A DNA stretch of 64,000 bases from assembly GCF_031202265.1 (NCBI RefSeq), contig NZ_CP100604.1:7236501-7300500 (forward strand), in the 5' to 3' direction. Shown one piece after another: positions 1 to 64,000 of the stretch. Every line of letters begins with the position of its first letter. Position 1 is the first letter of the stretch. This DNA comes from Bradyrhizobium sp. Ash2021. Lineage in GTDB: Bacteria > Pseudomonadota > Alphaproteobacteria > Rhizobiales > Xanthobacteraceae. The notes under the pieces are model-generated. The model ran no database searches. It had not been told where the DNA came from and worked only from the letters and a program-made list of their open reading frames with translations. The position numbers and the translations under genes were made by a program.

Positions 1-1069
1 CCAGGCCGCTGATCGACGTGTAGAACGACACGATGGCGAGCGCCAGGACGATCAACCCGTACGCAGCGTAGGGACTCCTGACATCGCCGATGGCGTACAT
101 GAGCGGCACCGTGCAAACAGTTGCAAGACCGCTGAACAACAGCATTGACGTCTTGCGGCCGAAGCGGTCTGAAAATGCACCAAACGGTGGCTGCAGGATC
201 ATGTAGGTAAACAGCACCGCGGTCATCACTATGTTCGCGGTACGGTCGTTCATATGCGCGGTGTTGATAAGATATTTCTGCATGTAGGTGGTGAATGTAT
301 AGAAGATCAGCGATCCGCCCGCGGTGAAGCCGAGGACCGTCAGGAAAGCCCTGGTGTGGTGCTTGAAGATTTCGCGCAAGGAGCCAGCTTCCTTGCGCGA
401 GCGGGTTTCAGCCGATGACGTCTCAGTGAGCGACGCCCGCAGGAACAATGCGACCACCGCGAAGATAGCTCCGATGAAGAACGGGATACGCCATCCCCAA
501 GCTCTCAGTTCGGTGTCGGACAGCGCCAGCTGAACAATCAGGACAACCAGTGAGGCAAGCAACTGTCCGCCTATCAGCGTTACGTATTGAAAGGACGCGT
601 AGAAGCCGCGCTTGCCCGGCAGCGCCACCTCGCTCATGTAGGTGGCGCTGGTGCCGTATTCGCCGCCGACCGACAGCCCTTGTACCATGCGCGCGATCAG
701 CAGAAGCGCGGGCGCCGCGGCTCCGATGGTCGCATAGGTCGGCAGTATGGCTATGGCGAGTGACCCCGCGCACATCATTAGCACCGAGATCATCATCGAG
801 TTCTTGCGGCCGTACTTGTCGGCGACGAAACCGAAGACATAGCCCCCGATCGGCCGCATCAGAAAGCCAATCGCGAACACCGCTGCGGTCTGCAAAAGCT
901 GAGTGGTTTGATTGCCCTTTGGAAAGAACGCCGGCGCAAAATAAAGCGCTGTGAATGCGTAGGCATAGAAATCGAACCATTCGACGAGATTGCCGGATGA
1001 ACTTCCGAAAATGGCCCAAATTCTTTGGCGGCGATCGGCACGGCCATCCGCCAGCACGGCGTCGCTGGT
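1..1069 (-). CDS. kgtP: alpha-ketoglutarate permease (MFS, MHS family), C-terminus cut by window edge
   Basis: Inner-membrane proton symporter of the metabolite:H+ symporter branch of the major facilitator superfamily, expected to import 2-oxoglutarate. About 356 codons are present; the family is near 430 residues, so only the last helices lie off the left edge. Translation from the ATG at 1069 gives [14 protein letters not shown] near the N-terminus, then [18 protein letters not shown] (the loop 2-3 MFS motif), [19 protein letters not shown] and FTTYMQKYL. These match E. coli KgtP, as I recall it, closely along the whole length, which is why a specific name is given. GAGGGG lies about 10 bases before the ATG. 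Substrate is inferred from family similarity. Confidence 0.85.
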
Positions 1070-1267
1070 CATCGAAAATGTCCCCTCACAAAGTTTTTTT
1101 GTTTCTTATTTTGGCGACCAGTAGCCCAGAATGATCAGCCTCACAATGGTCCTGGGGTTGGTGTCGAAAATCCCTTTGCGTCACTGAAGATGAATTTTCC
1201 GAATACGGGCGCGGCGATAGAATAGTCGTGCTGGAACCGCGTCGTCAGGGTGGGCCGGCACGCAACT

Positions 1268-1672
1268 TCACGGCCGCAACGCCGGATGCTGGTTCAGCAC
1301 ATCGCCCCGGATGGATGCTGTCTGAATCGCGCGAAACAATATCTGCGCCGTCCTGGTATCGTCCGCCTTCAGGCACAGGTGCAGAATCTCGCGCACGGCG
1401 GAATCGCGCAGCAAGTCGTCGGACATCTTGAGGGCGATTTCCATCGCGGTCTTGGCGGCGCGTTGGTAGCGTTCGGATGCATCGTTGTTTCTATGGGCAT
1501 CCGATTTCTTCCTGGCGACCGCACCGTCGGTCAGACGACCGACCCGTTCGGCGCTGTCGGCGGCGGAACGGCAGATGTCGCGTATCCGCTGGGCAGCCTC
1601 GATATCGCCGATCGGCCACTGAATGGCTTCGTTCCAGACGTCCTCAGGCTTACGCTTGTTGAACCATCGCAT
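1268..1672 (-). CDS. hypothetical protein, 134 aa
   Basis: Unrecognised small soluble protein beginning MRWFNKRKPEDVWNEAIQW. It is charged and largely alpha-helical in composition, with no signal peptide or membrane segment. The middle is rich in Ala, Arg and Asp and reads like a helical-repeat protein. The frame stays open upstream to 1765, but I prefer the ATG at 1672 because the extension (FCAAHRPPIPYVDF) looks like translated non-coding sequence. No strong ribosome binding site precedes either start. It stands alone between kgtP and the LTxxQ protein. No function is proposed. Confidence 0.5.
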   Translation of the reverse strand: MRWFNKRKPEDVWNEAIQWPIGDIEAAQRIRDICRSAADSAERVGRLTDGAVARKKSDAHRNNDASERYQRAAKTAMEIALKMSDDLLRDSAVREILHLCLKADDTRTAQILFRAIQTASIRGDVLNQHPALRP

Positions 1673-1886
1673 TGCTAAGTCTTTAAAAATAAAATCGACA
1701 TATGGAATCGGCGGCCGGTGCGCTGCGCAAAAACGGACGACATGACCCGACGGCGGCATTTTCATCCCGGGAAATCCGCCGGTGGTGACATTCCGGCAAC
1801 AGAGGCTGGAAAATCCTCAGGCAAAGCCGATGCGCCGCCTGGTGCGGGTTTCTGCCGCTGCCTTGATGATTTTGAGCCGGTTTGGG

Positions 1887-3293
1887 CTACGCCGACCGCC
1901 GTGGTCCGATTGCCTCGAACTGCGCCTTTTGCTCGTCGCTCAGCGTGGCGTAAAAATTCTCGAGCGCGGTCCGCACCGATTTGACGGCCTGCACCATGGT
2001 ATCGAGCCGCTTGCCGATCGCGGTGAGCCGCGCCGGTGGCGTCATTGCGTCGTCCGTCCGGCAAGCCGCCTTCAGCATTTCGGCGGCCTTGGCACTGGCA
2101 TCCTGCAGCGCGGCAAGACTGGCGCGCTGGGTGTCGTTCGGGTGCAACCTGGCCTCGATCTCGCTGGCCGGCCATTCCACACCGGACGGCTGCGCGGCGC
2201 CACAGCTTGGAACCAGCGGCGCGCCGGCATGGCTGGCCGCGGCGGTCCTGCGCTGATCGTCAGCGAGCGCATTGAGCCGGGCTTTCTGCTCGTCGTTCAG
2301 CAGAGCATAGAACTTCTCCAGCGGCGGCTGCACGGCGGCGACCGCTGACATCATCGCCTCGATGCGCTGCTGCATGACCGCCAGCCGGCCCGGCGCCGTC
2401 AGTATGATCTGCGTCGGGCATGCCGCACGAATGGTCTGGGCGGCCGAGATCGATGCGTTGCCGAGTTCGTCGAGTGCCGCACCTTGCGCTTCGGTCGGCT
2501 GAATCGCCGTCTCGATCTGGACGATCGGAAGGCCGGCGATATCGCGGCTGTCGTCACCGCACATCTCCGCCAACGGAGCGACCCTGGCGTGCCGTCGCCC
2601 GGACGGGCGCGGTGCCAGATAGCCTGCCAGATCATCATAGCCGTAGGGCGCAAATATTCCGGCGTAAATGTCGGGGTAGCCGTAGTCCCAGAAGCCGAAG
2701 CCGTCTCCCCAGATCGCATAGTCATAGATGTCGAAATAGGCGAACGGCCAGAACAGCGGACCGACCCATCCAAACCCGCCGCTGCCGTGTTGCCACCACC
2801 CGCGGGCGCCGCTGCCGTGCCAGCCCGCCATGGCGAGGCCGGCGGCGACCTGCGCGCGTGCCGCGGGATTGCTGAGCAGGCGCCCGTTGCGCAATCCACC
2901 GGCGTGCGACAGCGAGTTCATCGCGTTGCGGGCGCCTCCCGATGCGACCGCGGCGTTTCGGATCTGGCTGAAATTCGCTCTGCCGTGTCCGGCAAACGAG
3001 CGATTGCCGTGAAAACCCCCGTGCGAAAACGAGTGAGATATTGCGAACCTTCCACCGCCATGGTGCCCGCCGCCAAAATGCGCGTGGCCGAAGCCGTGGC
3101 CTCCACCGCCAAAATGGCCGCCGCCGAAATGACCACCACCGAAATGACCGCCGCCGAAATGGCCGCCGCCACCACCGTGGCCACCACCGCCATGGCCGCC
3201 GCCGCCGTGACCGCCGCCGCCCCTGCCGAGAGCCGCGCCCGACAGCAGCGCCGCCACGACAAGGACCGCAATTCCGATGGCCGATTTGGACAT
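1887..3293 (-). CDS. exported Gly/His-rich protein with two Spy-like LTxxQ repeats
   Basis: Probable periplasmic protein of 468 residues. The start at 3293 (MSKSAIGIAVLVV) is set by a very strong AGGAGG seven bases upstream and gives a signal peptide ending near ALG. Residues of about 25 to 100 are an extremely Gly/His-rich tract (GGGHGGGGHGG, then HFGG repeats), a typical low-complexity metal-binding composition. The second half holds two tandem copies of an LTxxQ-type module, visible as LLNDEQKARLNAL and LSDEQKAQFEAIG, each preceded by a conserved Cys segment (AACPTQI and KAACRTDD). LTxxQ motifs are the hallmark of Spy/CpxP periplasmic chaperones, so stress or metal-related chaperone activity is possible but inferred. 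Confidence 0.75.
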   Translation of the reverse strand: MSKSAIGIAVLVVAALLSGAALGRGGGGHGGGGHGGGGHGGGGGHFGGGHFGGGHFGGGHFGGGGHGFGHAHFGGGHHGGGRFAISHSFSHGGFHGNRSFAGHGRANFSQIRNAAVASGGARNAMNSLSHAGGLRNGRLLSNPAARAQVAAGLAMAGWHGSGARGWWQHGSGGFGWVGPLFWPFAYFDIYDYAIWGDGFGFWDYGYPDIYAGIFAPYGYDDLAGYLAPRPSGRRHARVAPLAEMCGDDSRDIAGLPIVQIETAIQPTEAQGAALDELGNASISAAQTIRAACPTQIILTAPGRLAVMQQRIEAMMSAVAAVQPPLEKFYALLNDEQKARLNALADDQRRTAAASHAGAPLVPSCGAAQPSGVEWPASEIEARLHPNDTQRASLAALQDASAKAAEMLKAACRTDDAMTPPARLTAIGKRLDTMVQAVKSVRTALENFYATLSDEQKAQFEAIGPRRSA

Positions 3294-3422
3294 GGCACCC
3301 TCCTGCACCACGCCGCGGATGCTGCGGCACTGGAAAGACGCCGAAAGGAGGCAAAAGTTCCACTCGCGGAGCCAGCGCGCCTGCGGGAAGAGGGCGGACT
3401 GACACGCCGGAAAGACGAGATG

Positions 3423-4841
3423 CTAGGCGGCCGGCACGATCTTTCCGGGATTGAAGATGTTCTGCGGATCGAGCGCCGCCTTCAGCGCGCGCATGGCGTC
3501 GATCGCCTCGGGGCCGAGTTCGGCTTCCAGGTATTTCTGCTTGCCTTGGCCGATGCCGTGCTCGCCGGTGCAGGTGCCGCCCATCGCCTGCGCGCGCTCG
3601 ACCAGCCGGTGCATGAATTCCTCGCCGCGCGCCATCTCCTGCGGATTGTCGAGGTCGCAAACCAGCGAGCAGTGGAAATTGCCGTCGCCGACATGGCCGA
3701 CGATCGGTGACAGCAAATTGAGCCGCTTCAGATCGTCCTCGGTCTCGGTGACGCAATCGGCCAGCCGCGAGATCGGCACGCAGACGTCGGTCGCGACCAC
3801 GCCGGCGCCGGGGCGCAGCGCCTTCACCGACCAATAGGCGTCGTGCCGCGCCTGCCAGAGTTTCGTTCGGTCCTCGGGTTTGGTGGTCCAGGTGAACTCG
3901 CCGCCGCCGCATTCGCCGGCAATCTCCTTGAAATTCTTCGATTGCTCGGCGACTTCGTTCTCGCTGCCATGGAATTCCAGCAGCAGCAGCGGCGTCTCCG
4001 GCAGCGTCAGCTTCGAATAGGAATTGCAGGCCCTGACCTGCTCGGCGTTGAGCAGCTCGATGCGCGCCACCGGAATGCCGGTCTGGATCGCGAGGATCGT
4101 CGCCTGGCAGGCGCCGCGCACGGTCTCGAACGAACAGGCGGCGGCGGCGATGGTTTCGGGAATGCCGCGCAGCTTGATGGTGAGCTCGGAGATGATGCCG
4201 AGCGTGCCCTCGGCGCCGACAAACAGATGCGTCAAATCGTAGCCGGCGGAGGATTTCTTCGCCCGCGTGCCCGTGGTGATGATCTCGCCGTCGCCGCGCA
4301 CCACTTTGAGCGCCAGCACATTGTCGCGCATGGTGCCGTAGCGCACCGCATTGGTGCCGGACGCGCGCGTGGAGGCCATGCCGCCGAGCGAGGCGTCGGC
4401 GCCGGGATCGATCGGGAAGAACACGCCCTGGTCGCGCAGATGCTCGTTCAGCGCCTTGCGGGTGACGCCGGGCTGGATCACGCAGTCGAGATCGTCGGCG
4501 TGGACTTCGAGCACCTTGTTCATGTCGTGCAGGTCGATGCAGATGCCGCCGGCGGGGGCATTGACCTGGCCCTCCAGCGAGGTGCCGGTGCCGAACGCGA
4601 TCACGGGCACGCCAAATTGAGCGCAGATCCGGACCACGTCCTGGATATCAGGCGTTTCCTGCGCCATCACCACCGCGTCCGGCGGCTGCGACGGCAGCCA
4701 GGTGGTGGTATGGGCGTGCTGTTCGCGCACCACCTGCGAGGTGATCAGCCGGTTGCCGAACCGCGCCGCGAGCGCCTCAATGGTGCTGGCCAGCGCCTGC
4801 GGCTCCGGTCGTTGCAAATTGTCCAATCTTGTTGTCGCCAC
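3423..4841 (-). CDS. FAD-binding oxidase, D-lactate/glycolate dehydrogenase (GlcD-type)
   Basis: FAD-linked 2-hydroxyacid dehydrogenase of 472 residues, the usual length for the family. The N-terminal half is the PCMH-type FAD domain: VIAFGTGTSLEGQVNAP and PGADASLGGMASTRASGTNAVRYGTM contain the glycine-rich pyrophosphate-binding loops. The C-terminal half is the FAD-oxidase C domain, ending with HVGDGNFHCSL and GEHGIGQGKQKYL, where the His residues are the expected metal/substrate ligands, and then NPGKIVP. Best read as a D-lactate dehydrogenase (cytochrome/quinone type) like LDHD or Dld2; glycolate oxidase subunit GlcD and 2-hydroxyglutarate dehydrogenase are alternatives. It is transcribed away from the thioesterase at 4923, with an 81-base gap between them. 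Confidence 0.85.
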   Translation of the reverse strand: MATTRLDNLQRPEPQALASTIEALAARFGNRLITSQVVREQHAHTTTWLPSQPPDAVVMAQETPDIQDVVRICAQFGVPVIAFGTGTSLEGQVNAPAGGICIDLHDMNKVLEVHADDLDCVIQPGVTRKALNEHLRDQGVFFPIDPGADASLGGMASTRASGTNAVRYGTMRDNVLALKVVRGDGEIITTGTRAKKSSAGYDLTHLFVGAEGTLGIISELTIKLRGIPETIAAAACSFETVRGACQATILAIQTGIPVARIELLNAEQVRACNSYSKLTLPETPLLLLEFHGSENEVAEQSKNFKEIAGECGGGEFTWTTKPEDRTKLWQARHDAYWSVKALRPGAGVVATDVCVPISRLADCVTETEDDLKRLNLLSPIVGHVGDGNFHCSLVCDLDNPQEMARGEEFMHRLVERAQAMGGTCTGEHGIGQGKQKYLEAELGPEAIDAMRALKAALDPQNIFNPGKIVPAA

Positions 4842-4922
4842 GCCAAATTCCTCCCGGCTTTAGACGACCGTGGCAAAGGATATATAAGGGGTCAAGAGAC
4901 CAGATCGAACAAACAGGGATGC

Positions 4923-5447
4923 ATGATGACGAGCCTTGCCGCAGCCCAGGACATCAGGGATATGCCGCTGCCGCCTGCGCCGTTTCTATCCTCGGTGATG
5001 CAGATCCAGCCGCAATGGATCGACTATAACGGCCATCTCAACATGGCCTATTACAACGTCATGATGGACCGCGCGATCGACCAGATGTGGTTGCAGCTCG
5101 GGATCGGCCCCGGCTACATGAAGGAACGCCACGGCTCGACCTTCACCGCCGAATGCCATGTGCGCTATTTGCGCGAGATCCACCTCGGCGATCCCGTGCA
5201 GATTACGGTCTATCTGCTCGGCGCCGACGAAAAGCGGATCCATACGTTCGAGGAACTGCGCCACGCCACCGAGGGCTGGCTCTCCGCCACCTCGGAAAAC
5301 ATGACCATCCATATCGACATGAATGCACGCAAGACCGCGCCGTTTCCATCAGACATCCGCGCCCGCATCGAGGCGGTGGTCAATTCGCATGCGGCCGTGC
5401 CGCGCCCCGAGGGCATCGGCCGGAAAGTGGCGATGCCCTCGAAGTAA
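4923..5447 (+). CDS. thioesterase family (hot-dog fold) acyl-CoA hydrolase
   Basis: Cytoplasmic 174-residue hot-dog fold protein. The core WIDYNGHLNMAYY contains the 4HBT signature (D-x-x-G-H-x-N) with the catalytic Asp, and VRYLREIHLGDPV is the typical second strand. The family hydrolyses short or modified acyl-CoA thioesters; sequence flavour recalls the betainyl/dehydrocarnitinyl-CoA thioesterases of carnitine degradation, but no carnitine gene is nearby, so the substrate is open. An upstream reading frame extends to 3843, but it runs antisense to the flavoprotein gene and is spurious. The ATG at 4923 (MMTSLAAAQD) or the adjacent ATG at 4926 is the start, with AGGGA just upstream. Confidence 0.8.
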   Translation: MMTSLAAAQDIRDMPLPPAPFLSSVMQIQPQWIDYNGHLNMAYYNVMMDRAIDQMWLQLGIGPGYMKERHGSTFTAECHVRYLREIHLGDPVQITVYLLGADEKRIHTFEELRHATEGWLSATSENMTIHIDMNARKTAPFPSDIRARIEAVVNSHAAVPRPEGIGRKVAMPSK

Positions 5448-5456
5448 CTTACTCAA

Positions 5457-5630
5457 CTAGACCCGCGTGCGTCCGCGCGCCAGCCCCACCACCGCCGACA
5501 CCAGGAACAGGATGACGGCGATGAAGAAGATCGTCTTGGCGATTTCGATGGAGACGCCGGCGACACCACCGAAGCCCAGAATGCCTGCGATCAACGCCAC
5601 GATCAGAAACGTAACGACCCAACTCAGCAT
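5457..5630 (-). CDS. DUF1328 small membrane protein, 57 aa
   Basis: Tiny inner-membrane protein of the DUF1328/YtjA family: MLSWVVTFLIVALIAGILGF begins the first hydrophobic helix, GVAGVSIEIAK is the conserved Gly-rich turn, and a second helix precedes the basic tail ARGRTRV. Length and the MLSW...FGG...A..A sequence pattern fit the family well. The ATG at 5630 has AGAGGA seven bases upstream. The frame continues open to 5819, but that part has no hydrophobic or family sequence. The function of the family is unknown; members are often linked to envelope stress. It is convergent with the thioesterase, nine bases apart. Confidence 0.85.
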   Translation of the reverse strand: MLSWVVTFLIVALIAGILGFGGVAGVSIEIAKTIFFIAVILFLVSAVVGLARGRTRV

Positions 5631-5914
5631 GATCCGATCCTCTGTTTTCTGCCTCAATCGACACGGCTGAGAACGCCGCGCCACGACTGCAGAAACAATC
5701 CGGCCGGAGAATGCTGGTTCCTGGCCGCTAAACCGGGAAATTTTCGGATTTTCGCGGAACAAAGTCGCGCTTGGGTCGCGAAAACCAACCTGCCGAAGCT
5801 GCGGGATAAAACCTGTCAAAACGGCCGAAGAGGCCCTATATGGCCCTTAATCCCTGCTAAGAAGGCTCCCCTTCACCGCCCCATGGTGCCATCGTGGGGA
5901 CAAGACGATTCGCA

Positions 5915-8572
5915 ATGACCGAGCCGAGCAAGTTGCCCCATCACGGCGTTCCCGAGCACCAGCCAGCCGCTGGCGGCATCGCCGCGCGTGCGCGGGCCTC
6001 GGCGGCCCCGCAATATCTCACCGGCCTCAATCCCGAGCAGCGCGACGCGGTAGAGACCCTGGACGGCCCCGTGCTGGTGCTGGCCGGCGCCGGCACCGGC
6101 AAAACGCGCGTGCTGACCACGCGGATCGCCCATATCCTGAGCCAGGGCCGGGCCCGGCCGCACGAAATCCTGTCGGTGACCTTCACCAACAAGGCGGCGC
6201 GCGAGATGAAGCTGCGGCTTGGCCAGATGCTCGGCCAGGCCGTCGAGGGCATGCCGTGGCTCGGCACCTTCCACTCGATCGGCGGCCGTATCCTGCGCAT
6301 CCACGCCGAACTGGTGCAGCTCAAATCCAACTTCACCGTGCTCGATGTCGACGATCAGGTCCGGCTCTTGAAGCAGCTGCTGCAGGCCGAGAACATCGAC
6401 GACAAGCGCTGGCCGGCGCGCATGATGGCCGGATTGATCGACGGCTGGAAGAACCGCGGGCTGACGCCGTCGCAGGTGCCGGCAGGCGAGGCCGCCGTGT
6501 TCGGCAACGGCAAGGGCGGCAAGCTCTACGCGAGCTATCAGGAACGGCTGAAAATCCTCAACGCCGCCGATTTCGGCGATCTGCTGCTGGAGAACATCCG
6601 GCTGTTCCGCGAACATCCCGATGTGCTCCGGCAATACCAGAACCGGTTCAAGTTCATCCTGGTCGACGAATATCAGGACACCAACGTCGCGCAATATCTG
6701 TGGCTCAGGCTGCTGTCGCAAGCACCGAGCAAGCCGGGCGCGCCGCTTTCTGCGGTCATTCCGGGGCAGTCGGATTCTCCGGTCATTCCGGGGCGCATCG
6801 AAGATGCGAACCCGGAATCTCTAAATAAAGAGGACTCATCTCGAGATTCCGGGTCTGGTCCTTCGGACCATCCCGGAATGACGGAAGACCCTCTCCCCGC
6901 AAGCGGGGCGAGGGAGATCGGCGCGCATCCCGGGTTGGCGCCCTCCTCGCCGCTCAAAAACATCTGCTGCGTCGGCGACGACGACCAGTCGATCTATGGC
7001 TGGCGCGGCGCCGAGGTCGACAACATCCTGCGCTTCGAGCACGATTTTCCCGGCGCCAAAGTGATCCGGCTGGAGCGCAATTACCGCTCCACCGGCCACA
7101 TCCTCGCCGCCGCCTCGCATCTGATCGCGCACAACGAAGGCCGGCTCGGCAAGACGCTGCGCACCGAGGACGTCGACGGCGAAAAGGTCACCGTCACCGG
7201 CTCCTGGGATTCGGAAGAGGAAGCCCGCGCCATCGGCGAGGAGATCGAGGAGTTGCAGCGATCAGGTGAGAACCTCAACGAGGTCGCGATCCTGGTGCGG
7301 GCCTCGTTCCAGATGCGCGAGTTCGAAGATCGTTTTGTCACGCTCGGCCTGCCCTATCGCGTGATCGGCGGTCCAAGGTTTTACGAGCGCGCCGAAATCC
7401 GCGACGCGCTGGCGTATTTGCGCGTGATCAATTCGCCGGCCGACGATCTCGCCTTCGAGCGCATCGTCAATGTGCCGAAGCGCGGGCTCGGCGACGCCAC
7501 CGTGCAGATGCTGCATGACCACGCCCGCAAGCGCCGGATTCCCTTGTTCGAGGCGGCGCGCGCCGTGGTCGAGACCGACGAACTGAAACCGAAGGCGCGC
7601 GGGAGCCTGCGCGACTTGATCCTGCATTTCGACCGCTGGCGCGCCCGGCGCGAGGTGACCTCGCATACGGAGCTGGCCGAAATCGTGCTCGACGAGAGCG
7701 GCTACACCGAGATGTGGCAGAAGGACCGTTCCGCCGACGCCGCCGGCCGGCTGGAAAACCTCAAGGAACTGGTGCGCTCGATGGAGGAGTTCGAGAACCT
7801 GCAGGGTTTCCTCGAACATATCTCGCTGGTGATGGACCGCGACGGCGGCGCCGACGACGAAGCGGTGTCGCTGATGACGCTGCATTCCGCCAAGGGCCTG
7901 GAATTCGACAATGTATTCCTGCCGGGCTGGGAGGAAGGCCTGTTTCCAAGCCAGCGCACGCTCGACGAACAGGGCCGCGCCGGCCTCGAGGAAGAACGTC
8001 GTCTGGCCCATGTCGGGCTGACGCGCGCGCGCCGCCGCGCCAAGCTCTATTTCGCCACCAACCGCCGCATTCACGGCACCTGGTCGACCACGATCCCGTC
8101 GCGCTTCCTTGATGAGCTGCCGGCGCCGAATGTCGAGATCACGGAATCCAAGGGCGGTTCGGGCTGGGGCGGCTCCGGCGGCTACGGCCCCTCGCGCTTC
8201 GACAACGTCGAGTCCTTCGGCTCCAGCTATACGACGCCGGGCTGGCAACGCGCCCAGGCCAACCGCGCCCGCAATCAGAACCGCGGCGGCTCGGACAGGG
8301 GCGGGTTTGAGGAAAGCCAGTCGTCTTTCCAGAGTTCGCGCAACGAAACGGGCAGCGGCTTCTCCCGCACCAAGCGCGGGCCGATGGTGATCGAAGGCGA
8401 ACTGGTGGCGAAATCCACCGGCACGAATTCGGAATTCTCGCTCGACGACCGCGTGTTTCACCAGAAGTTCGGCTACGGCAATGTGGTGAAAGTCGACGGC
8501 AACAAGCTCACCATCGCCTTCGAGAAGGCCGGCGAGAAGAAGGTGGTCGATAGCTTTGTGGAGCGGGTGTAA
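5915..8572 (+). CDS. uvrD: UvrD/PcrA-type superfamily 1 DNA helicase with an in-frame repeat insertion
   Basis: ATP-dependent 3'-5' DNA helicase, 885 residues from the ATG at 5915 (a GTG at 5894 is possible). Helicase motifs in order: Q-motif LNPEQRDAVE, Walker A GAGTGKT (residues 58-64), TFTNKAAREM, motif II DEYQDTN (about 251-257), motif III GDDDQSIYGWRGA (about 354), LERNYRS, LMTLHSAKGLEF and VGLTRARRR. The C-terminal tail is Gly/Ser-rich and ends in the UvrD tudor-like segment VFHQKFGYGNVVKVDG. Motifs II and III are normally about 30 residues apart; here about 104 lie between. The extra stretch (SAVIPGQ to about LAPSSP) is encoded by a palindromic repeat. The frame is intact, so the gene is probably functional. 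Role: nucleotide excision and mismatch repair, replication fork maintenance. Confidence 0.93.
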   Translation: MTEPSKLPHHGVPEHQPAAGGIAARARASAAPQYLTGLNPEQRDAVETLDGPVLVLAGAGTGKTRVLTTRIAHILSQGRARPHEILSVTFTNKAAREMKLRLGQMLGQAVEGMPWLGTFHSIGGRILRIHAELVQLKSNFTVLDVDDQVRLLKQLLQAENIDDKRWPARMMAGLIDGWKNRGLTPSQVPAGEAAVFGNGKGGKLYASYQERLKILNAADFGDLLLENIRLFREHPDVLRQYQNRFKFILVDEYQDTNVAQYLWLRLLSQAPSKPGAPLSAVIPGQSDSPVIPGRIEDANPESLNKEDSSRDSGSGPSDHPGMTEDPLPASGAREIGAHPGLAPSSPLKNICCVGDDDQSIYGWRGAEVDNILRFEHDFPGAKVIRLERNYRSTGHILAAASHLIAHNEGRLGKTLRTEDVDGEKVTVTGSWDSEEEARAIGEEIEELQRSGENLNEVAILVRASFQMREFEDRFVTLGLPYRVIGGPRFYERAEIRDALAYLRVINSPADDLAFERIVNVPKRGLGDATVQMLHDHARKRRIPLFEAARAVVETDELKPKARGSLRDLILHFDRWRARREVTSHTELAEIVLDESGYTEMWQKDRSADAAGRLENLKELVRSMEEFENLQGFLEHISLVMDRDGGADDEAVSLMTLHSAKGLEFDNVFLPGWEEGLFPSQRTLDEQGRAGLEEERRLAHVGLTRARRRAKLYFATNRRIHGTWSTTIPSRFLDELPAPNVEITESKGGSGWGGSGGYGPSRFDNVESFGSSYTTPGWQRAQANRARNQNRGGSDRGGFEESQSSFQSSRNETGSGFSRTKRGPMVIEGELVAKSTGTNSEFSLDDRVFHQKFGYGNVVKVDGNKLTIAFEKAGEKKVVDSFVERV
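6755..6883. repeat. palindromic repeat (family A) inside the helicase reading frame
   Basis: Starts GTCATTCCGGGGC, repeats GTCATTCCGGGGCGCATC at 6782, and ends CCCGGAATGACG at 6883, so the ends are inverted copies of each other. Family A copies without coding capacity occur elsewhere in this window (24229, 45137, 61918, 62942, 63849). Here it is translated as VIPG...EDANPES...DHPGMT. A separate hairpin, CTCTCCCCGC/GCGGGGCGAG, follows at 6891-6913. Together they account for the extra residues in the helicase. Confidence 0.85.
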
Positions 8573-8678
8573 GCCAGAAGTGGCGATCACTAAACGCCGT
8601 CGGGCGAGATTGCTGATTTCGACGCAATGATGGGCTCCCGGAACTGCTCCTAGGCCATAGCTATTTGGGGGATACATC

Positions 8679-9449
8679 ATGCCTTCCGAACCACGCTCAC
8701 CTCGCCTCGCCGTTCTGATCGATGCGGACAATGCTTCGGCAAAGATCGCGGATGGACTGTTCGAGGAGATCGCGAAGATAGGCGAGGCAAGCGTTCGTCG
8801 CATTTATGGCGATTTCTCCGATCCTCGCTCGAAGAGCTGGGCGGAAAAACTGTCCAGATACGCCATCATACCGCAGCAGCAGTTTGCCTATACGACCGGA
8901 AAGAATGCATCCGACATCACGCTGGTCATCGATGCAATGGACCTGCTGCATAGCGGCCGGTTCGACGGATTTTGTCTTGTTTCATCGGACAGCGATTTTA
9001 CCCGCCTCGCCGCCCGCATCCGCGAGCAAGGCGTCGATGTCTTCGGGTTTGGCGAGCAGAAAACCCCGGAGAGCTTTCGGCAGGCCTGCCGAAAATTCGT
9101 GTACACCGAGAATCTGCTCCCCGGCGCGACGAACAACAGGGATGCCGTCCCAACGCCGGAGCCTCTCCAGCCCGTCAGTTCGGCGGCACCCATCATCAAG
9201 AAGGTGATTGAACAGATGGAGAGCGAGGACGGCTGGGTTCCTCTGGGAGAAGTCGGAGGGCGGCTTTCCAACCTCGCCTCCGATTTCGATCCCAGAAGCT
9301 ACGGCTTTCGAAAGTTGAGCGACCTGGTGCGAAGGACGAATTCATTCGAGATCGAACGACCGAAAGGCGGCTTGATGCGCATTCGTATCAAGCCTGCTAC
9401 CGAAGCACCCGCAGAATCGAAGACTCCTGGAAAAGCTGCTCCGACGTGA
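8679..9449 (+). CDS. NYN-domain nuclease with C-terminal OST-HTH/LOTUS domain
   Basis: Cytoplasmic 256-residue protein. Residues 1-140 are a NYN (PIN-like) nuclease domain of the LabA/DUF88 type: VLIDADNAS carries the first acidic pair, ASDITLVIDAMDLL the second, and SSDSDFTRLAARIREQG the third, so all the expected metal-binding Asp residues are present. After a linker (about 150-172) comes a LOTUS/OST-HTH domain: IKKVIEQMESEDGWVPLGEV to GFRKLSDLVRRTNSFEIE. This pair is predicted to bind RNA and cleave it with a metal-dependent active site. It is a single-gene unit; the gap to the helicase is about 106 bases. The specific RNA target is unknown. Confidence 0.85.
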   Translation: MPSEPRSPRLAVLIDADNASAKIADGLFEEIAKIGEASVRRIYGDFSDPRSKSWAEKLSRYAIIPQQQFAYTTGKNASDITLVIDAMDLLHSGRFDGFCLVSSDSDFTRLAARIREQGVDVFGFGEQKTPESFRQACRKFVYTENLLPGATNNRDAVPTPEPLQPVSSAAPIIKKVIEQMESEDGWVPLGEVGGRLSNLASDFDPRSYGFRKLSDLVRRTNSFEIERPKGGLMRIRIKPATEAPAESKTPGKAAPT

Positions 9450-9468
9450 CGCGGCGATCCGCTATGTG

Positions 9469-9490
9469 TCATTCGCGACCGGCTTGAGCC
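9469..9490 (+). repeat. 22-bp direct repeat, copy 1
   Basis: TCATTCGCGACCGGCTTGAG plus CC. An identical copy lies at 10040-10061, so the two flank the small gene at 9564-9767 and most of the following non-coding stretch. The copies diverge just outside the 22 bases. Confidence 0.7.
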
Positions 9491-9563
9491 GGCAGGCTGT
9501 CACCTCGGGCGAAACCGTGGTCGTTCCGCACCGGCCTTACTCCAGCGTCGGTTGTTTCAATGC

Positions 9564-9767
9564 TCACTGAGGCGCGCGTAGTCCGGGGGACGTGATCCAT
9601 TCCTGCATGTGCGCCGCGGTTTCGGCCTGCCGGGCTCTACGCAGTAGTTCGTCCCGCTTGACCCCTGGGGGCGTACCCTGGGCCTCTTTGCGAAGCCGCT
9701 CGGCTTGCTCCGACAAACGCTGGTCTAATGTTGTTGTTTGCTTGAAACGGCGTCGCTGTTGCTGCAT
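9564..9767 (-). CDS. small hypothetical protein, 67 aa
   Basis: Short, strongly charged, probably helical protein (MQQQRRRFKQTTTLDQRL, then SEQAERLRKEA and RDELLRRARQAETAAHMQEW). The ATG at 9767 is chosen; the frame opens further to 9818 but that part (RRTPVALPPASN) lacks the same character. Similar short Arg/Glu/Gln-rich proteins are frequent in bradyrhizobia, as I recall. No domain is recognised. It lies between two 22-bp direct repeats. Confidence 0.55.
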   Translation of the reverse strand: MQQQRRRFKQTTTLDQRLSEQAERLRKEAQGTPPGVKRDELLRRARQAETAAHMQEWITSPGLRAPQ

Positions 9768-10233
9768 GGCGCTACTTCTGTTCGAGGCAGGCGGGAGCGC
9801 GACCGGCGTTCTCCTCACCGATAAAAGCCACGGGAACGTGCGGTGATAGAATTACAATACTCTGCCAGCGCCGCTAGTTCTGTCCACTTGTGCACACAGC
9901 GCAATTAGGCCCCTGCCAAAATCAAACCAGGCTACTGGGGTCGAACAGGCCGTTGCCCGCGGGCTCAACAGGAATAGTTCGGAAACCGAGTCATGAACTC
10001 GGCAGATGTCGTCACGACTTACCGAATGTCGCCGTCGGGTCATTCGCGACCGGCTTGAGCCAGCAGCAAAGTGCGGCCTTGTACCGTCGAAAGCGGAAGT
10101 AAACTTCAGAGCATGAGTGCCGTCGCCATCGGCCGTTTCGCGAGGATGGCGCCGCTGCGCTGGTGATTCAAGATTCAGTGCACCGGCACCGTAATTCCCG
10201 AACGCCGCACGCCGGCATGAAGGATCACATCGT
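9768..10233. other. gene-free stretch between small gene and tetR
   Basis: About 470 bases with no convincing coding frame; short open frames on either strand lack family sequence and ribosome binding sites. It contains the second 22-bp direct repeat and otherwise nothing I can name. Confidence 0.5.
10040..10061 (+). repeat. 22-bp direct repeat, copy 2
   Basis: Identical to 9469-9490. The distance between copies is 571 bases. Could be a trace of a duplicated insertion boundary or part of a dispersed repeat. Confidence 0.7.
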
Positions 10234-10797
10234 TTAGGCCGGCAGGAGACCCGCCGCGCGATAGCTGTCGATCAACGCGTCATAGAGCGAGATATCCGAG
10301 CGGCTCCGCGCCATGAGCTGGGCGCCGGCGACAGCGGCGAAGATGGCGCGAGCCCGCCGTTCGCTTTCCCCGGAACTGACCACGGCCGCAGCGGACAGAA
10401 CCCTGCTCAGCCACGCAACATTGACATCGGCAAAGGTCTGGACCTCCCTCTTCACCGCTTCCGGCAGGTCATCATGTTCGGCAGCCATGAAGCTGCAGAG
10501 GCACATGCGATTATCGCTCTCGAGCGATTTGCGAAAAATATCGGGATACTGCTGCAGGCAGCGGACCGGATCCGAGGTTCCGGCCAACATAGACTCGAGG
10601 TGAGCCGCGGTGTCCTCCCAATAGCGCCTCGCTACTGCCGCGCCCAGATCGGCCTTGCTCGGGAAGTGATAGTAGATGCTAGCTGCCTTGATGCCCACGT
10701 CATCCGCGAGATCGCGGAAATTCAAGCCGCTGTAGCCATGCGCCTGTGCGGTCCTTCTGGCGGCCGCCAGGATGGCCTCCCGAGAACTTGAACTCAT
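10234..10797 (-). CDS. TetR family transcriptional repressor
   Basis: 187-residue one-component regulator. The N-terminal helix-turn-helix is clear: REAILAAARRTAQAHGYSGL, then FRDLADDVGIKAASIYYHFPSKADL, the diagnostic TetR signature. The C-terminal ligand-binding part contains CLCSFMAAEHDDLP, including a Cys pair (MCLC) and ending in a long helix; this resembles the TetR groups that sense electrophiles. It is divergent from the glutathione transferase gene with a 113-base intergenic region holding two similar palindromes and a promoter, so it most likely represses both itself and the transferase. Confidence 0.88.
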   Translation of the reverse strand: MSSSSREAILAAARRTAQAHGYSGLNFRDLADDVGIKAASIYYHFPSKADLGAAVARRYWEDTAAHLESMLAGTSDPVRCLQQYPDIFRKSLESDNRMCLCSFMAAEHDDLPEAVKREVQTFADVNVAWLSRVLSAAAVVSSGESERRARAIFAAVAGAQLMARSRSDISLYDALIDSYRAAGLLPA

Positions 10798-10825
10798 CTC
10801 ACTGCCTCACCGCTTCGTAGCCAAC

Positions 10826-10843
10826 CTACCAAGTGACAGATAG
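10826..10843. promoter_or_regulatory. putative TetR operator O1
   Basis: CTACC-AAGTGACA-GATAG, an imperfect palindrome nearly identical to O2 at 10880. It lies upstream of the -35 of the transferase promoter and 29 bases before the tetR start codon. Confidence 0.65.
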
Positions 10844-10846
10844 GCG

Positions 10847-10875
10847 TTGACCGGGCAAGTTTGAAGCTCTATATG
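10847..10875 (+). promoter_or_regulatory. putative sigma-70 promoter for the glutathione transferase gene
   Basis: TTGACC at 10847-10852 and TATATG at 10870-10875 with a 17-base spacer. The predicted start of transcription falls at about 10882, inside operator O2, giving a short leader with AAGGA at 10902-10906 before the ATG. Placement between O1 and O2 suits repression by the adjacent TetR protein. Confidence 0.65.
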
Positions 10876-10879
10876 TAGA

Positions 10880-10897
10880 CTACCAAGTGGCAGGTAG
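10880..10897. promoter_or_regulatory. putative TetR operator O2
   Basis: CTACC-AAGTGGCA-GGTAG, a perfect 5-base inverted repeat around an 8-base centre that overlaps the predicted transcription start of the transferase gene. Shares 16 of 18 bases with O1. Confidence 0.7.
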
Positions 10898-10910
10898 ACA
10901 AAAGGAAATA

Positions 10911-11570
10911 ATGATGAAGATTTACGATTGGCCCACCGGCCCTTATCCGGCTCGCGTCCGCATTGCCTTGGCCGAGAAGAACCTGCAGCCGCGCGTCCAG
11001 TTTGTGTCGGTCGATCTCTGGAAAGGCCAGCACAAGAAGCCCGAATTCCTCGCCAAGAACTACTCAGGCACGCTGCCGGTGCTCGAACTCGACGACGGGA
11101 CCTTCATTGGCGAATGCACGGCCATTACCGAGTATCTTGACGCGCTCGATGGCGCTCCCACACTCACCGGCACGACACCGCGCGAAAAGGGCGTGATCCA
11201 CATGATGAGCAAGCGCGCCGAGTTGGAGCTGCTCGACGCCATCAGTGTTTATTTCCACCACGCCACACCGGGGCTTGGACCCGACGTCGAGATTTATCAG
11301 AACGCCGAGTGGGGGTTCCGTCAGCGCGACAAAGCCCTCAAGGGCATGCACTACTTCGATGGCATTCTAAAGCGACAGCCGTTCGTCGCCGGTGAGGCCT
11401 TCTCGATGGCCGACATCACGGTCATCGGCGGTTTGATCTTTGCGGGGCTCGTGGAGCTGCCGGTGCCTGCGGAATGCGAGGCTCTTCAAGCCTGGTACGC
11501 AAGGATGCAGCAGCGTCCCAGCGTAAAGAACCGGGTGACGATGTCAGAACCGGCCGAGGGCTCCGTTTGA
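10911..11570 (+). CDS. glutathione S-transferase family protein
   Basis: Cytosolic GST of 219 residues. The N-terminal thioredoxin-like domain is visible as KIYDWPTGPYPARVRIALAEK and YSGTLPVLELDDGTFIGECTAITEYLD, where LPVLELDDG is the cis-Pro/glutathione-binding loop and E-C-T-A-I corresponds to the Glu-Ser binding pair. The helical C-terminal domain follows, with the N-capping-type motif FSMADITVIGGL near residue 160. The start is ATG at 10911 or 10914; AAGGA at 10902 fits both. Divergent from tetR and under a promoter flanked by two TetR operators, so probably induced by a toxic electrophile that the enzyme conjugates. Confidence 0.9.
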   Translation: MMKIYDWPTGPYPARVRIALAEKNLQPRVQFVSVDLWKGQHKKPEFLAKNYSGTLPVLELDDGTFIGECTAITEYLDALDGAPTLTGTTPREKGVIHMMSKRAELELLDAISVYFHHATPGLGPDVEIYQNAEWGFRQRDKALKGMHYFDGILKRQPFVAGEAFSMADITVIGGLIFAGLVELPVPAECEALQAWYARMQQRPSVKNRVTMSEPAEGSV

Positions 11571-11582
11571 AATCGACTGCGG

Positions 11583-11610
11583 CGCGCCATCGTCCAACGG
11601 CGATGGCGCG
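11583..11610. terminator. hairpin between convergent genes
   Basis: CGCGCCATCG paired with CGATGGCGCG, a perfect 10-bp stem, in the 42-base gap between the GST gene and the convergent oxidoreductase gene. No clear T-run follows on either strand, so termination efficiency is uncertain. Confidence 0.55.
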
Positions 11611-11612
11611 TG

Positions 11613-12677
11613 TTATGGCGCGCCGGATCCGCCCGCCACGATCTTCTCGTTCAATTTTTGATCGACGGTCTGGACCGTGCGGTCGATCTCGGCACTGGGC
11701 ACGCCGAGCTGATCCGAAACCAGCTTCACCAGCAGGTCGACCCGCTCGATGAACGGCGCGCCACTGGCCACCGCGCGGGCCGCCGATGAGGGCTTGAGGA
11801 GGCTTTCCGCCGCTTTGGCATATTTTGCGAAAGGAACCTGATCCGTCGGGTCGGCCCCCAGACGCCGCGCGATGGCGTCGACATGGTCATAGATCGATTG
11901 CGAGAGCTTCAGATCGCCGTGCACGGCGTCGCGGATTGACTGCGGCTCGTGCAGCGTGATGCAGCGGTAATTCCCGGTCAGCAGCATCGACCATTTGGCC
12001 AGCGGGACGAACAGCGAATCGAACACCTTGAGTTTTACCGGAACGTCCTGGCCGTCCAGCTTGACCGCGTCGATGTCCGCTTCCAGCTCCCGCAGCACCT
12101 TGTTGTGTTGTTCATCGGAAAACGTCGCTGCCTTGAAGTTTGTCGGCAGGCCGACATGAAGGACGTTCGCCGCCTCTTCCGGCGGGCGGAAAGCCTGCGG
12201 ATCAGGCGAGCACAGCGACACCAGTCCCGGCTTGAACCGTTCCCATACCTGGGCATTGGTGTAGGCCTCCTCCAGATCCATTTCCGCCAATGCGGGGATC
12301 CGCTTGAGATAGGGCAAGGGCGGCATGTTCATGATCGAAAGACAAGGCAGCTTCGCCTCGGCGATCTTGATCATCAGAACCCGGATCGAATGGTTGGTGT
12401 ATTGCGGCTCCTGCATGGCAAGACCAACCAGATCGTAACGGGAAAGATCGACGTCGGCGGGCGTGACCGCGTCTAATTTGCCAGGCAGATCGCGCGAAAA
12501 AATCGCCCGGTGCATCGCCTCGTCACGCAGCTTGATGCGAACCTCGGTTCCGTCGCGATTGATGAGTTCTGCAGTCTTCTTCCGACAAACCAGAGTCACG
12601 TTGTGACCCGCCATCAGCAGCTTTGTCGCCAGCAATGAGCCATACGAGGCTCCCAGAATCAGAATGTTACGCGCCAT
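11613..12677 (-). CDS. ketopantoate reductase-like NAD(P)-binding protein
   Basis: 354-residue cytoplasmic protein that begins with a Rossmann nucleotide-binding fold (ARNILILGASYGSLLATKLL, with G-A-S-Y-G-S at residues 9-14) followed by GHNVTLVCRK, the pattern of PanE/ApbA ketopantoate reductases. The rest (LVGLAMQEPQYTN, MNMPPLPYLKRIPAL, KWSMLLTGNYRCI) does not match PanE closely, and the protein is longer than the roughly 300 residues of PanE. It is best called an ApbA-like oxidoreductase of unknown substrate. The C-terminal half is helical. It is convergent with the GST gene and followed upstream by a long gene-free stretch. Confidence 0.7.
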   Translation of the reverse strand: MARNILILGASYGSLLATKLLMAGHNVTLVCRKKTAELINRDGTEVRIKLRDEAMHRAIFSRDLPGKLDAVTPADVDLSRYDLVGLAMQEPQYTNHSIRVLMIKIAEAKLPCLSIMNMPPLPYLKRIPALAEMDLEEAYTNAQVWERFKPGLVSLCSPDPQAFRPPEEAANVLHVGLPTNFKAATFSDEQHNKVLRELEADIDAVKLDGQDVPVKLKVFDSLFVPLAKWSMLLTGNYRCITLHEPQSIRDAVHGDLKLSQSIYDHVDAIARRLGADPTDQVPFAKYAKAAESLLKPSSAARAVASGAPFIERVDLLVKLVSDQLGVPSAEIDRTVQTVDQKLNEKIVAGGSGAP

Positions 12678-12872
12678 ACTCTCTCAGCCTCTCCCACGCC
12701 CTCAAGCCGAGCGTAAGCAATGTTCGTGGAACGCCAAAGCCTGCGAAACGTCCGCTTTGCCCAGAAATCACGGACCACGTCAAGGCCAACATCGTCGGCC
12801 TGACGGAATTGCCCGCGCGCGCCCACGCGGCAGCGTGACGCCATCGTTCGGCGCATCAAATCACCCCGTGAT

Positions 12873-12965
12873 TTTGCCCGACGGGCAAATCACTTGCCGA
12901 TTGTCGAAATCCCTTGTCCACCCCCTCGTGCAAAAATATTTCGCTTCACCCCGACGGGCAAATCA
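12873..12965. repeat. two copies of a TTTGCCCG/CGGGCAAA palindromic motif
   Basis: CCCGACGGGCAAATCA occurs at 12877-12892 and again at 12950-12965. The first copy forms a perfect 8-bp inverted repeat (12873-12880 with 12882-12889) around a single A. No gene is close enough to make these obvious terminators. Confidence 0.6.
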
Positions 12966-12979
12966 AGGGCATAACTCCG

Positions 12980-13490
12980 CCCGTCTCACCCAAATGAGGG
13001 GCGGCTCGCGATCGTCACGAAACGCGCGGTGGGATGCGGTGGACGCGGCAGCGTCGGGCGCGCAAGTGTGTTCGCAGGGCGGTTTCCGTGAGCGAGCACC
13101 AGCGCGCAGGACGAACGGCGCTTCAACGCCTTCGCCAAGACTTCGGCAGGCCGCACACGGCCGGTCGGAGCGTTTGGTGAGGTCGCTGCGTACGGCGAAG
13201 TCGTGTGGTCCTGGCATCCGTTGCTGATGTCAAGTCCGCGGAGGTTTTGCGAGCCCCAACCGGGACGAGCAAAACCGTCAATCCGCGCGACGACGGTGAC
13301 AAAAGGAATTCGTCGCCGGGGAGAGCACGAAGGAAACCGTTAAAACCATTGCGCGGGGAAAGCCGGGTGATTTCCGGAATACTCGTGGTGACTACCGTGT
13401 GCTTACTACCAATGCACACGGGCCGCGGGTGCTCCGGGCACCCAGCTTTCCCTGCGCCCTCTGCTTTTCGAGGGTAACGAATTTGCACAA
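12980..13490. repeat. probable long interspersed repeat of bradyrhizobia, non-coding
   Basis: About 500 bases without a gene. The stretch from GAGGGGCGGCTCGCGATC to CTTTCCCTGCGCCCTCTGC, including CGTGTGGTCCTGGCATCCG and GAAGGAAACCGTTAAAACCA, matches my memory of a sequence found many times in Bradyrhizobium and Rhodopseudomonas genomes, where it is often mis-annotated as several short proteins. Several short frames are open on both strands, none with a ribosome binding site or protein-like composition. Identity as a repeat family rests on memory, since no second copy lies in this window. Confidence 0.5.
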
Positions 13491-13533
13491 CTCGGGCGCA
13501 TCGTGTCGCGAGAAAGAGCGCCTATGTCTAATC

Positions 13534-13692
13534 CGTCATCCCCGCGCAACGGCTTTGCCGTTGTCGCTGGAGGTGCGAGCCTCTTGGGCGAGCCTCGAAG
13601 GATGACAGCCACGGTGCTTGCGGCCCATCCTTCGAGGCTCGCCGCGCTCGCACCTCCCGAGTGAGCGCAAGTGCGCTCATCCGGGGATGACG
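13534..13692. repeat. compound palindromic repeat (family D)
   Basis: Begins CGTCATCCCCG and ends CGGGGATGACG, with an inner pair GCGAGCCTCGAAGGATGACA / CATCCTTCGAGGCTCGCC and GGAGGTGCGAGC / GCTCGCACCTCC. Folds into a long stem. Lies about 200 bases upstream of the OmpA-like gene. Confidence 0.8.
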
Positions 13693-13902
13693 GCGAGAGT
13701 GTTGAGGCTCTTTGAAAACTGAATCAGACACCTGTGCGTGCCGTCAGCCTTGGCGTGGCGAGCAAAGGCCCGCGGCGTCAGCCGCCAATTTCCGCTAGCT
13801 GGAAGCGGCCACGTTCGCGGACGCGGCAACCCCGACTTTTAGTCCCGTACCGTGGCGCTGGAGCCCTTGACCACCGGCGACTTCATCGTATCAGATGAAG
13901 CC

Positions 13903-14898
13903 ATGATCCGGGGTCTGCCGACATTGTTGGTCCTTCTGCTCGCCGCGCCGTCATTGGCGGCGGCGCAGACGATCAGTTTCGGCGATGCCGCCGCGACGCT
14001 GGGCAAGAGCTGCGGGGCGGACCTCGACGCCAATTGCCGCGGCGTCAATCTGGATTCCAACCGCACCAAGGATTGCCTCTACAAGAACCAGGATACCATG
14101 TCGGCCCAATGCAAGGCCGACTATCCCGGCGCGCTCGACGCGATCCAGAAACACATTGCGGCGCGCGCCAATGTCGGGCGGCAATGCGAGTACGAAATCG
14201 TCAAGAAGTGCAGCGGCAAGGCCAAGGAAGCCGCAAAATCCATCACCTGCCTGCTGGGCATCAGCAACCTCACCGCCCGATGCAACCAGGCGATCGGCGA
14301 CGCCGGATACAAGGCCGAGGGCGACTTCGTCACCCAGCTCGGCGGCCTGGAGACGCCGCCGGATCTGAATCTTGTGACGCTGCGCCAGCAAACAGCCGAG
14401 CGATCGAAATCACGGGCCAAGAACGAGCCGCCGCCGCAGAAGCGGCCGCCGATCGCCCCCGAGCTGACCAAGCTGCCGGGTTTCAGCGTCGACATCCAGT
14501 TCGATACCGACACGCCGATCGTCCGGCCGGAATCCTATCAGACGATTGGGCGGATAGCCGACGCGCTGGTCAATTCGACGCTGCTGCCCTACGAATTCCT
14601 GATCGTCGGCCATATCGAATCGACCGGCCGGCGCGACAACAACGTGCTTCTCAGCCAGCGAAGGGCCGATGCGGTCCGCGACATCCTGGTCAACACCTTC
14701 AAGATCTCGTCGAAGCGACTGCAGGCCGTGGGATTGGGCGAGGAACAATTGCTCGACCCGGCCCGTCCCAACGCCCCCGCCAACAACCTGACGCAGATCA
14801 TGACGGTGGCGAAAATGCCTGAGCAGAGCGAGCAGCCCAAGGCAGCGGCGGCAAAAGGCTCGGCATCGGCTGCTAAAAAGCCGGCGAAAAAGAGATAA
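13903..14898 (+). CDS. exported Cys-rich protein with C-terminal OmpA-like domain
   Basis: 331-residue envelope protein. The start at 13903 gives a clear signal peptide (MIRGLPTLLVLLLAAPSLAAAQ). The mature N-terminal half (about 25-140) contains eight or more Cys residues in a repeating pattern (GKSCGADLDANCRG, KDCLYKNQD, QCKADYPGA, QCEYEIVKKCSG, CLLGISN), resembling the Cys-rich Golgi-apparatus-type repeat seen in bacterial secreted proteins. After a Pro-rich linker (about 190) the C-terminal domain is OmpA-like: VDIQFDTDTPIVRPESY, then LIVGHIESTGRRDNNVLLSQRRADAVRDIL, the peptidoglycan-binding motif. The tail is Ala/Lys-rich. Probably anchors a disulfide-bonded domain to the cell wall. An upstream GTG-type extension to 13852 lacks a signal and is not favoured. 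Confidence 0.82.
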   Translation: MIRGLPTLLVLLLAAPSLAAAQTISFGDAAATLGKSCGADLDANCRGVNLDSNRTKDCLYKNQDTMSAQCKADYPGALDAIQKHIAARANVGRQCEYEIVKKCSGKAKEAAKSITCLLGISNLTARCNQAIGDAGYKAEGDFVTQLGGLETPPDLNLVTLRQQTAERSKSRAKNEPPPQKRPPIAPELTKLPGFSVDIQFDTDTPIVRPESYQTIGRIADALVNSTLLPYEFLIVGHIESTGRRDNNVLLSQRRADAVRDILVNTFKISSKRLQAVGLGEEQLLDPARPNAPANNLTQIMTVAKMPEQSEQPKAAAAKGSASAAKKPAKKR

Positions 14899-15022
14899 TA
14901 ATTTTTTCGGCTGATTGCGGAACCCGCTTCAGGCCCCTATCTGCTGCTGACCCCCTGTCCCGTCCGGGCCACACTGCCGCGTCATCGTTTCCGGCATCTT
15001 CCAGTCACATCATCAAGCCGCC

Positions 15023-15942
<920 letters not shown>

Positions 15943-15946
<4 letters not shown>

Positions 15947-16704
15947 ATTTCCAGGCGATCCGCGCGATCTATCTGTTCGAAATGGCGCGCACCTGGCGCA
16001 CGCTGCTGCAAAGCATCGTCTCGCCGGTGGTATCGACCTCGCTGTATTTCGTGGTGTTCGGTGCGGCGATCGGCTCGCGCATCACTTCGGTCGAAGGCGT
16101 CAGCTACGGCACCTTCATCGTGCCGGGGCTGGTGATGCTGTCGGTGCTGACGCAGAGCATCGCCAACGCCTCGTTCGGCATCTATTTTCCGAAATTCGTC
16201 GGCACGATCTACGAATTGCTGTCGGCGCCGATCTCCTATTTCGAGATCGTGCTCGGCTATGTCGGCGCCGCCGCCACCAAATCGATCATCCTCGGCCTCA
16301 TCATCCTCGCCACCGCCGGGCTGTTCGTGCCGCTGCAGATCCATCACCCGATCTGGATGCTGACCTTCCTGGTGCTGACGGCGGTGACTTTCAGCCTGTT
16401 CGGTTTCATCATCGGCATCTGGGCCGACGGTTTTGAGAAGCTGCAGATGATCCCGATGTTGGTAGTGACGCCGCTGACGTTTTTGGGTGGCAGCTTCTAT
16501 TCGGTGAACATGCTGCCATCAGGCTGGCGCACCATCACCTTGCTCAACCCCGTGGTCTATCTGATCTCGGGCTTCCGCTGGAGCTTTTACGAGATCGCCG
16601 ATGTCAGCGTGACCTTGAGCCTCGGCATGACGGTGGGCTTTCTCGTCGTTTGCATGACCATCGTGTGGTGGATCTTCAAGACCGGCTACCGGCTGAAGAA
16701 CTGA
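15943..16704 (+). CDS. ABC-2 type exporter, permease subunit
   Basis: 253-residue inner-membrane protein with about six hydrophobic helices. It starts [20 protein letters not shown] and includes [15 protein letters not shown] and the family signature [20 protein letters not shown] followed by [12 protein letters not shown], a pattern strongly characteristic of ABC-2 permeases of the YadH/NodJ type. It is coupled to the ATPase by a 4-base overlap and its stop codon sits in a hairpin shared with the convergent downstream gene. Confidence 0.92.
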
Positions 16705-16721
16705 CGCGCAAATCGCGTCAG
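16701..16721. terminator. hairpin at the convergent junction
   Basis: CTGACGCG-CAAAT-CGCGTCAG, a perfect 8-bp stem that contains the permease stop codon on one strand and the glycine-zipper gene stop on the other. No T-run is evident. Confidence 0.5.
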
Positions 16722-17038
16722 CGATAACAGCGGAAGTGGCCGTGGCGATTGTAATAGCCCCGGCAGCGATAGCCATGATCGGATATGCCGAACACGCCCT
16801 TGACCGCGCCCATGGCACCGCCGACGCCGGCGCCGACCGCGCCGCCGACCACACCACCCACCGGGCCGGCGATCCGGTTGCCCTCGTACGAACCTTCCCG
16901 GGCGCCGCGCACGATGCCCTGCGCATGCCCGGCAAAGGGCATCGCCAGCAGCGCGAGCATGATGGCGGCGGCCGCGAGCATCAGCCGCACGGGAAGGCCA
17001 GCAGCAAGCGCTGCCGTCTTAACCTTGGTTTTGTTCAT
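16718..17038 (-). CDS. small glycine-zipper exported or membrane protein, 106 aa
   Basis: Begins with basic residues and a long hydrophobic segment (LMLAAAAIMLALLAMPFAGHAQG) that reads as a signal peptide cut near HAQ. The mature part contains a glycine zipper (GPVGGVVGGAVGAGVGGAMGAVKGVFG) as in outer-membrane lipoprotein-like SlyB/YMGG proteins, and an aromatic Cys-containing tail (RCRGYYNRHGHFRCYR). Function unknown; probably envelope located. Confidence 0.75.
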   Translation of the reverse strand: MNKTKVKTAALAAGLPVRLMLAAAAIMLALLAMPFAGHAQGIVRGAREGSYEGNRIAGPVGGVVGGAVGAGVGGAMGAVKGVFGISDHGYRCRGYYNRHGHFRCYR

Positions 17039-17301
17039 CCGGATTCCTTAAATTCCGCGGCAATCGCGTCGTGAGGCGGGATTCTGAAACGGCCTTGGGG
17101 CCAAATCGTTGCGCATCTGTGACGAATTCGAGTCGCGGGCCCGTCACCACTCGCGAAAAAGTCAGGATGTCGGATTAACGATCAGGTTGCGTGCCACTGG
17201 AACCGGAGCCGGATTCCGGCCATATTAAATGCCGGGGGACGGAGAGCCGCGGTACTGCAATCAGGTGCCTAAGTCAAAGAGGCCTGGAGGCCATAGGTAA
17301 A

Positions 17302-18090
17302 ATGCGTTCCTTCCTCGTTGCCTTCACCGGGCTCATGCTATTCGCCACCGGCGCCGCGCAAGCCAAAGTCGCCATCACCATCGACAAGGACAACCAGCAG
17401 ATGACCGTCGCCATCGACGGCGTCGCGCGCTATCGCTGGCCGGTGTCGACCGGCATCCCCTCGCGCGAGACGCCGAACGGCTCGTTCCGCGCCTTCCGCA
17501 TGGAAGAGGACCACTACTCCAAGGAATTCGACGACGCGCCGATGCCGCATTCGATCTTCTTCACCAAGATCGGACATGCGATTCACGGCACCGATTCCGT
17601 CGGCCGTCTCGGCACGCCCGCCTCGCATGGCTGCGTGCGGCTGTCGCGCGACAATGCCTCGACGCTGTATGCGCTGGTGCAGGAGGAAGGCGTGCTCAAC
17701 ACCACGGTGACGCTGACCGGCTCGGCCCAGGTCGCGCTGGCCCGCAACCCGCGGCCGCGTGGCAACACCGCCGTCGCCCGCCGCGCTCCAGCGTCGCAAT
17801 ATGAACAGCCATACGATTCCGCCGGCGATCCAGTGGTGCTGACGCCGCAGCAGCAGCCGGTGCCGCAGGCCCGCGCCGATGACGGCTACATCTATCCGGC
17901 CGACGGCAGCTCCAATGAGGCACGCTATCCGGCGCCGCCCGGCAGCCGCCGCGTCTATGACGCGCAGGCCTATCCGCAGCCGCAGCAGCAATATTACGTC
18001 AATCGCGGCTATGCGCCGGCGCCGCAAGGCAATTACTACCAGCCGCGGCCGTATTATCAGCCACGCGGGCTCTTCACCTACCAGAATTGA
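17302..18090 (+). CDS. L,D-transpeptidase (YkuD family)
   Basis: 262-residue exported peptidoglycan cross-linking enzyme. The ATG at 17302 gives a good signal peptide (MRSFLVAFTGLMLFATGAAQA). The YkuD domain covers about 22-150, with IHGTDSVGRLGTPASHGCVRLS holding the catalytic motif HG(T)...SHGCVR; the Cys of SHGCVR is the nucleophile. The last 100 residues are Pro, Gln and Tyr rich (PQQQPVPQARA, YPQPQQQYYVN), a disordered tail. Expected to form 3-3 cross-links or attach outer-membrane proteins to DAP, which alphaproteobacteria use widely. The open frame upstream to 17191 has no signal sequence. Confidence 0.88.
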   Translation: MRSFLVAFTGLMLFATGAAQAKVAITIDKDNQQMTVAIDGVARYRWPVSTGIPSRETPNGSFRAFRMEEDHYSKEFDDAPMPHSIFFTKIGHAIHGTDSVGRLGTPASHGCVRLSRDNASTLYALVQEEGVLNTTVTLTGSAQVALARNPRPRGNTAVARRAPASQYEQPYDSAGDPVVLTPQQQPVPQARADDGYIYPADGSSNEARYPAPPGSRRVYDAQAYPQPQQQYYVNRGYAPAPQGNYYQPRPYYQPRGLFTYQN

Positions 18091-18136
18091 CGCGCGGCCG
18101 GCGCATCGATCCTTTTTCACGCCGAGAGACGAGGCC

Positions 18137-18319
18137 CTATTTGAACGCGCGCTCGCCACGCTCCGCGGCCTTGCGGACCGCCTCCGTGAAGGCACGGGCC
18201 ACCGGTTCGAGAATTTCCGGACTGGTGGTGCGGACATCGTCGGCCGGCGTGTGGAAGAAGCGATGCAGGCCGGCCATCCCGAAGAAATTGCGATAGCCCG
18301 CCGCGTAAGCTGGCGACAT
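18137..18319 (-). pseudogene. C-terminal remnant of an M28-like peptidase
   Basis: A 60-codon frame starting MSPAYAAGYRNFFGMAGLHR and continuing FFHTPADDVRTTSPEILEPVARAFTEAV. The segment F-H-T-P-A-D-D followed by a closing helix is what the end of zinc aminopeptidases of family M28 looks like, but the catalytic domain is missing. Upstream the frame runs into the terminator of the preceding minus-strand gene, so it is a decayed fragment rather than a small gene. Assignment to M28 is an inference from the short match. Confidence 0.55.
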
Positions 18320-18329
18320 TGCATGTCGA

Positions 18330-18360
18330 CCAAATGAAAGAGACCGCCAACAAGGCGGCC
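18330..18360 (-). terminator. intrinsic terminator of the His/Gly-rich peptide gene
   Basis: On the minus strand a stem GGCCGCC/GGCGGTC with loop TTGTT is followed by a T-rich run (TCTCTTTCATTT). It is 27 bases past the stop of the gene at 18387-18614. Confidence 0.6.
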
Positions 18361-18386
18361 TCCAACTGAGTTGTCCGGAGTATCGA

Positions 18387-18614
18387 TCAATGCCAGCCAC
18401 GGTGGCGGCCTCTGCCCCACCCGTAATGGTGTCCGCGACCACCGCGTCCCATGTGCCCATGTCCATGGCCATGACCGCCATGAGCAAGAATGATGGGGCT
18501 ATCGATATCGCTCACCAGCGTGTCGGCGGTCGCGTGAGGCATTGCCGAGGCGGACAGCGTCGGCAATGCCGCAAACGCACAGGCGGCGATTCCGATCAGC
18601 AATAAACGTTTCAT
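18387..18614 (-). CDS. small exported His/Gly-rich peptide, 75 aa
   Basis: The ATG at 18614 has AAGGAGAG nearby and gives a classic signal peptide (MKRLLLIGIAACAFAALPTL, cut after SASA). The mature peptide is short and ends in a His/Gly/Arg-rich tail (HGGHGHGHGHMGRGGRGHH), suggesting metal binding. It is followed by an intrinsic terminator and therefore looks like a genuine, independently transcribed unit. Compositional similarity to the N-terminal tract of the LTxxQ protein at 1887-3293 is noticeable. Function unknown. Confidence 0.7.
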   Translation of the reverse strand: MKRLLLIGIAACAFAALPTLSASAMPHATADTLVSDIDSPIILAHGGHGHGHGHMGRGGRGHHYGWGRGRHRGWH

Positions 18615-18756
18615 TTGAAAACTCTCCTTGGGCCGCCCAAGCGCGGCATGAAGAGAATGTCCGAGACACCTGCGAGTTCCGCAGAAGCCGGAGGTGTCGG
18701 CAAGACTCCACCCCACCAGGACGCCCGAGAGGCCTGAGTCCTGCGAAAGGGATCAA

Positions 18757-18795
18757 TTGACTCCCGCGACCTCAGTCATATAGATGACTATATGA
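18757..18795 (+). promoter_or_regulatory. gntR promoter with operator overlapping the start codon
   Basis: TTGACT at 18757-18762, a 16-base spacer, then TATAGA at 18779-18784. The inverted repeat TCATATAG-ATGA-CTATATGA at 18776-18795 covers the -10 and the gntR ATG (18792-18794). Transcription should begin at about 18791, leaving no room for a Shine-Dalgarno site, so the mRNA may be leaderless and repressed by its own product. Confidence 0.65.
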
Positions 18796-19514
18796 ATTTG
18801 GATCTGCGCTTACCCCTATACCAGCGGCTGCGCGACACGCTGGCGGCGGCGGTCGCCGAGGGACAATGGCGCCCGGGCGATGCGATCCCGTCCGAGGCCG
18901 ATCTCGCCAAGCGCCACGGCGTCGCCATCGGCACGGTGCGCAAGGCCGTGGACCAGCTGGTCGCCGAGGGCGTGCTGGACCGGCAGCAAGGCCGTGGCAC
19001 CTTCGTGAAGCGGACCCGCTTCAACGCCTCGATGTTCCGGTTTTTCCGCTTTCAATCCGAAACCGGCGAACGCCGCATTCCCGTCAGCCGCATCCTGCGC
19101 CGCGAGGCGTTGCCGGCACCCTCGGTAGTCGCCTCGGCGCTGCGCATCCGTCCACGCGAGGGCGTTATCCACCTGGTGCGGCTCCGGCTGATCGATGACC
19201 TGCCCCTGCTGGCGGAGGATATCTGGCTGCCGAGGGCTCGCTTCGAACCGCTGCTTGCGGTCGATCCCGGTGAATTCGGCGATCTGCTCTATCCGCTCTA
19301 CGAGGAACGCTGCGAACAGGTGGTTGTCTCGGCCGAGGAAACGCTGACGGTGGAGACCGCCGATACCATGAAGGCGCGACTGCTGCGGCTTCAACCGCAC
19401 GCGCCGCTGATCGTCATCGAGCGGCTTGCCTACGATCTGGCGCGGCAGCCGCTGGAGTGGCGCCGCTCGCGCGGCGCCGCCGATAAATTCCGTTACCACG
19501 TGGAAATTCGCTGA
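18792..19514 (+). CDS. GntR family regulator, HutC/FarR type with UTRA domain
   Basis: 240-residue regulator. Residues 1-75 form the winged HTH of GntR proteins: LPLYQRLRDTLAAAVAEGQW, PGDAIPSEADLAKRHGVAIG, TVRKAVDQLVAEGVLDRQQG and RGTFV. The remainder is a UTRA effector-binding domain (RPREGVIHLVRLRLIDDLPL, AEDIWLPRARF, LYPLYEERC, APLIVIERLAYDL), the hallmark of the HutC subfamily. It starts an operon with an MFS transporter and an amidohydrolase, so the effector is probably the substrate or product of that hydrolase. An inverted repeat overlaps its promoter and start codon, implying autorepression. Confidence 0.88.
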   Translation: MNLDLRLPLYQRLRDTLAAAVAEGQWRPGDAIPSEADLAKRHGVAIGTVRKAVDQLVAEGVLDRQQGRGTFVKRTRFNASMFRFFRFQSETGERRIPVSRILRREALPAPSVVASALRIRPREGVIHLVRLRLIDDLPLLAEDIWLPRARFEPLLAVDPGEFGDLLYPLYEERCEQVVVSAEETLTVETADTMKARLLRLQPHAPLIVIERLAYDLARQPLEWRRSRGAADKFRYHVEIR

Positions 19515-19561
19515 CGGCTAACGCCGAGCCAAAATGGCCGGCGCGGTTCTGGGAGGAAACG

Positions 19562-20833
19562 ATGTCGAACTGGTACCAGGAGAGCTCCGCGCCGGAGCGC
19601 AAGACATTTTGGGCGTGTTTCATGGGCTGGGCGCTGGACGCGCTCGACGTCCAGATGTTCAGCCTTGCGATCCCGGCACTGATCGCCGCTTTTGCGATCA
19701 GCAAGACGGAGGCGGGACTGTTGGGATCCGTCACCCTGTTTGCAGGCGCCTTCGGCGGCTGGATCGCCGGCGCGCTGGCGGATCGCTACGGGCGGGTGAA
19801 GGCCTTGCAGATCACCATTCTGTGGTTTGCGCTGGCCACCTTCGCCTGCGCCTTCGCACAAAGCTATTCGCAATTGCTGATCCTCAAGACCATTCAAGGC
19901 ATCGGCTTCGGGGGCGAATGGGCCGCCGGTGCAGTGCTGATGGCCGAGGTGATCCGGCCGCAGCATCGCGGCAAGGCGCTGGCCACGGTGCAAAGCACCT
20001 GGGCGGTCGGGTGGGGCGCGGCGGTCATCCTCGCCACGGTGTTATTTTCGCATCTCTCGGCGGATATCGCCTGGCGCGCGATGTTTGCCGCCGGCCTGGT
20101 ACCCGCCTTGCTGATCTTCTACGTCCGCCGGGGCGTGCCGGAGCCTGCGCGCGCGATCGCCACGGCCGCGCAGCAGGCCTCTCCGCTGCAAACCCTGTTC
20201 GGCATCTTCAAACCCGACGTGCTGCGGGCCACCATGATCGGCGGCTTGTTCGGCGTCGGAGCCCATGGCGGATACGCCGCCCTCACCACCTTCCTGCCGA
20301 CGTTCCTGCGCGAAGAGCGCAAATTGTCAGTGCTGGGCAGCGGCGGTTACCTTGCCGTGATCATCGTCGCGTTTTTCTGCGGCTGTGTCGCCAGCGGCAT
20401 TTTGAGCGACCGCATCGGCCGGCGCGCGAACGTCGCCGTGTTCGCCTCCGCCTGCGTGCTCACCGTGCTGGTTTACGTGTTCGCGCCGCTCACCAACGCA
20501 CAGATGCTGGTGCTCGGATTTCCGCTCGGCTTCTTCTCCGCCGGTATTCCCGCCAGCATGGCCGCGCTGTTCAGCGAACTCTACCCCGCCGGCGTTCGCG
20601 GCACCGGCGTCGGCTTCTGCTACAATTTCGGCCGGATCGTTTCGGCGGGCTTTCCGATCCTGGTCGGATATCTCAGCCAGCATCTGGGACTGGGCGCCGC
20701 CATCGGACTGGACGCGGCCTTCGCCTACTCGCTCGTGCTTGTTGCCGTGCTGCTGCTGCCGGAAACCCGCGGCAAGACCTTTTCCGATACCGCGCCGCTG
20801 CCGACTCCCACGCCGAACCTCGCCGCGAATTGA
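19562..20833 (+). CDS. MFS transporter, aromatic/organic acid:H+ symporter type
   Basis: 423-residue twelve-helix permease. It begins MSNWYQESSAPERKTFWACF and has GWALDALDVQMFSLAIPAL in helix 1, where the Asp pair is typical of the acid:H+ symporters of the AAHS/SHS branches. ADRYGRVKAL is the loop 2-3 MFS motif and IGFGGEWAAGAVLMAEV matches the NanT/ShiA-like pattern. A strong GGGAGGAAA precedes the ATG. It is followed by an amidohydrolase 13 bases later and preceded by the GntR regulator, so it likely imports an organic acid or lactone handled by that enzyme. Confidence 0.85.
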   Translation: MSNWYQESSAPERKTFWACFMGWALDALDVQMFSLAIPALIAAFAISKTEAGLLGSVTLFAGAFGGWIAGALADRYGRVKALQITILWFALATFACAFAQSYSQLLILKTIQGIGFGGEWAAGAVLMAEVIRPQHRGKALATVQSTWAVGWGAAVILATVLFSHLSADIAWRAMFAAGLVPALLIFYVRRGVPEPARAIATAAQQASPLQTLFGIFKPDVLRATMIGGLFGVGAHGGYAALTTFLPTFLREERKLSVLGSGGYLAVIIVAFFCGCVASGILSDRIGRRANVAVFASACVLTVLVYVFAPLTNAQMLVLGFPLGFFSAGIPASMAALFSELYPAGVRGTGVGFCYNFGRIVSAGFPILVGYLSQHLGLGAAIGLDAAFAYSLVLVAVLLLPETRGKTFSDTAPLPTPTPNLAAN

Positions 20834-20846
20834 AACGGACGGCCCG

Positions 20847-21758
20847 ATGACCGGAACCATTCAAGCCCGTATCAGCCGGCGTTCGTTCGGCAAATCTCTC
20901 GTCGCGGCGGGACTGGGTTACGCCGCCGTCCCCGCGCGCGCCGAGCCATCTCAAAAGCAGCCAATAATGATCGACACGCATTCGCACGTTTTCCATCGCG
21001 GCCTTCAGCTCGCGGATTCCCGCCGCTACGCGCCCGGCTACGACGCCCCGCTCGATCTCTATTTGCAGCAGCTCGACGATAACGGCATCAGCAACGGCGT
21101 CCTGGTGCAGCCGAGTTTCCTCGGGACCGACAATTCCTATCTGGTGCAATGCGTTCTGGCCGCACGCGGCCGGCTGCGCGGCATCGCCGTGGTCGACCCC
21201 AATGTAACGTCTGATGATCTCAACCGCCTGAACGATTCCGGTATCGTGGGATTACGACTCAATCTGGTCGGCAAGCCGCTGCCCGATCTCGCATCTCCGG
21301 CCTGGGGCGGGTTGCTTGAACGTGCGGAAAAGCTGCAGTGGCAAATCGAGGTGCAGCGCGCCGCGATCGATCTGGCCGCGCTGGCGCCGGCACTGCTCGC
21401 CTTTGGCGTCAACGTCGTGCTGGATCACTATGCACTGCCCAATGCCGGGACGGGAGCCGCAGACCCCGGTCTCGTGGCGCTGACGAAACTCGGCCAATCG
21501 CGCCGGCTCTGGGTCAAGGTTTCCGCACCCTACCGGATCGGCGAGGACGGCAATCGGATCGGCCGCGAGGCCTTTGCCCTGCTGCGCGGCTCGCTGGGTC
21601 GCGACCGCTTGATCTGGGGCAGCGACTGGCCCCATACCCAGTTTGAAAGCACCCAGACCTATGCGAGGGCTCTCGCCGCCTTCGCCGAGATCGTCGGCGA
21701 CCCCGACGACCGCATGGCCATTCTGCAAAACCCGCGGGGTCTTTTTCGTTTCGACTGA
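20847..21758 (+). CDS. amidohydrolase family 2 enzyme with twin-arginine signal
   Basis: 303-residue TIM-barrel hydrolase of the amidohydrolase-2 (PF04909) type, the group containing 2-pyrone-4,6-dicarboxylate and 4-sulfomuconolactone hydrolases. MIDTHSHVFH holds the first metal-binding His pair, VVLDHYALPN the strand-6 His and LIWGSDWPHTQFE the terminal Asp. The N-terminus contains SRRSFGKSL followed by a hydrophobic Ala/Gly stretch ending ARA, a plausible Tat export signal. That is unusual for this family, which is normally cytoplasmic. It is the third gene of the gntR operon; substrate probably a lactone or dicarboxylate (inference). Confidence 0.82.
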   Translation: MTGTIQARISRRSFGKSLVAAGLGYAAVPARAEPSQKQPIMIDTHSHVFHRGLQLADSRRYAPGYDAPLDLYLQQLDDNGISNGVLVQPSFLGTDNSYLVQCVLAARGRLRGIAVVDPNVTSDDLNRLNDSGIVGLRLNLVGKPLPDLASPAWGGLLERAEKLQWQIEVQRAAIDLAALAPALLAFGVNVVLDHYALPNAGTGAADPGLVALTKLGQSRRLWVKVSAPYRIGEDGNRIGREAFALLRGSLGRDRLIWGSDWPHTQFESTQTYARALAAFAEIVGDPDDRMAILQNPRGLFRFD

Positions 21759-21791
21759 TCGCTCCGGCAGCCGATCCCCGAAGATTGAGAA

Positions 21792-24056
21792 TTACTGCTC
21801 GCCGTCGCGCAGCCGCCGGTAAACCGCACCGAGCACGTTGGAGTAATCGTCCGTCCACACCCGCTGGTTTTCATCGGCCTCGGTCTCGGCCCAGACATCC
21901 GAGGACGCAAGCTTGCCGACGTCGGCCTCCTCCCGCGCGGAGACCACTACCGAAGTCGAGAAGATGTACTCGTTGTCGCGGCCGGAATCCTCACTGTAGA
22001 CCCAGCTTTTCATGTCGTTGGCGTCGGCAATGCCGACGATGACGCTGGCGAGCTCCAGATGCCGGTTGGAGACGTGCATCACGACCGCGCCCTGCGGCGC
22101 CAGCTTGTCCTTGTAGATCTTCATCGCCTCTTCGGTCGCCAGATGAATCGGAATCGCGTCCGACGAATAGGCATCGACGATGATCAGGTCATAGATGCCG
22201 TCAGGCTCGCGCGCGAAGGTCAGCCGCGCGTCGCCGATCACTGGCTTCAGGTTCGGCTCGCAATTCTGGATATAGGTGAAGTATTTCGGGTCTTTTGCGG
22301 TATCGACCATCGACTGGTCGATCTCGAAGAACTTCCAGTCTTCACCGGGTTGCGATGCACAGGTCAGCGTGCCCGAGCCGAGCCCGATCACCGCCACCCG
22401 CAGCGGCGCACCCTTGCGCTCGCGGATCGCCGTGATCGCCTGACCGATGCCACCGTCCTTGTGGTAATAGGTGATCGGCTCGGGCCGGCCGGTGACCGGG
22501 GTGCCGTCGTCATTCTTGAATTTTTCGGCGCCGTGAATCGTGGTGCCGTGCATCAGCACGTGATACTGGCCGCTCGGGGTCACCACGATCTTGTGGACGC
22601 CGAAGAAGCTGCGCACGGTTTCCACCCGCCCGTCGTCGGACGGGTAGGCCCGCAGCAGCACCAGCGCCACCGCGACGGTGGCAAAGATCTTCCAGCGGCT
22701 GGCGTTCAGGCCGAGCGCCAGCAGCGCCGAGAGCACGCCGACTGCACCGATCATCCAGACACGGTGATCGTCGAGCCAATTCATGATCTTGCCGGGCGAA
22801 TAAGACGGTCCGATCAGAGCGACGGCGAGTACGGCGAGGAACGGCCAATACCAGCCGCTCCAGCGCGGCAGCCGCGCGTCGCCGCCGGGCGGCCGGCACA
22901 GCGCGGCCAGCGCCAGCAGGATCGGGTATTCCGCAACCCAGGAGAAAGTGAATGGCGCGATCAGGCCGGCAAACAATCCGCCGACCATGCCGCCGAACGA
23001 GAGCGCGACGTAAAAGCCGGTGAGATATTTTGCCGGTGGCCGGGTGCGCGCCAGTTCGCCATGGCAGGCCATCGCGATGACGAAGAAACACAATTGATGG
23101 CCGCCGAGCGTCAGCAGCAAATTTTGTTCGCCGCCGACCGCGAGCAGAATAATCACGCCAGCGATCGCCAGCGGCTGCGCCAGCAGCATCCATTTGTGCG
23201 GCAGCAATGGGCGCGACTGGAACACCAGCACCCAGGTCAGGAGATAAAGCGACAGCGGCAGCACCCACAATAACGGCGCGGCGGCGACATCGGTGGAGAT
23301 GTGCGCGGTGACCGCGATCAAGAGGCCCGACGGCACCGCGGCCAGGAAGATCCAGCGGGCCCGCACGATCCAGGACGGCGCCGGCGCGTCGGTATCGTCG
23401 GCGGGCATGTTGAGCGCGGCGGCGCCCGCCGGTGAACGCAGCAGCAGGACGCCGCAGCTCGCGATCAGGACGATCAACAGGCCATAGAAGCTGGTCCAGA
23501 TCAGGTTCTGCGTGCGCAGCGTGAACATCGGCTCCAGCAGCACCGGATAGGACAACAGCGCCAGAAAGCTGCCGATATTCGAGGAGGCGTAGAGGAAATA
23601 GGGGTCCGGACCGCTGGGGTGACCGGTGCGGACAAACCAGGCCTGCAGCAGCGGGTTGTTGGCGGCGAGCGCGAAGAACGGCAGCCCGATCGAGACCGCG
23701 AACAGGCCGAGCAGCCAGAATGCATAGCCCGAATTCGGCGGCTCGCCCCACCCGCCCGCAATCGACAGCGGCAGCGTCGTCAGCGCGATCACCAGCAGCA
23801 CCAGGTGTATCGCCACCGGAATCGCGCGGTTGCGGATCTGCATCAGAAAATGCGCATAGGCATAGCCGCCGAGCAGCAGCGACTGGAAGAACACCATCGC
23901 CACCGACCACACCGCCGGCGAGCCGCCGAGCCGCGGCAGCACCATTTTGGTGAACAGCGGCTGGACTGAGAACAGCAACAGCGCGCTGACAAAGATCGCT
24001 GACGTATAGACGACCAGCACCAGCCGGTTTCGCGAGGCGGACGGCTTGGAAGTCAT
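21792..24056 (-). CDS. membrane-fused spermidine synthase-like protein
   Basis: 754-residue inner-membrane protein. The N-terminal half has about ten or more hydrophobic helices (LVLVVYTSAIFVSALLLFSV, SVAMVFFQSLLLGGYAYAHF, and others). The C-terminal third is a spermidine-synthase-like Rossmann domain: VAVIGLGSGTLTCAS is the nucleotide-binding loop, FEIDQSMVDTAKD the acidic strand 2 and DLIIVDAYSSDAIPIHL the active-site Asp region. Fused MFS/spermidine synthase proteins are common in alphaproteobacteria, but their true product is not established and no decarboxylase partner is nearby. ATG at 24056 has GGAGC upstream; the open frame continues to 24203. It is convergent with the amidohydrolase. 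Confidence 0.82.
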   Translation of the reverse strand: MTSKPSASRNRLVLVVYTSAIFVSALLLFSVQPLFTKMVLPRLGGSPAVWSVAMVFFQSLLLGGYAYAHFLMQIRNRAIPVAIHLVLLVIALTTLPLSIAGGWGEPPNSGYAFWLLGLFAVSIGLPFFALAANNPLLQAWFVRTGHPSGPDPYFLYASSNIGSFLALLSYPVLLEPMFTLRTQNLIWTSFYGLLIVLIASCGVLLLRSPAGAAALNMPADDTDAPAPSWIVRARWIFLAAVPSGLLIAVTAHISTDVAAAPLLWVLPLSLYLLTWVLVFQSRPLLPHKWMLLAQPLAIAGVIILLAVGGEQNLLLTLGGHQLCFFVIAMACHGELARTRPPAKYLTGFYVALSFGGMVGGLFAGLIAPFTFSWVAEYPILLALAALCRPPGGDARLPRWSGWYWPFLAVLAVALIGPSYSPGKIMNWLDDHRVWMIGAVGVLSALLALGLNASRWKIFATVAVALVLLRAYPSDDGRVETVRSFFGVHKIVVTPSGQYHVLMHGTTIHGAEKFKNDDGTPVTGRPEPITYYHKDGGIGQAITAIRERKGAPLRVAVIGLGSGTLTCASQPGEDWKFFEIDQSMVDTAKDPKYFTYIQNCEPNLKPVIGDARLTFAREPDGIYDLIIVDAYSSDAIPIHLATEEAMKIYKDKLAPQGAVVMHVSNRHLELASVIVGIADANDMKSWVYSEDSGRDNEYIFSTSVVVSAREEADVGKLASSDVWAETEADENQRVWTDDYSNVLGAVYRRLRDGEQ

Positions 24057-24228
24057 GAAAGCTCCGGCATGAACCCGGCGGGCGCCGGCGGCAGGACGTC
24101 CGGCAAGGACCTGCCGGGAAACCGCAATGGAGCACAAGGCAACCGTGCGAGCAATGCGGGGGGTGTCGTCGAATTCGTCATTTGATGCTGTGCGGACATT
24201 CACATCTTCGCTAAGGAGTGGAGTGAGA

Positions 24229-24294
24229 CGTCATTCCGGGGCGGGCGAAGCGCGAACCCGGAATCCAGGGATTTCGGGACCATCCCGGAATGAC
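24229..24294. repeat. family A palindromic repeat
   Basis: CGTCATTCCGGGGCGGGCGA ... GGGACCATCCCGGAATGAC. Lies in the divergent gap between the spermidine-synthase-like gene and the desaturase-like gene, 35 bases before the latter's ATG. Confidence 0.85.
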
Positions 24295-24329
24295 CGCGGT
24301 AAAACTAATCAATCCTTTTTGAAGCGGAC

Positions 24330-25931
24330 ATGAACGAAACGGACGTCGTCATCATCGGTGCGGGGCATAACGGCCTCACCTGCGCGGCCTATCTCGCGAT
24401 GGCCGGCCTGCGCGTGAAGGTGGTCGATCGCCGCAAGGTGGTGGGCGGGGCGGCGGTGACCGAGGAATTCCATCCCGGGTTCCGCAATTCGGTCGCGGCC
24501 TATACGGTCAGCCTGCTCAACCCGCAGATCATCTCGGATTTGAAGCTGGCCGAGCAGGGCCTGCGGATCGTCGAACGGCGGGCGCAGAATTTCCTGCCCG
24601 CCCCCGATGGCAGCTATCTCTTGACCGGCGAAGGCCGCACGCAGCAGTCGGTCGCAAGGCTCAGCGCGCGTGATGCCGGCCGAATCGACGCATTCTCCCG
24701 CGAACTCGAAGCGATCGCCGACGTGCTGCGCCAATTCGTGCTGCGTGCACCGCCGAATATCGTCGAGGGCTTTGGCGTCGGTTCGATCCGCGAAGCCTTC
24801 AATGCGCTCGGCACCGCCAATGCGTTACGAAAACTGTCGCTGGAGCAGCAGCGCAACCTGCTCGACCTGTTCACGCGCTCGGCCGGCGAGATGCTGGACG
24901 AACGCTTTGAAAGCGACCTGGTCAAAGCGCTGTTCGGCTTCGACGCCATCGTCGGCAATTACGCCAGCCCCTATGCCGCAGGCTCCGCCTACGTGATGCT
25001 GCATCACGCCTTCGGCGAGGTGAACGGCAAGAAGGGCGTCTGGGGCCACGCCATCGGCGGCATGGGCGCGATCACGCAAGCGATGGCGCGCGCGGCGCGC
25101 GGCCATGGCGCCGAGATCGAAACCGATGCCGGGGTGCGCCAGGTGATCGTGGAACGCGATCGCGCCGTCGGAATCATCCTGGACAATGGCGAAACCATCC
25201 GCGCCAAATACGTCGCCTCCGGTGTCAACCCGAAACTGCTGTACACGAGGCTGGTCCCTTCAGATGCGCTGGCGCCGGAATTTCTCGAGCGCATCAGCCG
25301 CTGGCGCAACGCCTCCGGCACTTTTCGCATGAACGTCGCGCTGAATGCCCTGCCCTCGTTCACGGCGCTGCCGGGCGCGGGCGATCACCTCACCGCCGGC
25401 ATCATCCTCGCGCCGAGCCTCGGCTATATGGATCGCGCCTGGCAGGACGCGCGTGAGCGCGGCTGGAGCCGCCAACCCGTGGTCGAAGTGCTGATCCCCT
25501 CGACGCTCGACGACTCGCTTAGCCCCTCCGGCCAGCATGTCGCCAGCCTGTTCTGCCAGCATGTCGCGCCGGAGTTGCCCGACGGCAAATCCTGGGACGA
25601 CCACCGCGACGAGGTCGCCGATCTCATGATCGCGACCGTGGATCAATATGCGCCCGGCTTTGCATCAAGCGTGATCGGCCGGCAGGTGCTGTCGCCGCTT
25701 GACCTCGAACGCCAGTTCGGCCTGCTTGGCGGCGACATCTTCCACGGCGCGCTGACGCTCAATCAATTGTTCTCGGCGCGGCCGATGCTGGGACACGCCG
25801 ATTATCGCGGGCCGTTGAAGGGCCTCTACCATTGCGGCAGCGGCGCCCATCCCGGCGGCGGCGTCACCGGCGCCCCCGGCCACAACGCCGCGCGGGTGAT
25901 ATTGCGGGATCATCGCGCGCTGTTTGGCTGA
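24330..25931 (+). CDS. phytoene dehydrogenase-like FAD-dependent oxidoreductase
   Basis: 533-residue flavoprotein of the CrtI/PDS family. The N-terminal dinucleotide-binding fold is TDVVIIGAGHNGLTCAAYLA, MAGLRVKVVDRRKVVGGAAV, with G-A-G-H-N-G and the Glu/Asp-type end of strand 2. The C-terminal FAD motif is PLKGLYHCGSGAHPGGGVTG, APGHNAARVIL. This pattern (H-N-G-L, then C-G-S-G) is that of the widespread bacterial phytoene-dehydrogenase-related proteins, close to eukaryotic PYROXD2, rather than genuine carotenoid desaturases. No other carotenoid gene is in the window, so a carotenoid role is not supported. Single-gene unit. Confidence 0.88.
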   Translation: MNETDVVIIGAGHNGLTCAAYLAMAGLRVKVVDRRKVVGGAAVTEEFHPGFRNSVAAYTVSLLNPQIISDLKLAEQGLRIVERRAQNFLPAPDGSYLLTGEGRTQQSVARLSARDAGRIDAFSRELEAIADVLRQFVLRAPPNIVEGFGVGSIREAFNALGTANALRKLSLEQQRNLLDLFTRSAGEMLDERFESDLVKALFGFDAIVGNYASPYAAGSAYVMLHHAFGEVNGKKGVWGHAIGGMGAITQAMARAARGHGAEIETDAGVRQVIVERDRAVGIILDNGETIRAKYVASGVNPKLLYTRLVPSDALAPEFLERISRWRNASGTFRMNVALNALPSFTALPGAGDHLTAGIILAPSLGYMDRAWQDARERGWSRQPVVEVLIPSTLDDSLSPSGQHVASLFCQHVAPELPDGKSWDDHRDEVADLMIATVDQYAPGFASSVIGRQVLSPLDLERQFGLLGGDIFHGALTLNQLFSARPMLGHADYRGPLKGLYHCGSGAHPGGGVTGAPGHNAARVILRDHRALFG

Positions 25932-26002
25932 GTTAAGGTCTTCGCCCCTTCCATTGCCCTGATTTCAACCGGTATGATGCCCGCTCTCGTCAAGGAGCCT
26001 GA

Positions 26003-26995
26003 ATGCGGCGGCGCGATTTCATCACGATGCTTGGCGGGGCGGTCACCGCCTGGCCACTCTCAGCGCAAGGCCAGCAGCCTGGCGGCCGTCATATTCCGAT
26101 CGTGGGCTTCATCGGGCTTGCTTCAGCTTCCGTCGACGGCCAGGCCATTGTTCCCTTTCGTCAAACCCTCAGTGAACTCGGTTACATCGAGGGCCGCACG
26201 ATTTTGATCGAAGAGCGCAACGCCGAGGGCAACGTCGAACGCGCCCGCGCCCTGATCGCCGAATTGGCAGCACTGCCCGTCGACGTGTTTCTTTCGCCGG
26301 GCCCCGCGATGTCGCGCGCCCTGGTTCGCCTGACCAAGATTCCGGTCGTTGCGATCGCGCTGCCTGCTACAGCCAGCGAGCCTGAGCTGTTCTCGAGCCT
26401 CGCCCACCCCGGCGGTACCCTGACCGGCTTTTCGGCGCTCGGGGAGGAGATGTCCGCCAAACGGATCGAGATGTTGAAAGAGTTGATACCCGGGCTGAAA
26501 ACGCTCGGGGTAATGCACAATGCAACCGACCCCTCGTTCACATGGGGTGAACAGACGATGGCCGACGCCAGGAAATCGGGGCTGGAGCCCGTCAAATTTG
26601 GACTGAGCTCGCTTTCCACGGCCACCGTCGTCGAGCATTTCAAAACGCTGGGCGAGATGCGCGGCACGGCCATGATCGTGCTCCGCGACTTTCTGACCGC
26701 GGCGCTGACGGCCGACATCTGCAAGGCGGGAATAGACGCGCGGATTGCGGTTGTCGGCGAGTTCAGCGAGTACGCCCGAGCCGGCGCGCTGCTCAGCTAC
26801 GGCGCCGATCAGGCCGACCTGCTTCGGCGCGCCGCCGGCTATGTCGACCGGGTCCTCAAGGGCGAGAAAGCCGCGGATTTGCCGATTCAACTGCCGACCA
26901 AGTTTGAGCTGGCCATCAACCTCAAGACCGCCCGCACCATCGGCATCGACATCCCGCCGACCATCCAGGTGCGCGCCGAACAGGTGATCGAATGA
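26003..26995 (+). CDS. ABC transporter substrate-binding protein (PF04392 type)
   Basis: 330-residue exported solute-binding protein. The N-terminus MRRRDFITMLGGAVTAWPLS contains R-R-R-D-F followed by a hydrophobic stretch ending in SAQG, the Tat-like signal typical for this very large bradyrhizobial paralogue family. Recognisable segments are VGFIGLASASVDGQ, FRQTLSELGYIEGR, AEGNVERARALIAELAALPVD, LPTKFELAINLKTAR and the ending IDIPPTIQVRAEQVIE. Usual family members end PP.LLARADEVIE, so the end is conserved. No permease or ATPase is adjacent, which is common for these orphan copies, and the ligand cannot be predicted. Confidence 0.88.
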   Translation: MRRRDFITMLGGAVTAWPLSAQGQQPGGRHIPIVGFIGLASASVDGQAIVPFRQTLSELGYIEGRTILIEERNAEGNVERARALIAELAALPVDVFLSPGPAMSRALVRLTKIPVVAIALPATASEPELFSSLAHPGGTLTGFSALGEEMSAKRIEMLKELIPGLKTLGVMHNATDPSFTWGEQTMADARKSGLEPVKFGLSSLSTATVVEHFKTLGEMRGTAMIVLRDFLTAALTADICKAGIDARIAVVGEFSEYARAGALLSYGADQADLLRRAAGYVDRVLKGEKAADLPIQLPTKFELAINLKTARTIGIDIPPTIQVRAEQVIE

Positions 26996-27001
26996 GTGGA
27001 T

Positions 27002-27043
27002 GGCCGGTTGAAAAGCCGGTGGATAGGCTGTGGAAAACCGGCC
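27002..27043. repeat. inverted repeat downstream of substrate-binding protein gene
   Basis: GGCCGGTT at 27002 pairs with AACCGGCC at 27036. The following 90 bases hold several CTGTG(G/A)AA motifs (27029, 27098, 27131) and a near-palindrome around GCACGGACCGTGC at 27067. Could terminate the upstream gene, though no T-run follows. Confidence 0.5.
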
Positions 27044-27139
27044 GATAAGTCTGTGCAGGAACCGATGCACGGACCGTGCACATCGGCGGCCGAAGCCTGT
27101 GAAAAACCAGGGTATGCTTCGGTTGAAAAGCCTGTGAAC

Positions 27140-27370
27140 TCAGGCGGGCACCAGAAACAGGCTGTCGATCAGCGCCGTTTGCGCAGCTCCGGTCTGTTTC
27201 AGGAATTCCGCGAGTTCCAAGTCGTCGAAGCCGTCATGCCGGGAGGCCTGCCATTCGTGACGCACCAGCAGACGCCTGGTGTCGGGATCGAAGATCAGCG
27301 ACCAATGATCCTGATCGGCCGGGCCAGGCCCGCGCCAGCTCTGGTAGAATTTGCGATTAATGACCGCCAT
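27140..27370 (-). CDS. small conserved hypothetical protein, 76 aa
   Basis: Soluble 76-residue protein starting MAVINRKFYQSWRGPGPADQ and continuing DHWSLIFDPDTRRLLVRHEWQASRHDG. The composition (balanced charge, several Trp, His and Arg) and the intact frame look like a real protein. The ATG at 27370 is chosen over the upstream one (MLTKTPRGA) because conserved-looking sequence starts there. I recall similar short proteins in bradyrhizobia, without a known function. Confidence 0.6.
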   Translation of the reverse strand: MAVINRKFYQSWRGPGPADQDHWSLIFDPDTRRLLVRHEWQASRHDGFDDLELAEFLKQTGAAQTALIDSLFLVPA

Positions 27371-27517
27371 CGCGCCTCTCGGTGTTTTCGTCAGCATAGC
27401 AGGGAGGGCAAATTCTGACGATCCCGGGAGGAAATAGGGCTGGGAAACGGGCGAGCCGCCGGTTCGCAGGTCGCGGTGACGTGGATTTCGGCCAGTTTAG
27501 CGCCGGCCCGTCATCAT

Positions 27518-27550
27518 AAAAAAAGGCCGGGCGACGTGTCGCCCGGTCCT
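27518..27550 (-). terminator. intrinsic terminator of the Flp pilin gene
   Basis: On the minus strand ACCGGGCGACACGTCGCCCGGCC folds into a strong GC stem and is followed by a run of eight T. It lies 23 bases past the pilin stop codon, so the pilin is transcribed as its own unit. Confidence 0.88.
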
Positions 27551-27572
27551 GAGAACGCCGCGGGTTGTTCGA

Positions 27573-27737
27573 TTATTTCAGCGAGGTGCTGATCGTAGTA
27601 AAATTCGCGGTGAGCTGGGTGCCAACACCCTGCACTGCGGTGATGATCGCGATTGCGATGCCGGCCGCAATCAGCCCGTATTCGATCGCGGTGGCGCCGG
27701 ATTCTTCCTTAATAAATTTTAAGATAAGCGTCTTCAT
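27573..27737 (-). CDS. Flp/Fap-type pilin subunit
   Basis: 54-residue prepilin of the tight-adherence (Tad) system: MKTLILKFIKEESGATAIEYGL. The basic leader ends at G (residue 14) before ATAIEYGLIAAGIAIAII, and the conserved E-Y pair five to six residues into the mature part is the Flp signature recognised by TadV/CpaA prepilin peptidase. The single hydrophobic helix follows. No other Tad gene (cpaB-F, tadV) is visible, so this is an isolated pilin copy whose assembly machinery must lie elsewhere. A strong terminator follows; an inverted repeat lies about 50 bases upstream of the ATG. Confidence 0.92.
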   Translation of the reverse strand: MKTLILKFIKEESGATAIEYGLIAAGIAIAIITAVQGVGTQLTANFTTISTSLK

Positions 27738-27785
27738 GTTCGGTCCTGCCCTCAGTTTGATCCCTCGGAACAAAGGGTACTCAAA

Positions 27786-27809
27786 GTTCCGTAAGTGAAT
27801 CTACGGAAC
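27786..27809. promoter_or_regulatory. inverted repeat upstream of the pilin gene
   Basis: GTTCCGTA-AGTGAATC-TACGGAAC, perfect 8-bp arms with 8-base loop, 49 bases upstream of the pilin ATG and 243 bases before prmA. Its position fits an operator or an attenuating hairpin in the pilin leader. The remaining bases to 28052 hold no gene that I can support. Confidence 0.6.
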
Positions 27810-28052
27810 AACATCTAAGGTTGTTTAAATGGACGAGGTGTAACTTTTCTGGATATTGCGACGCGAATACTCCTCAATTTTGAACGAAACGGCGCCGGGT
27901 TTCCCCCCAAATCACGGATTCCAAAGCCGAATTCCTCGTGGCGCGTCGAGCTCCCATCGGGAAAGCAGGGTTGTTGTGCGACCCGATTACCGGGTAATTA
28001 CGCAAGATCGCCCGTTTCGAGTTCCCGGCCTCTCAATGACTGCCACCATTCG

Positions 28053-28949
28053 ATGACCTCCACCCTCACCCCGTCCACCCACCGCGCCAGCTTCGCCATC
28101 GGCAGCGAGCAGACCGCCAAGCACGTCGTCGATCTCCTGACCGAAAGCTTTTTCGAGGGACAAGCCGCGATATCAGCGTTTGAAGGCCCAAGCGGGCGGT
28201 GGGACATCATCGTGCATTTTGCCGATGCACCCGATCAGACCTCGATCCGCGAGCTGGTCGGCCTCGCCGCCGGCGACGAGGTCGCGCAGCACATTGCGTT
28301 CGACACGGTCGAAGCCAGGGACTGGGTCAAGGCTGCGCTCGAGGATCTCGTGCCGGTCCCGGCCGGGCGCTTCGTCGTGCACGGAAGCCACGACCGCGCG
28401 CGCGTGCCGGCCAACAAGCTCGGCATCGAAATCGAGGCGGCGCTGGCGTTCGGCACCGGCCATCACGGCACCACGCGCGGCTGCCTCTTGCTGCTCGATC
28501 ATGTCCTCAAAGCGTATCAACCGCAGCGCGTGCTCGATCTCGGCACCGGCACCGGCGTGCTGGCGATTGCCGCGGCCAAGGCGCTGCATGGCGCGGTATT
28601 GGCAAGCGACATCGATCCGGCCTCGGTTCGCGTCGCCCACGACAATGCGCACCTGAACGAAACCGGGCATCTGGTGCAGGCGATCCGCGCGACTGGTTTT
28701 GCGGCTCCGCAATTCGCGCAGCGCGGCCCGTTCGACCTGGTGCTGGCAAACATCCTCGCCAATCCGCTGCGGCAATTGGCAATGTCGATGGCGCGGCATC
28801 TGGCACCCTCGGCATTGGTGATCCTGTCGGGCCTGTTGACGCATCAGGCCGGCCCGGTCATCGCGGCCTATCGGGCGCGGGGTCTGGTGCCAGTACGGCA
28901 TCTCAGGATCGAAGGCTGGAGCAGTCTGTTGCTGCGCAAGGCCGGGTGA
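28053..28949 (+). CDS. prmA: ribosomal protein L11 methyltransferase
   Basis: 298-residue SAM-dependent enzyme that trimethylates ribosomal protein L11. The PrmA pattern is well preserved: IEIEAALAFGTGHHGTTRGCLLLLDHVL, then motif I VLDLGTGTGVLAIAAAKAL, ASDIDPASVRVAHDNAHLN, and the N-I-L-A-N motif in FDLVLANILANPLRQLA, which binds the target amine. Length is normal for the family. The start MTSTLTPSTHRASFAIG follows a gap of over 300 bases without an obvious ribosome binding site. It is convergent with the small minus-strand gene at 29059. Confidence 0.94.
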   Translation: MTSTLTPSTHRASFAIGSEQTAKHVVDLLTESFFEGQAAISAFEGPSGRWDIIVHFADAPDQTSIRELVGLAAGDEVAQHIAFDTVEARDWVKAALEDLVPVPAGRFVVHGSHDRARVPANKLGIEIEAALAFGTGHHGTTRGCLLLLDHVLKAYQPQRVLDLGTGTGVLAIAAAKALHGAVLASDIDPASVRVAHDNAHLNETGHLVQAIRATGFAAPQFAQRGPFDLVLANILANPLRQLAMSMARHLAPSALVILSGLLTHQAGPVIAAYRARGLVPVRHLRIEGWSSLLLRKAG

Positions 28950-28992
28950 CGACGCATCAACGAAAGATGGCGCCATCCCCGCTCGCCACATC

Positions 28993-29027
28993 AAAACGCC
29001 CTCCGGCCAGATGCAGGAGGGGCGTCG
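28993..29027 (-). terminator. intrinsic terminator for the small gene at 29059
   Basis: On the minus strand ACGCCCCTCC pairs with GGAGGGCGT around a 12-base loop and is followed by TTTTG. Could also serve prmA on the other strand. Confidence 0.6.
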
Positions 29028-29058
29028 TTGATCGGTCGGCATCTGAAAGCGATGGGCT

Positions 29059-29244
29059 CTATTCGGGAGGTTTGTATCGGGCGATGACGCCCTTTTCTTC
29101 TTCTTCGCGCATGGCGCGTTTGACGCGTGCTTCCACGAAGCGACCCAGGATCTGGACGATAACGCCGCGTTGCTTTTTCTCGATGGGTGGAATCGGGCCG
29201 CGACGCACCGGCGGCGAAATCTTCTCAAACGTGAAAGCAGGCAT
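29059..29244 (-). CDS. small conserved hypothetical protein, 61 aa
   Basis: Begins MPAFTFEKISPPVRRGPIPP and continues IEKKQRGVIVQILGRFVEARVKRAMREEEEKGVIARYKPPE. Basic N-terminal half, amphipathic helix in the middle and a Glu run. AGAGGGG precedes the ATG at 29244, and an intrinsic terminator follows, which together make a real short gene likely even though it is embedded in a long, otherwise spurious antisense frame over the aminopeptidase gene. No function known; divergent from the aminopeptidase gene. Confidence 0.7.
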   Translation of the reverse strand: MPAFTFEKISPPVRRGPIPPIEKKQRGVIVQILGRFVEARVKRAMREEEEKGVIARYKPPE

Positions 29245-29436
29245 CGTGCATCCCCTCTTCGTTGAGTTGAGACACTCCTGGATTTCCCCCGGGCATTCGT
29301 TGGATGAACGACTTGCTATGCAAACCGTTCCGCCCGGTCTAACGCAGGCAGCACGATTCAAGCATAACTTATGCCAAATTGCGGCGATTCTCGCCGCATT
29401 GCGGACTTCTCCATCCAATCCTAAAGTGGTCAAACG

Positions 29437-31266
29437 ATGTTCGAAGCTCATTTCCAGACATTCGAAGAACCCGAAAGCGGCGTGGCGCTGGGCGCGCGGC
29501 TGTCGGCCTTTCGCGAGGAACTGGCGCGGCGCAAGCTGACGGGATTCGTGATTCCTCGCGCCGATCAGCAACAAAATGAATATGTCGCGCCGTCGGAAGA
29601 GCGGCTGGCCTGGCTCACCGGCTTCACCGGCTCGGCCGGATTGGCTGTGGTGCTGACGCAGGAAGCCGCGGTCTTTGTCGATGGCCGCTATACCCTGCAA
29701 GCGGCCAAACAGGTCGACCGCAAGGCCTGGCATATCGAGCCGCTGGCCGATCCGCCACCGGAACACTGGCTGGCGAAGCATCTGATCGCCGGCGACCGCC
29801 TCGGTTTTGATCCATGGCTGCATACTTCGGCGGCAGCCGAGCGGCTGCAGGCGGCCTGCGCCAAGGCCGGCGCGGAACTGGTCGCGGTCGACGGCAATCC
29901 GCTGGATTCGGTGTGGACCGAACGCCCGGCGCCGCCGCTCGGCCCGGTCGCCGTTCACGGCATTCAATTTTCCGGGGAGATCGAGGCCGAGAAGCTCAAA
30001 CGGATCCGGCTGGAAATCGCAAAACTCGGCGTCGATGCGCTGGTGCTGTCGGATAGCCACGCGGTGGCCTGGACCTTCAACATCCGCGGCGCCGACGTCT
30101 CGCATACGCCGTTGCCGCTGTCCTATGCGCTGGTGCCGAAGGACGGCCGCCCGACCGTGTTCATCGATCACCGCAAGCTGTCGAACGCGGCGCGCGACCA
30201 TCTCGAGCAATCGGCCGATGTCAGGGAGCCCGGCGCGCTGACGCCGCAGCTCAACGAACTGGCGCGGCAGGGTGCGGCGATCGCGCTCGACGCCGCGACC
30301 GCGGCCGATGCGTTGAGCCGCCTGATTGTAGCGGCCGGCGGCAAGCCGGTGCGCGGCAATGATCCGGTGAGCCTGCTCAAGGCGGTGAAGAACATCACCG
30401 AGATCGAGGGAACGCGAACGGCGCATCAGCGCGATGCGGTGGCGCTGACCCGGTTCCTGGCCTGGATTGACCGCGAAGCCCCGTCAGGCGCGCTGACCGA
30501 GATCGACACCGTCGAGGCGCTGGAAACGTTTCGCCGCCAGACCGGCGCGCTGAAGGATGTGTCGTTTCCCACCATTGCCGGCACCGGGCCGAACGGCGCC
30601 ATCGTGCATTACCGCGTCACCCGCAAGAGCAACCGGCGGATTTCACCCGGCGATTTGCTGCTGATCGATTCCGGCGCGCAATATGAAGACGGCACCACCG
30701 ACGTCACCCGCACCCTGGCGATTGGCGAACCCACGGCGGAAATGCGCGACCGTTTCACCCGCGTGCTGCGCGGACACATGGCGATCGCGCGCGCGGTATT
30801 CCCCGACGGCACCACCGGCGCGCAGCTCGACAGCCTGGCGCGGCAGTTCCTGTGGCAGGCCGGTCTCGATTTCGAGCACGGCACCGGCCATGGAGTCGGC
30901 AGCTATCTTTCGGTCCACGAAGGCCCGGCGCGGATCTCAAAACTCGGCACCGCGCCGCTGAAGCGCGGCATGATCCTTTCCAACGAACCCGGTTATTACA
31001 AGACCGACGCCTATGGCATCCGGATCGAGAATCTCGAACTGGTTGTCGGCGCCGACATCGCTGGCTCCGAAAAGCCGGTGAATGCGTTCGAGACGCTGAC
31101 GCTGGCGCCGATCGACCGGCGCCTGATCGATGTGAACATGCTAAGCCAGGCGGAACTGGACTGGCTCAACACTTACCACGCCCGGGTCGACCGCGAGGTG
31201 CGTCCGCATCTCGACGATAACGCCGCGAAGCTGTGGCTGGACGAGGCGACGGCGGAACTGAAGTAG
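29437..31266 (+). CDS. Xaa-Pro aminopeptidase (M24B)
   Basis: Cytoplasmic 609-residue aminopeptidase P of the long, three-domain kind found in alphaproteobacteria and eukaryotes (XPNPEP1-like). Two creatinase-N-type domains (about 1-310, with VFVDGRYTLQAAKQ and VAWTFNIRGADV) precede the pita-bread catalytic domain. The metal ligands are visible: DSGAQYEDGTTDVTRT (two Asp), GTGHGVGSYLSVHEGP (His), NEPGYYKTDAYGIRIENLEL (two Glu). The C-terminal segment ELDWLNTYHARVDREV is the conserved extension. It releases N-terminal residues ahead of Pro. Single-gene unit. Confidence 0.92.
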   Translation: MFEAHFQTFEEPESGVALGARLSAFREELARRKLTGFVIPRADQQQNEYVAPSEERLAWLTGFTGSAGLAVVLTQEAAVFVDGRYTLQAAKQVDRKAWHIEPLADPPPEHWLAKHLIAGDRLGFDPWLHTSAAAERLQAACAKAGAELVAVDGNPLDSVWTERPAPPLGPVAVHGIQFSGEIEAEKLKRIRLEIAKLGVDALVLSDSHAVAWTFNIRGADVSHTPLPLSYALVPKDGRPTVFIDHRKLSNAARDHLEQSADVREPGALTPQLNELARQGAAIALDAATAADALSRLIVAAGGKPVRGNDPVSLLKAVKNITEIEGTRTAHQRDAVALTRFLAWIDREAPSGALTEIDTVEALETFRRQTGALKDVSFPTIAGTGPNGAIVHYRVTRKSNRRISPGDLLLIDSGAQYEDGTTDVTRTLAIGEPTAEMRDRFTRVLRGHMAIARAVFPDGTTGAQLDSLARQFLWQAGLDFEHGTGHGVGSYLSVHEGPARISKLGTAPLKRGMILSNEPGYYKTDAYGIRIENLELVVGADIAGSEKPVNAFETLTLAPIDRRLIDVNMLSQAELDWLNTYHARVDREVRPHLDDNAAKLWLDEATAELK

Positions 31267-31291
31267 ACGTTATCACGACCGCACCAACGGT

Positions 31292-31392
31292 CGTCATCCC
31301 CCGCGAAGGCGGGGGATCCAGTACGCCGCGGCTTCTCGGTTTAGCTCTGACGTCTCTGGAATACTGGATCATCCGCTTTCGCGGATGATGAC
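31292..31392. repeat. family B palindromic repeat
   Basis: CGTCATCCCCCGCGAAGGCG...GATCCAGTACGCCGCGGC...CTGGAATACTGGATCATCCG...CGCGGATGATGAC. Ends are inverted and the core pair GGATCCAGTA / TACTGGATC is shared with the copy at 50315. Confidence 0.85.
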
Positions 31393-31553
31393 AACCCCGG
31401 TTGTCGCGCGGGTGACGACAAAGGCATTTGGTTCGCGAGGCGAAACGTCAGCGCCTCGCCTCCCGAAATCGGAATAGCCGCATGCCGAAACGGCCGTATC
31501 CGCGCGTGAAGCGATCCCGCTACAGTCCGATTCACAATTTGGATCGCACCTGA

Positions 31554-32837
31554 ATGCATGGCGTGATGGGCAAGCCGCCCGGCGCGGCGACGGACAGCAA
31601 CAGCTTCGCGACATCGAAGGTCATGCTGCTGATGCTCGTCCTGATGACGGGCGTCGCGCCGATCTCGCTCTATATGCTGGTACCGGCGCTGCCGGTGCTG
31701 GCGACCACGTTCGGGCGCGATATCTCGGTCGCGCAGATGACCGTGTCGCTCTACATGGTCGGCATCGCCTGCTCGCAGCTCGTCATGGGGCCGCTGTCGG
31801 ATAAATTCGGCCGGCGCCCGGTGCTGCTGTGCGGCCTCGGCCTGATGGTCGCCGCCAGCGCCGGCTGCATCTTCGCCGAAACCCTGCCGCAACTGATCGC
31901 CGCGCGCTTCCTGCAGGCGCTGGGCGGCGCCACCGGCATGGTGGTCAGCCGCGCCATCATCCGCGACCTCTACAGCCGCGACCGCATCAGCAGCATGATC
32001 AGCCTCGTGATCGCCGTGATGATGATCGCGCAGATGCTGAGCCCTTTGACCGGAGGCCTGCTGGAAACCGCGTTCGGCTGGCGCGCGATATTCTATCTCA
32101 TCACCGCAGCGTCGCTGACAGTGACGGTCTTCATCGCCTTCGCGCTGCCCGAGACGCGCCGCGACCGTAGCGAAGCCGGCGGATTTCGCGGCGATGTCGG
32201 CAGCCTGGTCAAAAGCCGTGCCTTCATCGGCTACGTGCTGTGCCAGGTGCTGGCCTCGCAGATCATCTTCACCTTCGCCGGCGGCGGCCCTTACATCGTG
32301 GTGACGCAGATGGGCCGCACCAGCGCCGAATATGGCGCGTGGTTTGCGACCACGGGGTTTGCCTATCTGATCGGCAACCTGTTCTGCGTGCGGTTCGCGC
32401 CGCGCCATTCGCTGGAGAAACTGATCTGGTTCGGGCTGGCACTGCAACTCGGCGGCAGCCTGTTGAACCTGGTCTGGAGCATCACCGGATATAATCAGGC
32501 GCCGTCATTCCTGTTCGGCACCCAGATGATCGTGATGGTTGCCAACGCCTTCGTGATGTCGAATTCGGCGGCCGGCGCCATCAGCGTTCGCCCCGACGCC
32601 GCCGGCACCGCATCGGGCGCGATGGGATTTTTGCAGCAGGGCATCGGCGCGCTGGTCTCGCAATTCGGCGCCTATCTCGGTGGCCATTCCACCAGCACTT
32701 TGCCGCTGACTGCGGCGATTTTCGCGATATCTATCCTTTGCGCTTCGACGATGATCTTCATCGTGCCGCGGCGGACGGTAGTGGTCAGCGAGGAATTGAT
32801 CGAGCAGGCGGAGGAGGAAGAATCGGGGATGCTGTAG
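31554..32837 (+). CDS. Bcr/CflA-type multidrug MFS exporter
   Basis: 427-residue twelve-helix drug:H+ antiporter. ISLYMLVPALPVLATTFGRD at helix 1 and LVMGPLSDKFGRRPVLLCGL (MFS motif A) match the Bcr/CflA subfamily, and LQALGGATGMVVSRAIIRDLY is the motif C-like antiporter segment. The tail after helix 12 is acidic (EELIEQAEEEE). No regulator adjoins it. Convergent with ligA; repeat C1 fills the gap between them. Confidence 0.9.
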   Translation: MHGVMGKPPGAATDSNSFATSKVMLLMLVLMTGVAPISLYMLVPALPVLATTFGRDISVAQMTVSLYMVGIACSQLVMGPLSDKFGRRPVLLCGLGLMVAASAGCIFAETLPQLIAARFLQALGGATGMVVSRAIIRDLYSRDRISSMISLVIAVMMIAQMLSPLTGGLLETAFGWRAIFYLITAASLTVTVFIAFALPETRRDRSEAGGFRGDVGSLVKSRAFIGYVLCQVLASQIIFTFAGGGPYIVVTQMGRTSAEYGAWFATTGFAYLIGNLFCVRFAPRHSLEKLIWFGLALQLGGSLLNLVWSITGYNQAPSFLFGTQMIVMVANAFVMSNSAAGAISVRPDAAGTASGAMGFLQQGIGALVSQFGAYLGGHSTSTLPLTAAIFAISILCASTMIFIVPRRTVVVSEELIEQAEEEESGML

Positions 32838-32855
32838 CGACCGCGTCAGCCAGAC

Positions 32856-32974
32856 CGTCATTGCGAGCCAACGGGTCGCGCGAATGCGCGCCCGATGACA
32901 GGCTCCGCGAAGCAATCCATCGAGCCACAAGGCAAGTATGGATTGCTTCGTCGCTGACGCTCCTCGCAATGACG
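32856..32974. repeat. family C palindromic repeat
   Basis: CGTCATTGCGAG ... GAAGCAATCCA ... TGGATTGCTTCG ... CTCGCAATGACG. Carries the module CCAACGGGTCGCGCGAATGC...GATGACAGGCTCC at 32867-32912, also seen reversed at 60584-60630 and within the family B copy at 47607. Confidence 0.85.
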
Positions 32975-32984
32975 AGAGTCACCC

Positions 32985-35144
<2,160 letters not shown>

Positions 35145-35345
35145 TTACGATGAAGTTGGTTGAGAGAAAAGACGGCGATGACCCCGGCGTTCCCCGGATG
35201 CTGCGCAGCGCCATTAGCGCGTTCACGCGCGTCTTCGACACGCTATGGCGGTGCGCTGCTGGTCCGGGGTCCATCCTATTGAGTGCGGGTCCCGGCTCTG
35301 CGACGCAGCATGAAGAACGCTGCGCCGCGTCCGGGACACGAGTCG

Positions 35346-37019
35346 TTACGCCGTCGCCGCGCGCAGCAGGCGATCCGCCGCCGCGCGCGCTTCGGCGGTG
35401 ATCTCGGCGCCGGCCAGCATCCGCGCAATTTCCTCGCGGCGGTGGTCGGCGGCGAGCGCGTTGACGCGGGTGGCGACGCGCTTGCCCTTGTCGAGCGCGT
35501 CCTTGGAAATCAGCAAATGCTGGTTGGCGCGCGCTGCAACCTGCGGCGCATGGGTCACCGCCATCACCTGGACCTTGCCGGCGAGCCGCGCCAGCCGGGC
35601 GCCGATCGCGTCGGCCACCGCACCGCCCACCCCGGTGTCGATTTCGTCGAACACCAGCGTCGGCGCCGAGCCGCGATCGGACAGCACGACCTTCAGCGCC
35701 AGCAGGAAGCGCGACAGCTCGCCGCCGGAAGCCACCTTCATCAGCGGCCCCGGTTTGGTGCCGGGATTGGTCTGCACCCAGAACTCGATGCGGTCGATGC
35801 CCTGCGGCCCCGGCGATTTGGCGTCGGTCTCGACCTGCGTCATGAATTTCGCGCGTTCGAGTTTGAGCGGCGCGAGTTCGGCATTGACGGCCTTGTTGAG
35901 CTTTTCGGCGGATTTGGTCCGCGCCGCCGAGAGTTTCGTAGCCGCAGCGCCATAGCGCTTGTCGGCTTCGGACGCTGCGGCCTCCAGCTTCTTCAACCGG
36001 TCGGCGCCGGCATCGATCAGCGCCACATCATCAGCGTATTTGGCCGCGAGCGCCGCCAGGCCATCGACGGCGGTCGAATATTTGCGCGACGCGGCACGGA
36101 GCGCAAACAACCGCTCCTCGATCCGCTCCAGTTCGGCCGGGTCGAAATCGGCCGCAATCAGCGCGGCCTGGAGATGCTGGTCGGCTTCTTCCAGCGCGTT
36201 GATCGCGATATCGATCGCTTTCACCGCCGGTTCGACCAGTGCCGGCGAATTGGCGGCGCGGCGTTCCAGTCGGCGCACCGCGGCGGCCAGCGCCGGCACC
36301 GGCGAATGGTTACCACCGACCGCCTCCTGCGCCTCGCGCAAATCGCCGGCGATCTTCTCGCCCTGCATCATCGTGGTGCGGCGTTCGGCGAGCACGGTTT
36401 CCTCGCCGTCCTTCGGCGCCAGCGTCTTCAGTTCGTCGGCGGCGTGGCGGAGGTAGTCGGCTTCGCGGGCGGCGCGCTCCATGCTGGCGCGATGTTCGTC
36501 GAGCGCGGTGATGGCGGTGCGCCGGGCCTCCCAAAGCTGTTCCAGCGCCGCGACGTCCTTCTCGAGCCCGGCGAAGGCGTCGAGCAACTGCCGATGGGTC
36601 GAGGCATCGACCAGCGCGCGCTCGTCATGTTGGCCGTGGATCTCGACCAGCGCCGAGCCAACGGCTTTCAGGGTCTGTACGCTGATCGCCTGGTCGTTGA
36701 TGAAGGCGCGGGTGCGGCCGTCCGCAAGCTGCACCCGGCGCAGGATCATTTCGCCGGTATCGTCGAGGCCGTTATCGCTGAGGATCACCGCGGCCGGATG
36801 GCCCTTGGGCACATCGAACACGGCCGTAACCTGGCCCTGCTCCACGCCGTGACGGACGAGGCCCGCGTCGCCGCGGCCGCCGAGCGCCAGCGCGAAGGCA
36901 TCGAGCAGGATGGATTTGCCCGCGCCGGTCTCGCCGGTCAGCACCGCGAGGCCACGGGAAAACTCGATATCGAGCCGTTCGATCAGGACGATGTCACGGA
37001 TCGACAGACGCGCCAGCAT
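35346..37019 (-). CDS. recN: DNA repair ATPase RecN
   Basis: 557-residue SMC-like ATPase for double-strand break repair. N-terminal head MLARLSIRDIVLIERLDIEF and Walker A LTGETGAGKSILLDAFALAL; long central coiled-coil region (about 150-360) rich in Ala, Glu, Arg and Lys; C-terminal head with the signature VASGGELSRFLLALKVVL and Walker B TLVFDEIDTGVGG, then VMAVTHAPQVAARANQHLLI. All elements of a complete RecN are there. It follows bamD by 13 bases, the usual bamD-recN arrangement in alphaproteobacteria, so the two are probably cotranscribed. Confidence 0.97.
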   Translation of the reverse strand: MLARLSIRDIVLIERLDIEFSRGLAVLTGETGAGKSILLDAFALALGGRGDAGLVRHGVEQGQVTAVFDVPKGHPAAVILSDNGLDDTGEMILRRVQLADGRTRAFINDQAISVQTLKAVGSALVEIHGQHDERALVDASTHRQLLDAFAGLEKDVAALEQLWEARRTAITALDEHRASMERAAREADYLRHAADELKTLAPKDGEETVLAERRTTMMQGEKIAGDLREAQEAVGGNHSPVPALAAAVRRLERRAANSPALVEPAVKAIDIAINALEEADQHLQAALIAADFDPAELERIEERLFALRAASRKYSTAVDGLAALAAKYADDVALIDAGADRLKKLEAAASEADKRYGAAATKLSAARTKSAEKLNKAVNAELAPLKLERAKFMTQVETDAKSPGPQGIDRIEFWVQTNPGTKPGPLMKVASGGELSRFLLALKVVLSDRGSAPTLVFDEIDTGVGGAVADAIGARLARLAGKVQVMAVTHAPQVAARANQHLLISKDALDKGKRVATRVNALAADHRREEIARMLAGAEITAEARAAADRLLRAATA

Positions 37020-37032
37020 GCGAAGTAAATTC

Positions 37033-37941
37033 CTAGCCGAGACCCATCTTCTTGAAGGCCCTGGAAATGTAGGAACCCTGATTCTCGCTCGGCTCGAGAC
37101 CGCCGGACTTTACAAGATTATACGCGTCCTTGTACCAGCGGCTGTCAGGAAAATTGTGGCCAAGCACGGCGGCGGCGGTCTGCGCCTCGCCGACGATGCC
37201 GATCGCCATATAGGCTTCGGTCAGCCGCGCCAGCGCTTCCTCGACATGCCGCGTGGTCTGATACCGGGTGACCACGGTCTTGAAGCGGTTGATGGCGGCG
37301 GTGTAGTCGCGCTTGTCCATATAATAGCGGCCGACATCCATTTCCTTGCCGGCGAGCTGGTCGCGCGCGCCTTCAAGCTTGGCCTTGGCGGTGGTGGCGT
37401 ATTCCGACGTCGGATATTTGCGGATCACCTCTTCCAGCGCCGCGATCGCCTTCTCGGTGCGGCCCTGGTCGCGGGAGATGTCGGGAATCTGGTCGTAATG
37501 CGATGCCGCGATCAAATATTGCGCGTAGGCGGCGTCCGGACTGCCGGGATGCAGGGTCACGTAGCGGGTCGCCGCACCGATGCAGCTGTCGTAATCGCCG
37601 GAGGTGTAGAACGCATAGGCCGACAACAGCAGCGATTTGCGCGCGTAGTCGGAATAAGGATGCTGGCGGTCGACTTCCTCGAATTTCTTCGACGCCGCCT
37701 TCGGCTCCTTGCGTTGGTTCATCAGGTACAAGCCCTCATTATAGAGCTTGTCCGCGGGCTCTTCGACGAAGGTGTCGTCCTTGGCGAGGAACTTGTCCCA
37801 CAGCGAACCGGTGCCGCATCCGCTCAGGGGGATAGCCAGCACGATCAGGCCCGCCGCCAGCCGAAGCGACCGCGCGGCCCGGTTGAGGCTGCCATAGCCC
37901 GATGGTTTGCGTTGTTCGAGCGTCATACGCTGTGCCGACAT
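37033..37941 (-). CDS. bamD: outer membrane assembly lipoprotein BamD
   Basis: 302-residue lipoprotein subunit of the BAM complex, which inserts beta-barrels into the outer membrane. The N-terminus has a signal with lipobox LSGC (Cys at about residue 42). Tetratricopeptide-like repeats follow: LYNEGLYLMNQRKEPKAASKKFEEVDRQHPYSDYARKSLL, AYAFYTSGDYDSCIGAATRYVTLHPGSPDAAYAQYL, each a BamD hallmark. ATG choices at 37941 or 37926 are both possible. Genes in order bamD, recN and ligA make one probable transcriptional group; lpxC lies 350 bases upstream on the same strand. Confidence 0.95.
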   Translation of the reverse strand: MSAQRMTLEQRKPSGYGSLNRAARSLRLAAGLIVLAIPLSGCGTGSLWDKFLAKDDTFVEEPADKLYNEGLYLMNQRKEPKAASKKFEEVDRQHPYSDYARKSLLLSAYAFYTSGDYDSCIGAATRYVTLHPGSPDAAYAQYLIAASHYDQIPDISRDQGRTEKAIAALEEVIRKYPTSEYATTAKAKLEGARDQLAGKEMDVGRYYMDKRDYTAAINRFKTVVTRYQTTRHVEEALARLTEAYMAIGIVGEAQTAAAVLGHNFPDSRWYKDAYNLVKSGGLEPSENQGSYISRAFKKMGLG

Positions 37942-38291
37942 GGAATTTAAGACCCGACGCCTATGATGCGGTTAATGATGGAGCCCGCCCGTCCATGAAC
38001 CGCGATCATGGACGCAATATTCCCCCGCGCCAGTGACGCCTTATCTTGCAACCGTAGGGCCTGTGTAGCCGAAAAATGGTCGTTAACCAACCGAATACGG
38101 AGCCATTCCGCCCGGATTAAGGCGGCAGAAAACCATCGTTACCAATTGTGGTTAGCGCATGATCCGCCAAAGTGTGAGCGGTTTGGCGATCAGATCATGC
38201 GCCACTTATAATTAGATTAGAGCGCGACCGGACGCAAAACCCGGCTTCCACTTTTGCTGGTCGCGCTCGCAGAAAACGCCTGTCTACGGAA
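37942..38291. other. intergenic region between lpxC and bamD
   Basis: 350 bases with no gene. Near bamD the sequence is AT-richer than the surroundings (GTTAATGATGGAGCC), a plausible promoter area, and the half toward lpxC holds the compound palindrome listed at 38155-38268. Confidence 0.5.
38155..38268. repeat. double palindromic element downstream of lpxC
   Basis: First hairpin: GCGCATGATC (38155) with GATCATGCGC (38193), enclosing CGCCAAA (38165) with TTTGGCG (38182). Second hairpin: GAGCGCGACC (38220) with GGTCGCGCTC (38259). Both have perfect 10-bp outer arms. Similar hairpins are widespread in bradyrhizobial genomes, from memory. It could end lpxC transcription. Confidence 0.75.
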
Positions 38292-39251
38292 TCAGGAAAC
38301 GTCCGGGCCGTAGGCCGGGGCAATCATGCCGCCCACCATTCCGCTGCCGGCTTCGCCATGGCTGCGCGGACGGCGCGCCGTCTCGGCCTCGACCACCCGC
38401 CAGGCGCTGCGATCGGCCAGCAGCGCCGTCAGCACCGCGTGGTTGAGCTTGTGGCCGCCACGCACCGAGCGATAGGCGCCGAGCAGCGACAGGCCGGCCA
38501 ATGCGAGATCGCCGACCACGTCGAGCACCTTGTGGCGGGCGCATTCATCGCTGTAGCGCAGGCCTTCGGCGTTGTGCAGACGGGCTCCGTCGAACACCAC
38601 CGTATTCTCAAAGGAGGCGCCGAGCGCGAAGCCGGCGCTGCAGAGCCGCGCGAAATCGTTCATGAAGCCGAAGGTGCGGGCGCGCGCAACCTCGCGGCGG
38701 AAGCTTTCCGGGCTGAGATCGAGCGAGTAACTCTGGCGCCCGATCACGGGGTTTGCGAAGTCGATTTCGACCTCGGCGCGGAACCCCGCGGCATAGGGGC
38801 GCAACTCACCGAAGGAGTCGCCGATCGCAACCTGCACCGGCTTCAGCACCTGAATGAAACGGCGGGTCGCGGATTGCGTAACGATGCCGGCCTGATCGAT
38901 CGCGGCGACGAAGGCCGCCGCACTGCCGTCCATGATCGGAACTTCCGGACCGTCGACTTCGATGATGGCGTTGTCGACGCCCATACCGCGCAGAGCAGCC
39001 AGCACATGTTCGGCGGTGGAAACCAGCGGACCGTCGCGGTCGCCGAGAACGGTCGCAAGATCGGTTGCGATGACGGATTCGGCGGTGGCCGGAACTTCAC
39101 GGTCGGAATCATCCAGACCGGTGCGGACAAAAATAAAACCTGCATCGATGGGTGCAGGTCCAAGCGTAAGACTAACCGGTAAACCGGAATGAACGCCGAC
39201 GCCCGTCACGGTGGCATGCGACCGAAGCGTCGTTTGACGGCTGAACTTCAT
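38292..39251 (-). CDS. lpxC: UDP-3-O-acyl-N-acetylglucosamine deacetylase
   Basis: 319-residue zinc amidase of the committed step in lipid A synthesis. The start is MKFSRQTTLRSHATVTGVGV at 39251; the five-codon upstream extension uses GTG. Zinc ligands: His in STAEHVLAALRGMGVDN and the His/Asp pair in ARHKVLDVVGDLALAG; the catalytic His/Lys segment is GGHKLNHAVLTAL. The duplicated LpxC fold halves are evident. It is downstream of ftsZ on the same strand, the typical ftsZ-lpxC-bamD-recN-ligA order of Rhizobiales, but separated from ftsZ by a terminator. Confidence 0.96.
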   Translation of the reverse strand: MKFSRQTTLRSHATVTGVGVHSGLPVSLTLGPAPIDAGFIFVRTGLDDSDREVPATAESVIATDLATVLGDRDGPLVSTAEHVLAALRGMGVDNAIIEVDGPEVPIMDGSAAAFVAAIDQAGIVTQSATRRFIQVLKPVQVAIGDSFGELRPYAAGFRAEVEIDFANPVIGRQSYSLDLSPESFRREVARARTFGFMNDFARLCSAGFALGASFENTVVFDGARLHNAEGLRYSDECARHKVLDVVGDLALAGLSLLGAYRSVRGGHKLNHAVLTALLADRSAWRVVEAETARRPRSHGEAGSGMVGGMIAPAYGPDVS

Positions 39252-39604
39252 GCGATAATCGCCCACTACCCGACTTAACCCAAACGCAAGAACCAGCGTT
39301 TACGCGCTGATTCGAGTTTTAGGCATCCCCAAGTCACGGCAGACCATAGTCACAGCCCCAAAGCGCGCCAACTCACGCTTTTTTACCGATTGTTACCCTA
39401 TCTCTGCCGCATTCACGCCCAAGCTTAACCAAATTACGAGACGGTTCAGGACTGTTTCAGCCGCGGCATCTGACCACGGAATTCATAATTAATCATTTAA
39501 TATCAGCTGCTTGATCACCCAGCTGCGACCTGTTTCAGGGCCAAAGAAAAAGGCCCCGGCTGGATCAGCCGGGACCTTTTTAGTCACCAGAATTGTAACA
39601 AACT
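39252..39604. other. intergenic region ftsZ-lpxC
   Basis: About 350 bases free of genes. Contains the ftsZ terminator (39547-39581) and an AT-rich, promoter-like stretch (CATAATTAATCATTTAATAT near 39484-39503) that probably serves lpxC. No further motif is assigned. Confidence 0.55.
39547..39581 (-). terminator. terminator after ftsZ (bidirectional form)
   Basis: Stem GGTCCCGGCTG / CAGCCGGGGCC around ATC, flanked by AAAAA on one side and TTTTT on the other, so it works on either strand. It ends the dcw cluster. Confidence 0.88.
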
Positions 39605-41377
39605 TCAGTTCGACTGCCGGCGCAGGAAGGCCGGGATATCAAGATGGTCGTCGCCCTGTGGCGCCGCGGCAACAGGTGCCGGGCGGCCATGAACGTCCAA
39701 ACCCTGCGGAGCCGGGCGTCTTGCATACTCCGATACCGGCTCGTTACCGGCCATTTGCTGGGCGACCGACCGCTGCGGCTTGCGTTCAGGAAGCGGCGCC
39801 ATCGCCGGTCCCGAGGCGCGCGCCTCGATCGGCGGCTCGGTATCTTCGTCGCGGCGGCCGAGGCCGACATTGGCCAGCCGCTGCAGCAGCGACAGCCGGG
39901 TCTTCTGCGGGTGCTCTTCCCCGGCCTCGCCGCGGGCCTGCCGGATTTCGGCCTGCGCCGGCATCGGAAGATCCTCGAACTTCGGCATCCGCGGAGCACG
40001 GACCGGCGGACGCTCAGCCGCCTGCGGGATGAAGGTGTCGGGCGTCGCCGGCTCTTCGGTCTCGACGCGGGCGATATCATGATCGGGGAACAGCGACGGC
40101 TTCTGCGCGATCGGACGAACCGTGACGTCGCCATAGGAAGCGGGCTGCAACGGCGCCGCTTCCGGCGCGACGGCGGCGGCGATGGCGGCCAGTGCGGCAC
40201 GCTCGACGCTGTTCGCCGCGCGCTGCGGCGCAGCGGCGCCTGGAGCCGGCGCTGCGGCCGGAGCCATCGGATCGAGCTTCTGGGCACGTTCGGCAAGGCG
40301 CTGATTGTCGGCGCGCAGCCGTGCGGTCAGATCGGCCAGACGGCTGTCCGGCGTCGAAGCCGCGGTGTTGGTCACGACGGCGGGCGGCGCCGCGGAGTTG
40401 CGCGCGATGATCGCCTGTTCGATGCCGGTGGCAACGACGGAGACGCGGATGATGCCATCCAGGGTTTCGTCGAAGGTCGCGCCGACGATGATGTTGGCGT
40501 CCTGATCGACTTCCTCGCGAATCCGGGTAGCGGCTTCGTCGACTTCGAACAGGGTCAGGTCCTTGCCGCCGGTGATCGAGATCAAGAGGCCGCGCGCGCC
40601 CTTCATCGATGAATCATCGATCAGCGGGTTGGCGATCGCAGCTTCGGCCGCGGTCAGCGCGCGCTTCTCGCCGGTGGCCTCGCCGGTACCCATCATCGCC
40701 TTGCCCATCTCGCGCATCACGGCGCGGACGTCGGCGAAGTCGAGATTGATCAGGCCTTCCTTGACCATCAGGTCGGTGATGCAGGCGACGCCCGAATACA
40801 GCACCTGGTCGGCCATCGCGAAGGCGTCCGCGAAGGTGGTCTTTTCGTTGGCGACCCGGAACAGGTTCTGGTTCGGGATGATGAGCAGCGTATCGACCAC
40901 CTTGTGCAGCTCGGCAATGCCGGCTTCGGCGGTGCGCATGCGGCGCTGGCCTTCGAAGTGGAACGGTTTTGTCACCACGCCGACGGTGAGGATGCCCATC
41001 TCGCGCGCGGTCTTGGCGATGACGGGGGCTGCACCCGTGCCGGTGCCGCCGCCCATGCCGGCGGTGACGAACACCATGTTGGCGCCGCTCAGGTGATCGC
41101 GAAGCTCGTCGATGACCTCTTGCGCTGCGGCCGCGCCGACATCGGGCTGGGAACCTGCGCCGAGGCCCTGCGTGACTTGCGTGCCCATCTGCACGATGCG
41201 CTGGGCTTTCGACATGGTCAGCGCCTGCGCGTCGGTGTTGGCGACGACGAAATCGACGCCCTGCAGCCCGGCAGTGATCATGTTATTGACGGCATTGCCG
41301 CCTGCTCCACCGACGCCGAAGACGGTAATCCGCGGTTTCAGCTCGCTGATGTCAGGGGGGGTCAGATTGAGTGCCAT
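39605..41377 (-). CDS. ftsZ: cell division GTPase FtsZ with long C-terminal linker
   Basis: Tubulin-like Z-ring protein of 590 residues. GTPase core: [25 protein letters not shown], the tubulin signature GGGTGTG at residues 109-115, [13 protein letters not shown] T7 loop ([20 protein letters not shown]) with the catalytic Asp. From about residue 320 a 250-residue Ala/Pro/Arg-rich disordered linker follows and ends in the conserved C-terminal peptide DIPAFLRRQ that binds FtsA. The length is much greater than the 380 residues of E. coli FtsZ but normal for Bradyrhizobium and relatives. Last gene of the dcw cluster, with a terminator downstream. Confidence 0.97.
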
Positions 41378-41464
41378 GGTTGCCTCTCGATTACGCGCGC
41401 GTTGGTTCGCCCCGGCCGGCGGCCGCGGGAGTTGGTGAAAGTCGTTTGGTCTGGGATCCAGTCA

Positions 41465-42784
41465 TCAGAAGCCCTCGCGAAGCCATCGTCCGACCTTTCC
41501 GAAATAACCGTCAGTCCCTGTTCTGAGCTGCCGCGTATGCCGCGGTTCGACGTGTTCCAGATGAGCGTATTGCGGATAGACCAGGAGGCCCGCGGGCACC
41601 GCAAACGACGGGCCCTTCGCCTCATTGGGCATGCGGCCGAAGCCGAGCGGGCGGCCGATCCGGACCGGCCGGTTGAGAATCCGGGTGGCCAGCTCGACGG
41701 TACCGGTGAGCTGCGCAGCGCCGCCGCTCAAGACAACCCGCGCCCTCGGCTCTGCCGCAAAGGGGGAATCCGCGAGCCGGTCCCGGACCATTTCAAAAAT
41801 CTCCTCGGCGCGATGCCGGACGATGTTGGCGATCGTGGCGCGCGAGACGATCTGCGGAACATCGCGTTCGTCGCCCGCAGTGGGAACGGACATCAGCTCG
41901 CGCGCATCGGATCCGCCGGTCAGCACGGTGCCGTATAAAGTCTTGATTCGCTCGGCATCCGCAATGCATGCACCGACACCGCGTGCAAGATCCATCGTGA
42001 TGTGTTGCCCGCCGACCGCAAATCCGGAGGCGTGCACGAACCGTCCGCCCGAATAGGTTGCAATCGTGGTCGAGCCAGCGCCCATCTCGACCACGGCGGC
42101 GCCGAGATCGGCTTCGTCGTCGGTCAGGACCGAGAGGCCGGCGACATAGGGGCTGGCCGCCATGGCTTCGACGTTGATATGGCAGCGCTCGACCACCAGC
42201 ATCAGGTTTTTGGCGACGGTGGCGTCCGCGGTGACGACGTTCATGTCGACGCCGAACTGCCGCGCCACCATGCCCCTGGGGTCGCGGATGCCCTTGGCGC
42301 CGTCGAGGGTGTAGCCGACCGGCAGCGCATGCAGCACGGTGCGGCCCTCGCCGGTGGCGTGGCGCATGCCGGTCGAGGTCACGCGGGTAATGTCGGCTTC
42401 AGTGACGGAACCGCCGCGAATATCGGCCGCGGCTTCCACCAACTGGCCGTGCAGCCGGCCGCCGGAGACGGACAGCAAAACGGATTCGACGCGAACCTTG
42501 GCCATGCGTTCGGCCAGCGCCACCGCCTGGCGCACCGCCTGTTCGCACTCGGCGAGGTCGACCACCGCGCCGGCCTTGACGCCGCGCGACTGGATCTGGC
42601 TGTAGCCGATCAATTCGACGGCATGGCTGCGCCCGCGCAAGGCCTCGTTCGGCGGGCACGGCTTCAGCCGCGCGATCATGCAGGCGATCTTGCTGGTGCC
42701 GACATCGAGGGAAGCCACCAGCGCGGTGCGCTTCTGCGCCATCGGGCGCGTCTTCGGGGTCTGATTGCGATCGAGGCCCGTCAT
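41465..42784 (-). CDS. ftsA: cell division actin homologue FtsA
   Basis: 439-residue membrane tether of FtsZ. Actin-like ATPase motifs: VASLDVGTSKIACMIARL (phosphate 1), AVVEMGAGSTTIATYSGG (phosphate 2), RARVVLSGGAAQLTG (adenosine motif), and the 1C-domain between. The ending FGKVGRWLREGF is the amphipathic membrane-targeting helix. The start overlaps the ftsQ stop by ATGA at 42781-42784, so the two are coupled. A gap of 87 bases separates it from ftsZ, which may hold a promoter. Confidence 0.96.
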   Translation of the reverse strand: MTGLDRNQTPKTRPMAQKRTALVASLDVGTSKIACMIARLKPCPPNEALRGRSHAVELIGYSQIQSRGVKAGAVVDLAECEQAVRQAVALAERMAKVRVESVLLSVSGGRLHGQLVEAAADIRGGSVTEADITRVTSTGMRHATGEGRTVLHALPVGYTLDGAKGIRDPRGMVARQFGVDMNVVTADATVAKNLMLVVERCHINVEAMAASPYVAGLSVLTDDEADLGAAVVEMGAGSTTIATYSGGRFVHASGFAVGGQHITMDLARGVGACIADAERIKTLYGTVLTGGSDARELMSVPTAGDERDVPQIVSRATIANIVRHRAEEIFEMVRDRLADSPFAAEPRARVVLSGGAAQLTGTVELATRILNRPVRIGRPLGFGRMPNEAKGPSFAVPAGLLVYPQYAHLEHVEPRHTRQLRTGTDGYFGKVGRWLREGF

Positions 42785-43764
42785 ACGTCGCCGGCCTTTT
42801 TCTTGGTCTTCTTGTCCTTGAACAGCTCTTCGCGGGCCTTGGCCGCATCCTCGGACAATTGCACCGTCAGCCGGTCCGGCAGGCGCATGTCGATCGCGAC
42901 GATGTCGCGCGAGAACAGCTTTTCCTCTTTGTCGAGCTTGCTCAGGGCCGCCAGCGCATTGCCGACGTCGTTCTCAGGCAACCTGACATCGAGACCATCC
43001 TTGAGGCGCAGGTTCCAGCGCCGTTCGCCGACGAAGATCGCAGCCTTGGTCACGGCGCGGACCTGCGGATAGCGGTCGAGCAGCGCCAGGAAATCCTTGG
43101 CTCTGCTATCGGCGCCCTTGCCCACCACCAGCGGCAGCGTGACAAAGCGGCGCGACACATAGGGCTCCAACACCGCGCCGTCGTCTGCGATGACGGACAA
43201 CCGGCCATCCTCCTGCCACAGCGCAAATGCCGACCGCTCGGTTATGTTGATCTGAAGCCGGCCGGGATAAAGCTTCAAGATCGTGGCGTCGGCAATCCAG
43301 GGATTGGCCTTGAGCTTGTCGCGCACGGTGGCGGCATCGAGGAACAACAGCGACGAACGGCCGTTGACGCCGCCGATCGCGAGCACTTCGTCCTGGCTCA
43401 ACTGCTTGCGGCCGTTGATGGCGACGGTGGTGATGCGGAATCCGGCGGAATTGGCCAGCGCATTGCGGGTATCGCTCAAAGCCTGGGTCAATTCGTCTAC
43501 ATGGCCGCCCTTGACGATGCCGAAGCCGGCGCTGCCAAGCAGCATCAGCACGGTCAAAGTAATGCCGGCCCGGTGCGGCAAATAACGTTCGAGCGCCAGG
43601 ATGACGCGGTTGGGCGGGGCGCGATCGAGCGCCGGCCTGGCGCGGACGCGACTTCGGCCCAGCCACTCGCGCAACAGCACGACCGCTCCAACAGCGGCTG
43701 CTTTCAGGTCAGCTTGGGGCCCCAGCGATCGCAGCGATCGAGCGAGGCGTCCTGCACCATCCAT
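42781..43764 (-). CDS. ftsQ: cell division protein FtsQ
   Basis: 327-residue bitopic divisome protein. A cytoplasmic N-terminus of about 60 residues (MDGAGRLARSLRSLGPQADL) is followed by the membrane helix ITLTVLMLLGSAGFGIV, the POTRA domain (FRITTVAINGRKQLSQDEVL to LKLYPGRLQINITER) and the FtsQ beta domain (WNLRLKDGLDVRLPE). The first 60 bases of the gene are read in another frame as the end of a decayed ddlB gene, an overlap known in related species as I recall. Its job is linking FtsB/FtsL to the division machinery. Confidence 0.95.
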   Translation of the reverse strand: MDGAGRLARSLRSLGPQADLKAAAVGAVVLLREWLGRSRVRARPALDRAPPNRVILALERYLPHRAGITLTVLMLLGSAGFGIVKGGHVDELTQALSDTRNALANSAGFRITTVAINGRKQLSQDEVLAIGGVNGRSSLLFLDAATVRDKLKANPWIADATILKLYPGRLQINITERSAFALWQEDGRLSVIADDGAVLEPYVSRRFVTLPLVVGKGADSRAKDFLALLDRYPQVRAVTKAAIFVGERRWNLRLKDGLDVRLPENDVGNALAALSKLDKEEKLFSRDIVAIDMRLPDRLTVQLSEDAAKAREELFKDKKTKKKAGDV

Positions 43765-44050
43765 TGCACGAGCTCGTCAAATGTTGTTCCCGCAAAAGGC
43801 TTTGCGAGTTCTGGCACAAATGACGTCTCGGTCATGCCGGGCTGGATTTGGACCTCCAGTCAGAAGAGGCCTTTTTCCCTCGATGCGATCGTCGAAGCGG
43901 AAATCCGCAACTGCTCACGCCCCGGCAGCCAAGCGCCACATGCGCCGCCAGCGTTAACCTTCGGACTTCCTGGTAAACAAAGTGTAAAACCGGTGCGCTC
44001 AGGGCGTGTTTTGATGTGCCTTGTGAGTACTTTGCCGCGCAATCGTTAGG
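43704..44050 (-). pseudogene. ddlB: remnant of a D-alanine--D-alanine ligase (ddlB) C-terminal domain
   Basis: Not recognisable in one frame. On the minus strand one frame gives CAAKYSQGTSKHALSAPVLH then VYQEVRRLTLAAHVALGCRGVS; a shifted frame gives DFRFDDRIEGK; the third gives, after an in-frame TGA at 43860, LEVQIQPGMTETSFVPELAK and FDELVQWMVQDASLDR, ending at TGA 43704-43706. Together these follow the C-terminal third of Ddl in order (KY..G.SKH, ALGCRGVSR.DFRFDD, LEVNTQPGMTETSLVPE, WMVEDASL). At least two frameshifts and a stop are needed. The rest of the gene is missing; an intact, divergent ddl begins 78 bases upstream. The remnant's end overlaps the ftsQ start. Confidence 0.85.
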
Positions 44051-44127
44051 ATTTTCGCAATAAATCGTCCGGCGCGCCCGGTTCCCTTCGCCAAGGGGCG
44101 AACGGCCGGGCGGCCAGGCCATTCTTG

Positions 44128-45114
44128 CTATGGCCGGCTGCGCTTTTCGGCCAGCACGATCTGGTCACGCAGGAAATCGGCGAAATCGATCCCCTGCGCC
44201 TTGAGCGCCTTCGGATACAGCGAGGCTGGGGTCAGGCCCGGCAAGGTGTTGGTCTCGAGGTAGATCGGCCCCTTCGCCGAGACGATGAAATCGGTGCGGG
44301 AATAGCCGGTGCACGACAGCGCCCGGTGCGCCCGGATCGACTGATCCATGATCTCTGCCGTGGTCTCGGGCGAAAAGCGGCCCGGGCAGATCTCCTGGGT
44401 CGATTTCAGCAGGTATTTGGCGGCGTAGTCGAACGCGCCCTCCGCAGGCACGATCTCGATCGGCGGAAGCGAGAACACCGCGCCGTCCGCCTGCTCCAGC
44501 ACGCCGCAGGTGGCTTCGATGCCGGAGACGAACGGCTCGATCAGATATTCCTCGGTTTTCGCGGCGTTGCGGACGGCGATGAGGTCCTGCATCGCATTAA
44601 CGAAAATCAGGCCGTAGCTTGATCCATCCTTGGCCGGTTTTGCAATCAGCCTGCCGTATTCGGCGAACGCGGCCTCGATATCATCAAGCGCAACGCCCGC
44701 CGGCGCCTTCACGCCCGCGATGGCCACAAAGCGTTTCGCCGCGGCCTTGTCGAAGGCGAGATGCGAGGATGCCGAGCCGGAACCGGTGAACGGAATGCCG
44801 CGCATCTCGCACATCGCCTGCAACTCGCCATTCTCCGCCCGGCCGCCGTGCAGGCCAAGCACCAGCAGGCGGCCTTCCGCCTTGGCCTTGTCGAGCGCCG
44901 CTTCGAACGCGATGCCGCGACTGCCGGGCTTGAATTCGTCCTCGAACGGCCGCGTGTGGCCGAGCAGGCTTTCGGAGCGGACCTCGTGCACGGTATCGGC
45001 GACATCCCAAAACCAGAGGTCGGCCTCCGGCAAGGCGCGATGCAGCGCCTGCGCGCTCGCCACCGAAACCAGGCGCTCTTTATTGGTGCCGCCAAAGAGA
45101 ATGGTAATCCGCAT
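44128..45114 (-). CDS. ddl: D-alanine--D-alanine ligase family protein
   Basis: 328-residue ATP-grasp ligase that joins two D-Ala for the peptidoglycan stem. Visible family elements: ILFGGTNKERLVSVASAQAL, LHGGRAENGELQAMCEMRGI, PFTGSGSASSHLAFDKAAAK, the ATP-binding KPAKDGSSYGLIFV, EPFVSGIEATCGVLE, FDYAAKYL, RALSCTGYSRTDFIV and the Mg-binding NTLPGLTP. Compared with standard DdlB the first motif reads GGRAENG where LHG.fGEDG is typical, so the enzyme is of a divergent subtype. It occupies the expected ddl site between murB and ftsQ, while a remnant of a canonical-type DdlB lies just downstream. Confidence 0.88.
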   Translation of the reverse strand: MRITILFGGTNKERLVSVASAQALHRALPEADLWFWDVADTVHEVRSESLLGHTRPFEDEFKPGSRGIAFEAALDKAKAEGRLLVLGLHGGRAENGELQAMCEMRGIPFTGSGSASSHLAFDKAAAKRFVAIAGVKAPAGVALDDIEAAFAEYGRLIAKPAKDGSSYGLIFVNAMQDLIAVRNAAKTEEYLIEPFVSGIEATCGVLEQADGAVFSLPPIEIVPAEGAFDYAAKYLLKSTQEICPGRFSPETTAEIMDQSIRAHRALSCTGYSRTDFIVSAKGPIYLETNTLPGLTPASLYPKALKAQGIDFADFLRDQIVLAEKRSRP

Positions 45115-45136
45115 CGATTCGATCCGCCAATTCTTC

Positions 45137-45253
45137 CGTCATTCCGGGATGGTCCGAAGGACCAGACCCGGAATCTCCTTATCTATACAACTTCTGGATT
45201 CTCCGATGTGCAATTGCACATCGTAGTTCGTGCTACGCGCGCCCCGGAATGAC
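45137..45253. repeat. family A palindromic repeat inside the dcw cluster
   Basis: CGTCATTCCGGGATGGTCCG ... GCGCCCCGGAATGAC, with inner GATGTGCAATTGCACATC palindrome at about 45205. Fills the murB-ddl junction. Confidence 0.85.
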
Positions 45254-45255
45254 AA

Positions 45256-46182
45256 CTAAATTGGAATCCCGATCCGCTTGATTTCCCAGTGTAGCTCGAT
45301 TCCGGAATTATCTTTAACCCGCGCCCGCACGGTCTCACCGAGGGTTTCGATATCATGCCCGGTGGCATCACCGGTATTGATCAGGAAATTGCAGTGCATC
45401 TCCGATACCTGCGCGCCGCCGACGCGAAGACCGCGGCAGCCGGCGGCGTCGATCAGCTTCCAGGCGCTGTGGCCGGGCGGGTTCTTGAAGGTCGAGCCGC
45501 CGGTCTTTTCGCGGATCGGTTGCGCCGTCTCGCGATGGGTCTGCACCTCGGCCATGCGCGCGCGGATCGCTTCCGGCGCGGTGATGGCCCCACGAAAGCG
45601 CGCCGAGGTGAAGATGATCGCGGGATCGACGCCGCTGTTGCGGTAGACGAACTTCATGCCGGCATTGGAAAATACATGGCGGGCGCCGTCGCGGCCGATG
45701 CCGGTGGCTTCGACCAGCACATCCCTGGTCTCGCTGCCGTTGGCGCCCGCATTCATGCGCAGCGCGCCGCCGATGGAGCCGGGGATGCCGAAGAAAAATT
45801 CCATGCCCCCGATATTGGCCGCCGCCGCCGTTTCCGCCACGCGCTTGTCGAGCGCAGCAGAGCCCGCGCTGACGATATCGCCCTCGGCGCTGGTGTCGCC
45901 GAACCCGCGCGGCGACAGCCGGATCACGACATCCGGGATACCGCCATCGCGCACGATCAGGTTGGAGCCGACGCCGACGACGGTGACCGCCAACTCTCTG
46001 GGCAGATGCGACAGGAAATAAGCCAGGTCGTCTTCATCCGACGGCGTGAACAGCACCTGCGCCGGACCGCCGACGCGAAACCATGTCAGCTCGGCCAGCG
46101 ACTGGTTGGCCAGCAACCGCCCGCGCAATTCGGGCATCGCGGCTTTCAGGTCGGGCGTGATGTCGGGGAACACCACCGTCAC
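45256..46182 (-). CDS. murB: UDP-N-acetylenolpyruvoylglucosamine reductase
   Basis: 308-residue FAD enzyme making UDP-MurNAc. The GTG start at 46182 forms a GTGA overlap with the murC stop, giving translational coupling; the ATG at 46221 lies well inside murC and adds 13 residues that look unconserved. Motifs: [16 protein letters not shown] (FAD binding), [40 protein letters not shown] with the catalytic region, the essential Ser in GGSTFKNP and a terminal Glu in the IELHWE ending. This is the type I/short MurB expected in Rhizobiales. Confidence 0.95.
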
Positions 46183-47582
46183 CCTAGCGCCTTCAATTCG
46201 CCTGGCAGCGAGTAGGCCCATTGCGTGATATTGCCGGCCCCCAAGCAGACGACGAGATCGCCGCGGCCGGCGATACCGTGGACGACTTTGGCGAGTTCCG
46301 AAGAACTCTGCAGCGGAATCACCTCGCGGTGGCCATGCGCGCGCAAGCCGAGCACAAAATGGTCGCGATCGATGCCCGGGATCGGCGCCTCGCCGGCCGG
46401 ATAGACTTCGGCGACAACGACCGCATCGGCGTCATTGAAGCAGGTGCAAAATTCCTCGAACAGCGATTGCAGGCGGGTGAAGCGATGCGGCTGCACCACG
46501 GCAACGATCTTGCCGTTGGTGGACTCCCGCGCCGCCCTCAGCACCGCCGCGATCTCGACGGGGTGATGGCCGTAATCGTCGATCACGGTGACGCCGTTAT
46601 ATTCGCCGGTTTTGGTAAAGCGCCGCTTCACGCCGCCGAAGCCTGCGATCGCCTTGCGGATCGCGTCATCGGAAATGCCGAGCTCATGCGCGACCGCGAT
46701 CGCCGCCGTAGCGTTCAATGCATTATGGCGTCCGGGCATCGGCAGTATGAGGTCCGATATCTCGTGCGTGGCATCGGTCTTGCGGTTGCGGAAGACGACC
46801 TTGAATTTCGAGCCGCCGCCCATCGGCGTGAGATCCATCAGCCGCGCGTCGGCCTGCGGATTTTCGCCATAGGTGATGATGCGGCGGTCCTCGATCTTGC
46901 CAACCAGAGTCTGCACCACGGGATGATCGGTGCACATCACGGCAAAGCCGTAGAACGGCACGTTCTCGACGAAACTGCGGAATGCGTCCTGCACCGCCTC
47001 GAAGGTCTTGAAGTGATCGAGATGTTCGGGGTCGACATTGGTGACGATGGCGACGTCGGTCGGCAGTTTCAGGAACGTGCCGTCGCTCTCGTCGGCCTCC
47101 ACCACCATCCAGTCGCCGGCGCCCAGTCTCGCATTGGTGCCATAGGCGTTGATGATGCCGCCATTGATCACGGTGGGGTCGAGATCGCCGGCGTCCAGCA
47201 ACGCTGCGACCATCGAGGTGGTCGTGGTCTTGCCGTGGGTGCCCGCGATCGCGACGCAGCTTTTCAGCCGCATCAATTCCGCAAGCATCTCGGCGCGGCG
47301 CACCACGGGGATGCGCTGCGCGCGCGCCGCCATCAATTCCAGATTGTCACGCTTGATCGCGGTGGACACCACGACCACGTCGGCGCCGTCGACATTCTCC
47401 GCCTTGTGGCCGACCGAGACGCTAATGCCCTTGTCGCGCAGGCGCGTGACGTTGCCGCTCTCGGAGGCGTCCGAGCCCTGCACGGTATAGCCGAGATTGC
47501 TCAAGACCTCGGCGATGCCGCTCATGCCGATGCCGCCGATCCCGACGAAGTGAATGGGTCCGATCTCGCGCGGCAGTCTCAT
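46179..47582 (-). CDS. murC: UDP-N-acetylmuramate--L-alanine ligase
   Basis: 467-residue Mur ligase adding L-Ala to UDP-MurNAc. N-terminal Rossmann-like domain [25 protein letters not shown]-binding [35 protein letters not shown] and the central Mur motif [32 protein letters not shown]-terminal domain [20 protein letters not shown]. All residues expected of MurC are there. Overlaps murB by GTGA; upstream a mosaic repeat separates it from murG by about 170 bases. Confidence 0.97.
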
Positions 47583-47596
47583 GCTTGTTCCTCGGT

Positions 47597-47731
47597 GTCA
47601 TCGCCCGCCAACGGGTCGGCGCAGAGCGCCGCCCGATGACAGGCTCCAGCGGGCGATCCAGTATTCCGCGCCCCCCGTGAGTCAAATCAGCGGCGCGGCG
47701 TACTGGATGCCCCGCTTTCGCGGGGCATGAC
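47597..47731. repeat. mosaic palindromic repeat (family B containing a family C module)
   Basis: Outer part is family B: GTCATCGCCCGC ... GCGGGCGATCCAGTATTCCGCG ... TACTGGATGCCCCGCTTTCG ... CATGAC. Inside the left arm sits CCAACGGGTCGGCGC...GCCCGATGACAGGCTCC (47608-47646), the module otherwise found in family C. Lies between murG and murC. Confidence 0.8.
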
Positions 47732-47755
47732 AAGGGCAATTTTGTGCGCAAGCGC

Positions 47756-48856
47756 CTAGATTCCGGCGACTTTCATCACCAGATCGGCCAGCCGCTCCGC
47801 CGCATCCAGCCTGCCGACGCTGCGGGCGGCCGTGGCCATCGCGGTCAGCCTGGCGGGCTCGGCGGCAAGCGTGGAGATTTCCGCGGCCAGACGGTCCGGG
47901 GTAAATTCGGCCTGCGGAATCCGTAAAGCCCCGTTCGCCTGCGACAGCACGCCGGCATTGGCGAACTGGTCCTGATCGATCGCGCCCGGCAACGGCACCA
48001 GAATGGAGGGCCGTCCGATCGCGGCGAGTTCGGCGACCGTACCGGCGCCGGAGCGCGAGATCACCAGATGGCTCGACGCCAGCTTTGCCGGCAGGTCGCC
48101 GAAGAACGGCGCCAGTTCGGCGTTGATCTTGAGCCGGTCATACACCGCGCGGACCCGCGCCATGTCCTCTTCACGGACTTGCTGCGTCAGCATCAGGCGG
48201 CGCCACAGCACCGGCTCCAGCCGCTCGATCGCGCCCGGCACGATATCGCTCATCACCCGCGCGCCCTGGCTGCCGCCGACCACCAGCACGCGCAGCGGTC
48301 CATTCGGTTCCGGTGTCGCAAACGGCACCGCCGCGGCGGCAAGAATCGCCGGACGCATCGGCGTGCCGACGGTGGTCGTCTTGCCGGCCAGCGAAGGATC
48401 GCGATCGAGCACGCCGGGCAACGAGGTCGCGACCGCATCGACGCGGCTGGAGAGAAACCGGTTGGCGCGGCCGAGTACGGCGTTGGCGTCGTGAATGATG
48501 CCGGGCACGCCGAGCCAGCGCGCCGCCATAAGCGGCGGCACGGTCGGATAACCGCCGAAGCCGACCACGGCCGCGGGTTTCAGCCGCCGCACCAGATTGA
48601 GCGCCACCATGGTGCCATAGCCCAGCATGATGGCGGTGCGCGCCAGCGACACGGGATTGCGGCTGCGCACGGTCTCGCTCGGCACCACTTCGATCATGTC
48701 CTTGGAGAACAACCCGCTGTAGCGCAGCGCGCGGCCATCGGTCGCCAGACGCACCCGCAGGCCGCGCTTGATCAGCTCGACGCCCAGCGCCTCGGCAGGA
48801 AACAGATGACCGCCGGTACCGCCCGCGGCCAGCAGAATCAAAGGCGCTATATTCAT
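47756..48856 (-). CDS. murG: lipid II-forming N-acetylglucosaminyltransferase
   Basis: 366-residue peripheral membrane GT28 enzyme converting lipid I to lipid II. N-terminal LILLAAGGTGGHLFPAEALG (first glycine-rich loop), VGFGGYPTVPPLMAAR, and in the UDP-GlcNAc domain VLVVGGSQGARVMSDIVPGA, VISRSGAGTVAELAAIGRPS, PLPGAIDQDQFANAG. The ATG at 48856 is correct; the frame continues upstream to 48937 only because repeat C2 is translated (LKLRRTSRFARND). Upstream is ftsW. Confidence 0.96.
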   Translation of the reverse strand: MNIAPLILLAAGGTGGHLFPAEALGVELIKRGLRVRLATDGRALRYSGLFSKDMIEVVPSETVRSRNPVSLARTAIMLGYGTMVALNLVRRLKPAAVVGFGGYPTVPPLMAARWLGVPGIIHDANAVLGRANRFLSSRVDAVATSLPGVLDRDPSLAGKTTTVGTPMRPAILAAAAVPFATPEPNGPLRVLVVGGSQGARVMSDIVPGAIERLEPVLWRRLMLTQQVREEDMARVRAVYDRLKINAELAPFFGDLPAKLASSHLVISRSGAGTVAELAAIGRPSILVPLPGAIDQDQFANAGVLSQANGALRIPQAEFTPDRLAAEISTLAAEPARLTAMATAARSVGRLDAAERLADLVMKVAGI

Positions 48857-48882
48857 TGTTGCAATCTTCGCGAACCGAGTGC

Positions 48883-49027
48883 CGTCATTGCGAGCGAAGC
48901 GACTTGTCCGCCGTAGCTTTAGCGAAGGCGGAAGCAATTCATAGGCCAGGAAGCAAGGCTGGATTGCTTCCGCCTTCGCTCTTCGAGCTACGGCGGACAG
49001 GTCGTCACTTCGTTCCTCGCAATGACG
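48883..49027. repeat. family C palindromic repeat between ftsW and murG
   Basis: CGTCATTGCGAGCGAAGC ... GCAATTC ... GGATTGC ... CTCGCAATGACG with a long inner arm pair CTTGTCCGCCGTAGCT/AGCTACGGCGGACAGG. This copy carries a different inner module from C1 and C3. Confidence 0.85.
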
Positions 49028-49050
49028 AAAAGCGCGTCTTTCCCCTCAGG

Positions 49051-50202
49051 TCAAGCGTAACCGCGCGCCGCGCTGGCGTCGTTGATCGATTCCATCTCGG
49101 TGCGCGGGCGCAGCCTGGTCAGCGCCAGCATCATGCCGACGCCGTAAGCCAATGAGACGATCGACGAACCGCCATAGGAGATGAACGGCAGCGTCATGCC
49201 CTTGGCGGGGATCAGTTGCAGGTTGACCGCCATGTTGATGGCGGCCTGCACCCCGAACAGGATCGCAAGGCCGGAAGCGGCAAAGCGCGCGAACATGTCC
49301 TCGGTGGCGTAGGCGCGCGACAGCGTGCGGATCACGACGAAGGCGAACAGCGCGACCAGCGCCAGGCACAGGATGATGCCGAATTCTTCCGCCGCGACTG
49401 CGAACACGAAGTCGGTGTGGCTGTCCGGCAGGCTGCGTTTGGCGATGCCTTCGCCGGGTCCAAGCCCGAACCAGCCGCCGTTCCAGAACGCCTCCATCGC
49501 GGTGTCGACCTGAAAGGTGTCGCCCGAGGCCGGATTCATGAAGCGCTTGATGCGGCCGGCGACGTGCGGCACCAGCAGATAGGCGCCGAACAAGCCGGCG
49601 CTGGCGGCGCCCGCGAGCCCCAACACCCAGATCATCCGCATGCCCGCGATGAAGAACAGCGCGCCCCACACCATCAGGATCAGCATGGTCTGGCCGAAGT
49701 CCGGCTCCATCACCAACAGCGACACCAGCATCATCAGGAGCGCCAGCGCCATCGAGGTCGCCGGCATTTCCGGGCGCTTGGTCGATTCGGCAAACAGCCA
49801 CGCCGCCATCACTACGAAGGCGGGCTTGGCGGATTCGGAGGCCTGGATGTTGACGCCGAGCAGCGTGATCCAGCGCCGCGAGCCCTTGACCTCGGGACCG
49901 AGCAGCAGTGTCGCCACGATCAGCGCGATCGAGACCGCGAACACCAGCAGCGCGGATCGGCGGATCTGCCGCGGCGACAGGAACGACACCGCGATCAGCA
50001 CCATGAAAGACGGCAGCAGGAACAGGATATGCCGGTTGAAGAAGTGGAAGGGATCGAGCCCGATCCTTGTTGCCACCGGCGGGCTCGCCGCCAGCGACAG
50101 AATGACGCCAGCCAGCATCAGCGCGATGATCGCTGCCAGCAGCGGCTTGTCGACGGTCCACCACCATTCGGAAAACGGGGTGCGTTGGTCACGGGCAAGC
50201 AT
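49051..50202 (-). CDS. ftsW: SEDS peptidoglycan glycosyltransferase FtsW
   Basis: 383-residue polytopic membrane enzyme that polymerises lipid II at the septum with FtsI. The start is the ATG at 50202 (MLARDQRTPFSEWWWTVDKP) preceded by GGGGACG; the 24-codon extension to 50274 is dubious. About ten helices are evident. Family landmarks are GSRRWITLLGVNIQASESAK, VMEPDFGQTMLILM, GPGEGIAKRSLPDSHTDFVF and AAEEFGIILCLAL, and the ending LPFISYGGSSIVSLAYGVGM. The catalytic Asp region (SHTDFVFAVAAEE) is intact. Confidence 0.95.
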   Translation of the reverse strand: MLARDQRTPFSEWWWTVDKPLLAAIIALMLAGVILSLAASPPVATRIGLDPFHFFNRHILFLLPSFMVLIAVSFLSPRQIRRSALLVFAVSIALIVATLLLGPEVKGSRRWITLLGVNIQASESAKPAFVVMAAWLFAESTKRPEMPATSMALALLMMLVSLLVMEPDFGQTMLILMVWGALFFIAGMRMIWVLGLAGAASAGLFGAYLLVPHVAGRIKRFMNPASGDTFQVDTAMEAFWNGGWFGLGPGEGIAKRSLPDSHTDFVFAVAAEEFGIILCLALVALFAFVVIRTLSRAYATEDMFARFAASGLAILFGVQAAINMAVNLQLIPAKGMTLPFISYGGSSIVSLAYGVGMMLALTRLRPRTEMESINDASAARGYA

Positions 50203-50314
50203 GGGCGTCCCCAAATGGCAGAGGTAACGCCCATTGGTGGCGCAGGATGGTTTCCAAGGGGTTAATGAGATCATAATCTTTTGAGATGTTGGCTAGTGCC
50301 ACCTCACAAACGGT

Positions 50315-50415
50315 CGTCATACCCGCGAAAGCGGGTATCCAGTACGCCGCGGCCGTAGTGATTGAACCGCGAGGCCTCTGGAATACTGGATCGCCCGCTT
50401 TCGCGGGCGATGACG
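50315..50415. repeat. family B palindromic repeat between murD and ftsW
   Basis: CGTCATACCCGCGAAAGCGG...ATCCAGTACGCCGCGGCC...CTGGAATACTGGATCGCCCG...CGCGGGCGATGACG. Same core as 31292-31392, with compensating changes in both outer arms that keep the stem paired. Confidence 0.85.
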
Positions 50416-50426
50416 GTTGTGGTTGC

Positions 50427-51827
50427 TCACACCACCGGCTTTACGCCCGGCAGCGCGGTGACGAGATCGCGGAACTTGGTGCCGCGGATTTCGAAATTGC
50501 GGTACTGGTCGAACGAGGCGCAGGCCGGCGACAGCAGCACCACGGGATCGGCCAGCCCTGAAGCCTCCGCGTCGCGTGCGGCATTGGCCACCGCGACGTC
50601 GAGCGTCTCGGATATCTCGTGCGGCACGCGATCGCCCAGTGTGCCCGCAAACTCCGGCGCGGATTCGCCGATCAGATAGGCTTTGCGGATGCGCGGGAAA
50701 TATTCGGTGAGGCCTGTGATGCCGCCGAGCTTCGGCTTGCCGCCGGCGATCCAGAAGATGTCGCCGAAGGAGGACAGCGCGTGCGCCGCGGCATCCGCAT
50801 TGGTGCCCTTGGAGTCGTTGACGAACAGCACGTTGCCGCGGCGGCCGACCTGTTCCATGCGATGGGCGAGGCCCGGAAAGCTGCGCAAGCCATTCTGCAG
50901 GATATCGGTGCCAATACCCATCGCCAGCGCACAGGCCGCGGCACAGGCCGCGTTCTGCGCGTTGTGCAGGCCGCGCAGCGAGCCGATGCCGCCGAGTCTT
51001 GCGATCTCGCTGCGCGCTCCGCCGGATGCGCGCACGATGACTTCACGCTCGACATAGATGCCGTCGGGCAGCGGATTCTTCACGGAGATGCGCACCACGC
51101 GCTTGCCGGCCCGGTCGAGGCGGTCGGCGATGTTGCGGCACCAGCCGTCGTCGACGCCGACAATGGACGTGCCCGCCGGCTGCACGCCGGCGACCAGGCG
51201 CGCCTTCACCGCGGCATAATTTTCGAGCGTGCCGTGGCGGTCGATATGATCTTCGCTGACGTTCAGGAGAATCCCGACGGAAGGATCGAGCGAGGGCGAA
51301 AGATCGATCTGGTAGGACGACATCTCGACCACATGCACCCGCCCCATCCGCGGCGGCTCCAGCGACAGGATCGCGGTGCCGATATTGCCGCCCATCTGGG
51401 TGTCGTAACCGGCGACCTTCATCAGATGCGCGATCAGCGCCGTCGTGGTCGACTTGCCGTTGGTGCCGGTGATCGCCACGAACGGCGCCTCCGGCGCGTG
51501 ACGCCTTCGTTCGCGGCAAAACAGCTCGATGTCGCCGATCACTTCGATACCGGCCTGCCGTGCCGCCAGCACGCTCCAATGCGGCGCCGGATGGGTCAGC
51601 GGCGCACCGGGCGTCAGAATCAGCGCGGCGAAATTCGTCCACGGCACGGTGCGCAGATCGGCGGTGATGAAACCGGCCTGGGCTGCCTTGACGACATTGT
51701 CGGTACTGTCGTCCCCGGCGATCACTTCCGCGCCGCCGGCCTTCAAGGCGTGACAGCTTGCAAGTCCGGAGCCGCCGAGGCCGAAGACGGCGACCGTCTT
51801 GCCGGCGAAGGAGGTAACGGGAATCAA
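50427..51827 (-). CDS. murD: UDP-N-acetylmuramoyl-L-alanine--D-glutamate ligase
   Basis: 466-residue cytoplasmic ligase adding D-Glu. N-terminal [17 protein letters not shown] binds the UDP substrate, [21 protein letters not shown] is the P-loop, and [24 protein letters not shown] is the central Mur motif. The C-terminal domain has [20 protein letters not shown] (D-S-K-G-T-N, MurD hallmark) and [21 protein letters not shown]. Starts four bases after the mraY stop, so they are translated together; repeat B2 follows downstream before ftsW. Confidence 0.97.
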
Positions 51828-51831
51828 AGGC

Positions 51832-52938
51832 TCACCGCAGTTTCAGCGTGGAGAGACCGGCCAGCGCCAGCATCACCGAGATGATCCAGAACCGGATTAC
51901 GATCTGCGGCTCGGTCCAACCCTTCTGTTCGAAGTGATGATGCAGCGGCGCCATCCGGAACACCCGCTTTCCCGTCAGCTTGAACGACACCACCTGCACG
52001 ATCACCGAGACCGCTTCCAGCACGAACAATCCACCGATCACGGCCAGCACGATCTCGTGCTTGACCGCGACCGCGGTCGCACCCAGCATGCCGCCAAGCG
52101 CAAGCGAGCCGGTATCGCCCATGAAGATCGACGCCGGCGGCGCGTTGAACCAGAGAAATCCCAATCCGGCGCCGAGCACTGCGCCGCAGACCACCGCCAG
52201 TTCGCCGGCGCCGGCGACGTAGTTGATCTGCAAATAATCGGAGAACACCGCGTTTCCGGTCAGGTACGCGATCATGCCAAAACTGGCGGCGGCGATCATG
52301 ACCGGCACGATCGCAAGCCCGTCGAGTCCGTCGGTCAGGTTGACCGCGTTGCCGGCGCCGACCATGACGAAGGCGCCGAAGATGATGAAGAACCAGCCGA
52401 AATTGAACACCATGTCCTTGAAGAAGGGGATCGCGAGCGAGGTCGAGGACACGTCGCGCCCGAGCCGCACCAGGGCGTAGCAGGCGGCCAGCGCGATCGC
52501 CGCCTCGATCGCAAGCCGGAATTTTCCGGCGAAGCCGCCATGGGTCTGCTTGGTGACCTTCAGATAGTCGTCGTAGAATCCGACGAAGCCGAAGCCGAGC
52601 GTCACCGCCAGCACGATCCAGACGTAGGGATTAAGCGGATTGGCCCACAACAGCGTCGAGACCACCAACCCCGAAAGGATCATCAGCCCGCCCATCGTCG
52701 GCGTGCCCTTCTTGGAGACGATGTGCGACGCCGGGCCGTCGGTGCGGATCGGCTGGCCCTTGCCCTGGCGCAGCCTCAAATGGTCGATGATCCACGGCCC
52801 GAACAGGAACACGAACAACGCCCCGGTCACCATCGCGCCACCGGTGCGGAAGGTGATGTAGCGAAACACGTTCAACAGGGTACGGAAGACGCCGAAGCCG
52901 GGAACGGTATTGGAGAGCTCGATCAGCCAGTAAAACAT
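51832..52938 (-). CDS. mraY: phospho-N-acetylmuramoyl-pentapeptide transferase
   Basis: 368-residue polytopic enzyme making lipid I. Family motifs in order: [40 protein letters not shown] with the DDxxK active-site Asp pair, [15 protein letters not shown] (third Asp), [20 protein letters not shown], and [13 protein letters not shown] (His loop). About ten membrane helices. Begins 164 bases downstream of murF; that gap has no gene and only a few weak frames. Confidence 0.97.
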
Positions 52939-53102
52939 TCAATATGCCCTATACCGCGGCTTCGTTCGCCGTCTTGCCGGGAAAGCGCCTTGCGGGTGTG
53001 TTGATAATCGCTTTCAGCCTCAAACCAAGCAAAACCTTGATCATGACCGCGTCGTGCCTTGCGAATCGCGGCACGGAAAAGCGGGTCGTAAGCATGGGCA
53101 GT

Positions 53103-54482
53103 TTACGCCCTTGCCTGTAGTGCGGCCAGCAACCTTGGCACAAACTTGTTGACCCAAAACATTTTTTTGCTGCCCTTGACCACCACGACATCGCCGTCCC
53201 GCAGCAAAGTCGCGATTTTTTGCGGCTCGAGCGTGGCCGGATCCTCGTACCAGCCGAGGCCGTTTTCCGCCGGCACCAGGTCGTATAAATGCCGCATCAA
53301 GGGGCCCACGCAGTACACACCATCGATGCCCGGCAGGTGCCCGGCCAGCTTTTCATGATAGGCCGGCGCGTCGGCGCCGAGCTCCAGCATGTCGCCGAGA
53401 ATGGCGATGCGCCGGCCGTTATGCACCGGCCGCGCCTTCAGACTGTCGAGGGCGGCCACCATGCTGGCGGGATTGCCGTTGAAACTGTCGTCGATCACGG
53501 TCACGCCGTGCGCGGTCTGCTCCACCCCGCGCCCGCTCATGATGCCGACCTTGCCGAGCTCTTTCGCCAGCAATGTCTCATCGAGGCCGGCGGCGTGAAT
53601 CGACGCCAGCGCCGCCAGCGCATTCTGCAGACGATGCGGCGCGCCGGGCGTCAGGCCGAATTCAATCTGTTTGCCGTCCACCTGCGCGACCACGTTCCAG
53701 CTCTCGCCCTGCGCCGAGTGTTTCAACGCGCGCACCTCGGACGCGTCGCCGAAACGGACGATCTTTCCATTCCATTCCGGCGCCTCGACATCCCCCGGCA
53801 GCACCAGTACGCCTTCTTTCGGCAGACCCTGTGCAATACTCACCTTCTCGCGCCGGATCGCCTCCAGGCTGCCGAGCTTTTCCAGATGCACCGGCTGCAC
53901 ATTCACCACCAGCGCCACCGTCGGCTGCGTCAATTCGCTGAGCCGCGCGATCTCGCCGGTCTGGTTCATGCCCATTTCCACCACCCACAGCGTGGCTTTG
54001 GGGCCCGCATTGCAAAGCGTCAGCGGCACGCCCCAGAAATTATTGAAACTGCTCGGGCTGGCATAGGCGCCGGGATAGGCGGCGAGAAATTCCTTGGTGC
54101 TGGTTTTGCCGGCGCTGCCGGTCAGGCCGATCACCGGGCCGCTGAACCTCGCCCGCGCCGCGCGCGCCAATGTCCACAGCCCGTCGATCAGCGTGTCCTT
54201 CACCACCAGTTGCGGCACGCTCACGCCCTCGATCCGGTGCGGCACGATCATCGCCACCGCGCCGGCCGCCTCGGCCTGCTTTGCAAATTCCCAACCGTCG
54301 CGCGCACTGGCAAAACTCGAAATAAAGCCGCCGCTCGGCGTGCCGCCCAACGCCACGAACAGACATCCCGGCTTCACCAGGCGGCTGTCCTGGGTGACGA
54401 ATTCGATCGCCGTATCGGGAAATTTTCCAGCCAGCCCCAAGGCGCGGGCGACGTCGGCAATGGTCCATAAATGCGCGCTCAT
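53103..54482 (-). CDS. murF: UDP-N-acetylmuramoyl-tripeptide--D-alanyl-D-alanine ligase
   Basis: 459-residue Mur ligase adding D-Ala-D-Ala to the nucleotide precursor. Features: FVTQDSRLVKPGCLFVALGG (substrate domain), VIGLTGSAGKTSTKEFLAAY (P-loop), VVEMGMNQTGEIARLSELTQ, VVNVQPVHLEKLGSLEAIRR, VIDDSFNGNPASMVAALDSL and the terminal VVVKGSKKMFWV. Overlaps the end of murE by ATGA at 54479-54482. It consumes the dipeptide made by Ddl encoded further down the same cluster. Confidence 0.97.
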   Translation of the reverse strand: MSAHLWTIADVARALGLAGKFPDTAIEFVTQDSRLVKPGCLFVALGGTPSGGFISSFASARDGWEFAKQAEAAGAVAMIVPHRIEGVSVPQLVVKDTLIDGLWTLARAARARFSGPVIGLTGSAGKTSTKEFLAAYPGAYASPSSFNNFWGVPLTLCNAGPKATLWVVEMGMNQTGEIARLSELTQPTVALVVNVQPVHLEKLGSLEAIRREKVSIAQGLPKEGVLVLPGDVEAPEWNGKIVRFGDASEVRALKHSAQGESWNVVAQVDGKQIEFGLTPGAPHRLQNALAALASIHAAGLDETLLAKELGKVGIMSGRGVEQTAHGVTVIDDSFNGNPASMVAALDSLKARPVHNGRRIAILGDMLELGADAPAYHEKLAGHLPGIDGVYCVGPLMRHLYDLVPAENGLGWYEDPATLEPQKIATLLRDGDVVVVKGSKKMFWVNKFVPRLLAALQARA

Positions 54483-55975
54483 GCGACCCTCGCTGCCAGT
54501 GCGGCCGCGACCGCATCGTGATCGCTGAACGGCAGCGTCCTGTCGCCGACGATCTGGCCGGTCTCGTGGCCCTTGCCGGCGATCAGCAGCGCATCGCCGG
54601 GCTCCAGCGCCGCAATCCCGGTCCGGATCGCCTCGGCGCGGTCACCGATATCCCTGGCACCTTTCGCAGCAGCCAGGATGGCGGCGCGGATGGTTTCCGG
54701 CTGCTCGCTGCGCGGATTGTCGTCGGTGACGATGACATGATCGGCATTCTCGACCGCGATCGCCCCCATCAACGGCCGCTTGCCGGCGTCGCGATCGCCG
54801 CCGGCGCCGAAGATGACGACGAGCTTGCGTCTGGCGTAGGGCCGCAGCGCCTGCAGCGCCTTCGCCAGCGCGTCCGGCTTGTGGGCGTAATCGACGAAGA
54901 TCGGCGCGCCGTTATGTTCGCCGACGCGCTCCAGCCGGCCTTTTGCACCTTCGAGATGTTCGAGGCTTGCGAACACTTCGTCCGGCGCGCTACCGGTGCC
55001 AATGGCCAGGCCTGCGGCGACCAAGGCGTTCTCGATCTGGAATTCGCCGACCAGCGGAAGCTTGATCATATGCCGCCGCCCGCAATGTTCGAGCGCGAGT
55101 TGTTGCGCAAAACCTTCGATCGATGCCGCCTCGAGACGAATGCCCTCGCCGGCCCCATCGGCGTTGCGGCCGACCGCGATGATCCGCAAACCGCGCTCGC
55201 GCGCCGCGTCGATGACCTGCTGTGAGCACTCATGGTCGGCCGAAATGACAGCTGCGCCGCCGGCCGCCACGAGATCGCGGAACAGCCGCAGTTTGGCGGC
55301 GAGATAATGCGCGACGTCGGGATGGTAATCCATGTGGTCGCGCGACAGATTGGTAAAACCGCCGGCGGCGATGCGAACGCCGTCGAGCCGGTACTGGTCG
55401 AGCCCATGCGATGACGCTTCAAAGGCCAGATGGGTGACGCCGTCGCCCGTAATCTCGTCGAGCTGCCGATGCAGCGCGATCGGATCCGGCGTGGTCAGCG
55501 AGCCATAGACGGTGCGCTTCGGCGAAACCAACCCGATGGTGCCGATGCTGGCGGAGACATGACCGAGCCGCTGCCAGATCTGGCGGGTGAAGGCGGCAAC
55601 CGAGGTCTTGCCGCTGGTGCCGGTCACTGCGGCGATCACTGGCGGTTGCCGCGGATAAAATTTTGCCGCGGCCAGCGCCAGCGCGCGGCGCGGATTCGGC
55701 GTCACGACGAAGGGCACGCGACGATCGCTCGCGGCGGGATGGTCGCCCGCGACCGCAACGGCTCCGGAGGCAATCGCTGCATCGATGAATCGGGAGCCAT
55801 CGGTCTTGCTGCCGGCCAGCGCGAAGAACAAATCGCCCGGCTTTACCGCCCGGCTGTCCACCGCGAGGCCCTTGACCTCGGTCGCCCCTGCGACCTCGGT
55901 CGCATCGGCGGCCACGACCGCATCCGCCTGCGGCTCGATCGCGGCGTCATCGCCGAAGAGGTCGCGAAGTCTCAT
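54479..55975 (-). CDS. murE: UDP-MurNAc-tripeptide synthetase (meso-DAP adding)
   Basis: 498-residue ligase adding meso-diaminopimelate. VKGLAVDSRAVKPGDLFFAL, VTGTSGKTSVAAFTRQIW (P-loop), LAFEASSHGLDQYRLDGVRI, NLSRDHMDYHPDVAHYLAAK (Mur motif) and VDYAHKPDALAKALQALRPY are present. The specificity motif reads DDNPRSEQ: D-N-P-R marks meso-DAP as substrate, in agreement with a Gram-negative wall. Overlaps murF by ATGA; ftsI ends 46 bases upstream. Confidence 0.97.
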   Translation of the reverse strand: MRLRDLFGDDAAIEPQADAVVAADATEVAGATEVKGLAVDSRAVKPGDLFFALAGSKTDGSRFIDAAIASGAVAVAGDHPAASDRRVPFVVTPNPRRALALAAAKFYPRQPPVIAAVTGTSGKTSVAAFTRQIWQRLGHVSASIGTIGLVSPKRTVYGSLTTPDPIALHRQLDEITGDGVTHLAFEASSHGLDQYRLDGVRIAAGGFTNLSRDHMDYHPDVAHYLAAKLRLFRDLVAAGGAAVISADHECSQQVIDAARERGLRIIAVGRNADGAGEGIRLEAASIEGFAQQLALEHCGRRHMIKLPLVGEFQIENALVAAGLAIGTGSAPDEVFASLEHLEGAKGRLERVGEHNGAPIFVDYAHKPDALAKALQALRPYARRKLVVIFGAGGDRDAGKRPLMGAIAVENADHVIVTDDNPRSEQPETIRAAILAAAKGARDIGDRAEAIRTGIAALEPGDALLIAGKGHETGQIVGDRTLPFSDHDAVAAALAARVA

Positions 55976-56021
55976 GATCTTCCAGTCCGGCCGGCGCAGT
56001 CCGGCGCCTCTCAGCTACGCC

Positions 56022-57770
56022 TTACTGGGTTGGCTTTGATGCCGCAAGAATAAGGCGGTCGGACGGCGGCAAATCGAACCGCGGCTCGATCCCCAGAAGC
56101 GGCGCGATGCGGGCGATCACCTTGCCGCCGGTCGGGACCGCGTTCCAGCCCGAGGTAATGAAGCCGTGGGTTTCCGGCGTCGTCTTCGGCTCGTCCAGCA
56201 TCACCAGCAGCTGGTACTGCGGATTGTCCGCCGGGATGATGGCGGTGAACGAGTTCAGCACCTGCTTCTTGGCGTAGCGGCCGTTGATGACCTTCTCGGA
56301 GGTGCCGGTCTTTCCGCCGACATAGTAGCCCTTGACGTCCGCGGTCTTGGCGGTGCCGACCTCCGCATTGAGGCGCATCAGGAACCGCATCTTGTCAGAG
56401 GTTTCCGGCTTGATCACCCGCTTGGCGAGCGCCATCGCTTCCTCTTCGCTGCGCTTCATGAAGGTCGGAGGAATCAGGTAGCCGCCGTTCATCAGCGCGT
56501 TGATACCCATCACCGCCTGCAATGGCGCTACCGACAGGCCCTGGCCGAACGCGATGGTCACGGTGTTCAACTCGCTCCAGCGGCGCGGCACCAGCGGCGA
56601 CGCGCTTTCCGGCAATTCGGTGCGCAGACGGTGCAACTGGCCCATCTTGGCGAGAAACGCCTTGTGGGCCTCGACGCCCTGACCGAGCGCGATCCGCGCG
56701 GCACCGATATTGGACGAGTAGGTGAACACTTCCTTGGTGTTGATGAAACGTCCCAGCGAGTGGCTGTCATGGATGGTGAACTTGCCGTAGTGCAAATTCC
56801 CGCGCGCATCCCACATCGAATTGAGGCTGATCTTGCCGGAGTCCAGCGCCATCGCCAGCGTGAATGCCTTGAAGGTCGATCCCATTTCATAGACGCCGGT
56901 GGTCAGCCGGTTGATACGATCAGGATCGTGCGCTTCCCGGGGGTTGTTCGGATCGAAATCCGGCAACGACACCAAAGCAACGATCTCGCCGGTTTTGACG
57001 TTGGAGACGATGCCGGAGGCCGCCTTGGCCTTGAACTTTTCCTTCGCCTTCATGAGTTCATCGCGCAAGGCGTGTTCGACCCGCAGGTCGACCGACAACT
57101 CCACCGGCTTCTGCAGCCGGTCGGTGGCAAAGCCCGCGCGGTGCAGATCGGCCAGCCCGTTATTGTCGAGCCACTTCTCCATCCCGGCGATGCCCTGGTT
57201 GTCGATATTGACCAGACCGATCAGGTGCGCGACTTCGGCGCCGGTGGGATAGACGCGCTTGTTCTCGCGCAGGAAGCCGATGCCGGGAATGCCGAGGCGA
57301 TGGATGTCCAGCTGCTGCGTTGGCGTGATTTCGCGCTTCAGCCAGACAAAGCCCTTTTTCGACGACAGGCGGTCGCGCACCTCCCCGGTGTCGAGGTCGG
57401 GCAGCGTCGCGGTCAGAAGCTCGATCGCCTCGTCCTTGTCGATGATCCGGCGCGGTTCGCCGAACAGGCTGGGCGCCTTGACGTCGGTGGCGAGCACCTC
57501 GCCATTGCGATCGACGATATCGGGCCGCGCGGTTGCAATCGCGTCCTGCGAGGCGGTGCGGCGCGCGCCATGGCTGTCGGCGCCGACCGCGAACATCACA
57601 AGCCGTCCGGCCAGCACGGCGTAAATCGCCGCAAAAGCCAGGATCGCAAATCCGACACGGGCGCGCGCTTTCGCGGTGCGATCGACATTGCGCCCGTAAA
57701 GCAGGCTGCGGATCAGCCGCTGCCGCCAAGGCTCGGCAGACTTGGTCTTCGCAAGCGCCTGATCGGTCAT
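56022..57770 (-). CDS. ftsI: septal peptidoglycan transpeptidase FtsI (PBP3)
   Basis: 582-residue class B penicillin-binding protein. A cytoplasmic stretch and a membrane helix ([20 protein letters not shown]) lead to the dimerisation domain ([20 protein letters not shown]) and the transpeptidase domain. Active-site motifs: S-x-x-K in [15 protein letters not shown]-x-N in [13 protein letters not shown] and K-T-G in [13 protein letters not shown]. Start overlaps the ftsL stop (ATGA at 57767-57770). Works with FtsW, encoded in the same cluster. Confidence 0.97.
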
Positions 57771-58165
57771 TGCTGATCTCCCGGCGCCGGCGCAGGCACC
57801 GAACCGGTCACCGTCTCGGCGTCGGAAGCGGCCTCAATGGTGTTGATCATCGCGCCGATCGGATCGGGCGCGCCCGGCTTCGCGAAGTTCGGCGGCCGCT
57901 CGGGCAGGTTCTTCAACTGGTCATATTGCGTCGCGTTGATCGGTTTCAGCTCCAGATGCCGGTCGGCGAGACCTTGCAGCCGCAGCGGCGCGTCGAGCCT
58001 GGCCCATTCCGCGCGCAGCGTGGCGATGGCGTCGCGCTGCTCGCGGATTTCCGCATTCAGGCGCAGCACGCTCTCGGTGCGCGACGTCGATTCCATCTTG
58101 ATCCGGTAGACATAGGCGGCCGCGAACACCAGCATGCCGATGACGAGGAAATGGATGATCCGCAT
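57767..58165 (-). CDS. ftsL: FtsL-like cell division protein
   Basis: 132-residue bitopic protein. MRIIHFLVIGMLVFAAAYVY is the single N-terminal membrane helix with a very short cytoplasmic end, then a periplasmic coiled coil (RTESVLRLNAEIREQRDAIA, TLRAEWARLDAPLRLQGLAD) and a Pro/Ala-rich tail. Sequence is weakly conserved in this family; the name rests mainly on size, topology and position between rsmH and ftsI. The start is two bases past the rsmH stop codon. Confidence 0.85.
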   Translation of the reverse strand: MRIIHFLVIGMLVFAAAYVYRIKMESTSRTESVLRLNAEIREQRDAIATLRAEWARLDAPLRLQGLADRHLELKPINATQYDQLKNLPERPPNFAKPGAPDPIGAMINTIEAASDAETVTGSVPAPAPGDQQ

Positions 58166-58167
58166 GA

Positions 58168-59163
58168 TCAGCCTCCCCGCATCACGTCGGCGAGGACGGG
58201 CCAGGCCGGCAAGCTGCCCGCCGCATGCGCCGGCGCCGCGGTCCGTTCGGCCGCGCGCAGCTTGGCGGAGCGCGCACGCGGATTGGCCGAGACCTCTGCG
58301 TCGCCGGGCGTGACCGGCCGCTTGGTCAGGATCTGGAAACTTGGCGCTGCCTGCGCCACTTCGGGCAAATGCCGCGACCCGCCGGCCGCCTTGCCACGCT
58401 GGTTAAGGAAATCCTTGACGATGCGGTCTTCCAGCGAATGAAAGGACACGACCACCAGCCGGCCGCCCGGCTTCAGCACGCGCTCGGCCGAAGCCAGCGC
58501 CAGATGCAGTTCGTCGAGCTCTTCGTTGACGAAGATCCGCAAGGCCTGGAACGTGCGCGTCGCTGGGTGAATCTCGTTCGGCTTGGAGCGGACGACCTTG
58601 CCAACGATATCGGCCAGCGCCTGCGTGGTCGTGATCGGCGCTTCCTTGCGTGCGGCGACGATGGCCCGCGCCACGCCGCGGGAGTGACGTTCTTCGCCGA
58701 AGATGTAGATAATGTTGGCGAGGTCGGCCTCGGACGCCCTGGCGACCACATCGGCCGTGGTCGGGCCGTCATGGCCCATCCGCATATCGAGCGGGCCGCC
58801 GAGCCGGAACGAGAAGCCGCGGTCGGCCTGATCGAGCTGCATCGAGGAGACGCCGACGTCCATCACGATTCCGTCGACCGCCTCAATCCCCTGCCCGTCG
58901 CAAATCTCGGCGAGGTTGGAAAACCGATCCTCGACCAGGGTCAGCCGCCCGCCCGAACGGTCGACCAGATCGAACCCGCCGGTAATCGCCGACCGGTCAC
59001 GGTCGATGCCGATGACCCGGGTGCCCGGGGTGTCGAGGATGGCGCGGCTATAGCCGCCGGCGCCAAAGGTGGCGTCGATATAGACGCCGCCGGCGCGCGG
59101 ATTGAGCATCTCGACCGCCTCGCGGCCGAGAACGGAAATATGACGAGAAGCAGCCGAGGTCAT
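58168..59163 (-). CDS. rsmH: 16S rRNA (cytosine-1402 N4)-methyltransferase
   Basis: 331-residue MraW/RsmH enzyme. [20 protein letters not shown], the SAM loop [47 protein letters not shown] with [12 protein letters not shown], and the C-terminal [20 protein letters not shown] are typical. Translation starts at the ATG at 59163 (MTSAASRH); the frame is open upstream to 59385 but this is not conserved in character. First gene of the dcw cluster, with no mraZ before it. Confidence 0.96.
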
Positions 59164-59712
59164 GCGCCGGTCTCTGGCACATTCCAGCGTACGGAACAGA
59201 AATTGGACGCCGACGGGCCCATTGCGCCTCAAATCCCCGCGTTTTGCCAGCCTTTTCCGGCCAAAGAGCCCTCGCAGGGCGCGATCGCCGTTTCCCGCCC
59301 CGACCAGCAAACCCTCATTTCCGTACGGAATTTGCTGGCCAGCCATGACGTTTCGAGCGTGAAAGAGGGCCTCGGCCGTCCCCAAAACCGGTTCGGCTCT
59401 TCACCACTTAGTAACGGCACTTAGCGTTAAGAAAGCGTTGACGGTCGGCTGCCGGATTTGCGCGGTTTTTAACCACGGGGAACCCGGTGATGCCCGCCGC
59501 ACACACTCGGGCAAAATGCGAAGCGAAGGGCGGCCGCCGGATTGCGCGGATGACAGGGTAAAGGAATAGTAAATACAGTTCATTTTTTAAAGCGTCGTAT
59601 TGCCGTTCTCCTGCCCGGTTTGAGTTTTCTTATGGCCCAAGGTTCGTTCGCATCTCATGGTATTGATTCGAAGCGTCAACGTGCCCTCCCCGTTCCCAGG
59701 GCCAACGCCGAA
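59164..59712. other. divergent intergenic region upstream of dcw cluster and amidase
   Basis: About 550 bases between divergent rsmH and the amidase. Six-frame reading shows no MraZ-like (SpoVT/AbrB) sequence. An AT-rich stretch at 59560-59600 (GGAATAGTAAATACAGTTCA then TTTTTTAAAG) probably holds the amidase promoter, and GTTAAGAAAGCGTTGAC near 59425 may belong to the dcw promoter region. Nothing more is assigned. Confidence 0.5.
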
Positions 59713-60498
59713 ATGCAGACTTTTACCCCGGATTCCTCGATCGCTTCCGACGTCATACCGTCGGCGAACTATGGCGACCGCAACAAGGGCCGCCTGCCCG
59801 ACATGATCCTGCTGCACTACACCGGCATGCCCGATGTGGAAGGCGCGATCGCCCAGCTCTGCACCGCCGGCACCGACGTATCAGCGCATTACATCGTCCT
59901 GGAGGACGGCCGCATCGTGCAATGCGTGCCCGAGAGCAAGCGCGCCTGGCACGCCGGCGCGTCGTTCTGGGCCGGCGAGGAAGACATCAATTCCTGCTCG
60001 ATCGGGGTCGAGATCATCAACCGCGGCCACGATTGGGGCTATCCGGATTTCCCGCTGCGCCAGATCGCCGCCGTGATCGCGCTGTGCCGCGGCATCATGC
60101 TCCGCCGCAAGGTGCCGTCGCATCGCGTGCTCGCGCATTCGGACGTCGCACCGGCCCGCAAGAAGGATCCCGGCGAAAAATTTCCGTGGCATTCGCTGGC
60201 CAATTCCGGCGTCGGCCATTGGGTGCAGCCGGCGCCGATCGTGCGCAGCGAAGCGCTCAAGCTCGGCAGCATCTCTGACGACGTCGCAGGCCTGCAGGCG
60301 GCGCTGGCCCGCTATGGCTACAATGTCCCAACCCATGGAAAATTCGACGGCGCCACCATGGAAGTGGTCACCGCGTTCCAGCGCCACTTCCGCCCCGCCC
60401 GCGTCGACGGCGTCGCCGATCATTCGACCATGACCACGCTGCACGCGCTGCTGGCGAGCTTGCCGGCGGAGGCGACGACGGTCGTGGCGGCGAAGTAG
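59713..60498 (+). CDS. AmpD-like N-acetylmuramoyl-L-alanine amidase with peptidoglycan-binding domain
   Basis: 261 residues from the ATG at 59713 (MQTFTPDSSIASDVIPSANY). An ATG at 59632 would add 27 residues, but its codons are AT-rich in third position and unlike the rest. The amidase-2 domain has the zinc His in MILLHYTGMPD, WHAGASFWAGEEDINSCSIG, VEIINRGHDWGYPDFPLRQI and RVLAHSDVAPARKKDPGEKF. A C-terminal peptidoglycan-binding-1 domain follows (DVAGLQAALARYGYNVPTHG, then DGATMEVVTAFQRHFRP). No signal peptide is seen, which fits a cytoplasmic muropeptide-recycling AmpD-like role. Divergent from the dcw cluster. Confidence 0.9.
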   Translation: MQTFTPDSSIASDVIPSANYGDRNKGRLPDMILLHYTGMPDVEGAIAQLCTAGTDVSAHYIVLEDGRIVQCVPESKRAWHAGASFWAGEEDINSCSIGVEIINRGHDWGYPDFPLRQIAAVIALCRGIMLRRKVPSHRVLAHSDVAPARKKDPGEKFPWHSLANSGVGHWVQPAPIVRSEALKLGSISDDVAGLQAALARYGYNVPTHGKFDGATMEVVTAFQRHFRPARVDGVADHSTMTTLHALLASLPAEATTVVAAK

Positions 60499-60518
60499 CT
60501 CGCGCGAGATTTTTAGAC

Positions 60519-60641
60519 CGTCATTGCGAGGAGCGAAGCGACGAAGCAATCCATTCTTTCTTCTTCCTGTGAAAGGATGGATTGCTTCGCGGAGCCTGTC
60601 ATCGGGCGCGCGTTCGCGCGACCCGTTGGCTCGCAATGACG
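60519..60641. repeat. family C palindromic repeat
   Basis: CGTCATTGCGAGGAGCGAAG ... GCAATCCAT ... ATGGATTGCTTCGCGGAGCC ... GGCTCGCAATGACG. Carries the shared module in reverse orientation at 60584-60630 compared with 32867-32912. It lies between the convergent amidase and sigma-factor genes. Confidence 0.85.
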
Positions 60642-60660
60642 AATCCAGTCTGCTGGCCAC

Positions 60661-61896
60661 CTAACCCATCTCCGCGATCCGCCGCGCATAGAGCCGCCGC
60701 AGCGGCTCCAGTTGCGTCGCAGCCGTCGCCGCCAGATAGGCTTTGCGCGCCGCGTCATGGCGGCCGAGCCGGCGCAGCAGATCGGCGCGAACCGCCGGCA
60801 GCATTTCATAGCCCTTGAGACCGCCGCGGGCTTCCAGCGCGTCGATCAGGTCGAGCGCCCGCGCCGGGCCGTCGACCATCGACACCACGGCGGCGTGATT
60901 GAGTTCGATCACCGGCGACGGGCTGATGCGCAGCAGGACTTCGTAGAGGCCGGCGATTTGCGGCCAGTCGGTGTCTTGATAATTGGGCGCGCGCGCGTGA
61001 AGGGCCGCGATCGCCGCCTGCACCGTGTAGGATTGCGGCCGGCCCGGCATCCGCAGCGCATCCTCGACCAGCTTGAGGCCTTCGGCGATCTGGCCGGCGT
61101 CCCACAGCGCGCGATCCTGCTCTTCGAGCAAAACGATGTCGCCGCCCGCGGTCTCGCGGCCGGCGCGGCGCGCGTCGTGCAGCAACATCAGTGCGAGCAG
61201 TCCCATGATCTCGCCGCGTCCGGGCATCAGCGCATCGATCAGCCGCGCCAGCCGGATCGCTTCGCGCGCCAGATCCGGCCGCATCAGATCCTCGCCCGAG
61301 GTCGCGACATAGCCTTCGGTAAATACCAGATAGATCACCGCGAGCACGCCGCGCAGCCGCGGTTCGAGCGCCTCGCGCTCCGGTACCTCATAGGGAATGC
61401 CGGCGAGGCGGATCTTCTGCTTGGCACGGAGCAAGCGCTGCGCCATCGCGTCTTCGCTCGCCAGAAACGCGCGCGCGACCTGCGCCGTGGTCAGCCCGCA
61501 CACCGTGCGCAGCGTCAGCGCGACCTGCACCTCGGCGGCAAATGACGGATGGCAGCAGGTAAAGATCAGCCGCAGCATGTCGTCGTCGAGCACGCTGTCG
61601 GCGGCCTCGCACGGGGGCGACGCGTTGAGCAGCAGTTCGTGGGTCAGCTCCTGCTGCTTGCCGCGAAAGGCGATGTTGCGGCGAACGCGGTCGATCGCCT
61701 TGTTGCGGCCGACATTGACCAGCCACGCCCGCGGATTGGCCGGCAGGTTGCCATTGGGCCAGCGCTCCAGCGCGACCGCGACGGCATCCTGTAAGGCATC
61801 TTCCGCCAGATCGAAATCGCCGACGAGACGGATCAGCGTGGCCAGCGCCCGCCCCGCCTCGTCGCGGAATATTTTTTCGATCTCGGTTGGTGTCAT
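60661..61896 (-). CDS. ECF-type RNA polymerase sigma factor with long C-terminal extension
   Basis: 411-residue sigma factor. Region 2 is ALATLIRLVGDFDLAEDALQDAVAVALERW with NPRAWLVNVGRNKAIDRVRR; region 4 is TLRTVCGLTTAQVARAFLAS with EDAMAQRLLRAKQKIR. A C-terminal part of more than 200 residues of TPR-like helices follows (GRGEIMGLLALMLLHDARRA ... DWPQIAGLYEVLLRISPSPV, IELNHAAVVSMVDGPARALD). This architecture belongs to the ECF group normally paired with DGPF/YCII proteins (ECF42-like). No anti-sigma factor is present; the extension is thought to take over control. The partner gene lies 76 bases upstream. Confidence 0.9.
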   Translation of the reverse strand: MTPTEIEKIFRDEAGRALATLIRLVGDFDLAEDALQDAVAVALERWPNGNLPANPRAWLVNVGRNKAIDRVRRNIAFRGKQQELTHELLLNASPPCEAADSVLDDDMLRLIFTCCHPSFAAEVQVALTLRTVCGLTTAQVARAFLASEDAMAQRLLRAKQKIRLAGIPYEVPEREALEPRLRGVLAVIYLVFTEGYVATSGEDLMRPDLAREAIRLARLIDALMPGRGEIMGLLALMLLHDARRAGRETAGGDIVLLEEQDRALWDAGQIAEGLKLVEDALRMPGRPQSYTVQAAIAALHARAPNYQDTDWPQIAGLYEVLLRISPSPVIELNHAAVVSMVDGPARALDLIDALEARGGLKGYEMLPAVRADLLRRLGRHDAARKAYLAATAATQLEPLRRLYARRIAEMG

Positions 61897-61917
61897 GCGG
61901 GTGCCACTTTCTCAGAC

Positions 61918-61959
61918 CGTCATTCCGGGGCGCGTCGAAAACGCGAACCCGGAATGACG
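61918..61959. repeat. short family A palindromic repeat
   Basis: CGTCATTCCGGGGCGCGTCG ... AACCCGGAATGACG, a minimal 42-base version. Located between the sigma factor gene and its YCII partner. Confidence 0.85.
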
Positions 61960-61972
61960 GCTAGAGCCTTGG

Positions 61973-62323
61973 TCAATTATAAACCCAGATCGGCCGCACC
62001 TCGATCGAACCATGTCTCGCGCCGGGAATGCGCGCGGCAATCGCCAGCGCGGCGTCGAGATCCTTGGCCTCAACCAGATAGTAACCACCGAGTTGCTCGC
62101 GGGTTTCCGCGAATGGACCATCTGTCGTCAGCGTCTTGCCGTCGCGGACCCGCACGGTTGTCGCCGTGTGCGTGTCCTGCAGCCGGTCGCCGGCCTTGAA
62201 ACTGCCGCTCTGGATGATGGATTGGGTGAACGCGCCGTATTCCTCCATCATTTTCTTGCCGGTCGCCGCGTCCATTTTTCCGTACTCGGCTTCGTTCTGA
62301 TAGATCATCAGCAGGTACTGCAT
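61973..62323 (-). CDS. DGPF/YCII-domain protein, partner of the ECF sigma factor
   Basis: 116-residue cytoplasmic protein: MQYLLMIYQNEAEYGKMDAA is the typical start of YCII-related proteins and TTDGPFAETREQLGGYYLVE holds the DGPF signature. A good AGAGGAG precedes the ATG at 62323. Such genes are almost always next to ECF42-type sigma factors, and are believed to be their targets rather than anti-sigma factors. The biochemical activity is unknown. Confidence 0.9.
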   Translation of the reverse strand: MQYLLMIYQNEAEYGKMDAATGKKMMEEYGAFTQSIIQSGSFKAGDRLQDTHTATTVRVRDGKTLTTDGPFAETREQLGGYYLVEAKDLDAALAIAARIPGARHGSIEVRPIWVYN

Positions 62324-62462
62324 TTCGATTACTCCTCTTGATCGGCTGGATCGCCGACACCCAGTCGAACGGGGGGCGCGCGAGACGACATCTTCAGGAT
62401 AGTTTATTTTGGCTGGTTTCGCGGCTTGACGCCACGCCCCCCAGCCCCCATGCCTTAGGGCG

Positions 62463-62887
62463 TCAGTCGGCCGGACGGCCGCTCCCGCTACGGTCGAAAG
62501 GCTGCGGGGGAGGAAAGTCCGGGCTCCATCGACATGCGGTGCCGGATAACATCCGGCGGGGGCAACCCCAGGGACAGTGCCACAGAGAACGAACCGCTCC
62601 CCCGCCCGAAAGGGAGGGGGCAGTAAGGGTGAAAAGGTGCGGTAAGAGCGCACCGCGGGTCCGGCAACGGAAACGGCATGGCAAACCACACCGGGAGCAA
62701 AACCGAATAGGGACGGCAACGCGGGCTGTTCGCGCAAGCGATAACACCGCAGGGCGATGTCAGGCTCGCTGTCCGGGTAGGTTGCTCGAGGCCATGTGCA
62801 AGCATGGTCCCAGAGGAATGGCCGTCACGTATCATTCGCGAAAGCGAGTGGTGCCTTACAGAACCCGGCTTACAGGCCGGCTGATGC
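62463..62887 (+). ncRNA. rnpB: RNase P RNA component (bacterial class A)
   Basis: Catalytic RNA of RNase P, which removes 5' leaders of tRNA precursors. Signature sequences in order: P1 5' arm CAGTCGGCCGGACGGCCGC, the conserved GAGGAAAGTCCGGGCTCC (62510-62527, P4/J3-4 5' half), GGTAAGAGCGCACCGC, CAGAGGAATGGCCGTCAC (P4 partner region) and ACAGAACCCGGCTTACAGGC near the 3' end, followed by the P1 3' arm CGGCTGATGCTC. Total about 420 nt, normal for alphaproteobacteria. CTTGACG at 62425-62431 is a good -35 element. Several open frames overlap it and are spurious. Exact ends are approximate. Confidence 0.96.
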
Positions 62888-62897
62888 TCTAAAAATG

Positions 62898-62926
62898 AAG
62901 GGTTCGGCGTGACGCGCCGGACCCTT
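62898..62926 (+). terminator. hairpin after rnpB
   Basis: AAGGGTTCGGCG pairs with CGCCGGACCCTT, a 12-base stem, 11 bases beyond the mature RNA. It is followed by CGCCATTTA, so a T-run is weak. Confidence 0.55.
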
Positions 62927-62941
62927 CGCCATTTAGGAAAT

Positions 62942-63045
62942 CGTCATTCCGGGCTGGTGCGCGAGCACCAGACCTCAGATGCGCAATTGCGCATCGGGGA
63001 ATCTCGAGATTCCGGGTTCGATGCTTCGCATCGCCCCGGAATGAC
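62942..63045. repeat. family A palindromic repeat
   Basis: CGTCATTCCGGGCTGGTGCG ... GATGCGCAATTGCGCATC ... GATGCTTCGCATCGCCCCGG followed by AATGAC. Fills the gap between rnpB and the hydrolase stop. Confidence 0.85.
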
Positions 63046-63048
63046 ACG

Positions 63049-63765
63049 TCAAGCGACGATCCTCTCCAGCAACGTCATCAGCGCCTCCGGCGCGGTGACG
63101 TTCGGCGAATGGCTGGCGTCGATCGCGTAGAAGCGCCAGCCCGCTTCGCCTTGGGCGCGCTTGGCAAATGGGCCGAACGTATCGGCGGGCGTGATCCGCG
63201 TCGCGTAGATGTAGCTGCGCGGCAAGGTCGGCTCGCCGTTTTGCAGCTTGAGCTTGGTTTCAAAACATTTAACCGGCATGTGCACGCGGCGCGCCGACAG
63301 CCATTCGACGTCGGCGGGCGATGTATCCGGAGGCGTCTGCAGCGGCGGCACGCGCCAGCCGTCGCCGCTCTTGGCGGCGTCCTGCAAATGTTGCCGCCCG
63401 GATTCGTTGAGATCGAACAGCGACTGCCCGTCGCGCGGCACGAAGGCGTCGAGATAGATCAACTGCGCGACGCGGTCGCGGGCGCGGTCGGCGACGCCGG
63501 TTGCGACCATGCCGCCATAGCTGTGGCCGAGCAGCACGATGTCGCGCAGATCCTCGTATGTGATGACGTTGAGAACGTCCTCGATATGGGTCTCGAGATC
63601 GATCGACGGATTGGCCAGATGCGCCCGCTCGCCGAGCCCGGTGTAGGACGGCGTGACCAGACGATGTCCGGCGGCCTGCATCAGCGGGTGCATCTTCTTC
63701 CACGCCCATCCCGCCGACCAGGCGCCGTGGCAGACCAGAACGGTTTTGGCGGAGCTTGAATTCAT
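63049..63765 (-). CDS. alpha/beta hydrolase fold protein
   Basis: 238-residue cytoplasmic hydrolase. LVCHGAWSAGWAWKKMHPLM is the oxyanion-hole strand, the nucleophile elbow is GHSYGG (IVLLGHSYGGMVATGVAD), the acid is likely in LIYLDAFVPRDGQSLF and the His is DASHSPNVTAPEALM. Pattern and length fit the esterase/hydroxynitrile lyase-like (salicylate-esterase-like) group often annotated as alpha/beta hydrolase in bradyrhizobia. Substrate unknown. Divergent from the TauE-like gene. Confidence 0.88.
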   Translation of the reverse strand: MNSSSAKTVLVCHGAWSAGWAWKKMHPLMQAAGHRLVTPSYTGLGERAHLANPSIDLETHIEDVLNVITYEDLRDIVLLGHSYGGMVATGVADRARDRVAQLIYLDAFVPRDGQSLFDLNESGRQHLQDAAKSGDGWRVPPLQTPPDTSPADVEWLSARRVHMPVKCFETKLKLQNGEPTLPRSYIYATRITPADTFGPFAKRAQGEAGWRFYAIDASHSPNVTAPEALMTLLERIVA

Positions 63766-63848
63766 TGGGCCGTTTCCCCCTGGGGTTATCGTTGATTGCG
63801 ATAGTACCTGCGGGCTGCCTCGTGTAAACGTTCGCCCCCCAACACATC

Positions 63849-63890
63849 CGTCATTCCGGGGCGCATCGAAGATGCGAACCCGGAATGACG
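63849..63890. repeat. short family A palindromic repeat
   Basis: CGTCATTCCGGGGCGCATCG ... GAACCCGGAATGACG. The last bases run directly into AAGGAG, the ribosome binding site of the following TauE-like gene. Confidence 0.85.
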
Positions 63891-63906
63891 AAGGAGAAAA
63901 GTCAGA

Positions 63907-64000
63907 TTGAGCGCGACCGCCTACGCACTCCTCTTCCTCGGCGCGCTCGCCGGCGGTTTCGTGTCCGGCCTTGCCGGCTTCGGCACTGCGCTGATGGCGC
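63907..64000 (+). CDS. TauE/SafE (TSUP) family permease, N-terminal part only
   Basis: Only the first 31 codons lie in the window. TTG at 63907 is chosen because AAGGAG is about 11 bases upstream and the product begins MSATAYALLFLGALAGGFVS and continues GLAGFGTALMA. The hydrophobic helix with A-G-F-G is the TauE/SafE family N-terminus (sulfite or sulfonate-related exporters, DUF81). Substrate cannot be told from this piece. Confidence 0.75.
   Translation, partial: MSATAYALLFLGALAGGFVSGLAGFGTALMA

Follow-up and report, generated by a model that had tools for sequence, protein, structure and literature searches.

The conserved DNA-repair helicase UvrD appears to have long served small palindromic DNA as a landing pad. 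This reading is drawn from the occurrence of unrelated repeats at the same spot of uvrD in related bacteria: one codon position is occupied, across 24 genus codes of a single taxonomic family, by repeats of five labels (A to E), of which D shares its ends with A. The analysis started from a window, the whole stretch of 64,000 nucleotides considered here (contig 1, 7,236,501-7,300,500, of a 9.70-Mb genome). A first-pass annotation of the window had described a genomic palindromic repeat in frame inside a UvrD-type helicase, and this description is borne out: a left remnant, an inverted dimer and a second hairpin all lie in frame, and the loop DNA that holds them (6722-6958) is stop-free in the uvrD frame. 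The features are as follows.

5894..8572, + strand: uvrD, UvrD/PcrA-type SF1A DNA helicase, 892 codons counted from the first GTG
6722..6958, + strand: expanded loop of 79 codons, ...LRLLSQ to NICCVGDDDQSIY (canonical short form: 3 codons), from sequence and loop comparison
6752..6943, + strand: codons of residues 277-340, predicted disordered (AlphaFold2, pLDDT about 30)
6755..6766, + strand: left remnant of a family-A unit, GTCATTCCGGGG, in frame, from sequence
6782..6818, + strand: hairpin 1 of the family-A (putative CGTC-1-type REP) inverted dimer, in frame; stem ATTCCGGG/CCCGGAAT, inner stem GCATC/GATGC
6819..6845, + strand: spacer of the family-A dimer, 27 nt
6846..6882, + strand: hairpin 2 of the family-A dimer, in frame
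6890..6914, + strand: family-B hairpin CCTCTCCCCGCAAGCGGGGCGAGGG (CCTCTCCCC..GGGGCGAGGG), a second repeat family, in frame

The protein encoded at 5894-8572 contains UvrD N-terminal and C-terminal helicase domains and a tudor domain (residues are numbered from 5924-8569, 882 residues, as analysed). It resembles UvrD/PcrA SF1A helicases in domains and fold, and departs from the others in the spacing between motif II (DEYQDTN) and motif III (GDDDQSIYGWRGA), which is 96 residues rather than 20; the first-pass annotation was right about the long spacing but had put it at 104. Alignment to E. coli UvrD is interrupted at query residues 267-346. To judge by its sequence the protein is plainly a UvrD despite missing the 20-residue DExQDTN-GDDDQSIY spacing, a regularity that is our own observation and no published criterion. 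The partial duplicate of the palindrome's left end, also claimed at first pass, exists as the remnant at 6755-6766 but is not new here, since IIPG...VIPG can be read at that position in many relatives. The segment holding hairpin 2 (6843-6888) is the exact reverse complement, over 46 nt, of an intergenic segment at 45132-45177.

The loop content is predicted to add about 65 disordered residues to the protein. In the AlphaFold2 model used (mean pLDDT 77.4, pTM 0.63; an earlier, poorer model reached pTM 0.39), the insert follows helix 255-265 and precedes strand 346-351, which leads to motif III. Given this position and the topology of the RecA fold, the insert should be at the edge of the sheet that lies away from the motif-bearing strand ends. 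The suggestion that it lies near the ATPase site is thus correct along the sequence but would probably not hold in the fold.

The family-A repeat is abundant in this genome. The half-element pattern GTCATTCCGGG-N4..30-CCCGGAAT has 99 forward and 97 reverse matches genome-wide, with none for the reversed control; a few single units among these 196 are counted on both strands, and such pattern counts, being exact-match, miss diverged copies. The matches listed are mostly opposed pairs, often 6 nt apart and otherwise separated by about 20-34 nt. Whether a copy is intragenic was judged by an open frame and coding-like codon use on both sides of the element. By this test, uvrD alone is intragenic among 91 distinct places in the window's genome, a sample drawn from the 196 pattern matches and from peptide matches. 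The five further family-A places in the window (24230-24294, 45138-45253, 61919-61958, 62943-63045 and 63850-63889) had been called non-coding, correctly: by the codon test none of the five lies inside a gene. Two other candidate in-gene copies were rejected, one (L009/L010) lying upstream of the start of an acyl-CoA thioesterase gene and the other (L086) being placed on an antisense ORF in the gap separating two genes.

The survey denoted below as PMC3733652 is that of Di Nocera, De Gregorio and Rocco (2013). In tag, stem and dimer form, family A fits a CGTC-1-type REP as described in that survey (PMC3733652). Like the CGTC-tagged REPs of that text, whose stems measure 8-9 bp, it has a stem starting with AT (8 bp, ATTCCGGG/CCCGGAAT, in both units), a terminal CGTC tag, a high copy number and inverted dimers. 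The tag is exact at the right end (GACG, or CGTC on the other strand, at 6880-6883) and one base off at the left (GGTC); altered CGTC tags are noted by the authors, who also report CGTC-1 and CGTC-3 REPs in Bradyrhizobium and CGTC-1 loops of varying length there (PMC3733652). Families B and C carry no assignment to the CGTC or GTAG sets of that survey.

The expanded loop is general in the genus. A UvrD-type match was recovered in 242 of 242 genomes of the genus and, in a search of the whole family, in 197 of 198 genomes (11 of the 198 being from the same genus); loci were then read in 90 of the 242 genus genomes and in 60 of the 186 other-genus genomes with a match, a non-random selection from among the matches listed, the listing having stopped short of the weakest hits. 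In the 90 genus genomes, the window's own included, the motif II-III spacing ranges from 64 to 109 residues (median 83, among the matches listed), and the loops are labelled A or D in 59, B in 25, E in two and other in four. Among the matches listed from other genera of the family (60 UvrDs, 32 genera), 54 loops span 39-246 residues and six span 20; many of the long ones come from other repeat families, and some contain no recognisable repeat. The insert is therefore not peculiar to the window's genome, as had been supposed, and the same expansion in genus relatives rejects a recent insertion private to it. Of 160 genomes searched in the wider order, 20 had their loci read: ten have 20 residues, four have 24, and longer loops (31-86) occur in three genera, with repeat-like peptides in two of the three (f24 g108, f16 g104). 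A broad sample of 80 loci, 63 of them readable and 17 not by the motif search, gave 55 spacings of exactly 20, three of 22-25 and five of 60-94 among the matches listed; four of these last five belong to Bradyrhizobium (two), Rhodopseudomonas and Pseudorhodoplanes. The first-pass figure of roughly 30 residues in relatives consequently describes neither set: the genus relatives read share this kind of insert, and in distant bacteria a spacing of 20 residues prevails (among the matches listed).

Within UvrD, the expansion is confined to one place. When 110 UvrDs were aligned to a short-loop reference, the loop column held 6246 inserted residues in 104 sequences (maximum 226), compared with 1020 residues in 102 sequences (maximum 44) at the next internal insertion site, the C-terminal linker. 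The remaining internal columns held at most 33 inserted residues in total, and the ragged N-terminal ends 1305. A general tolerance of insertions along UvrD is unsupported by this per-column count; the C-terminal linker does vary, but far less. In 95 loops, no stop occurs in 6340 in-frame codons, against 86-193 in each of the other frames, a count that is partly built in because the loops were drawn from open frames.

The loops of L211-L213 and L218, from two other families of the order, contain different hairpin-like peptides (SSPLEGEVPAKRAEGV, DGRDKPGHDG). These peptides make it possible that the site opened independently there.

The families in the loop have turned over repeatedly. Labelling of 134 rows, by fuzzy motifs with three rows set by hand and with label B taking in a former group F, gave A in 38, B in 28, C in 12, E in seven, D in one, composites in six, 'other' in 22 and the short form in 20. 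On a FastTree phylogeny of these rows, built with the loop left out and containing many weak branches, 31 family changes are counted among 92 labelled rows, composite rows being free to take any of their families; 25 of the changes fall on branches with support of at least 95, and 17 on branches at 99. In 200 label shuffles the mean was 40.9 changes (minimum 33), and at support 95 it was 28.8 (minimum 22), so that at this threshold the observed 25 lies inside the shuffled range. Compared with the shuffles, the observed changes indicate that some inheritance remains, but little. Genus and family names of G-numbered genomes were deduced from the named loci that the tree contains. B. frederickii and B. 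elkanii group there among the same-genus rows, which would place the window's genome in Bradyrhizobium.

Individual neighbors illustrate the point. The sisters L158 (A) and B. elkanii (E) carry unrelated repeats between flanks whose identity is 95-97% in all windows compared. Another group, with support 99, is formed by L098 (C), L099 (B) and R. infernalis (E), whose flanks are alike on both sides. In several same-genus loops, family B starts directly after the VIPG remnant of A, which suggests replacement within an older insert. Some loops are composite: D is joined to B in one kind, an A-like unit stands beside two E units in another, and the window's own loop has A and B. The longest loop read, 229 residues in L141, comprises two E units, the A-like unit and further hairpins.

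The families found in the loop are also repeats of the genomes at large. Strict patterns for C, E and B match in 32, 29 and 32 of 44 genomes, with no match for the reversed controls in any, and these three families are accordingly multi-copy. The case that would have told against a repeat origin, namely the same residues in unrelated genera lacking the repeat family, was not encountered in the genomes scanned, as the family in the loop is multi-copy in most; under the strict pattern for B the exceptions are G222, with no match, and G163, whose single match is the uvrD copy itself. Short-loop genomes vary: G281, G254 and G291 have no match to C, E or B, G263 has three to B, G256 has five to C, two to E and one to B; for G253 the count is 21 to C. 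The presence of repeats thus does not entail their entry into uvrD. In G267, 24 family-C matches accompany a spacing of 39 residues and a loop in which no repeat was recognised.

The probable explanation is that a UvrD loop freed in length acts as a near-neutral landing pad for REPs, with turnover of families. The loop, which follows the helix behind motif II and precedes the strand leading to motif III, would have lengthened in an ancestor of the Bradyrhizobium/Rhodopseudomonas/Pseudorhodoplanes group, and would then have been free of the strict 20-residue spacing. Intergenic repeats (REP dimers of the CGTC-1 and CGTC-3 types, together with two or more further hairpin families) could enter it by their usual route of genomic spreading; only stop-free, in-frame copies would survive, presumably translated in the cell, and these would decay by in-frame deletion and be replaced by others. 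In the window's genome, a family-A inverted dimer and a single family-B hairpin make up the loop's present content. This landing-pad explanation is favoured by the single insertion column, the generality of the loop in the genus and in its wider clade, the number of families and of family changes, the stop-free frame and the predicted disorder, as well as by ordinarily flanked sisters with different families and by the one intragenic place among 91 for family A. Against it, the uvrD copies are no simple draws from their own genome's pool (5/5 for E, 7/7 for A, 6/9 for C), and the possession of repeats is not sufficient, as the short loop of G253 and the repeat-free loop of G267 indicate. Under pure neutrality, further, the short form should have been regained more often than the single time observed.

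It is also possible, if unlikely, that the long disordered loop is functional, in partner binding, dimer control or autoinhibition, and that selection acts on its length with repeats as raw material. In a clade of 109 rows, 108 keep at least 22 residues despite the turnover of families and one has the short form; the range of spacings in the 90 genus genomes (64-109, median 83) points the same way, as does the argument, in PMC3733652, that repair genes are struck more often than chance. A functional loop, however, would sit poorly with the lack of sequence conservation across families, with expanded spacings spread over 39 to 246 residues, with the predicted disorder and with the short form of most other bacteria read (among the matches listed).

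The resemblance of uvrD copies to one another raises a further possibility. With the E element of R. infernalis uvrD as query, the uvrD copy is the best match in all five scanned genomes with E in uvrD, at 86-96% identity against 78-83% for the next full-length hits; shorter stretches of other E copies match at up to 100%. The uvrD copy is likewise best in seven of seven comparisons for A within the genus and in six of nine for C. The exact second hairpin of E, a pattern that misses uvrD copies differing by one change, occurs three times in 26 genomes, two of them in uvrD, and in the five scanned genomes with E in uvrD it is found once outside that gene; the uvrD-type second half is absent from 20 other E copies read in three genomes. 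This sub-type is present in the uvrD of six or seven genera. For family A, descent can account for the best matches within the genus. For E, which is scattered over the tree, descent alone is insufficient. A filter on frame may contribute, since shorter second hairpins would, judging from their letters, bring a stop into the uvrD frame. Because E-type uvrD copies are closest to each other across genera, the loop could instead be a true target site, with specialised palindromic sub-lineages spreading from uvrD to uvrD across genera and displacing one another, which we consider decidedly unlikely; if true, it would amount to homing-like behaviour of gene-less elements some 90 bp long.

The mutual best matches of family-E uvrD copies across genera, and in part those of C, could alternatively reflect loop cassettes exchanged among species through homologous recombination in the conserved flanking sequence, many of the changes then being transfers. 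The E elements, 80-96% identical between rows, may be compared in this respect with their 600-nt flanks (82-90%) and with the third codon positions there (63-77%). Such transfer is nevertheless quite improbable, as the same-family share of nearest neighbours is flat towards the loop over 91 rows (0.43, 0.48, 0.41 and 0.43 at 0-45, 0-90, 45-135 and 90-180 nt, and 0.46, 0.49 and 0.45 at 180-300, 300-480 and 480-1000 nt), and the flank windows nearest the loop of B. elkanii are best matched by, or tied with, its A-type sister. A comparison of flank windows in these 91 rows revealed no imported recombination tracts.

Composite loops could also descend from an ancestral loop with several families in tandem, different ones being kept in each lineage, but this is highly improbable: the hairpins are near their family consensus, in contrast to the diverged flanks and spacers, and one locus would need several intact families in deep ancestors. 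It is hardly credible that the insert is missing from the protein, through removal or bypass, or that it reflects an assembly error. The long loop is present in all 89 other genus genomes read, on which ground an assembly error is rejected, and stops are absent from the coding frame of the loops but often occur in the other frames, a pattern for which removal or bypass would give no need.

REPs inside UvrD genes are not in themselves new. They were reported in 2013 within the UvrD/REP helicase and other repair genes, some of which are the sole genes modified in a species (PMC3733652). There, REPs in genes of the same category are at different sites, Xanthomonas recB excepted; unlike these, as far as that text describes them, a single uvrD codon position here holds five labelled families and has been repeatedly refilled. 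RPE-6 corresponds to CGTC-1 and RPE-4 to CGTC-4 (PMC3733652), and Rickettsia palindromic elements are, according to a review (PMC10969869), spread over numerous unrelated genes within a single genome. The likeness to such elements drawn at first pass, of an in-gene palindrome in another bacterial group, is sound in that the insertion is in frame inside a gene. It differs in affecting one gene at one site across a family, with one of 91 sampled family-A elements intragenic; insertions in many unrelated genes were not seen for family A at the 91 places in the window's genome. What would be new relative to PMC3733652 is the single-site turnover in uvrD. Titles and abstracts of open-licence literature on palindromic and intragenic repeats, Bradyrhizobium, Rhodopseudomonas and Rickettsia contained no recurrent uvrD repeat site.

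The family in the loop follows the species tree only weakly, and small palindromes thus seem to move in and out of a conserved housekeeping enzyme often. All at one site, the uvrD loci offer a natural set of insertions in coding DNA whose origin is known, and many of the host soil bacteria (Bradyrhizobium, Rhodopseudomonas) are cultured. The set would allow tests of how REPs move and of how proteins take up new disordered segments, and it bears on the question, raised in PMC3733652, of a possible preference for repair genes as targets.

The window contains other repeats. No tRNA genes were found in it by ARAGORN. Another inverted-dimer family (CGTCATTGCGAGCCAACGGGTCGCG...GCAATCCATC) is present at 32856-32921 and 60576-60641, apparently intergenic, with 66-nt arms that are 98% complementary. 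A hairpin repeat, CTGGATC..CCGCTTTCGCGG..GATGAC, occurs at 31301-31384, 47703-47723 and 50323-50406, none of the three copies lying in a gene by the codon test. Additionally, overlapping GCC-rich direct repeats with a spacing of about 15 nt (direct-repeat family D1) extend over 3046-3219.
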